Source of the DNA: Gemmatimonadaceae bacterium
GTDB lineage: Bacteria > Gemmatimonadota > Gemmatimonadetes > Gemmatimonadales > Gemmatimonadaceae
Length of the DNA stretch: 32,787 nucleotides
Assembly: GCA_020853635.1 (NCBI GenBank)
Contig: JADYYN010000053.1
Coordinates: 1-32,787, forward strand
Reading direction: 5' to 3'
Of the stretch, positions 1 to 32,787 are shown piece by piece (position 1 is the first letter of the stretch; each line of letters starts with the position of its first letter). The translations under genes were made by a program, and so were the position numbers. The notes beneath the pieces were generated by a model, which worked only from the letters and a program-made list of their open reading frames with translations, searched no databases and had not been told where the DNA came from.

Positions 1-4
1 ACAT
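1..4 (-). CDS. Start of next ccm-operon gene (partial, off left edge)
   Basis: An ATG on the minus strand lies at 4-2, four bases after the ccmC stop codon, so a further gene of the same operon probably begins here and continues outside the window. In ccm operons the gene after ccmC is often ccmD or ccmE, but only the start codon is visible, so the product cannot be named from sequence. Confidence 0.3.
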
Positions 5-8
5 CGCG

Positions 9-710
9 TTATCCGGCATGGGCACCTCCGTGTGCGGCGTCGTCGAGCGCATCGCGATCGGTGGCGAGCGCCATCCGCACCCGCACGAACGCGATGTACA
101 GCGCCGTGAACGCGAAGAAGGCGAGGAAGAACGTCTTGATCATCACCGGTGGCATCTGGATGCCCGAGGTGTTGGCCACGACCGGCAGCGGGTGCAGTGT
201 GCGGAACAGGTACACGCTCAAGTGGATGAACGGGATCAGCAGCGCACCGAGGATCCCGAGGATCGCCGAGTAGCGCGCGCGCATCTCGCGTTCATCGACC
301 GCACTGCGCAGCACGAGATAGCCGAGGTACACGAACCAGAGGAAGAGCGTGCCGGTGAGGCGCGCGTCCCAGGTCCACCAGGTGCCCCAGACCGGTTTGC
401 CCCAGAGCGGGCCGGTGACGAGCACCGCGGTGGTGAAGATCACGCCCACCTCGGCCGAGCTCTCAGCGAAGCGGTCGAGTCGGGGATCCTTGAGGAAGAG
501 CCAGAACGCGCCGGCCAGTGCGGTGAGCCCGAACGCGAGGAACGCGACCCAGGCGGCCGGCGCGTGCACGTAGAGGATCTTCTGCGCGTAGCCCTGCGTC
601 ATCTCGGGCGGCGTGAACCAGATGGCGCGCACGTAGGCCGTGACGACGATCGCGAAGGCGATCAGCGCGATCGGGTCGAAGCCACGACGGGTGGGTGCGG
701 AAGTGGACAT
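9..710 (-). CDS. ccmC: CcmC, heme-handling membrane protein of cytochrome c maturation
   Basis: This 233-residue protein is the CcmC component of the System I cytochrome c maturation pathway, which positions heme at the outer face of the inner membrane and passes it to the chaperone CcmE. It has about six hydrophobic segments and the Trp-rich WWD signature at residues 103-115 (WGTWWTWD at its core). Candidate heme-ligand histidines are His49 in YVHAP and His163/His173 near the fifth helix. The length is typical of the family. The start follows the ccmB stop by three bases with no clear Shine-Dalgarno sequence, so translation is probably coupled. With ccmB and ccmA upstream it completes the CcmABC heme-release complex. 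The last ~15 residues are a His/Asp/Ala-rich tail of no obvious function. Confidence 0.93.
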   Translation of the reverse strand: MSTSAPTRRGFDPIALIAFAIVVTAYVRAIWFTPPEMTQGYAQKILYVHAPAAWVAFLAFGLTALAGAFWLFLKDPRLDRFAESSAEVGVIFTTAVLVTGPLWGKPVWGTWWTWDARLTGTLFLWFVYLGYLVLRSAVDEREMRARYSAILGILGALLIPFIHLSVYLFRTLHPLPVVANTSGIQMPPVMIKTFFLAFFAFTALYIAFVRVRMALATDRDALDDAAHGGAHAG

Positions 711-713
711 GCG

Positions 714-1406
714 TCAGTCGTCGAGCGTGAAAGGGAATGCGAAGGTGCAAGCGTACGCGAAGACGAGATCGAACGCGACCAGCAGCCGGAGCCACTGCCA
801 CGCGTCGGCCAACGAACGGCCGGCGATCAACCCGGCGGTGGCCTGTGCCGCCGGGATCACGATCGGCACGAAGAACGGCAACGCCAGCACCGGCAGCAGC
901 AACTCCGCCATGCGCGTGTTCGCGGTCATGCCGGCGAACAACGTGCCGATCGCCACCAGCCCGATGGACGCCAGCACCATCACACCGGCCAACGGGATGA
1001 ACGCAGCACCCAGAGGAAGATTGTAGAAGAGTGCGACCGCCGGGAGTGCCACCGCTTGAACGCCCAGCACGAAGCAGAGGTTCGCGAGGGCCTTGCCGAG
1101 GAAGATCGACTCACGCGGCACGGGCGAGACCAGCAGCGCATCCATGGCCGATTCCTGCGACTCGACCGCGAACGAGCGGTGCATGCCGAGCAGGCCCGAG
1201 AACGTGAACGTCACCCAGAGCACGCCCGGGGCGAGTTCAAGCGGCCCGACGGCTGTGGGATCCCAGGCGAAGAAGAAGATGACCAGCGAGATGAGCGCGA
1301 AAACCATCGCCGAGAGGAACGCACTCTTGGTGCGGAACTCGATCGCGAGGTCCTTGCGGGCGACGAGCCACGCGGCCGCGAGCATGCCGGGCGCCTTCGT
1401 GCTCAT
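714..1406 (-). CDS. ccmB: CcmB, permease subunit of the CcmABC heme-release ABC complex
   Basis: This 230-residue integral membrane protein has about six hydrophobic helices and no extracytoplasmic domain, as expected for CcmB. The N-terminal segment (AWLVARKDLAIEFRTKSAF) is the cytoplasmic elbow typical of the family. It partners with the CcmA ATPase and with CcmC to release holo-CcmE during cytochrome c maturation. Its ATG overlaps the ccmA stop codon as ATGA (1403-1406), and its own stop lies three bases before ccmC, so the three genes are one translationally coupled operon. The stop is TGA at 716-714. Identification rests on the family pattern together with the neighbours. Confidence 0.92.
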   Translation of the reverse strand: MSTKAPGMLAAAWLVARKDLAIEFRTKSAFLSAMVFALISLVIFFFAWDPTAVGPLELAPGVLWVTFTFSGLLGMHRSFAVESQESAMDALLVSPVPRESIFLGKALANLCFVLGVQAVALPAVALFYNLPLGAAFIPLAGVMVLASIGLVAIGTLFAGMTANTRMAELLLPVLALPFFVPIVIPAAQATAGLIAGRSLADAWQWLRLLVAFDLVFAYACTFAFPFTLDD

Positions 1407-2101
1407 GCGACGAGGTCCCGATACTCGGCCGCGTACTGCTTGAGGTCGATGCCGGCCGCGGGTTCGTGGCGGACGAAGCGTCCGGCGCGCATCACGGCGG
1501 CCTGGGTGGCCAGCGCCAAGCCCTCCTGCAGATGGTGCGTCACGACGATGAGTGCGGCCCCCGCATCGCGTCGCTCGCGCAGCAGAGCGGTGAGTGCAGC
1601 CCCGCCCTGCTCGTCGAGTCCCGTGTACGGTTCGTCGGCGAGGAGCACGTCAGGTGTGTGCACGATCGCACGCGCGATCGCGACGCGCTGCTGCAGCCCG
1701 CGCGAAAGCGCCCGCACCGGAACCTCGGCGCGGTCGGCGACTCGCAGGGCCTCGAGCGCGTGCTGGGCTGCGGCGTCGGGATCGGGCAGGCCGTAGAGCC
1801 GCGCAGTGAAGACGAGGTTCTCGCGCGCCGTAAGCGCGTCGTAGAGCATGATGCGGTGTGAGATGAGGCCGACGCGCGTGCGTGCCTCGACCGCCGGGAG
1901 TGCCGCGCCGGCGACGCGCGCGGAGCCGCTCGACGGCTTGAGGAGACCGGCGAGCAGTCGGAGTGCGGTGGTCTTGCCGGCCCCGTTGGGGCCGAAGAGC
2001 GCGAGGCAGTCGCCGGGGCCGAGCGTGAACGACAGGCCGTCCACGGCGCGACGGGCGCCGAAGGTCCGCACGAGCGACGTCGCCTCGACGAGCGTGGTCA
2101 T
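1403..2101 (-). CDS. ccmA: CcmA, ATPase subunit of the CcmABC heme-release complex
   Basis: This 232-residue ABC ATPase powers the CcmABC complex of System I cytochrome c maturation. Visible motifs in order are Walker A (GPNGAGKTT), the signature LSRGLQQRVAIARA, Walker B with the catalytic Glu (VLLADEPYTGLD) and the switch His (VVTHH). The open frame reaches back to 2176, but the ATG at 2101 (MTTLVEATSLVRTFG) places the first beta strand where CcmA proteins normally begin, so I chose it. No Shine-Dalgarno sequence precedes it; an 11-codon upstream frame (2098-2133) ends on the same ATGA, which may allow reinitiation. The 3' end overlaps ccmB by four bases. Confidence 0.92.
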   Translation of the reverse strand: MTTLVEATSLVRTFGARRAVDGLSFTLGPGDCLALFGPNGAGKTTALRLLAGLLKPSSGSARVAGAALPAVEARTRVGLISHRIMLYDALTARENLVFTARLYGLPDPDAAAQHALEALRVADRAEVPVRALSRGLQQRVAIARAIVHTPDVLLADEPYTGLDEQGGAALTALLRERRDAGAALIVVTHHLQEGLALATQAAVMRAGRFVRHEPAAGIDLKQYAAEYRDLVA

Positions 2102-2133
2102 CCGACGGGCGTCTTGTGCCTGCGTGCGATCAT
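2098..2133 (-). other. Possible 11-codon upstream ORF coupled to ccmA
   Basis: An ATG at 2133 opens a frame reading MIARRHKTPVG, whose TGA at 2100-2098 overlaps the ccmA ATG. A TACCCT hexamer sits six bases before this ATG, which is the spacing of a leaderless start. ccmA itself has no Shine-Dalgarno sequence, so termination-reinitiation from this mini-ORF is one explanation. This is inference from spacing; the peptide may not be made. Confidence 0.2.
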
Positions 2134-2139
2134 GCCAGA

Positions 2140-2168
2140 AGGGTAGCGGCAGCACGCCCCGAGCGGAA
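2140..2168 (-). promoter_or_regulatory. Candidate promoter of the ccmABC operon
   Basis: On the minus strand a -10-like TACCCT (2145-2140) lies 17 bp from a weak -35 TTCCGC (2168-2163). Transcription would begin near the ATG of the 11-codon frame at 2133. The -35 match is poor, so this rests mostly on the -10 and its placement. Confidence 0.28.
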
Positions 2169-2196
2169 CGGTGCACACGCGTCAGCGTGGCACCGT
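2168..2196 (-). terminator. Hairpin between the STAS gene and ccmA
   Basis: An imperfect stem (ACGGTG-CA-CACGC with GCGTG-G-CACCGT, loop GTCA) lies 22 bases after the STAS-protein stop and before ccmA. It is well placed to end STAS transcription. No U-tract follows on the minus strand, so it is a weak or factor-dependent terminator at best. Confidence 0.4.
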
Positions 2197-2217
2197 CCGC
2201 GGGGTGCGATCAGTACA

Positions 2218-2505
2218 TCAGCGACTGATCTCGAACAGGGTGTCGAGGCGCGTGACGTGGAGCATTTCGCTCACCGGCGTCGGCGCGTAGAGCAGGCGGG
2301 TCCGCAGTCCCTTCTCGCGGGCCCGCTTCTGGAGCAGTACGAGCACGCCGAGCCCGGACGCATCCATCTCCGTCACAATGCTCAAGTCGATCTCCACGGC
2401 CGTCATGCGCGCCCGGATCGACTCCTCGAGCGCTTCGAGCACAGCACGACGGAACTCCAACCGATGGTCAGAGGTGAGTCGGGCCGGCGCAACGAGGGGG
2501 TGCAC
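2218..2505 (-). CDS. STAS-domain protein (anti-sigma factor antagonist type)
   Basis: This 95-residue protein consists of a single STAS domain of the SpoIIAA/RsbV anti-anti-sigma type. The core MDASGLGVLVLLQ carries Asp48 and the normally phosphorylated Ser50, followed by the alpha helix (KRAREKG) and final strand of the fold. Such proteins bind a serine-kinase anti-sigma factor and are switched off by phosphorylation. The frame is open to an ATG at 2541, but a GTG at 2505 is preceded by a perfect GGAGG (2515-2511) at five-base spacing and gives a standard-length STAS protein, so I prefer it. No cognate kinase or sigma factor lies nearby, so the partner is unknown. Confidence 0.85.
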   Translation of the reverse strand: MHPLVAPARLTSDHRLEFRRAVLEALEESIRARMTAVEIDLSIVTEMDASGLGVLVLLQKRAREKGLRTRLLYAPTPVSEMLHVTRLDTLFEISR

Positions 2506-2510
2506 TAGAA

Positions 2511-2515
2511 CCTCC
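2511..2515 (-). promoter_or_regulatory. Shine-Dalgarno deciding the STAS start
   Basis: GGAGG on the minus strand lies five bases before the GTG at 2505. The alternative upstream ATG at 2541 has only a weak purine stretch. This supports the shorter 95-residue product. Confidence 0.65.
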
Positions 2516-2852
2516 ACACTGGAAGGAAAGGTGTTCAGCATTCAGTTCCCGCTCACGCAGGGAATAGCCGCCGATCTTCCAGGTACGCTGCCGTCCGAAC
2601 GGACGCGTGTGCGCGTCCCTTCGCGTGAATCCACGTTCGGCAGCTGGACCATCTCGGACCTTCCGAGACTCCTGGCTTTGCGACCCCACCTCACGATGGG
2701 TGTGCTCTTGTCGGTGTGGCGTTCTGCGTGTTCGAGGAAGAGAAATGCGAGAAGCGTGCCAGATTTTTTGCGCTACAAATCGTTATTTGACAACGAGTTA
2801 AGGCGATATCACAACCTGACGCCATCGAAATACCAGCACGTCGCAACAACAA

Positions 2853-2881
2853 CTGACAAATAGCGCCACACTGGATATTTT
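2853..2881 (+). promoter_or_regulatory. Candidate sigma70-type promoter upstream of acs
   Basis: CTGACA (2853-2858) and TATTTT (2876-2881) are separated by exactly 17 bp inside the AT-rich stretch and point toward acs. Both hexamers match the housekeeping consensus at five of six positions. The leader would be about 95 nt to the preferred acs ATG. Confidence 0.42.
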
Positions 2882-2949
2882 ATTTACAGAATAGTTAGCG
2901 CGTCAAGTAACGAAGGAAGAACCCCGTTCGTTGGATTCGCGCCGTGCCC

Positions 2950-2978
2950 TGCCGGAGTGCCCCGGCTTTTCCTACCAT
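2950..2978 (+). promoter_or_regulatory. Candidate leaderless promoter immediately before acs
   Basis: TACCAT (2973-2978) ends six bases before the acs ATG at 2985, with a weak TGCCGG 17 bp upstream. The ATG has no Shine-Dalgarno sequence, as expected for a leaderless start. The placement matches the TANNNT-N6-9-ATG pattern seen at other genes in this window. Confidence 0.3.
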
Positions 2979-2984
2979 TGTCGC

Positions 2985-4949
2985 ATGACCGACATCGACG
3001 TTCTGCTCACCGAATCGCGGCGCTTCGCGCCGAGTGCCGCCTTCAAACGCGACGCACACCTCAGCGATCGCTCACTGCACCACGCCGCCGCCGCGGACCC
3101 CATCCACTATTGGTCCGAGCGCGCCAAGGAACTCCACTGGCGACGCACCTGGGACAAGGTCCTCGACTGGACGCCGCCGCACGCGAAGTGGTTCACCGGC
3201 GGCACGCTCAACGTCGCCGAGAACTGCCTCGACCGGCATCTCACCGGCGCGCGACGCAACAAGGCCGCGATCGTGTGGGAAGGCGAGCCCGGTGACCGCC
3301 GCACACTCACCTACTGGGAGCTGGCGCGCGAGGTCCGCACGTTCGCGAACGTGCTCAAGTCGCTCGGCGTGCAGAAGGGGGACCGCGTGGGCATCTATCT
3401 CCCGCTCATCCCCGAGGCGGCTATCGCGATGCTCGCCTGCGCGCGCATCGGCGCGATTCACTCGGTGGTGTTCGGCGGGTTCAGCCCGGAGTCACTGCGC
3501 GACCGCATGAACGATGCGCAGGCCAAGGTCGTGATCACCGCCGACGGCGGCTACCGCCGCGGCCAGATCGTCCCGCTCAAGCGCAACACCGACAAGGCAC
3601 TCGAGGAGTGCCCAACGGTGAAGCACGTGGTGGTGGTGCAGCGCCGCGCGTCCGGGCCGATCACTGAAGCCCACGTCGACATGATCGAAGGGCGCGACCA
3701 CTGGTATCATCGCCTCATGCAGCACGCCACCGACGTGTGCGAGCCGGAGCCGATGGACGCCGAGGACGTGCTGTTCATCCTGTACACGTCGGGCACGACC
3801 GGAAAACCGAAGGGCATCGTGCACACCACGGGTGGGTATCTCGTTGGTGCGGCGAGCTCGATGAAGTACGTGTTCGATCTCAAGGAGACTGACGTCTTCT
3901 GGTGCACCGCCGACGTGGGTTGGATCACGGGGCACACGTACCTGGTGTATGGCCCGCTGGCCAACGGTGCGACCTGCGTGATGTACGAAGGCGCGCCCGA
4001 CTGGCCCGAGCGCGATCGCTTCTGGTCGCTCTGTGCGCGGCACGGCGTGACGATCCTCTACACCGCGCCCACCGCGATCCGCGCGTTCATGAAGTGGGGC
4101 GTCGAACATCCCAAGAAGCACGACCTCTCGCAGCTGCGCCTGCTGGGCTCGGTCGGTGAACCGATCAATCCCGAAGCGTGGATGTGGTATCACGAGCACA
4201 TCGGCGGCTCGCGGTGTCCGATCGTCGACACGTGGTGGCAGACGGAGACGGGTTCGATCGTGATCTCGCCCGTGCCCGGCGTGACGGAGACGAAGCCGGG
4301 CAGCGCCACCCAGCCGCTCCCCGGCTACTCGGCCGAGCTCATGGACAACAACGCCAACACCATCGGCGTGGGTGGCGGCCTGCTCGTGCTCACCAAGCCG
4401 TGGCCGTCGATGCTGCGCACCATCTGGGGCGACGACGCGCGCTACGTCGAGACGTACTTCTCCAAGTGGGCTGGCCGTCCCGATCTCTACTTCGCCGGTG
4501 ACGGTGCCAAGCGCGACGACGATGGTTACTTCTGGATCCTCGGGCGCGTGGACGACGTGCTGAACGTCGCGGGCCACCGGATCGGCACGATGGAAGTGGA
4601 GTCGGCGCTGGTGGAGCATCCCGCGGTGGCTGAGGCGGCGGTGGTGGGCAAGGCGCACGAGCTCAAGGGGCAGGCGGTCTGCGCGTTCGTGACGTTGCGC
4701 GACGGGTTCACCAAGAGTTCGTCACTGCGCGATGAGCTGCGTGAGTTCGTGGCGATGAAGATCGGCGCGCTGGCGCGGCCGGACGACATCCTGTTCTCGG
4801 CCGATCTGCCCAAGACGCGGTCGGGGAAGATCATGCGGCGTTTGCTGCGCGATATCGCGGAAGGTCGGGCGCTGGGCGATACCACGACGCTGGCGGATCC
4901 GAGCGTGGTCGCTTCACTCAAGGAGCAGTACGAGGCGGACGAGAGCTGA
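2985..4949 (+). CDS. acs: Acetyl-CoA synthetase (AMP-forming)
   Basis: This enzyme converts acetate, ATP and CoA to acetyl-CoA through an acetyl-adenylate. From the ATG at 2985 ([14 protein letters not shown]) it is 654 residues, matching the family (~650). The ANL-superfamily core motif [15 protein letters not shown] binds the phosphates. TWWQTETG contains the Trp that limits the pocket to acetate. The C-terminal [14 protein letters not shown] carries catalytic Lys615, the residue acetylated in regulated Acs enzymes. A TTG at 2931 with AAGGAAG upstream would add 18 residues of non-conserved sequence and is the alternative start. The gene ends at a strong hairpin shared with the convergent dsbA-like gene. 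Together with the aconitase at the right edge it supports an acetate/TCA-competent heterotroph. Confidence 0.95.
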
Positions 4950-4957
4950 ACCGCCGC

Positions 4958-4999
4958 AACGACGAAGGGCCCGGACTGTCGTCCGGGCCCTTCGTTGTT
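4958..4999. terminator. Bidirectional terminator between acs and the DsbA-like gene
   Basis: A 19-bp stem with one G-T mismatch (4958-4976 with 4981-4999) closes on the tetraloop TGTC and centres on GGGCCCGGAC/GTCCGGGCCC. It lies just after the acs stop and just after the stop of the convergent gene, so it can serve both. A short T-rich stretch (TTCGTTGTTCT) follows on the plus strand. Confidence 0.85.
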
Positions 5000-5022
5000 C
5001 TCGTCGTGGACGCGCCGTCTCG

Positions 5023-5775
5023 TCAGTCGCCCTTGGGCGGCGCAGCCTGCACCGGCGTGGTCACCTTGGTGCCGGTCTCCTTCGACTGTTGTGCCATCAC
5101 ACGGATCTTCTCGGCCGTGACGTAGGTCTTCATCTCGTCGTAGGTGAGGCTGCCGGAGATGAGCTTGCCGCCGATCACGAAGGATGGCGTGAACCGCACC
5201 TGCATTCGCTCCCCTTCTTTCCGGTTCGCGGCGATCTGCTCGAGCTTGCTGCCCGAGTCATAGCAATCGTCCCACTTGCCCACGTCGAGCCCGGCGTCGC
5301 CGGCGAGCTGCTTGAGGACTTTCTTGGGATCAGGGGTCGCCTGGGTGTTCCAGCGCTCCTGATTCTGGAAGATCCGGTCATGCATCTCCCAGAACTTGCC
5401 CTGCTCGTTGGCGCACTGGGCGGCGTTGTGCGCCGCCAGCGCGTTCGGGTGGACATCGAGCGGGTAATCCATGAAGCGGAAGCGGATCTCGCCCGAGGCC
5501 ACGAGGCGGGCCATGATGTCCGGCTCGTGCAGCGTGGCGAAGTACCCGCAGCCCGGGCATTCGAAGTCGGCGAACTCCACCACCTCGACGAGGGCATCCG
5601 GGCTGCCGGTGACGACGCCGGCTGCGGCGAGGTTCACGACGGTCGGTAGGGTGATCACCTTGGCCGGGCGGGTGAGCACGTACCCGAGGGCAGAGACGCC
5701 GATGACGGCGACGACGACGAGGATGGCCCCGAAGGGCTTGGCGGACTTGGCGGCTTTGACGGACGAACGGCTCAC
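5023..5775 (-). CDS. Membrane-anchored DsbA/thioredoxin-like protein
   Basis: This 250-residue protein has an N-terminal signal anchor (residues 15-34) and a thioredoxin_4/DsbA-type domain placed in the periplasm. The active site is CPGC (Cys73 and Cys76, within FADFECPGCGYF) and the cis-Pro loop reads RFTPSFVIGG. It is expected to catalyse or relay thiol-disulfide exchange in secreted proteins. The translation start is GTG at 5775 with GGAG six bases upstream. The C-terminal tail (residues ~225-250) is Thr/Pro/Ala/Lys-rich and looks unstructured. It is convergent with acs and divergent from the small unknown gene at 5913. A TAACTT at 5820-5815 is a possible -10. Confidence 0.88.
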   Translation of the reverse strand: MSRSSVKAAKSAKPFGAILVVVAVIGVSALGYVLTRPAKVITLPTVVNLAAAGVVTGSPDALVEVVEFADFECPGCGYFATLHEPDIMARLVASGEIRFRFMDYPLDVHPNALAAHNAAQCANEQGKFWEMHDRIFQNQERWNTQATPDPKKVLKQLAGDAGLDVGKWDDCYDSGSKLEQIAANRKEGERMQVRFTPSFVIGGKLISGSLTYDEMKTYVTAEKIRVMAQQSKETGTKVTTPVQAAPPKGD

Positions 5776-5867
5776 GAGGCGCTCCGAAAGGACCGGGGTT
5801 GGAGGAACCGTAGAAAGTTACACCGGCGGGGGGCGTGGGGTAGGATAAACGACCCTCCCCGATTAGG

Positions 5868-5896
5868 TTTCTGGGACGGACCGACACACCTATTAC
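5868..5896 (+). promoter_or_regulatory. Weak candidate promoter for the 108-residue protein
   Basis: TATTAC (5891-5896) lies 17 bp after TTTCTG (5868-5873), with a leader of roughly ten bases to the ATG at 5913. Both hexamers are imperfect. Confidence 0.27.
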
Positions 5897-5912
5897 CCTC
5901 GATCCGGACGAG

Positions 5913-6239
5913 ATGAGCAGACAGAGAAACCGTGGCCGTCCCATGGCCACCCAGCCGTCGCCTTTCGATCAGGCACGCGACGAGCTGTTCCAGCACATCA
6001 TGCGATGCGGCGTGATCGGCTCCGAAGTGGAGCACATGAAGGAGTGGTTCGACGAGACGATGGCGTATCTCGCGGAGCGATATCACGAGCTGAACAAGAA
6101 GGAGGTCGCAGACCTCCGGACGCTCGGCGAACGCTTCGCGGCGCCCACCAAGAAGGTCGAAGCGGCCCAGAATCAGGGCTCGGCGACCGAGAGCGGCACG
6201 GTGGACGCTGGCGAACTCGACACGGTCAGCGCGGCGTAG
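5913..6239 (+). CDS. Small soluble protein of unknown function
   Basis: I do not recognise this 108-residue protein. It has no signal peptide or membrane segment. Residues ~16-75 are charged and predicted helical (VEHMKEWFDETMAYLAERYH), suggesting a helical bundle or coiled coil, and the last ~30 residues are Gln/Ser/Thr/Glu/Ala-rich and probably disordered. An internal ATG at 5943 (MATQPSPFDQ) is a plausible alternative start; neither has a strong ribosome binding site. The gene is monocistronic, with a good intrinsic terminator directly after it, which supports it being real. It is divergent from the DsbA-like gene but no functional link is evident. Confidence 0.7.
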   Translation: MSRQRNRGRPMATQPSPFDQARDELFQHIMRCGVIGSEVEHMKEWFDETMAYLAERYHELNKKEVADLRTLGERFAAPTKKVEAAQNQGSATESGTVDAGELDTVSAA

Positions 6240-6248
6240 GCGAGAGAG

Positions 6249-6277
6249 GCCCTGGGATCACTCCCGGGGCTTTTTTT
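6249..6277 (+). terminator. Intrinsic terminator of the 108-residue protein gene
   Basis: A nine-bp stem (GCCCTGGGA with TCCCGGGGC, one G-T pair) with loop TCAC is followed directly by seven T residues. It starts nine bases after the stop codon and has the classical rho-independent form. Confidence 0.9.
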
Positions 6278-6286
6278 CGTCCGTAG

Positions 6287-6307
6287 GCCGCGCGGCATCC
6301 GCGCGGC
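6287..6307 (-). terminator. Hairpin after the outer-membrane-type protein gene
   Basis: A perfect nine-bp stem (GCCGCGCGG with CCGCGCGGC, loop CAT) lies 14 bases beyond the stop of the minus-strand gene ending at 6321. There is no U-tract on that strand, so termination function is uncertain. Confidence 0.4.
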
Positions 6308-6320
6308 GTTCACGATCTCG

Positions 6321-6803
6321 TCAGCGCCCTTCGTCGCGCTTGGCGCGCAGTACCACGCCGAGCCGCACGCCGCCGCCGAGTGTCAGCTCGGCGGCCGGGA
6401 CGATGCGCCCGCGGGCGGCGCCCTCCATTCCGACCACCAGCAGCAGTCGCCCGGTGACATCGCCGCCATCGCCGCGCACCACACCGACGCCCGCGCCACC
6501 GTAGACCGCCCGCGCGCGTTGCGCGAACGGGTCGAACTGGAACCGCACGACCGCATCCAGGCGCTGCTGGCTGCGCCACGCGTCGGCCAAGTACACCGCG
6601 CCGGCCGAGGCGGCGAGTCCCACGCGCGCGTACCACCCGGCGCGGACGTTCGCGCCGAGGCCCGCGAGGGCGCCGAGGTCTGGCGAGAGCTGCGCGTCGG
6701 CACGGAACTCCCACTGGGGATCGGCGCTCACGGGCTGCTGCGCGCGCAGGGCGACGGGGAGCAAGAGCGCGAGGACGGCGGCGAGACGTGCGAGGCGCGG
6801 CAT
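6321..6803 (-). CDS. Exported small protein, possibly an outer-membrane barrel
   Basis: From the ATG at 6803 this 160-residue protein begins with a clear Sec signal peptide (PRLARLAAVLALLLPVALRAQ, cut after Ala). The mature part is rich in Gly, Ala and alternating hydrophobic residues (VRAGWYARVGLAASAGAVYL, TGRLLLVVGMEG), as in short outer-membrane beta-barrels, but I recognise no named family. The open frame continues upstream to 6839, but the signal peptide and a promoter seven bases before the ATG fix the start. No Shine-Dalgarno sequence precedes it, fitting a leaderless message. It is transcribed back-to-back with the cyclic-nucleotide-binding gene. Confidence 0.72.
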   Translation of the reverse strand: MPRLARLAAVLALLLPVALRAQQPVSADPQWEFRADAQLSPDLGALAGLGANVRAGWYARVGLAASAGAVYLADAWRSQQRLDAVVRFQFDPFAQRARAVYGGAGVGVVRGDGGDVTGRLLLVVGMEGAARGRIVPAAELTLGGGVRLGVVLRAKRDEGR

Positions 6804-6810
6804 GGGTGGC

Positions 6811-6839
6811 AAGCTAGGCGCCGCGGCGCCGCGGCTCAA
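6811..6839 (-). promoter_or_regulatory. Promoter of the exported small protein (leaderless)
   Basis: On the minus strand TTGAGC (6839-6834) and TAGCTT (6816-6811) are 17 bp apart. The -10 ends seven bases before the ATG at 6803, so the transcript would have almost no leader. Confidence 0.55.
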
Positions 6840-6845
6840 CGGCGC

Positions 6846-6874
6846 TTGCCCCTGCCCCGGTGGCCCGGTAGCTT
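6846..6874 (+). promoter_or_regulatory. Promoter of the cyclic-nucleotide-binding protein gene
   Basis: TTGCCC (6846-6851) and TAGCTT (6869-6874) are 17 bp apart. The expected start near 6881 leaves a leader of about 24 nt containing AGAGGGA before the ATG at 6905. The -10 is identical to that of the divergent promoter at 6811-6839. Confidence 0.55.
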
Positions 6875-6904
6875 CGCCATAGGCCCGTTCCCCAGAGGGA
6901 TGTC

Positions 6905-7369
6905 ATGTCCGATTTTGTCGCGTTGCTGCGCGGCGTCGCCATCTTCCAGGACCTCGACGACGGCGAACTCGCGCGCGTCGCCGAGGTGTGCCGCACGCAG
7001 GAGTTCGTGTCGGGCGAGTACATCTTCAAGGAAGGGGAATCGGGGAGCCGTCTGTACCTGATCATCTCCGGTGACGTGCGGATCTCGCGGGTGGTACCCG
7101 GGAGCGGCGAAGAAGCGCTGGCGGTGCTCAAGCCCGGTGCGCTGTTCGGCGAGATGTCGGTGTTCGACCGCAGCGAGCGGTCCACCGATGCGATCTCCAA
7201 CGGCGGCACCAAGGTGATGACGATCTCGCGCAGCGACTTCGAGGTGTTGCTCGATTTCAATCGCGACATCGCGTACAAGGTGTTGTGGTCGTGCACGCGA
7301 CTGCTCTCGGGGCGTTTGCGGGCGACGAACGACTCGCTGCGGAGTTTCCTCGCGATGTCGATGTTTTAG
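6905..7369 (+). CDS. Single-domain cyclic-nucleotide-binding protein
   Basis: This 154-residue protein is a Crp-type cNMP-binding domain without the winged-helix DNA-binding domain, since the chain ends just after the dimer helix. The beta-roll runs from about residue 14 to 120, with KEGESGSRLYLIISGDVRI and the phosphate-binding cassette FGEMSVFDRSERSTDA, whose Arg and Ser/Thr would contact the cyclic phosphate. Family members of this kind act as ligand sensors, sometimes with partner proteins, so it is not expected to bind DNA. The start has AGAGGGA five bases upstream. It has its own promoter and no terminator was seen between it and the M28 peptidase gene. Confidence 0.88.
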   Translation: MSDFVALLRGVAIFQDLDDGELARVAEVCRTQEFVSGEYIFKEGESGSRLYLIISGDVRISRVVPGSGEEALAVLKPGALFGEMSVFDRSERSTDAISNGGTKVMTISRSDFEVLLDFNRDIAYKVLWSCTRLLSGRLRATNDSLRSFLAMSMF

Positions 7370-7374
7370 GGGCC

Positions 7375-7410
7375 GGTGGTGGGTGGTGGGTGGTGGCTGG
7401 TGGATGGTGG
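7375..7410 (+). repeat. G-rich GGTGGTG simple repeat
   Basis: A run of GGTGG/GGGTGG units fills most of the gap between the cNMP-binding gene and the M28 peptidase. It has many closely spaced GG and GGG runs with one-base T loops, so a two-tetrad G-quadruplex is possible in DNA or in the leader RNA. It lies 20-56 bases before the M28 start. Confidence 0.7.
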
Positions 7411-7430
7411 ACAACTACCTCGAGGCGTGG

Positions 7431-8750
7431 ATGCGTAGAACTCTCTGGGCCGCTGCGATCGTCGTGGCGGCTTCGTCGTCGGTGGGGGCGCAGCAGGCGT
7501 CCACCATGGGGCTCGCCAAGGACGCGAAGATCGCGGCGGCGTTCGCGGATGTGACGCCCGCGCGGTTGCGGACGATGGACTCGGTGCTCGTGTCGTTCGG
7601 CACGCGCCACACCATGAGCGACACGCTCTCCGCGACGCGCGGGATCGGTGCGGCGCGGCGGTGGATCCATGCGCAGCTCTCGTCCTACTCCAAGGACTGC
7701 GGTGGCTGCCTGCGTGTGGAGTACGACACCGGGAGTGCCGTCGTGGGACGTTCGCCTGAGCGTCCCGTGGTGCGCATGGTCAACGTGGTCGCGTGGTTGC
7801 CAGGCCGCGACACCAATCGCGTGGTGGTGATCGGCGGGCACTACGACTCCTGCATCTGCTCCACCAACAGCATGGACTTCACCGCCGATGCACCGGGCGC
7901 CGACGATGACGGCTCGGGCACGGTGGCGGTGATGGAACTCGCGCGGGTGATGGGCAAACACTTCCCGCGCGGCTTCGATGCCTCGGTCGCACTGATCCTC
8001 TACACCGGCGAAGAGCAGGGCCTGCTCGGCTCGACGCAGTTCGCCGAGCGATTAAAGCGTGAAGGCAAGACGGTGACGGCTGCGTTCACCGACGACATCA
8101 TCGGCAACACCATCGCCGATGACGGGCGCGTGGACTCGGTGTCGGTGCGCGTGTTCGCGGTGGACTCGCTCGCGGTGGGCGGCGGTGAACTCGCCCGCTA
8201 CGTGTGGGCGACGGGTGCGTTGTATCAGCCGCAGTTCGAGGTGATCCCGGTGCTGCGACTCGACCGACTCGGACGCGGTGGCGACCATCGGCCGTTCGTC
8301 GAGCGCGGGATCCCTGGGCTGCGATTCTCGGAGCGGCTCGAGAACTACAAGCGGCAGCATCTCCCCACCGACACGCTGAACGCGGTGAACTTCAATTACA
8401 TCGCGAAGGTGGCGCGGTTGAACCTCGCGACGGTGGCCTCGCTGGCCGCGGCGCCCGCGCGTCCGGAGCAGACCGCCTACGCGCGCGACCGTGACTCTGG
8501 TGGGCAGTCGTTCACCATCCGCTGGTCGCTGGTGGCGAACGCGGCATCGTACGAACTGCTCGTGCGTCGCACCACGGCTCCGACGTACACGCGCATCGTG
8601 CCGGTGGGGAACGTGACGCAGTTCCTGCTCGACGAACAACTCGATGACGTGTGGGTGGGCGTGCGCGCCGTGGGCGCGGACGGTCACCGCTCGCTCACGA
8701 CGGTCGTGGGGGCGCCCGGTGGCGCGCGCCTCCCGGCGCAGCGTCGATGA
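7431..8750 (+). CDS. Secreted M28-family zinc metallopeptidase
   Basis: This 439-residue protein (start ATG at 7431) has a Sec signal peptide (RRTLWAAAIVVAASSSVGAQ). The M28 aminopeptidase-type domain follows, with metal ligands in order: GGHYDS (His, Asp), APGADDDGSG (bridging Asp), YTGEEQGLLGS (catalytic Glu and ligand Glu), DDIIGN (Asp) and GGDHRPF (His). All ligands are present, so it should be active, probably on peptides in the periplasm or outside. The Cys pairs in CGGC and CIC could form a disulfide. Residues from ~355 form a fibronectin-III-like C-terminal domain (SFTIRWSLVANAASYELLVR). Its TGA overlaps the next ATG (ATGA). Confidence 0.9.
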   Translation: MRRTLWAAAIVVAASSSVGAQQASTMGLAKDAKIAAAFADVTPARLRTMDSVLVSFGTRHTMSDTLSATRGIGAARRWIHAQLSSYSKDCGGCLRVEYDTGSAVVGRSPERPVVRMVNVVAWLPGRDTNRVVVIGGHYDSCICSTNSMDFTADAPGADDDGSGTVAVMELARVMGKHFPRGFDASVALILYTGEEQGLLGSTQFAERLKREGKTVTAAFTDDIIGNTIADDGRVDSVSVRVFAVDSLAVGGGELARYVWATGALYQPQFEVIPVLRLDRLGRGGDHRPFVERGIPGLRFSERLENYKRQHLPTDTLNAVNFNYIAKVARLNLATVASLAAAPARPEQTAYARDRDSGGQSFTIRWSLVANAASYELLVRRTTAPTYTRIVPVGNVTQFLLDEQLDDVWVGVRAVGADGHRSLTTVVGAPGGARLPAQRR

Positions 8751-9472
8751 GTGCGTTCACGCACTTCCGTCCGGCTGCGCTGACCTTCCTGCGCGGGCTC
8801 AAGAAGCACAACGACAAGACGTGGTTCGTCGAACACCGTCCCACGTATGACAACGAAGTCCTCGGTCCGCTCAAGCTGATGGCCGAGGAGCTCGACGTGC
8901 GATTCGCGAAGTTGGCGCCCGAGTTCGTAGCGCCGGCGAAGCACGCGCTCTTCCGTATTCACCGCGATGTGCGGTTCTCCAAGGACAAGTCGCCGTACAA
9001 GACGCACGCCGCGCTGTGGGTCTTCCATCGCGACGCCGGACGAGGCGTGGGGCGTGACGCGCACGGCGGCGCGGGGTTCTACTTCCATCTCGAGCCGGGG
9101 GCGTCGCTGGTCGCCGGCGGATTCTGGATGCCGCCGCGGCCGTTGCTCGGTGTGCTGCGCGAGAAGCTCGTGGAGGAACAGCGCGCGTTCGAGAAGATCG
9201 TGAAGGCGCCGGCATTCACGCGCCGATTCACGGCGTTGAGCGACGACGAAGCCGGTGTGCGTCTCACGCGCGTGCCGCGCGGCTTTGCGCCGGACCATCC
9301 GGCGGCGCACTGGCTGCGGTTCAACTCGTTCACCGCATCCCGCGCGCTGACCGACGCCGATGTGACGTCGCCCAAGCTCGTCGACATCGTCATGAAGGAC
9401 TACGCGGCGTTGCTGCCACTGGTGCGCTGGCTCAACGGCGCGCTCGGGTTCCCCGCGGCGAAGCAGCGCTAG
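8747..9472 (+). CDS. DUF2461 (TIGR02453-type) protein
   Basis: This 241-residue cytoplasmic protein belongs to the DUF2461 family of unknown function. Recognisable blocks are FLRGLKKHNDKTWFVEHRPTY near the N-terminus, FRIHRDVRFSKDKSPYKTHA in the middle and FYFHLEPGASLVAGGFWMP after it, which are the conserved segments of the family. The ATG at 8747 overlaps the M28 stop as ATGA, so the longer upstream frame is not needed. asnB follows 16 bases later on the same strand, making a three-gene operon. No catalytic role can be assigned from sequence. Confidence 0.87.
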   Translation: MSAFTHFRPAALTFLRGLKKHNDKTWFVEHRPTYDNEVLGPLKLMAEELDVRFAKLAPEFVAPAKHALFRIHRDVRFSKDKSPYKTHAALWVFHRDAGRGVGRDAHGGAGFYFHLEPGASLVAGGFWMPPRPLLGVLREKLVEEQRAFEKIVKAPAFTRRFTALSDDEAGVRLTRVPRGFAPDHPAAHWLRFNSFTASRALTDADVTSPKLVDIVMKDYAALLPLVRWLNGALGFPAAKQR

Positions 9473-9488
9473 GGGAGCGGCCCCAGCC

Positions 9489-11486
9489 ATGTGCGGCTTC
9501 GTCGGCATCCTCACCACGCGCGACGCGCGCCGCCGCAGTCTCGGCGAGTCCCTGGAGCGGATGGCGCTGACCATCCGTCACCGAGGCCCGGACGACGATG
9601 GCACGTGGCAGGATGCCGATGCGGGCATCGGGTTCGGATTCCGCCGACTCTCCATCCTCGATCTCTCGCCCAAGGGGCATCAGCCGATGCCGTCGCGATC
9701 GGGGCGCTACACGATCGTGTTCAACGGCGAGATCTACAATCATCGCGAGCTGCGTGCGGCACTCGAGTCGGCGGGCACGGCGTTCGACGGACGATCCGAC
9801 ACCGAGGTGATCCTCGCGGGCTTCGAGGCCTGGGGCATCCGTGCGACGCTGCCCAAGCTGGCCGGCATGTTCGCGATCGCCGTGTGGGACCGCCACGAGC
9901 GCACGCTCACGCTGATCCGCGACCGGCTGGGGAAGAAGCCGCTGTTCGTGTCGCACGCACCGGGCCTCGTGATGTTCGCGTCGGAGTTGAAGGCCCTCGC
10001 CGCCGACCCGGACTTCTCGCGTCGGGTGGACCTGCAGCAACTGCCGGCGTATCTGCGCTACCTCTACGTTCCCGCGCCGGCGAGCATCTATCGCGATGTG
10101 ATCAAACTCGCACCCGGACACCTGCTCACACTGCGCAATGCCGACGCCGCATTGCCCGCGAGCGACGCGTGGTGGGACACCGAACGAGTGGCCGACGCGG
10201 GCGTCGAGGCACGACGGACCGCCGCGATGACCGATGCCGCGTATCTCGAGCGACTCGGTGAGCTGCTCGACACGGCGACACGCGAGCGCATGGAGTCGGA
10301 TGTGCCGTTGGGCGCTCTGCTCTCCGGCGGCATCGACTCGGCGCTGATCGTCGCGCGGATGCAGAAGCTCGCGACGTCGCCGGTGCGCACATACACGATC
10401 GGCTTCGACGCCGAGTCGATCGACGAGACCGCACAGGCGGAGGCCGTGGCCGCACATTTGGGCACCGCACACTCGACCATCCGCGTGAGCAGCGATGATG
10501 CGCTGGCCGTGGTGCCCGAGCTCCCGCGGATGTTCGATGAGCCGCACGCGGATCCGTCGAACATCCCCACGGCGTTGGTGTGTCGACTGGCACGTCGTGA
10601 CGTCACCGTCGCACTCTGTGGTGACGGTGGCGATGACGTGTTCGCCGGATACAATCGCTACGAGCTGGGCCGTCGGATGATCGCGCGGGTGGCCTCGACG
10701 CCGTCGCTGCTGCGCACGTTGGGCGGCCGCGCGTTGCTCGCACTCGGCGCCGATACGTGGGATTCGATCGCGCACGTGCTGCTGGCACCTGTGCCGTCCT
10801 CACGTCGACCCCACCTCGTGGGCGAGCGCCTGCACAAGATCGGTCGACTGGCGACCGCGACGCGCCCGATGGAAGGCTACCGCTCACTGCGTGCGGCGTG
10901 GCTCGATCCGTGGGAGTTGCTGCGTGCGTCAGCGCTCGCGGAGACGATGCCCCGTGGTGCCGACGACGAACCGGCCGATCGTGTGCTGGCGGTGCTCGCC
11001 GCGCATCCGTCGCTGTCGGTCTCCGAGCGGATGATGCTCTCCGACCAAGTGACCTACCTCGCCGACGACCTCTTGGCGAAGATCGACCGCACGAGCATGG
11101 CGGTGGGGCTCGAAGTGCGCGCCCCGCTGCTCGACCACCGCGTGGTGGAGTTCGCGTGGTCGATGCCGGGGCATCTCAAGTACCACGCCGGCACGGGCAA
11201 GTGGGCGTTGCGGGCCCTGCTGGAACGCGACGTGCCGCGCGCGATGTTCGAGCGACCCAAACGCTGGTTCACCATGCCGGTGCGGGGCTGGCTCACGGGT
11301 GGGCTCCGCGAGTGGACGGAGGACTTGCTCAGCCCGGCGTCGCTCGCGGCTCTGCCCTTCCTCGAGCCGCGCGTGCTCCACGAGGAGTGGCGCCGTGTGC
11401 AGGCGGGTCGTGCGGGCAACGGACACGCGCTATGGGCCGCACTCCAACTCATCGCCTGGTGGCGGGAGTGGAAGCCTACGGTTTAG
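9489..11486 (+). CDS. asnB: Asparagine synthetase (glutamine-hydrolysing)
   Basis: This 665-residue enzyme transfers the amide of glutamine to an acyl-adenylated carboxylate, normally aspartate. The N-terminal class II glutamine amidotransferase domain starts with catalytic Cys2 (MCGFVGI) and contains RHRGPDDDG and FNGEIYNHREL. The synthetase domain has the pyrophosphate-binding loop LSGGIDSAL (SGGIDS at 279-284) and CGDGGDDVFAGYNRY. Some AsnB-type paralogues amidate other substrates, such as sugars or peptides, and the neighbours here do not settle this. The start has GGGGAG about ten bases upstream. Its last 11 bases overlap the end of the convergent M16 gene, and no terminator is visible there. 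Confidence 0.93.
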   Translation: MCGFVGILTTRDARRRSLGESLERMALTIRHRGPDDDGTWQDADAGIGFGFRRLSILDLSPKGHQPMPSRSGRYTIVFNGEIYNHRELRAALESAGTAFDGRSDTEVILAGFEAWGIRATLPKLAGMFAIAVWDRHERTLTLIRDRLGKKPLFVSHAPGLVMFASELKALAADPDFSRRVDLQQLPAYLRYLYVPAPASIYRDVIKLAPGHLLTLRNADAALPASDAWWDTERVADAGVEARRTAAMTDAAYLERLGELLDTATRERMESDVPLGALLSGGIDSALIVARMQKLATSPVRTYTIGFDAESIDETAQAEAVAAHLGTAHSTIRVSSDDALAVVPELPRMFDEPHADPSNIPTALVCRLARRDVTVALCGDGGDDVFAGYNRYELGRRMIARVASTPSLLRTLGGRALLALGADTWDSIAHVLLAPVPSSRRPHLVGERLHKIGRLATATRPMEGYRSLRAAWLDPWELLRASALAETMPRGADDEPADRVLAVLAAHPSLSVSERMMLSDQVTYLADDLLAKIDRTSMAVGLEVRAPLLDHRVVEFAWSMPGHLKYHAGTGKWALRALLERDVPRAMFERPKRWFTMPVRGWLTGGLREWTEDLLSPASLAALPFLEPRVLHEEWRRVQAGRAGNGHALWAALQLIAWWREWKPTV

Positions 11487-14103
11487 CGGATTTTCCGCGC
11501 ACGATGCCTTCGATGCGCCGTGACTCGTCGAACCACCGCTGTGCCGCTGCGCGCATGCGCGCCGGAGTCACGCGCGCGAGATCCTGCGGATAGCGCGCGA
11601 GTTCCTCGAGCGAGCCGAAGCACCAGGCCTCGACCATCTCCCCGAGCACGGAGGCGCCTGATCCTTGGCGGATCTGCCATGCCCCGATGGAGTACTCGCG
11701 TGCACGATCGAGTTCCTCGGCACTGACCTCCTCGTCGCGGAAGCGGGCGAACTCACGCAACAGCCCTTCGCGCGCGATCGCCTCCTTCTCCGGTGAGGTC
11801 GCGATGTAGGCCGCGAAGGCGCCACTGCTCAAGCGTGTGTACGGGCGGGCGAGCACGGTGTAGGCCAGCGACTGCTTGTCGCGCAGTTGGTCGAACAACC
11901 GACCGCCGAGCCCGCTGGCAACGCCACCGATCATCTCGGCGTCGAGTCGAGATTCCTCGCGGCGCGTGGGGCCGGGAAAGAGGATCGCGAGGGCGGTCTG
12001 CGCGCGATCGCGTTCCTCGACGACCTCGGCGAACGTCGCGGGCCACGCGGTGCTGGCGACGTCGACGCTCGGTGCAGCGCGCAGCGCCCTGAAGCGTCGC
12101 GCGAGCAGATCGGCGGCGGTCTGCGGATCGACGTCGCCCACCACGCCGAGCACGGCGGCGGACTCGATCACCCGCAATCGATGCCACGCGCGAAGGGCCG
12201 CGGCGTCGAGCGCTCGGACGCTGTCCTCGTTGCCGAGTGTGACGCGACCGTACGGATGATCGCCCCACGCGACCTGTGCCGCGAGTCGCATGGGCTGGCG
12301 ATACATGTCGTCGCGGAGCGATCCGATGGCCGCGAGCGCGACCGCGCGCTCGGCTTCGAGTCCGTCGTCGGGGAAGGTCGGTTCCAGCACGAGGTCCGCG
12401 AGCAGTTCGGCGGCGTCGCCGAACGCGCGCGCGGGCACGCCGATGCTCCACTGGAACGACTCGGTGCCGGCATTCGCCGCGGGCACACCGCCGAGGAGCT
12501 CGGCGTCCTCGGCGAGTCGTGAGGCGGAGCGTCGCGTGGTGCCGCGCAGCGCCGTGCGGGTCATGAGCGTGGTGATCCCGCTGTCCGCATCCGACTCCTG
12601 CGTGACACCACCCGGCACGAAGCAGCCGAGATGCACCAACGACGCACCGGGCCGACGGCGCACGAGGATGGGCACACCATTGGCGGTGCGGAACACATGC
12701 ACGCCGTCGATCACGCGCTCGAACGCGGCCGCAGCGCCGACGAGCGCCGGGGCGGGTGTGGGCGGCGCGGAGGGTTCGATAGGAGCCGGCTTGCCAGTCT
12801 CGAGTGCCGCTCGCACCGCTGCTGCGTCGGCGCCGAGCGGCGCGCTGCCGCGCGGACGGTAGTGCACGACAGAGGCCTGCTCGGGGTCGAGCCATCGCGT
12901 CGCGACCTCGGCGATGCGCGCGGCGTCGACCTGGAACAGTCGCGCGTGATAGTCGACCCCGAGTGCCCAGTCGCCGTGCAGCTGCCAGGCGCCGAGGAAG
13001 TTCGCTTGGCCGTCGGCTTGTTCGAGGCGACGTAGCCAGCTCGCTTCGACGAGACAGCGCGCGCGCGTGATCTCGGCGGCGGTGACCTCACCGGCGCGAA
13101 CACGACGCAGTTGATCCCAGATGGTGCGTGCTGCGTCGGCGACCGTGTCGGTGCGCGCGCCCGCGTGCACCATGAAGACGCCGAGGTCGGTGGGCACGTA
13201 GTTGTGCGCGCCTACACTCGAGACGAGACGACGATCGCGTGCGGCGCGCACAAGCCGCGACGAGCGCCCAGCGGACAGGATGGAGCCGAGGACGTCGAGC
13301 GCCGGGGTGTCGGCATGCTTCAGGTCCGGCGTGCGCCACCCGAAAAGCAGCTCGGCCTGGGCGATGTCGCCTTCCCACTCGCGCGCGCGGAAGCCGGGGG
13401 CGCTGGTCTCGATCGGGCCGGGCGTGCGCTCGACCGGGGCATCGGCGAGCGCACCGTAGAGACGCTCGACATGCGCAATCGCCACGTCGGGATCGACGTC
13501 ACCGACGATCGCGACGACGGTATTCGAGGGACGGTAGTAGTTGCGGTAGAACTGCACCAACTGGTCGCGCGTGAAGCCGCGCAGGGCCTCTTCGCGGCCC
13601 ATGCGCCAGCGACGGATGCGATGCCGATCGTGCAGCGTCTCGAACAGCGTCTCCACGGCGAGCGCGGACGGTGTGTCGGCCTTGCGTTTGGTCTCCTCGA
13701 TGATGACTTCAAGTTCGCGCGCGAGTTCATCGGCATCGATCACGCTGTTGGCGTACGCGTCGGCCTGCACTTCGAGGCCACGCACGAAGCCCGACGAGGG
13801 CAGCACCGCGTAGTAGTGCGTGTGATCGTAGATGGTGCCTGCGTTCAAGTAGCCGCCGACCGCCTTGGTGGCACGCGCGATCTCGCCGACGCCGAGTGTG
13901 GGCGTTCCCTTGAAGTACATGTGCTCGAGCACGTGCGCGATGCCGACGAGGTCGTCGGGTTCGTCGAAATAGCCGGCCCGCACCCACGTGACGATGGCGA
14001 CGACAGGCGCCGTGGTGTCGCGGCGGGCGAGGACGGTGAGACCGTTCGCGAGTCGGGAACGACGGACAGAGTCCGGTGGCAGGAGCGAGTGGAGCGAAGT
14101 CAC
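11476..14103 (-). CDS. M16-family zinc metallopeptidase (two-half, pitrilysin type)
   Basis: This 875-residue protein contains two M16 halves. The N-terminal half has the inverted zinc motif HxxEH (His57, Glu60, His61 in HVLEHMYFKGT) and the downstream ligand Glu in LEVIIEETKRKAD. The C-terminal half lacks HxxEH but keeps the substrate-binding Arg and Tyr segment (LRDKQSLAYTVLARPYTR). It should therefore be catalytic, with one active and one structural half. There is no signal peptide, suggesting a cytoplasmic enzyme. The start is GTG at 14103, ten bases after the permease stop, with no good Shine-Dalgarno sequence. It is the last gene of the TPR-ABC-M16 operon, which hints at processing or degrading a peptide handled by the transporter. 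Confidence 0.92.
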   Translation of the reverse strand: MTSLHSLLPPDSVRRSRLANGLTVLARRDTTAPVVAIVTWVRAGYFDEPDDLVGIAHVLEHMYFKGTPTLGVGEIARATKAVGGYLNAGTIYDHTHYYAVLPSSGFVRGLEVQADAYANSVIDADELARELEVIIEETKRKADTPSALAVETLFETLHDRHRIRRWRMGREEALRGFTRDQLVQFYRNYYRPSNTVVAIVGDVDPDVAIAHVERLYGALADAPVERTPGPIETSAPGFRAREWEGDIAQAELLFGWRTPDLKHADTPALDVLGSILSAGRSSRLVRAARDRRLVSSVGAHNYVPTDLGVFMVHAGARTDTVADAARTIWDQLRRVRAGEVTAAEITRARCLVEASWLRRLEQADGQANFLGAWQLHGDWALGVDYHARLFQVDAARIAEVATRWLDPEQASVVHYRPRGSAPLGADAAAVRAALETGKPAPIEPSAPPTPAPALVGAAAAFERVIDGVHVFRTANGVPILVRRRPGASLVHLGCFVPGGVTQESDADSGITTLMTRTALRGTTRRSASRLAEDAELLGGVPAANAGTESFQWSIGVPARAFGDAAELLADLVLEPTFPDDGLEAERAVALAAIGSLRDDMYRQPMRLAAQVAWGDHPYGRVTLGNEDSVRALDAAALRAWHRLRVIESAAVLGVVGDVDPQTAADLLARRFRALRAAPSVDVASTAWPATFAEVVEERDRAQTALAILFPGPTRREESRLDAEMIGGVASGLGGRLFDQLRDKQSLAYTVLARPYTRLSSGAFAAYIATSPEKEAIAREGLLREFARFRDEEVSAEELDRAREYSIGAWQIRQGSGASVLGEMVEAWCFGSLEELARYPQDLARVTPARMRAAAQRWFDESRRIEGIVRGKSAKP

Positions 14104-14113
14104 GGGCAGTGCA

Positions 14114-14857
14114 TCAACGAGCGAGTGGGGTGCGCCGGATCACGACGAGTGCGACGACGTACAGCGCGACGGCGTAGAGGCCGACATGGAGCAGATCGGC
14201 CGAGACAGGCGCATTGCCGGCGAGCCAACGGCTGCGCACGCTGTCCGCCAAAACAAGCGGCGGCAGCGCACGCGCGACGACGGCGAGCGTGTGGCCGAGC
14301 AGTTCTCCCTTCTCGAGCTGCTGGAGGATGGTAGTCGCGACGACGAGCACGATGAACAGGGCGCCATCCTTGTTCACGAGGGCGCCGCAGAGCATGGCCA
14401 GTCCGCCATACAATGCCGCGAACAGCAGCGCGGACTTGAGCACACCCACGATCTCCACCGGGACGACGAGCCACGAGAAGCCGAGCGGGATGAGCACGAA
14501 CAGCGCGGTGAACATCGCGACGGCGACGAGCGCGCGCATGAGATAGTGCTGCCACGGCACGACGGGCGCGGCGAAGAGGAAACGCACGTGTCCGCGTTCG
14601 CGGTCCTGCGCGATGAAGCCGCTCAGCAGCAGCACCGCGCCGAGTGTCATGGCCAGCGTGAGCGTCTGCGAATAGATCTGCAGGACGTTCTGTTGCAGTT
14701 GTCCGTCGGCGCGGACGGCATCCATGCCGGAGCGCGAGACGAGCGAGCGGATGGGCAGCACCGCGATGGCGGAGAACAGGAAGAGCGGCACGACGCTGCG
14801 CAGCAACGAGTCGCGCGCGTGCCAGCGCAGGTAGGCGAGCGGCGAGGTGCCGGTCAT
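14114..14857 (-). CDS. ABC-2 type transporter permease
   Basis: This 247-residue membrane protein has about six hydrophobic segments and the soluble loop ERGHVRFLFAAPVVPWQHYLMR, which resembles the ABC-2 permease coupling region (as in NosY-like and exporter permeases). It pairs with the ATPase encoded just upstream. The ATG at 14857 overlaps the ATPase stop as ATGA, so the longer upstream frame is rejected. The substrate is not evident. The operon also encodes a TPR protein and an M16 peptidase. Confidence 0.85.
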   Translation of the reverse strand: MTGTSPLAYLRWHARDSLLRSVVPLFLFSAIAVLPIRSLVSRSGMDAVRADGQLQQNVLQIYSQTLTLAMTLGAVLLLSGFIAQDRERGHVRFLFAAPVVPWQHYLMRALVAVAMFTALFVLIPLGFSWLVVPVEIVGVLKSALLFAALYGGLAMLCGALVNKDGALFIVLVVATTILQQLEKGELLGHTLAVVARALPPLVLADSVRSRWLAGNAPVSADLLHVGLYAVALYVVALVVIRRTPLAR

Positions 14858-15759
14858 CGCGTCACCGACACGCGGAAGGCTTCTTCGAGCGACGACTCCA
14901 CCGGTGCCACGGCGCCGACGAGTGCCCCGCCCGCGATGGCGGCGGCGAGCGCGCGATTCATCGCGGGCAGGTCGCACTCGCACTCGACGATCTCGCCATC
15001 GACCTTTGCGCCCGGCACGAGACCCGCGAGCACCGAGGCGCCACTAACCACACGGATGCGCCAGCGGCGCACCGACACGGTATTCGCGCCATCAATGCCG
15101 CGGACCGTGACCACCTGTTGCACCTTGCCCTTGTCGAGGATCGCGACGCGGTCACAGAGCCGTTCGAGTTCATCGAGGTTGTGCGAGGCGATAACCATCG
15201 CACGATCGCTGCGGCGCAGGCCGCTCACGATGTCACGGAAGCGCGCGGTCCACACCGGATCGAGCCCATGCGTGGGTTCGTCGAACACCACCACGCGCCG
15301 CTCCGCGAGCAACGCCGCCGCGAGACCCACGCGTTGCAGATTGCCCTTGGAGAGCTGCTTCAACTTCTTGCCCCGATGCTCGGCGATGCCGGTGGCCTCG
15401 ATGACACGTTCACGCGCACCGACACGTGCCGCCGGCGCGATGCCGCCCAGTGTCGCGAGGCGATCGAGCGTCTCGGCGGTGCGCCACTCGAGCGGCAGGT
15501 TCATGAGCTCAGGGAGGTACGCGACGCCTTCGCGCTCGACGAACGCACGCGGTGCAACGCCATCGATGCGGACCGTGCCGTCGCTCGGCGGCAGCAGCCC
15601 GAGCAGCATCGCGATGAGCGTGCTCTTCCCGGCGCCGTTCGGCCCTGCGATGCCCACGACCTCGCCGGCATCCACACGCAGTGTGATGCCATCGACCGCC
15701 CGGACCTCCGCGCCCAGTAACGAGCGGTAGGTCTTCCCGACGTTCTCGAGGACAATCAG
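14854..15759 (-). CDS. ABC transporter ATP-binding protein (probable CTG start)
   Basis: This ATPase has Walker A (GPNGAGKSTL), the signature LSKGNLQRVGLAAALL, Walker B (RRVVVFDEPTHGLDP) and switch His (VIASHNLDELERLCDR). After the ~220-residue nucleotide-binding domain there is a ~75-residue C-terminal region, as in NosF/YxlF-like exporters. No ATG, GTG or TTG lies near the start of the conserved domain. The only fitting initiator is CTG at 15759, giving Met-IVLENVGKTY, a typical first strand, and overlapping the TPR stop as CTGA. An in-frame GTG at 15918 would overlap the TPR gene by 163 bases. With CTG the protein is 301 residues. It works with the permease directly downstream. Confidence 0.87.
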   Translation of the reverse strand: MIVLENVGKTYRSLLGAEVRAVDGITLRVDAGEVVGIAGPNGAGKSTLIAMLLGLLPPSDGTVRIDGVAPRAFVEREGVAYLPELMNLPLEWRTAETLDRLATLGGIAPAARVGARERVIEATGIAEHRGKKLKQLSKGNLQRVGLAAALLAERRVVVFDEPTHGLDPVWTARFRDIVSGLRRSDRAMVIASHNLDELERLCDRVAILDKGKVQQVVTVRGIDGANTVSVRRWRIRVVSGASVLAGLVPGAKVDGEIVECECDLPAMNRALAAAIAGGALVGAVAPVESSLEEAFRVSVTR

Positions 15760-16868
15760 TGGAGGATCCGGAGAAGTCCGGCGTCGGCGCTCGCGCGCAG
15801 GAAGCTCTCGGCATCGCGCGTGGGGATGAGGATGCCGGTGAGCGCGTATCCCTTCCGCGCTTCCGCCTGCATGAACTCCTCGACGCTGCGCGGCTTGGCT
15901 CCGGTCGTCGCGTCGCACATGCCGCCGACGATCTCCTCCCAGGTGCCCTCGTACCGACGGCCGTCGCGCCCGACGACCTGATGCCGGAGCGGCGTCTGCG
16001 ACTGCTCGGTGAGATCGGCGAGCAGCGCACCGAACAGCTCGAGCTGCTGGCGTGCCTCGTCCTGCGCGTGCTCATTCGCCCGATGCTCGATCTCCTCGAG
16101 CATCTCGTCGATCGGGTCGACTGCCGGCGTGAGCTCGGCAAGGCGCTCCTCCCAGATCTTGAGCGACGGGTCATCGTCGCGCAGTCGGAGATGCGACTTC
16201 TTGAGCTCCATCAAGCGCCAGATGCCGAGCTCGTCCCAGTGATCCTCGGGCTTGGTGCGATCGAGGTGGAAGAGCGCCGCCTCGAACTGCTCCTTGTCGT
16301 AGAGGATATTGCCGAGGTAGATGCGCGCTTCGGCATGCTCGGAGTCCGCGGCGAGCGCGGCCTTGAGGGTCTCCTGCGCCGCATCGTCCTCGCCGAGTCG
16401 ATGCTGGGCGTAGCCGACCATCGCGATGGCTTCGGCGTGCTCCGGCGCCTGCTGCACGGCGATCTCGAAGTACTCCTTCGCTTCGGCGATGAGACCGTCG
16501 CGGAACAACGCGCGTCCGACCTGCAGCATCAGCTCGATGTCGTCCGAGTATCCGAGTTCGAGGATGCGGCGGAAGGTCTTGAGCGCGGCGGGCGTCTGTC
16601 CGAAGCGCAGCAAGGTCTCGCCGAGACCGGCGAGTGCGTCCTCGTGCTCGGGATCGAGTACGAGCGCTTCCTCGAACGCGCGACGGGCCCACGCGAACTC
16701 ATCGCGGGCGAGACGCGCGTAGCCGACGCCGACGTGGAGCTCGACGGCGTTGGGGTACAGACCGAGACCTTCGCGCAGCATGACGAGGGCGTCGTCGTAG
16801 TTGCCCTCGTTGTAGAGCTGATGCGCGCGCTCGTCGTACTCCTCGGAACTCAGGAACGGAGTGGCCAT
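15756..16868 (-). CDS. Tetratricopeptide-repeat protein
   Basis: This 370-residue protein has at least five TPR units between residues 10 and ~215 (for example ALVMLREGLGLYPNAVELHV, ARRAFEEALVLDPEHEDALA, AKEYFEIAVQQAPEHAEAIA). A helical, acidic linker (DPIDEMLEEIEHRANEHAQD) follows, and then a C-terminal domain of ~120 residues that I do not recognise (VVGRDGRRYEGTWEEIVGGM). It has no signal peptide. TPRs mediate protein-protein contacts, so it may scaffold the ABC transporter or M16 peptidase encoded downstream. The ATG at 16868 has GGAGGT 11 bases upstream. It is the first gene of the operon, with a candidate promoter at 16905-16934. Confidence 0.88.
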   Translation of the reverse strand: MATPFLSSEEYDERAHQLYNEGNYDDALVMLREGLGLYPNAVELHVGVGYARLARDEFAWARRAFEEALVLDPEHEDALAGLGETLLRFGQTPAALKTFRRILELGYSDDIELMLQVGRALFRDGLIAEAKEYFEIAVQQAPEHAEAIAMVGYAQHRLGEDDAAQETLKAALAADSEHAEARIYLGNILYDKEQFEAALFHLDRTKPEDHWDELGIWRLMELKKSHLRLRDDDPSLKIWEERLAELTPAVDPIDEMLEEIEHRANEHAQDEARQQLELFGALLADLTEQSQTPLRHQVVGRDGRRYEGTWEEIVGGMCDATTGAKPRSVEEFMQAEARKGYALTGILIPTRDAESFLRASADAGLLRILH

Positions 16869-16904
16869 CGGGGCGATCGACCTCCGGTCAGAGGGACAGT
16901 CGGA

Positions 16905-16934
16905 AAGCTATCATCTCGTACCCGGCCACAACAA
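16905..16934 (-). promoter_or_regulatory. Candidate promoter of the TPR-ABC-M16 operon
   Basis: On the minus strand TTGTTG (16934-16929) and TAGCTT (16910-16905) are separated by 18 bp. The leader of about 30 nt carries GGAGGT before the TPR gene ATG. The -10 is identical to two other TAGCTT elements in this window. Confidence 0.45.
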
Positions 16935-16950
16935 CGCCAGTTTCGTGCCG

Positions 16951-17874
16951 TCAGGGGGCTGCCGAAAGGGCCAGCGCGACCTGGGCGGCGAGTGTCGCGT
17001 TTTGTTCCAGCAACGCCAGATTGGCGCGAAGGGAGCGCCCGGCAGTGGCGCGCTCCACCGCGGCGAGGAGGAAGGGCGTCACCGCAGCCCCGCGCACCCC
17101 TTCGGCGCGTGCCTGCCCAAGGGCTTCGTTGACCGAATGCTCGACAAGCTCGGCCGGAAGCGCGGAATCGTTCGGCGGCGGTTGGACCACCAACACCGCG
17201 CCCGGGCGCCGCATCGCGCGCGACTGCCGGAGGACTGCGGCGACCTCAGCGGCGGTGTCCACCCGGGCCGGGACGCGCAGACCCGTCGTCTGCGTGAAGA
17301 ACCCAGGGAACTCGTCGGTCTGGTAGCCCACCAATGTGATGCCGAGCGATTCGATGCGCTCGAGTGTGGCCGGCAGATCGAGGATGGACTTGGCCCCGGC
17401 GCAAACGACGACGGCGCTCGTGCGGGCGAGCTCGGCGAGGTCGGCGGATTCGTCGAACGCGGGTTCGCGATGCACCCCGCCGATGCCACCGGTCGCGAAC
17501 ACGTCGAGGCCGGCGAGCGCACAGATGCTCAATGTCGCCGCGACCGTGGTGGCGCCGTCGGTGCCGCGCAGGGCGGCCACGGGCAGGTCGCGTGCGCTGA
17601 CCTTCGCGACGCCCTCGCGTCGCAGGAAACGTTCGAGGTCGTCGCCGTCGAGTCCCACGGTGAGTGTGCCGCGCACGACAGCGGTGATCGCGGGCACCGC
17701 GCCTACGGCCGTGATCGCCGTGCGCATGCGGGTGTCCGCTTCGCGGTTGGCCGGGATGGGCAGGCCCTGCGCGAGCACGGAGCTTTCGAGTGCGACGAGC
17801 GGGTGTCCTGCTGCGCGCGCTCGGGCGGCGTCCGCTCCCCAGCGCATCGATGCCCGCGCGGTGGGAGCGGTCAT
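16951..17874 (-). CDS. psuG: Pseudouridine-5'-phosphate glycosidase
   Basis: This 307-residue enzyme cleaves pseudouridine 5'-phosphate to uracil and ribose 5-phosphate during breakdown of modified nucleosides. Family blocks are present in order: VALESSVLAQGLPIPANRE (the catalytic Glu region), KVSARDLPVAALRGTDGATT (the Lys that forms the Schiff base), FATGGIGGVHR, VVVCAGAKSILDLPATLE and YQTDEFPGFF. The length is normal. The ATG at 17874 overlaps the upstream gene's stop as ATGA, so I chose it over an in-frame GTG at 17895. No pseudouridine kinase (psuK) is adjacent; instead the operon partner is a beta-lactamase-like protein. Confidence 0.94.
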   Translation of the reverse strand: MTAPTARASMRWGADAARARAAGHPLVALESSVLAQGLPIPANREADTRMRTAITAVGAVPAITAVVRGTLTVGLDGDDLERFLRREGVAKVSARDLPVAALRGTDGATTVAATLSICALAGLDVFATGGIGGVHREPAFDESADLAELARTSAVVVCAGAKSILDLPATLERIESLGITLVGYQTDEFPGFFTQTTGLRVPARVDTAAEVAAVLRQSRAMRRPGAVLVVQPPPNDSALPAELVEHSVNEALGQARAEGVRGAAVTPFLLAAVERATAGRSLRANLALLEQNATLAAQVALALSAAP

Positions 17875-18773
17875 CGTGCGCCCGCCCGTCGCCACGTGCG
17901 CACGATCGCCTCGCCCATGTGTGCCATCAGCACCTGGGCCTCGTTGTCGATCAGCCAGCGCGTATCAGCGGCGTCGCGCGTGAACACGCAGGCGATCACG
18001 CGGTCGGGCAGTGTCCACACCGCACATTCGGTGCGGATGCCGTCGTCCGCGCCGGTCTTGTGCGGTGAGCGCAGGTCGGCGACGAAGCGCTGGAGCAGTT
18101 GCCCGTCCTCGTTGTGGGCGAGGATGTCGAGCATGACGGAGTCGGCGCGCGGGATCACGGCCCGGCCGCGCACCAGCAGTTCGAACACGCGGGCCATCTC
18201 GTTGGGCGTCGAGACGCCGAGCCCGTACTTGATCGAGGAGTCCGGCGCGACGGACGAGACCGTGCGCAGGAAGCTCTTGTGATGCACGCGGGTGCGCGGG
18301 AACCCGAGGCTGTCCATGCGCGCCCACACGCGCCGGATGTTGATGCGGTCGAGCAGGAGATTCGTCGCGGTGTTGTCGCTGATGGTCGTCATCAGCCACG
18401 CGGCGTCGCGCACGGTGATCTCCGCGCCGTCGTGCAGGAACTGGAGCTGCCCCGCTCCGCCGACCTTGTCGATTCGGAGCACGGTGAGCTTGTCGTCGAG
18501 TCCGATCATCCCACGTTCGACGAGCTCGAACAGCGTGATGAGGACGGGGACTTTTACAAGCGATGCCGTCGGGAACGGCTCGTCGCCGCGATGGGCGAGC
18601 CGCGTACCGGCGTCGAGATTGTGGATGCTGTAGCCGACCACGCCGCGGAAGCCGCGCGCGAGCGAGTCGAGCCTCTGCTGCAGCGCCGACGCGTCCCCTT
18701 GCGCCCTAACGGCCGTCGGGGCGGTGGCGAGCAGCGCCACGAGGAGCGCGACGACGAGCCGCGACGCGTTCAC
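17871..18773 (-). CDS. Class-A beta-lactamase-like secreted serine hydrolase lacking Glu166
   Basis: This 300-residue protein has a Sec signal peptide (residues 1-24, ending AVRAQ) and the class A beta-lactamase fold. The nucleophile motif is Ser71-x-x-Lys74 (TASLVKVPVL), SDN is at 132-134 and KTG at 239-241. The omega-loop motif ExxLN is missing: the stretch aligned to it reads TRVHHKSFLRT, with no Glu. In class A enzymes that Glu activates the deacylating water, so strong beta-lactamase activity is unlikely. A penicillin-binding, esterase or peptidase role is possible. The GTG start overlaps the stop of the 75-residue gene (GTGA), and its stop overlaps psuG (ATGA). Confidence 0.85.
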   Translation of the reverse strand: MNASRLVVALLVALLATAPTAVRAQGDASALQQRLDSLARGFRGVVGYSIHNLDAGTRLAHRGDEPFPTASLVKVPVLITLFELVERGMIGLDDKLTVLRIDKVGGAGQLQFLHDGAEITVRDAAWLMTTISDNTATNLLLDRINIRRVWARMDSLGFPRTRVHHKSFLRTVSSVAPDSSIKYGLGVSTPNEMARVFELLVRGRAVIPRADSVMLDILAHNEDGQLLQRFVADLRSPHKTGADDGIRTECAVWTLPDRVIACVFTRDAADTRWLIDNEAQVLMAHMGEAIVRTWRRAGAR

Positions 18774-18997
18774 GCGTCGGCGAAGTCGTCCGCCTTCTGC
18801 GTCTTCACGAGATCCCGCTCGCGTGCGTCCGGATCGTAGACCGCGAGGATCTTGATGTTCTCACCGGCGTAGCAGTCGAACGTCTTGCCGGTGCCGCGCT
18901 TGATGACGATCTCATGCCCGTCCTCGAACTTGAGGACCGCGTTGGGATACTCGTTGTTCACGTACTGCTTGCGGAGCTTCTTCGGCGGCTGGGGCAT
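18770..18997 (-). CDS. Small protein of unknown function (75 aa)
   Basis: I do not recognise this 75-residue protein. It is hydrophilic with no signal peptide or membrane segment. The centre (NAVLKFEDGHEIVIKRGTGKTFDCYAG, residues ~19-46, read as two short beta strands around a charged turn) and ILAVYDPDARERD suggest a small beta domain. It has a single Cys. The ATG at 18997 has GAGG five bases upstream and a candidate promoter further up, and its end overlaps the next gene by four bases, so it is very probably translated as the first gene of the operon with the serine hydrolase and psuG. Confidence 0.72.
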   Translation of the reverse strand: MPQPPKKLRKQYVNNEYPNAVLKFEDGHEIVIKRGTGKTFDCYAGENIKILAVYDPDARERDLVKTQKADDFADA

Positions 18998-19029
18998 CGG
19001 GCCTCGGCAGGGTCGGTGGGGGTATCGCC

Positions 19030-19058
19030 AAAGTACGGACTTCTGAGGGCCTCGGTAA
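19030..19058 (-). promoter_or_regulatory. Candidate promoter of the 75-aa/beta-lactamase-like/psuG operon
   Basis: On the minus strand TTACCG (19058-19053) and TACTTT (19035-19030) are 17 bp apart, with a leader of about 25 nt to the ATG at 18997. It occupies most of the gap after the kynureninase-like gene. Confidence 0.42.
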
Positions 19059-19070
19059 GTGACACGACGG

Positions 19071-20270
19071 TCAGGTGACGCGCGGTCTATTCCCCTCGAA
19101 CGCGCGCCATGCCTCGGTGTGCAGGATGTCGTCGATCTCCGCCACCACGCGCGTGACTTCGTCGTCGGTGGTGTAGAAGTGCGGCGCCACGCGGATGCCG
19201 GCCCCGGGGCGATAGTCGATCACGACATCGCGCGCGAGGAGCGCCTGCGCGACCTCCGCGCCGTGCGGGACGTCGAACGCGATGGTACCTCCACGTCGCG
19301 CAGGATCACGCGGGGCGCTCAGCTTGTAGCCGCGGGCATCGGCCAGAGCCACGAGCTGCGCCGTCTGCCGCACGCTCTTCTCGCGGATCGCTTGCATGCC
19401 GGCCTCGGCGAGGATCCGCGGTCCATCGATGGCCGCATGCAGCGCCGGCACCACGGGCGTGCCACCGAGCCAGCGCGTGATGCCCGGCGCGTACGCCATC
19501 TGCTCCTCGAACGCGAAGGGGCGTTGATGCGCCTGCCAGCCGGTGAGCGCCGGTGCGAAGCGTTCGCTCGCTGCTGGGGATGCGTACACGAAGCAGCCAC
19601 CGGGGCCGCCGCAGAGCCACTTGAGCACGCCGCCGGTGAGGAAGTCGACGCCGCTCCGCTTCACGTCCACGGGGATCACGCCCACCGAGTGATACGCGTC
19701 GAGCGAGACCACGGCTCCCATGGCGTGCGCGTGCGCGCAGAGCGCATCGGCGTCGATGATGTATGCGGAGCGGAACAACACATGAGAGACACACACCAGC
19801 GCCGTGCGTTCGTCGATCGCCGCGTGCAGGCGCTGCTGGTCGATGGAGATGCCGTCGTCGCTGGGGACCACCACCACACGTGCACCGAGCTTCGGCGCCA
19901 GCGCTTCGATGGCATAGCGCACGCTGGGGAAGTCGAGCTGCGTCATCACCACGGTATCGCGACCTTTGGTGAAGTCGAGCGCGGTGAGGATCGCCGATTG
20001 TGCGAGCGTGACCGTCGGCGCCATCGCGACCTCGTGCCCGGCGGCCCCGAGCAGCGGCGCCACCGCGTCGCCGACGGTGAGTGGCATCTCCCACCAGCCA
20101 CGCGCCCATGCACGCACGCCCCACGTGGCCCAAGCCTCGGTGTACTCCGCGAGCCGCTCGGGCACTGTGCGCGGCATGGCGCCAAGCGAGTTACTCACCA
20201 TGTAGGTGCTGCGCGCGAGGATCGGGAACTCGTCGCGGAATCGCAGAAGCGGATCGGTCACGTCGGGCAC
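19071..20270 (-). CDS. Kynureninase-like class V PLP enzyme
   Basis: This 399-residue enzyme is a fold-type I PLP protein of aminotransferase class V. Asp191 (SLDAYHSVG) would bind the pyridine nitrogen and Lys217 (GGVLKWLCGGPGG) would form the internal aldimine. The N-terminal NSLGAMP, the WWEMPL segment and the C-terminal RVAPHFYTTDDEV resemble kynureninase, which splits kynurenine to anthranilate and alanine. No other tryptophan-degradation gene is nearby, so a related hydrolase, lyase or desulfurase is also possible. The start is GTG at 20270 with no clear Shine-Dalgarno sequence. A perfect inverted repeat lies 22-57 bases upstream. Confidence 0.85.
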   Translation of the reverse strand: MPDVTDPLLRFRDEFPILARSTYMVSNSLGAMPRTVPERLAEYTEAWATWGVRAWARGWWEMPLTVGDAVAPLLGAAGHEVAMAPTVTLAQSAILTALDFTKGRDTVVMTQLDFPSVRYAIEALAPKLGARVVVVPSDDGISIDQQRLHAAIDERTALVCVSHVLFRSAYIIDADALCAHAHAMGAVVSLDAYHSVGVIPVDVKRSGVDFLTGGVLKWLCGGPGGCFVYASPAASERFAPALTGWQAHQRPFAFEEQMAYAPGITRWLGGTPVVPALHAAIDGPRILAEAGMQAIREKSVRQTAQLVALADARGYKLSAPRDPARRGGTIAFDVPHGAEVAQALLARDVVIDYRPGAGIRVAPHFYTTDDEVTRVVAEIDDILHTEAWRAFEGNRPRVT

Positions 20271-20291
20271 GGGCGAGGAGGAGACAACGAA

Positions 20292-20327
20292 CGCGGGGTC
20301 GACCGAAAGTTATCGGTCGACCCCGCG
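20292..20327 (-). terminator. Perfect 15-bp inverted repeat between czcA and the PLP gene
   Basis: A perfect 15-bp stem (20292-20306 with 20313-20327) encloses the six-base loop AAGTTA. It begins eight bases past the czcA stop, so it is well placed as the terminator of the efflux operon, although no U-tract follows on the minus strand. The loop reads TAACTT on the minus strand, a possible -10 for the PLP gene, so an operator role is also conceivable. Confidence 0.6.
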
Positions 20328-20334
20328 GGGCGCG

Positions 20335-23300
20335 CTACTCCGTCACCCAGGATTCGTCTGCGGCGACGCGATCCTCCTCCGCCTCTTCGACCGCGCGCTT
20401 CTCCTCCCACCGCGTGAGTGAGCGATACAGCAGCGGCAACACGAACAACGTCAAGAACGTTGACGTCACCAGTCCGCCGATCACCACGCTCGCCAGCGGG
20501 CGCTGCACCTCCGAGCCGGCACTATGCGAGAGCGCCATCGGCACGAAGCCGAGGCTCGCGACGAGCGCGGTCATCAGCACCGGTCGCAAGCGGTCCATCG
20601 CGCCTTCGCGCACCGCGCGTTCGAGGTCACGTCCGCGCGCACGCAGATGGTTGAGATGCTCCACCAGCACCACGCCGTTGAGCACCGCGATGCCGAACAG
20701 CGCGATGAACCCGATGCTCGCCGAGAGGTTGAGGTTGAGCCCGCGCAGCCACAGCGCCGCCACACCACCCACGAGCGCAAACGGCACGTTGAGCAACACG
20801 AGTCCCGCCTGTGACACAGAGTCGAACGAGAGGAACAACAGGAAATAGATGAGCAACAGCGCTGCCGGCACCACGAAGGTGAACCGTCCGAGCGCACGCT
20901 GCTGGTTCTCGTACTGCCCGCCCCACTCGAGGAAGACTCCCTTGGGAACGGTCACCTGCGCCGCAACTTTCGCGCGGACTTCCTTGACGAAGCTGCCGAG
21001 GTCGCGCCCGCGCACGTTCGCCATCACCAGCGTGCGGCGTTGCGCGTCTTCGTGCGCGATGAGCTCGGGACCCATCACCGGGGTGAGTTCGGCGAGTGAT
21101 GCGAGCGGCACGAGGCCACCGTTGGCGGCGCGCACGGTAAGACGCTTGAGCGCCTCGAGATCACTGCGAGACTCCTCGCGCAATCGCACGGCGACGCCGA
21201 TGCGGCGCGCGCCATCGACCAACTCCGTCGCGACGGCGACGCCGGTGCCGAGGTCGAGTGCGTTCTGCACGTCGGCGACGGTCACGCCGTAGCGCGCGAG
21301 CGCGTCACGATCGATGTCCACGCGATACTGCCCGCTGCCATCGGCGATTTCCACCGAGACGTCCTCGGCGCCCTGCACCCCGTCGACGATCTGACGGATG
21401 CGCTCGCCGAGGGCTTCGTTCTGTACGCGGTCAGGTCCGACGACTTTGATGCCCAAGTCCGTGCGGATGCCGCTCTCCGCTTCGTCGAGTCGCATGGCCA
21501 GCGGTTGCGTGAAGGCGATCTCCAGGCCCGGGATCTGCGCGAGCGCGGAATCGAGCGCCGCCACGAGTCCATCACGATCGCTCGCGGTGACCCACTCGTC
21601 CTGCGGCTTGAGGATGACGTACGTGTCGCCTTCGTAGAGCCCCATCGCCTCGGTCGCGAGGTCTGGGCGGCCTTCCTTGGTGACCACGGTGATCACCTCG
21701 GGGAAGCCCTTGATGATCTTCTCGGCGGCCGTCGACAGTCGCGTCGCTTCGGCGAGCGAGATGCTCGGCAGGCGGCGCGTGGTGATGAGGATGTTGCCTT
21801 CATCGAGCTTGGGCATGAACTCCGTGCCGATCCAGCCGAACGATGCGAGCGAGACGACCACCAGCACGATCGACGTGCCGACGACGAGTTTGCCGTTCAC
21901 GAACACCCACTCGAGGCCGCGACCATACGCGGCCTTGAGGCGGTCGAACCACGGGTTCGGCTTCTCTTTCGCGTGCCGCAGCAGCATGTGCGAGACTGTC
22001 GGCACGTATGTCAACGCGAGCAGCAGCGAGCCGAGCACCGCCGTGACGACGGTGAACGCCATCGGCTTGAACATGCGGCCTTCCATGCCATCCAGCGTGA
22101 AGATGGGGATGTACACGGAGACGATGATGGCGATGCCGAACAGGATGGGCCGACCGACTTCCACGGCGGCGGACAAGAACACCGAGTCGCGGTCGCCGTG
22201 CGCACCGTCCTCGAGTCGGCGCACGAAGTTCTCGACCATCACCACGGAGGCGTCGACAATGAGTCCGAAGTCGAGGGCACCGAGACTCATGAGATTCGCC
22301 GAGTAGCCGAAGAGCTTCATGCCGGCGAAGGCGAAGAGCATGGAGAGCGGGATCACCGACGCGACGATGAGCGACGCGCGGATGTTGCGCAGGAAGAGGA
22401 ACAAGACCGCGATGACGAGCAAGCCACCTTCAACGAGATTCTTGATGATCGTGGAGGTCGTTCGCGCGACCAGCTGCGTTTGATCGTAGAACGGGGTGAT
22501 GTGCACGTGGGCGGGGATGGCCGCGCGGACTTCGTCGAGCCGTGCAACGACGCCGTCGATCACCGCACGGGAGTCGGCGCCCTTGAGCTTGAGCACCATG
22601 CCGGTGACGACTTCGCCCTTGCCGTCCTGCGTCACCGCGCCCTGCCGCGGCAAGGCACCCATCTGGACCGTCGCTACATCGCGCACGAGCACGGGCACAC
22701 CAACGCGTGTCGCGACGACCATGCGTTCGATCTCGGCCAGCGACTCGGCGCGGCCCATGCCGCGGATCGTGAAGCGCTCCCCGGCGGTCTCGACGTACGC
22801 ACCGCCGAACGTGCGGTTGTTGGCGTCGAGTGCGTCGTGCACCTCGGCGAGCGTGAGGCCGCGCGCCGCGAGGCGCGCTGGATCGGCGACGACGTGGATC
22901 TGCTCGATGAACCCACCCCACGAGTTCACCTCGGAGACGCCAGGGACCGTGCGCAGTCGTGGACGGATGGTGTAGTCGTGCAGCGTCTTGAGCTCGGCGA
23001 GCGACAGGGAGTCGCTCGTCACCGTGTACTGGTACAACTCGCCCATCGGCGTGGTGACGGGTCCGAGCCCGGGCTCGATCCCGGCGGGCATCGCGCCCTT
23101 GGCGTCGGCGATGCGCTGCTGCACGAGCGTGCGCGCGAAGTAGACGTCGACCTTGTCAGGGAACGACACCGTGATGATCGAGAGCCCCTGCTTGGAGACC
23201 GAGCGCACACCTTCCGCGCCTTCGATACCCATGAGCGACGACTCGATCTGATACGTCACCAGGCGCTCGACATCCTCGGGCGGCATGCCCGGCGCCTGCG

Positions 23301-23448
23301 TGATGACTTCCACGCGCGTGCCCGTGAGATCAGGGAACGCATCGAACGGCAGGTGCGTGACGGAGAAGAGTCCGGCGGCGATGAGCGTGAGCACACCGCC
23401 GATGACGAAGAAGCGCTGCTTGAGCGCGAAGCTGATCAGCTTGTTCAT
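20335..23448 (-). CDS. czcA: Heavy-metal efflux RND pump (CzcA type)
   Basis: This 1037-residue inner-membrane protein is an RND transporter of the heavy-metal efflux family, driving proton-coupled export of metal ions across the periplasm with its adaptor and outer-membrane partners. It shows two repeats, each with one N-terminal helix, a large periplasmic loop and six helices. The TM4 signature DFGLIVDASVVMVEN carries Asp393, Asp399 and Glu406, at the same spacing as Asp402/Asp408/Glu415 of CzcA rather than the CusA pattern. This points to divalent cations (Zn, Co, Cd or Ni). The ATG overlaps the adaptor stop as ATGA. Length is normal. A hairpin follows the stop. Confidence 0.94.
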   Translation of the reverse strand: MNKLISFALKQRFFVIGGVLTLIAAGLFSVTHLPFDAFPDLTGTRVEVITQAPGMPPEDVERLVTYQIESSLMGIEGAEGVRSVSKQGLSIITVSFPDKVDVYFARTLVQQRIADAKGAMPAGIEPGLGPVTTPMGELYQYTVTSDSLSLAELKTLHDYTIRPRLRTVPGVSEVNSWGGFIEQIHVVADPARLAARGLTLAEVHDALDANNRTFGGAYVETAGERFTIRGMGRAESLAEIERMVVATRVGVPVLVRDVATVQMGALPRQGAVTQDGKGEVVTGMVLKLKGADSRAVIDGVVARLDEVRAAIPAHVHITPFYDQTQLVARTTSTIIKNLVEGGLLVIAVLFLFLRNIRASLIVASVIPLSMLFAFAGMKLFGYSANLMSLGALDFGLIVDASVVMVENFVRRLEDGAHGDRDSVFLSAAVEVGRPILFGIAIIVSVYIPIFTLDGMEGRMFKPMAFTVVTAVLGSLLLALTYVPTVSHMLLRHAKEKPNPWFDRLKAAYGRGLEWVFVNGKLVVGTSIVLVVVSLASFGWIGTEFMPKLDEGNILITTRRLPSISLAEATRLSTAAEKIIKGFPEVITVVTKEGRPDLATEAMGLYEGDTYVILKPQDEWVTASDRDGLVAALDSALAQIPGLEIAFTQPLAMRLDEAESGIRTDLGIKVVGPDRVQNEALGERIRQIVDGVQGAEDVSVEIADGSGQYRVDIDRDALARYGVTVADVQNALDLGTGVAVATELVDGARRIGVAVRLREESRSDLEALKRLTVRAANGGLVPLASLAELTPVMGPELIAHEDAQRRTLVMANVRGRDLGSFVKEVRAKVAAQVTVPKGVFLEWGGQYENQQRALGRFTFVVPAALLLIYFLLFLSFDSVSQAGLVLLNVPFALVGGVAALWLRGLNLNLSASIGFIALFGIAVLNGVVLVEHLNHLRARGRDLERAVREGAMDRLRPVLMTALVASLGFVPMALSHSAGSEVQRPLASVVIGGLVTSTFLTLFVLPLLYRSLTRWEEKRAVEEAEEDRVAADESWVTE

Positions 23449-24650
23449 TCGCCGCCTTCCCCGCCGGCGCGACGCTTGGCGATCTCCGCCTTGCCGATCG
23501 CCGCGCCGCGATCGAGCACCGAGTCGCCCTTCGCGACACCGCCGAGGATCTCGGCGAGCAACGACGTGCGCCGACCGATGCGGACCGGGCGCGCTTCGAT
23601 GAGCAGGCCTTCACCCACGTGCGACGCGACGACGACGATGGTGTCACCGTCGTTCATCTGCACCGCGCTCGCGGGCACGGCGAGCACCTTCGCGCCGCGC
23701 GCACCGATCAACTCGGCATCGGCGGTCATCTCGGCGCGGAGCAGGCGCTGGCCATCGCCCGTGATGCGCGCCCAGACCTCGACCGCGCGGCTCATGGAGT
23801 CGACCACCGGCGCGATGCGGGTGACGCGCGCCTCGAACACACGATCGCGGTACGCCGGGACCTTGAAGCGCACCTGCACATCAGGCGCGATGCTCGCGAT
23901 GGCTTCTTCCGGCAGATTCATCTGCACGCCGAGTGCGGACTCGCGTGCGACGGTGATCAGCGGCTGGCCGATGAGCACGACCTGGCCGGGTTGCACCTGA
24001 CGGCCGGTGACGACGCCGGCGAACGGGGCGCGCAGGATCGCCGCGTGTTCGTCGAGTCCTTCTTCGCTGCCGTGACCGATCAGATGCTCGAGGAATCCCT
24101 CGGCGCGGAGCGCCTCGGCGTCGGCGGCTTCGCGCGCGGCGACGGCGGCCACGGCGTTCGAACGCGCCCGTTCGACATCACCGGTCGACATCGCTTTCGC
24201 AGCGAGCAGACGTTTAGCGCGTGCGGCGGCGTTGGTCGCGACCGTCGCGGCGGAGTCAGCCGCGCGCGCCGCACCGCGCGAGGCGATGAGGCGCTGCCGC
24301 GCGTCCATCACCTCGTGCGAGTGGATGAGCGCGAGCGGTTGACCCTGCACCACACGATCACCGGGGAAGACACGCACCTCGAGCACGCGACCTTCGACCA
24401 CACTGCCCAGCGGCTGCGTGGATGCAGGGTCGAGCGTGAGTCGCGCGGGTGCGTGCCAGGCGTCGCGCCACTCCGATTCCGTGACGCCCACCAGCGAGAA
24501 CTGTCCGATCTCCACGGCCTGCGCGCTGAGCAGTGCGGTGTCGGCGACGGTGGCGACGGACTCCGGTGCCGCCTCCTCGGTGCCGCCGCAGGAGGCGGAG
24601 AGCAGCACGAGCGACGTGAGCGCGAGAAACGACGAGGTACGAACGATCAC
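23445..24650 (-). CDS. czcB: RND efflux periplasmic adaptor (CzcB type)
   Basis: This 401-residue membrane-fusion protein links the RND pump to the outer-membrane channel. The N-terminus is a lipoprotein signal with lipobox LSAS-Cys at about residue 21. A lipoyl/barrel-sandwich hybrid domain follows (VVEGRVLEVRVFPGDRVVQG and ILRAPFAGVVTGRQVQPGQ), split by an Ala-rich coiled-coil hairpin (~115-200). Beta-barrel and membrane-proximal domains complete it (VRFKVPAYRDRVFEARVTRI). There is no obvious His-rich metal-binding extension, unlike some CzcB proteins. The GTG start overlaps the stop of the channel gene (GTGA), and czcA follows with ATGA. Confidence 0.91.
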   Translation of the reverse strand: MIVRTSSFLALTSLVLLSASCGGTEEAAPESVATVADTALLSAQAVEIGQFSLVGVTESEWRDAWHAPARLTLDPASTQPLGSVVEGRVLEVRVFPGDRVVQGQPLALIHSHEVMDARQRLIASRGAARAADSAATVATNAAARAKRLLAAKAMSTGDVERARSNAVAAVAAREAADAEALRAEGFLEHLIGHGSEEGLDEHAAILRAPFAGVVTGRQVQPGQVVLIGQPLITVARESALGVQMNLPEEAIASIAPDVQVRFKVPAYRDRVFEARVTRIAPVVDSMSRAVEVWARITGDGQRLLRAEMTADAELIGARGAKVLAVPASAVQMNDGDTIVVVASHVGEGLLIEARPVRIGRRTSLLAEILGGVAKGDSVLDRGAAIGKAEIAKRRAGGEGGE

Positions 24651-25882
24651 TTGGCCTCCAGCGCGCTCGCGCCGATGGCGCGTCGCAGGGCGAGTCGGGT
24701 GAGAGCGCGGTCCATCTGACCGCGGACGCCAGCGGCGCGCGCATCAGCGCGCGCCCGGTGTGCTTCGAGGAGTTCGGTGAGTGTGGCGGCACCTTCGCGG
24801 TAGGCGGCGTCGGCCGCCGAGGCGACGAGATCGGCGCGCGCCGCGAAGCCTTTGTCGAAGGCGGCTGTGCCGTCCTCAAGCGCACGTGCCGAGGCCAGCG
24901 CCGCACGGGCTTCAGCGACGACGCGCAGCTCGGCCGCGCGCAGTTCGGCATTGGCAATGAGTTCCTCTCCGGCCGTGCGTTCGCGATTGCCACCGTTGAG
25001 GTTGAGCAGCGGCGGCGTGAGGATGACGCCGAAGGTCGCGGTGGAGTACCCGGCGGTGCCCTTGTATCCACCGGAGAGCCCGACATCGGGCAGCGCGCCG
25101 CGCGATTCCGCCGCATGACGTCGCTCAGCCTCGCGTGCCGCGGCTCGGGCCACGGCGAGCAGTGGATGATCGCGCCGCGCGGTCGCGATCACCGTCGGTT
25201 CGTCCGGCAGCACATCCGCGAGCACGACCGCCTCGCCGAGCACCAGCGAGGCGGGATCGTCCCGACCGACGAGGGCGGCGAGCAGGGCGCGCGCGTTGAT
25301 GGCTGCCGCTCGCGCCTGTGCGGCGGTGAACCGCGCGCGGTCGGCCTCGAGCTGCATGCGCATGGCCGTCGCCTCGGCGACCTCGCCCTCTGCCGCGCGC
25401 AGCGAGTCGTAGCGCGCCAACTCGGTGAAGCGGTCAGCCTGGGCCGCCGCGAACTGCGCGAGCTGGTCTGCCGCCCAACTCTCCCACCACGCGACGGCCG
25501 TCGCGTACTCGGTCCCGAGGGTCGTCGCGATGGAGTCGGCGACGGCTCGCGTGCGCGCGGCGCCGAGCGCACTGCGCAGCGCGAATCGCCGCCCGGTGAT
25601 GTCGATCGGCAGGGTGAGCGTCGCGAAGTCGTCGTAGGGGATCGGTGCCCCTTCGTTCTCGCGGCGGAGTTCGAGGGTGGGATTGGCCCACTGCGCGTCG
25701 GTGCGCGCACGGCCGACGATGCTGGCGCGGCGGCCGGCGGCGAGCGCGGCGGCTGGACCGACGGTCGTCGCGCGACGCACGGCGTCAGCGAGGGTGAGTG
25801 GCACATCGGCCCCCTGCGCGCCCGCGACGAGCGGGAGCAGGAGGCCGAGTGCGACGGCGGAGAATGGGACGCGTGGGATCAT
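24647..25882 (-). CDS. czcC: TolC-family outer-membrane channel (CzcC type)
   Basis: This 411-residue exported protein has a signal peptide (residues 1-22, VALGLLLPLVAGAQG) and the two long Ala/Arg/Glu-rich helical repeats of outer-membrane efflux proteins. The motif NPTLELRRENEGAP after the first helix and the second-repeat block ARAAAREAERRHAAESRGALPDVGLSGGYKG, read as two segments, are characteristic of the CzcC/TolC family. It forms the outer-membrane exit of the metal pump. It is the first gene of the operon. Its ATG lies six bases after TAGCTT and 22 bases after a direct-repeat box also found at the response-regulator promoter; no Shine-Dalgarno sequence is present. Confidence 0.9.
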   Translation of the reverse strand: MIPRVPFSAVALGLLLPLVAGAQGADVPLTLADAVRRATTVGPAAALAAGRRASIVGRARTDAQWANPTLELRRENEGAPIPYDDFATLTLPIDITGRRFALRSALGAARTRAVADSIATTLGTEYATAVAWWESWAADQLAQFAAAQADRFTELARYDSLRAAEGEVAEATAMRMQLEADRARFTAAQARAAAINARALLAALVGRDDPASLVLGEAVVLADVLPDEPTVIATARRDHPLLAVARAAAREAERRHAAESRGALPDVGLSGGYKGTAGYSTATFGVILTPPLLNLNGGNRERTAGEELIANAELRAAELRVVAEARAALASARALEDGTAAFDKGFAARADLVASAADAAYREGAATLTELLEAHRARADARAAGVRGQMDRALTRLALRRAIGASALEAK

Positions 25883-25888
25883 GGTCCC

Positions 25889-25921
25889 AAGCTAGGTCCG
25901 CCGCATGAACCCACGATGAAT
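25889..25921 (-). promoter_or_regulatory. czcCBA promoter with response-regulator-type direct repeat
   Basis: On the minus strand the box ATTCAT-CGTGG-GTTCAT (25921-25905) is followed after exactly 10 bp by TAGCTT (25894-25889), which ends six bases before the czcC ATG. Two hexamers with 11-bp period replacing the -35 element is the layout of promoters activated by PhoB/OmpR-type regulators. The same box and spacing occur at 31113-31145. Confidence 0.7.
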
Positions 25922-25952
25922 GCGCCGCGACACGCTGCGATGAGGGCGGACT

Positions 25953-25984
25953 GCGCGGTCAGCGCGGCCCGCGCGGTCAGCGCG
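25953..25984. repeat. Two copies of GCGCGGTCAGCGCG
   Basis: Identical 14-bp units lie at 25953-25966 and 25971-25984, 18 bp apart; the second spans the stop codon of the Asp-box protein gene. Each unit contains the small inverted repeat CGCG/CGCG, so the RNA could fold just after that gene. A transcription-ending role is possible but no U-tract is present. Confidence 0.5.
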
Positions 25985-28955
25985 CGGTTGCGGCCCTCCA
26001 CTTCGCCAGCAGCGCCCGGTACGCCGTGAGCCGCTCGTTCGCCGTCCGCACCATGACGTCGGTGGCCGGCGAGTCACTGCCCTGCAACGCGGAGATGACC
26101 GCTTGATGGCTTCCCGCCACGCCACCGAAGCCTTCGGCACCGGCGAAGTCGGCGAGGCCCTTGGTGCGTGCCTCCGCTGCCAACGTCGCCGCCTCACGCA
26201 TCGCGTCGTAGAGCGAGACGGAGAGGTCATGCTGCTGCTTGAGCGCGAGCGCGGGAGTCTTCACGCGCGGATCCATGCGCACAGTGAAGCGCTGCGTGTG
26301 CACCGCGCCATCGACCGTGAGCCGCGCCGTGTATGTGCCCGGCAACACCCACGGGCCTTCGGGCTCGCACTTGGTATTGAACGGCGTGCCCGAGATGGGA
26401 AGTGAGCAGGTATCGGTGGGACGCGCGTAGTGCAGGTCCCACACGAACCGCTGCAACCCGGCCTTGGTGGACGGTGCCTTGGCCGGACGGAACCAGTAGC
26501 GCGGCCAGTTGCCGAGGTCGGTGGGTGCGGGGGTGGGATCCGCGCTGGAGAACTTCCGCAGCACGCGCCCGTTACCGTCGACGATCTCGATCAGCACCGA
26601 CTGCGCGTCGTTGCGGAGGTAGTAGTCGATCATCGCACCGTCGGGCGGATTCTCGGCGCGCGGCTCGTCGGGCGGCACGGGCGTGTCGGTGTACATCGAG
26701 TAGCGCACGCGGGTCGCGGTCGCCGGGGAGAACAGCGTCGTCGGCGCGCTCGCCGCGCCCGCGTTCCACTGACGCAGCGGTGTGATGTTGTCGAGGATCC
26801 AGAAGCCGCGGCCGTGCGTACCCACCGCGATGTCGTCGTCCTTCACGACGAGATCACGGATGCTGATCGACGGCATGTTGCGCCGCAGCGGATGCCAGTG
26901 GTCACCGTCGTCGAGCGAGAACCACACCTGGTTCTCGGAGCCGGCGAACAGCAGGCCGCGTCGCTTCGGGTCCTCACGCACCACGTTGATGGTGGAACCG
27001 CTGTCGATGCCGCTCACGATCTCGGTCCACGTCTTGCCGCCGTCTCGCGTGCGATAGATGTGCGGCCGCAGGTCGTCGAGCCGCAGCGTGTTCACTGCCG
27101 CGTAGGCCGTGCCGGCATCGAAGTGCGAGGCGTCCATGAGCGACACCTTCCACCACGCACCGATCTGCGGCGGCGTGACGTTGCGCCACGACGTGCCGTT
27201 GTCGCGCGTCACGTGGATCAATCCGTCATCAGTGCCCGCCCACACGGTGTTCGAGTCGACGTAGCTCGGCGCGATGGTGTAGACCACACCGCGCCGCGAC
27301 GGCGTGGCAGCTGGTGTGCCGATGTACTTGCCCACACTCGCCGGAACCTCCCATGTCTCTCGCGAGAGGTCTTCACTGAGCCGCTTCCACGTCTTGCCGC
27401 CGTTCACCGTCTCCCACACCACGTTGGTGCCGTAGTAGAGCTTGCGCTTGTTGATGGGCGAGAAGAGGATCGGCATGGTGCGGATGCCACGGAAATAGTC
27501 GGGACCGCTGCCGGCGGCACCGCGCCCCCGCCCCGCGTTGGGGCTCACGTTCTGCACCTGGCCGGTCTTGCGATCGAAGCGCGTGACCGTGCCACCGTAC
27601 ACGATGTCCGGATCGAGCGGATCCGGCGCGACGTAGCTGTACTCGCTCGCGCCCACCGGACGCCAATCGCGATACGTGATGCTGCCGTCGTTGCCGCGGC
27701 TCGCTACGCAGGCCGAGCCGGACTCCTGCTGGCCACCGCACACGCGGTAGGGCCACGCGTTGTCGGCAGTGACGTGATAGAACTGCGCAGTCGGCTGATT
27801 GTACCACGAACTCCACGTCTCGCCGCCATTCACCGTGATGATCGCGCCTTGGTCGGCGACCATGAGCATCAGTGACGGATTGAGCGGATTGATCCAGAGG
27901 CGCTGGTAGTCATCACCGCCCGGCGCGCCGCGGAACGCGGACCACGTGGCGCCCGCATCGGTGCTCTTCCACGCGACGACGTTCATCGAGTACACGGTGT
28001 TGGGGTCGCGCGGATCGACGGTCACCGCTGCGAAGTCATCACCGCGGCCGTACACGCGGTTGTCGTTGGTCGTGCGCATCCATGAGGCGCCGCCGTCGTT
28101 GCTGCGATACAAGCCGCTCTTCTGTCCAGCCGTCACCGTCACATAGATGCGGTTCGCATCACTCGGCGCGATACCGATGCCGAAGCGGCCCACACCGTCG
28201 GCGGCCGTGGGCAGTCCGCCACTCAGCTGCGTCCACGTGTTGCCACCGTCGGTGCTCTTGAACAGTCCGCTGCCAGGCCCCGAGAACGCCGCGTTCTCCC
28301 ACGGCCCTTGCCGCGCCTCCCAGAGCACCGCGTACACCGTGTTGGGATCGCTCGGCGAGAGCACGACGTCGGCGCCACCGGTGTTCTCGTCCTTGTAGAG
28401 CACGCGCTCGAACGACTTGCCGCCGTTTGATGAGCGATAGATGCCGCGCTCGGTGTTAGGGCCGTACGGATGGCCGAGCACGGCGACGAACAACCGATTC
28501 GGATCGCGCGGATCCACGGCGATGCGTGGGATCTGCTGACCGTTGCGAAGTCCGAGGTGACGCCACGTCTTCCCGGCATCGTCGGAGCGATACATGCCGT
28601 CACCCGTGGAGAGATCGGGCCGCTGCAGACCTTCGCCCGAGCCCACATAGACGATGTTCGGATCACTCGGCGCGACTTCCACCGCGCCGATGCTGCCGGT
28701 GGGCATCGCATCGAAGATGGGATTCCACGTGCGACCGGCGTCGGTGGTCTTCCAGACACCGCCGTTGGTCACCGCCATGTAGAACGTGTTCGGCTGCGAG
28801 GGCACCCCGACCGCGCTCTTGGTGCGGCCCGCGCGGAACGGACCGATGTGCCGCCACGTGAGGCCGTCGGTGGCGTTGGGAGGGATCGTCGCTTGTGACT
28901 GGAGCGACGTAGCGCTCACCAGCAGCGTGAGCGCGATGATGGACGAACGGAGCAT
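25977..28955 (-). CDS. Secreted Asp-box (BNR/Vps10-like) beta-propeller protein
   Basis: This 992-residue protein has a Sec signal peptide (RSSIIALTLLVSATSLQSQ) and at least ten Asp-box motifs of the S/T-x-D-x-G-x-T-W type, such as TTDAGRTWNP, SDDAGKTWRHL, STDGGNTWTQL, SNDGGASWMR, TVNGGKTWKRL and TRDGGKTWTEI. They occupy roughly residues 60-680 and should form one or two large beta-propellers, as in sortilin/Vps10-like and xyloglucanase-like folds. A C-terminal region (~750-992) contains an immunoglobulin-like domain (GPWVLPGTYTARLTVDGAVH) and a final helical part. No glycosidase residues can be assigned. It sits between the two-component system and the metal pump in the same orientation. The ATG at 28955 has no clear Shine-Dalgarno sequence. 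Confidence 0.88.
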   Translation of the reverse strand: MLRSSIIALTLLVSATSLQSQATIPPNATDGLTWRHIGPFRAGRTKSAVGVPSQPNTFYMAVTNGGVWKTTDAGRTWNPIFDAMPTGSIGAVEVAPSDPNIVYVGSGEGLQRPDLSTGDGMYRSDDAGKTWRHLGLRNGQQIPRIAVDPRDPNRLFVAVLGHPYGPNTERGIYRSSNGGKSFERVLYKDENTGGADVVLSPSDPNTVYAVLWEARQGPWENAAFSGPGSGLFKSTDGGNTWTQLSGGLPTAADGVGRFGIGIAPSDANRIYVTVTAGQKSGLYRSNDGGASWMRTTNDNRVYGRGDDFAAVTVDPRDPNTVYSMNVVAWKSTDAGATWSAFRGAPGGDDYQRLWINPLNPSLMLMVADQGAIITVNGGETWSSWYNQPTAQFYHVTADNAWPYRVCGGQQESGSACVASRGNDGSITYRDWRPVGASEYSYVAPDPLDPDIVYGGTVTRFDRKTGQVQNVSPNAGRGRGAAGSGPDYFRGIRTMPILFSPINKRKLYYGTNVVWETVNGGKTWKRLSEDLSRETWEVPASVGKYIGTPAATPSRRGVVYTIAPSYVDSNTVWAGTDDGLIHVTRDNGTSWRNVTPPQIGAWWKVSLMDASHFDAGTAYAAVNTLRLDDLRPHIYRTRDGGKTWTEIVSGIDSGSTINVVREDPKRRGLLFAGSENQVWFSLDDGDHWHPLRRNMPSISIRDLVVKDDDIAVGTHGRGFWILDNITPLRQWNAGAASAPTTLFSPATATRVRYSMYTDTPVPPDEPRAENPPDGAMIDYYLRNDAQSVLIEIVDGNGRVLRKFSSADPTPAPTDLGNWPRYWFRPAKAPSTKAGLQRFVWDLHYARPTDTCSLPISGTPFNTKCEPEGPWVLPGTYTARLTVDGAVHTQRFTVRMDPRVKTPALALKQQHDLSVSLYDAMREAATLAAEARTKGLADFAGAEGFGGVAGSHQAVISALQGSDSPATDVMVRTANERLTAYRALLAKWRAATAR

Positions 28956-28987
28956 GGTGGACTCTGGCTGACGGTGTGTCGCAGAAT

Positions 28988-29001
28988 CTCGGGGCTCCGA
29001 G
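28988..29001 (-). terminator. Small hairpin after the histidine kinase gene
   Basis: A five-bp stem (CTCGG, loop GGCT, CCGAG) lies 22 bases after the kinase stop, followed on the minus strand by ATTCT. It is short and may only slow transcription into the Asp-box gene. Confidence 0.25.
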
Positions 29002-29022
29002 CGCGTTGTCCAGCGCCGCGAT

Positions 29023-30399
29023 TCAGCTCGTCGGGAAATCCACTACGACGCGGGTTCCGGGCGACGACTCGCCGAACTCGATCCGCGCTCCGTGCCGACG
29101 CGCGATCGACGCGGCGATCGCCAAGCCGAGCCCGCTGCCGCCGGGCACCAATCGCCGTGCCTCCGCCCCGCGGAAGAACCGCTCGAACAGTCGCGCACGC
29201 TCCTCGGGAGCGATCCCGATGCCTTCGTCGGTCACTTCGAGCTGCGCCGGGCTCCGGCGCGCGCGCACCGTCACCGTGCCACCGGGATGCGAGTAGCGGA
29301 TGGCGTTGTCGACGAGGATGCCGACCAGCCGGGCGAGCGTGATCGCCTCGCCGCGGATGGGCACCTCGTCGGGCACGTCGACCACGAGGCGGATGCCGCG
29401 CGTGCGCGCCAACGCTTCGAACGCCGACGTCGCGTCGGCAACGATGTCATCGAGGAAGAGCGGTTCGAGTTTCGCCGGTGCCGCACTCGCATCGGCGCGC
29501 GCGAGTTCGAGTAGCTCGTCGGCGAGGCGCGACATCGTCTCCAACTCCGCGCGGGTCTGCTCGAGCGCGGCACGGTCGTCCGCCGACCCCGCTGGGGCCG
29601 CCAACGCGAGTTCCCCGATCCCGCGTGCACGCGCGATCGGCGTGCGCAGTTCGTGCGCGGCGTCGGCGAGGAATCGGCGCTGATGGCCGAGCGCCGCGTC
29701 GAGTCGGTCGAGCAGCGCGTTGAAGCGTGTGCCGAGTCGGCCGAGTTCATCGTCGGGCACGGCGATGGGGAGTCGGCCTTGGGCGTCGGCGGTGATGCGA
29801 TCGGCGGCGTCGGCCATCGCACTCACGGGTTGCAGCGTGCGGCCGGTGAGCACCCAGCCGGCGAGCAGCGCGAGCCCGAACGCGAGCGGCACGGCGAGCA
29901 GCGCCCAGCGGTCGATCTGCCGTTGCTGGCGTACGAGCGGTTCGGCGGACGCGGCGAGGCGGATCTGCCAACCCGGTGCGAGCTCCGGATTGAGCGGCAC
30001 GAGGCGTTCACGCAGCGGCGGCGCGAGCGGTAGCTGTGGCACGAGACGCGCGAACGCGTTGGGCTCGTGCACCGCCCCTTCGGGTGTGACGAACTCGATG
30101 CGACGATCGGGGATGACCAACTCTCCCGCGATGTGATCGAGCGTCGGGCCGATCTGACGGTACTCGGCGATCTCCACTCGGAAGAAACCCTGCACGATCG
30201 CGGTGGACGACGCGATGGACCGCGCGAACTCGCGTTCAAGCGAGGTTCGCACAAGTGTGCGCGCGACGAGTGTGGCGGCGAGCAGCAGCACGAGGATCGT
30301 GCCGGCGTACCAGAGCGTGAGCCGCAGCCGGATGCTGCGCGCGGGGCGCGCCGCGCTCGTCGGCGCCGTCGAAGGTGTCGACGGGACGGTGGCACTCAT
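29023..30399 (-). CDS. HAMP-type sensor histidine kinase
   Basis: This 458-residue inner-membrane sensor has two transmembrane helices (about 27-48 and 165-185) around a ~115-residue periplasmic sensing region. A HAMP linker follows (~186-240). The phosphorylation helix FLADAAHELRTPIARARG carries His249. The ATPase domain has the N box VDNAIRYSHPGG and the G boxes DEGIGIAPEE and GSGLGLAIAASIARRHGA. It should phosphorylate the response regulator whose stop overlaps its ATG. The periplasmic region has few Cys or His, so metal binding is not obvious, but the shared promoter box with czcCBA suggests a metal or envelope signal. Confidence 0.93.
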   Translation of the reverse strand: MSATVPSTPSTAPTSAARPARSIRLRLTLWYAGTILVLLLAATLVARTLVRTSLEREFARSIASSTAIVQGFFRVEIAEYRQIGPTLDHIAGELVIPDRRIEFVTPEGAVHEPNAFARLVPQLPLAPPLRERLVPLNPELAPGWQIRLAASAEPLVRQQRQIDRWALLAVPLAFGLALLAGWVLTGRTLQPVSAMADAADRITADAQGRLPIAVPDDELGRLGTRFNALLDRLDAALGHQRRFLADAAHELRTPIARARGIGELALAAPAGSADDRAALEQTRAELETMSRLADELLELARADASAAPAKLEPLFLDDIVADATSAFEALARTRGIRLVVDVPDEVPIRGEAITLARLVGILVDNAIRYSHPGGTVTVRARRSPAQLEVTDEGIGIAPEERARLFERFFRGAEARRLVPGGSGLGLAIAASIARRHGARIEFGESSPGTRVVVDFPTS

Positions 30400-31103
30400 C
30401 GCCGCTTGCCCGCACTGGGGCCCGACGCCGGCTCACTGACTCCTAGTCGGTAGCCGGCACCGCGCACCGTCTCGACGAGGGGAAGCTCACCTGGGAAGTC
30501 GATCTTTCGGCGCAACCGCCCGATGTAGACATCGATGACGTTCGAGAAGGGATCGTAGTTCTGGTCCCACGCGTGTTCACTGATGCGCTCGCGTGTGATG
30601 ACCTCACCGGGGTGGCGCATGAGCACTTCGAGGACGGCGAACTCCTTGGTGGTGAGCGCGATGCTGCGCTCCCCGCGGCGCGCGCTGCGGGTCCCGGTGT
30701 CGAGTGCGAGGTCTTGGACCTGCAGCACCGCCGGGAGGACATCGGCCGGACGCCGGAGCAGCGCGCGCAGCCGCGCGACCAGTTCTCCCAGCGCGTACGG
30801 CTTGACGATATAATCGTCTGCACCGGTGTCGAGTCCGGCGATGCGGTCCTCGACCGCGTCGCGCGCGGTCGCCATGAGAATGCGCAATGGGGTGCCGCGG
30901 GCGCGGAGTCGGCGACAGACTTCTAAGCCATCGACGTCGGGCAATCCGAGGTCGAGTACGGCGGCATCGTAGGGCGTAACAGCGGATTCGCGCAATGCGG
31001 TGGCGCCGTCCGGAGCGACGTCGACGGCGTAGCCGGCGTTGCGCAGGAACTGGGCGGCGGTCGCCGCCATACGAGGATCGTCCTCCACCAGGAGCAGGCG
31101 CAT
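30396..31103 (-). CDS. OmpR-family response regulator
   Basis: This 235-residue protein has an N-terminal receiver domain with the acidic pocket (VEDDP), phospho-acceptor Asp51 (AAVLDLGLPDVDG) and the conserved Lys in DYIVKPYALGEL. The C-terminal OmpR/PhoB winged helix (~125-225) contains LTTKEFAVLEVLMRHPGEVI and NVIDVYIGRLRRKID, the recognition helix region. Such regulators bind tandem hexamers with 11-bp period. That box is present upstream of its own gene and of czcCBA, so it probably regulates both. The ATG at 31103 lies nine bases after TAGATT and lacks a Shine-Dalgarno sequence. It is nearest in type to CzcR/CusR-like metal regulators, but this is inferred from context. Confidence 0.93.
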   Translation of the reverse strand: MRLLLVEDDPRMAATAAQFLRNAGYAVDVAPDGATALRESAVTPYDAAVLDLGLPDVDGLEVCRRLRARGTPLRILMATARDAVEDRIAGLDTGADDYIVKPYALGELVARLRALLRRPADVLPAVLQVQDLALDTGTRSARRGERSIALTTKEFAVLEVLMRHPGEVITRERISEHAWDQNYDPFSNVIDVYIGRLRRKIDFPGELPLVETVRGAGYRLGVSEPASGPSAGKRR

Positions 31104-31112
31104 TCGATGGGG

Positions 31113-31145
31113 AATCTAGCGCGGCACGATGAACGGACGATGAAC
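31113..31145 (-). promoter_or_regulatory. Two-component operon promoter with response-regulator-type direct repeat
   Basis: On the minus strand the box GTTCAT-CGTCC-GTTCAT (31145-31129) is followed after exactly 10 bp by TAGATT (31118-31113), which ends nine bases before the response-regulator ATG. On the plus strand the box is two perfect tandem 11-bp units (31126-31136 and 31137-31147). The preferred ATG of the divergent patatin gene (31140) lies inside the box. Confidence 0.7.
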
Positions 31146-32243
31146 GGCGACCTGGTGCTGCCGCCGAAGGTCGCGCTCGTCCTGGGCGGCGGCGGCCTCA
31201 AGGGCTTCGCGCACATCGGCGTGTTGCGCGCCTTCGAGGAGCGCGGCATCCGGCCGACCGTCGTCGCGGGTACGAGCATCGGCTCGTTGATCGCCGCCGC
31301 CTACGTCGGCGGCATGCCGGTGGACGAGATGGAGCGACGCGCGCTGGCGCTCAACAAAGGCGATCTGTTCCGGATCGACCATATCTCGATGGTCACGAAA
31401 CGGATGTTGTCGCCGTCGCTCTATCTCTCGCGACCGCTCGAGAAGCTCGTGCGCGAGATCGTCCCGAAGGGATCGTTCCGAGAGCTCCCGCGGCCGCTGC
31501 TGGTGAACACGGTCGATCTCGAATCCGCGTCGCAGGTGTTGTGGGGCCTGCCCGGGTTGCAGGACGTCTCGATCGCCGACGCGGTGTACGCCTCGTGCGC
31601 GCTGCCGGGCTTCTTCCCCCCGGCGATCGTCGGCGGGCGCACCTGTGCCGACGGCGGCATCTCCGACAACGTGCCGGCCCTCGCCGCCTCGCACGGCATG
31701 GATGCGGTGATCGCGGTGGACGTGGGCAGCACCAACATCGCGCGCGCGCGCCGGATCAAGGAGAAGGGCTTCGCAACTATATACATGCGCGCCGCCCAGA
31801 TCATGATGAAGTCGCTGCAGTCGCTGCAGCTGGAGCGCTGGCAGGGACCACCGCTGTTGCTCGTGCGTCCCGCGGTGTGGCAGTACGGCTGGTTCTCGTT
31901 CGCGCACGTGCGGCGCATGATCGAACTGGGCTACGAGGCGGCGAACGACGCACTCGATCGCGCCGGCGCCTCCCTCATGCTCGGCGGGGTGTGGCCGCGG
32001 CGCATGGTCGACGTGCGGGTGGACCATGCCGCCTGCACCGGCTGCGGGCTCTGCGTGTCGCTCGCGCCGCGGACCATGACGATGAACCGCGACGGGAAGG
32101 CCGAGGTGTTGGTGAGCCCGGTGGAGTGGTCGCGGGCCGATGGAGACTTCGTGCACCAGTGCCCGACGAATGCGATCCACGTGGATGCGCTTGAGGGACC
32201 GCACCGGTGGCCGACACTAGAAATGCCCATCCTCGAAGAGTGA
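31140..32243 (+). CDS. Patatin-like phospholipase with C-terminal [4Fe-4S] ferredoxin domain
   Basis: The N-terminal patatin domain (residues ~8-210) has the oxyanion loop GGGGLKGFAHIG, the nucleophile elbow GTSIGS with Ser46 and the catalytic Asp171 in DGGISDN. It should be a Ser-Asp acyl hydrolase acting on lipid esters. There is no signal peptide. Residues ~290-350 form a single-cluster ferredoxin domain: Cys299, Cys302 and Cys305 (CTGCGLC) with Cys341 before Pro (CPTNAI), enough to bind one [4Fe-4S] cluster. Both domains are in one uninterrupted frame. The ATG at 31107 would add 11 residues and leave three bases to the divergent regulator gene; 31140 is preferred because it directly precedes the domain. 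The TGA lies 15 bases before aconitase. Confidence 0.9.
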   Translation: MNGDLVLPPKVALVLGGGGLKGFAHIGVLRAFEERGIRPTVVAGTSIGSLIAAAYVGGMPVDEMERRALALNKGDLFRIDHISMVTKRMLSPSLYLSRPLEKLVREIVPKGSFRELPRPLLVNTVDLESASQVLWGLPGLQDVSIADAVYASCALPGFFPPAIVGGRTCADGGISDNVPALAASHGMDAVIAVDVGSTNIARARRIKEKGFATIYMRAAQIMMKSLQSLQLERWQGPPLLLVRPAVWQYGWFSFAHVRRMIELGYEAANDALDRAGASLMLGGVWPRRMVDVRVDHAACTGCGLCVSLAPRTMTMNRDGKAEVLVSPVEWSRADGDFVHQCPTNAIHVDALEGPHRWPTLEMPILEE

Positions 32244-32252
32244 GACTAGATT
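32224..32252 (+). promoter_or_regulatory. Candidate leaderless promoter of acnA
   Basis: TAGATT (32247-32252) ends six bases before the acnA ATG, with TGCCCA 17 bp upstream as a weak -35. No Shine-Dalgarno sequence is present, and the -10 is identical to that of the response-regulator gene. Confidence 0.42.
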
Positions 32253-32258
32253 TCCACC

Positions 32259-32787
32259 ATGTCCTCCCACAACACCTTCCGCAGCCGCGACACGCTGAGC
32301 GTCGACGGGCAGACCTACGTCTACTACCGTCTCGACGCCCTGTCCGGCCTCGCCGGCAACACCGTTGCCCGCCTCCCCTTCTCTCTCCGGGTCCTCCTCG
32401 AGAACCTCCTCCGCAATGAGGATGGTGGCTTCGTCAAGCCGGCCGATATCGAGTCCCTCGCGCGCTGGGACGTCAAGCAGCCCGTCGACAAGGAGATCGC
32501 GTTCCGCACGGCACGCGTACTCCTCCAGGACTTCACCGGTGTCCCCTGCGTCGTCGACCTCGCCGCCATGCGCGACGCGATCGCCACGCTCGGCGGCGAC
32601 CCGGGCAAGATCAATCCGCTGCAGCCCGTCGACCTCGTCATCGACCACTCGGTGCAGGTCGATGAATACGGCGTCGAAGCGGCCGAACTGCTCAACACCA
32701 AGCTCGAATACGAGCGCAACGGCGAGCGCTACCAGTTCCTGCGCTGGGGCGGCACCGCACTCCGCAACTTCCGCGTGGTCCCGCCGG
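32259..32787 (+). CDS. acnA: Aconitate hydratase A (5' part, runs off right edge)
   Basis: The first 176 residues of an AcnA/IRP-type aconitase are present, the enzyme that interconverts citrate and isocitrate in the TCA cycle using a [4Fe-4S] cluster. Diagnostic blocks include LPFSLRVLLENLLRNEDG, FRTARVLLQDFTGVPCVVDL, GGDPGKINPLQPVDLVIDHS and LEYERNGERYQFLRWG. The cluster cysteines lie further downstream, outside the window. The ATG at 32259 is fixed by alignment to the family N-terminus (FRSRDTLSVDGQTYVYYRL). Codons in this part end almost only in C or G, indicating high expression. The start appears leaderless. Confidence 0.95.
   Translation, partial: MSSHNTFRSRDTLSVDGQTYVYYRLDALSGLAGNTVARLPFSLRVLLENLLRNEDGGFVKPADIESLARWDVKQPVDKEIAFRTARVLLQDFTGVPCVVDLAAMRDAIATLGGDPGKINPLQPVDLVIDHSVQVDEYGVEAAELLNTKLEYERNGERYQFLRWGGTALRNFRVVPP

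Follow-up and report, generated by a model that had tools for sequence, protein, structure and literature searches.

In a 32,787-nucleotide stretch of DNA from a Gemmatimonadaceae bacterium (contig JADYYN010000053.1; the whole stretch is called the window here), the operon of a czcCBA metal-efflux pump lies on the same strand as an operon for a response regulator (RR) and a sensor histidine kinase (HK), which raises the question of whether the two-component pair controls the pump and through which site. The preliminary description of this DNA had claimed that the two operons share a regulator box of identical architecture. The minus strand reads ATTCATCGTGGGTTCAT-N10-TAGCTT-N6-ATG at the czcC promoter and GTTCATCGTCCGTTCAT-N10-TAGATT-N9-ATG at the RR promoter. 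Common to both is the pattern RTTCAT-N5-GTTCAT-N10-TAG[AC]TT, which the start codon follows after 6 or 9 nt; direct reading showed the claim to be right to the base in coordinates and letters (Table 1).

Table 1. Genes and promoter elements of the locus, with positions in the window
Feature	Position	Strand	Remarks
czcA, heavy-metal RND transporter	20335..23448	-	NCBIfam TIGR00914 (CusA/CzcA), 1098 bits, cut-off 701
czcB, RND periplasmic adaptor	23445..24650	-	Pfam HlyD_D23; NCBIfam TIGR01730 above cut-off
czcC, outer-membrane factor (OEP)	24647..25882	-	Pfam OEP, 7.8e-23
czcC -10 hexamer, TAGCTT	25894-25889	-	exactly 10 bp past the box; 6 nt to the czcC ATG at 25882
czcC regulator box	25905..25921	-	ATTCAT (25921-25916), N5, GTTCAT (25910-25905); two 11-bp direct-repeat units; direct reading
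BNR/sortilin-like gene, 992 aa	25977-28955	-	between HK and czcC
HK, sensor histidine kinase	29023..30399	-	HAMP, HisKA, HATPase_c; in an operon with RR, whose 3' end it overlaps
RR, OmpR/PhoB-family response regulator	30396..31103	-	Pfam Response_reg and Trans_reg_C above cut-off; proposed binder of both boxes
RR gene -10 hexamer, TAGATT	31118-31113	-	10 bp past the box; 9 nt to the RR ATG at 31103
RR gene regulator box	31129..31145	-	GTTCAT (31145-31140), N5, GTTCAT (31134-31129); direct reading
Patatin-like phospholipase, C-terminal 4Fe-4S domain	31107-32243	+	divergent from RR

Genes of the Locus

The nearest solved relative of CzcA is ZneA (4k0e). In a phmmer alignment, CzcA has T, E, and E at the places of the methionine triad of CusA (which we take to be M573, M623, and M672), the triad expected of a CusA-type Cu/Ag pump, and these residues point away from Cu/Ag. 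In the HK, four residues of the periplasmic stretch are conserved in all or all but one of the 41 kinases compared (E76 in 41, E79 in 40, H89 in 40, and E93 in 41), a pattern that would be compatible with a divalent metal. From these features we infer that the signal and the substrate are a divalent metal of the Zn, Co, Cd, or Ni kind.

The RR combines a receiver domain with the C-terminal winged helix (Trans_reg_C) that defines the OmpR/PhoB family. Its best NCBIfam match is RppA, also given as NrsR (NF041734; 226 bits, under the family cut-off of 250), and it scores 217.1 bits against the heavy-metal regulator family of CzcR, CusR, and CopR (TIGR01387; cut-off 279.2). Because it falls below both cut-offs, we did not file it as a CzcR/CusR member. 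NrsR controls a nickel efflux operon in Synechocystis.

The BNR/sortilin-like gene was found in the window and in one relative (G087). Among the 45 RR loci described below it is unmatched in the remaining 43, several of which break off at the edge of a contig. In the window, the czcC box sits between the stop codon of this gene and czcC.

Conservation of the czcC Promoter

We collected 45 Gemmatimonadota loci encoding an RR of at least 63% identity, from 43 of 395 genomes of the phylum and two genomes of a family sample (G074 and G027). Upstream regions were scored out of 15, with spacers of 9–11 bp tried at a half-point penalty for any length other than 10. The czcC gene could be counted in 39 of the 45 loci; in five the contig ends first, and one (L069, in G064) has an RR and no czcC within the 16 kb fetched. 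Conservation in relatives had been proposed as a check on the earlier claim, and all 39 czcC promoters carry the box, with at least 10 of its 12 positions matched, scores of at least 13, and exactly 10 bp between the box and a -10 that reads TANNNT in 37 and CANNNT in 2. None of 177 control upstream regions from the same loci (HK, 44; czcB, 37; czcA, 37; patatin, 29; aconitase, 30) reached a score of 12, and 20 shuffles per region gave a maximum of 12.5.

Column information over the 39 promoters is 1.3–2.6 bits in the core box and the -10 and at most 0.31 in the upstream flank, values that lean toward the score by which the sites were themselves chosen; one further column, a G just past the -10, stands out with 0.71 bits. 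Where a -35 might lie, no enrichment of TTGACA-like sequence was seen (mean best match of 2.41 out of 6 in the 39 promoters versus 2.75 in shuffles). The idea that the hexamers replace the -35 needs care in its wording, since any such element would itself fall across the centre of the box.

The start codon follows the -10 by 5–8 nt in 38 of the 39 promoters. Given the usual distance from a -10 to the start of transcription, the czcC mRNA should be leaderless or nearly so. When other genes were searched with a leaderless-promoter profile, a 6-nt gap was slightly over-represented, with 10 hits among 881 start candidates and 3 among 1057 internal controls. Counts of 10 and 8 were also seen at gaps of 36 and 39 nt, so the profile proves little.

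The czcC promoters thus have the layout of PhoB-type class II activation, with a tandem 11-bp direct repeat at a fixed distance from the -10 and no -35. The OmpR/PhoB fold of the RR fits such activation too. We consider it highly probable that both boxes are operators of the adjacent RR, which would act as a class II activator of czcCBA and, in this genome, of its own RR-HK operon. The HK would phosphorylate the RR, and the phosphorylated RR would bind the two 11-bp units as a head-to-tail pair and recruit RNA polymerase to the -10 lying 10 bp downstream, standing in for the -35. The efflux operon would thereby be switched on, and the RR-HK operon with it in this genome, from transcripts predicted to begin at or beside the start codon. 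Binding by the RR, its dependence on phosphorylation, activation as opposed to repression, and the leaderless start are predictions drawn from the sequence.

The RR Promoter and Autoregulation

The RR promoters of the same 45 loci are less uniform. The box is clear (score of at least 13) in 17, borderline in 8 (12–12.5, within reach of shuffles), and missing or unrecognizable in 20. In the 25 promoters with a box, the spacer is 10 bp in nine, 9 bp in eight, 11 bp in three, and 8 bp in five, to which the script had assigned a 10-bp spacer and a poorer -10. In three of the promoters with a 10-bp spacer, the box stands about 95 nt upstream, with a leader of 60–64 nt. Several boxless promoters still have TAGATT beside the start codon (e.g. 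L058, L066, and L073). Spacing that varies from 8 to 11 bp should be more than a strict class II activator tolerates. With the box this variable across loci, autoregulation does not belong to the system as a constant feature.

A modified form of this reading would keep the action of the RR on czcCBA through the box and deny that the copy at the RR promoter is a functional autoregulatory site, given its overlap with the start of the divergent patatin coding region. Read in reverse complement, the distal GTTCAT indeed supplies an in-frame ATG of patatin (position 31140), and the 20 boxless RR promoters, several of them with TAGATT in place, would fit such a view. Against it, the full geometry is present in the window, in its closest relative (G087), and in two further genomes (G228 and G073), one of which (G073) has no patatin match in the 4.2 kb upstream. 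We regard this variant as unlikely, and autoregulation as plausible in this genome. The preliminary inference that the RR controls its own operon is less well supported than that on the pump. Patatin and aconitase genes were found in 29 and 30 of the 45 loci, respectively, counting the window; as an explanation of the box, a coding artefact of the divergent patatin was rejected, the box being present where no patatin was found nearby.

Distribution of the Box in the Genome and the Phylum

Within the window, four matches to the box with up to two mismatches were found; shuffled sequence gave 1.38 on average, and four such matches were reached in 4 of 100 shuffles. The remark that no other paired copy could be seen by eye stands, as neither the window nor the draft genome contains a further exact RTTCATN5GTTCAT. 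At 84% completeness, this draft (4.17 Mb in 295 contigs) may lack further sites. Besides the two exact sites, it has eight with one mismatch, versus a single site with up to one mismatch for the reversed control, and none of these eight has TANNNT at 10 bp downstream. With up to two mismatches allowed over the box and the -10, 9 sites were found versus 3 for the reversed control. A wide regulon in this genome was therefore rejected, since only the two exact sites stand out.

Across the 395 genomes, the pattern RTTCAYN5RTTCATN10TANNNT occurs at 47 sites in 40 genomes and its reversed control at none, by which a chance repeat could be dismissed. Of these sites, 33 lie at the czc operon (at one, in G215, czcB and czcA are matched and the first gene is unmatched), 6 at the RR, and 5 at an operon for a CopD-like membrane protein and a Rieske protein; 3 are without assignment (G073:C295, G228:C22, and G106:C10). 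Unrelated genomic hits had been named as grounds for doubt; there is no other exact site in the own genome, and 39 of the 47 phylum sites are at the czc operon or the RR.

This distribution bears on an alternative in which a PhoB/PhoP-type phosphate regulator encoded elsewhere reads the motif as a Pho box and the pump belongs to the phosphate regulon. The motif nearly matches GTTCACN5GTTCaC, the site of PhoP/PolR in actinobacteria, as it appears in the excerpts of two papers (PMC6754071; PMC4415409), the PolR site being given as GTTCACnnnnnGTTCaC (PMC6754071). The likeness to Streptomyces PhoP and Microlunatus PolR extends, as far as these excerpts go, to a GTTCA[C/T] direct repeat of 11-bp period bound by a two-component RR. 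However, their sites belong to phosphate and polyphosphate genes, whereas the regulon here would be local to a heavy-metal RND pump and has a fixed 10-bp spacing to the -10 at czcC and near-leaderless starts. If a phosphate regulator read it, the box would be expected in front of phosphate genes. The genome of the window, at 84% completeness, nevertheless has just the two exact boxes even when no -10 is required, and 44 of the 47 phylum sites are at the RR/czc cluster or the CopD-like/Rieske operon. The box also tracks the adjacent RR and is lost together with it, as described below. We consider the phosphate explanation very improbable.

A wider scan covered 80 of 591 loci, mostly with RR relatives from other phyla that are at most 54% identical. 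It gave 9 boxes in these 80 loci versus 1 for the reversed control, and one of them is the czcC box of a Gemmatimonadetes locus (L129). Two of the other eight (L142 and L172) are found no more than 100 bp upstream of the RR, neither with a -10 at 9–11 bp; the L142 box is on the opposite strand with no open frame after it, and the L172 box is AT-rich. The remainder are at least 0.8 kb from the RR, one with a -10 (L201). We therefore did not extend the code beyond Gemmatimonadota.

Co-occurrence and Loss of Box and Regulator

The strict box was found in 35 of the 43 genomes with the RR and in 5 of the 352 others (Fisher 5e-37, uncorrected for relatedness, which inflates these counts). Seven of the eight RR genomes without a strict site have the box by relaxed scoring (G003, G011, G018, G029, G086, G089, and G347), and the eighth (G043) is cut by a contig end. 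The five genomes with a box and no RR match are G344, G121, G215, G059, and G106. The first three of these encode a 55–56% identical RR divergent from the czc operon, with the box between them. G059 is a counter-example, with czcC and its box and no RR match at E 1e-80 (the genome is a draft, 89% complete).

We also looked at loci that keep the pump. The czcA search gave pumps of at least 68% identity in genomes without the RR, and 19 loci entered the comparison, among them four without czcC on the contig (G375, G329, G228, and G073) and three without a czcC match (G388, G389, and G323). Three genomes of one genus (G318, G399, and G049; 1.8–2.2 Mb) retain czcCBA, with 61% identity for czcC and 81–83% for czcA. 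At the loci fetched from them (L236, L237, and L238), RR, HK, and patatin are unmatched, and an aconitase gene is the divergent neighbor of czcC; no RR passes E 1e-80 anywhere in the three genomes, the HK having been looked for at the locus alone. Their czcC promoters contain no box, the best scores being 9–9.5 out of 15. Both RR and box are likewise absent from G036. In G342 the box scores 14 out of 15, and the RR is cut by the contig end and was hence missed in the RR search. Seven further genomes (G039, G278, G172, G052, G025, G126, and G094) have a czcA of just 51–57% identity, and none of them has the box (best scores of 9–11 out of 15). The conservation in all 39 czcC promoters, the co-occurrence across the phylum, and the joint loss in these three genomes of one genus support the earlier inference that the RR controls the metal pump.

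All three genomes retain a TANNNT, separated from the czcC ATG by 6 or 7 nt, and in two of them (G399 and G049) it reads TAGATT, with a TTGGG hexamer 17 bp upstream that matches TTGACA at 3 of 6 positions and may be chance. That a boxless promoter can persist in these two genomes would suit a different explanation, in which the box serves repression and the RR, or some other factor, would occlude the promoter until metal relieves it; repression would also tolerate the variable spacing at the RR promoters. However, czcC promoters without a -35 should be weak unless activated, the invariant 10-bp spacing at czcC fits activation, and 3 of 6 positions is a poor match to TTGACA. We think repression very unlikely and retain activation by the RR as the preferred reading.

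Comparison with Known Operators

The shared box is real, and as an operator it would be a well-defined new example of PhoB-type activator sites. In E. coli PhoB promoters, 10 bp separate the pho box from the -10. The pho box itself consists of two 11-nt tandem units, with CTGTCAT as the most conserved motif in the excerpted account (PMC4415409), and a strict spacing from box to core promoter is described for PhoB-activated promoters in the excerpt of another (PMC10294691). The Gemmatimonadota sites resemble these in their tandem 11-nt units and, at czcC, in strict core-promoter spacing, and differ, as far as the excerpts go, in reading GTTCAT, not CTGTCAT, and in serving a different regulon.

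Like CzcR, CopR, and CusR of Pseudomonas and AgrR of Cupriavidus, the RR would be a two-component metal regulator of a metal-resistance or efflux operon, and several of those regulators control themselves. Their sites, in the portions of the papers available, are inverted repeats (ATTCATnnATGTAAT, PMC11195947; ATKACANNNNTGTMAT, PMC7380067). In contrast, the 39 aligned czcC promoters have a tandem direct repeat as their core and not an inverted repeat. Searches for operators of nickel regulators and of UzcR yielded nothing of use for this comparison. Operator symmetry is here separated from function, in that a presumed metal-pump regulator uses a phosphate-type tandem box.

A search of the open-licence literature found no described operator of a two-component metal regulon for Gemmatimonadota, a little-studied phylum; what it did return concerns, judging by title and abstract, antimicrobial resistance, heavy metals and microplastics. 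The box provides a precise, genome-predictable candidate for one, and the code is short enough for members of the regulon to be predicted from sequence. The joint loss of box and regulator and the altered spacing at RR promoters are natural experiments that make the spacing rules of class II activation testable. Several points go beyond the preliminary description, namely that the site found at this metal pump is tandem and not palindromic, that the operator is lost with its regulator, and that there is a second candidate target, to which we now turn.

A Second Candidate Target

In five of five loci (L085, L230, L231, L232, and L069), the box precedes genes for a CopD-like/DUF2214 membrane protein and an exported Rieske protein; the Pfam matches are below cut-off for CopD and DUF2214 and above it for Rieske. 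All four genomes of genus g23 (G098, G297, G317, and G376) have a 204-aa first gene in this operon, which lies away from the RR, and in G064 (L069) the operon is divergent from the RR. From the position of the box, the CopD-like/Rieske operon appears to be a second candidate target, in two genera.

Taken together, these data allow a wider proposal, which we put forward tentatively and with somewhat more doubt than conviction. A Pho-type tandem box, not a metal-regulator palindrome, would define a small dedicated efflux regulon at leaderless promoters in Gemmatimonadota; the CopD-like/DUF2214 and Rieske target would tie metal efflux to the redox chemistry of the envelope; and where the two-component pair is lost, the operator would decay and leave czcCBA under a regulator-free promoter.

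One of the sites without assignment (L229, G228:C22:4861-4893) has a perfect box and -10, after which come a frame containing two ferredoxin-like CxxCxxC clusters and then what looks by eye like the start of a flavoprotein.
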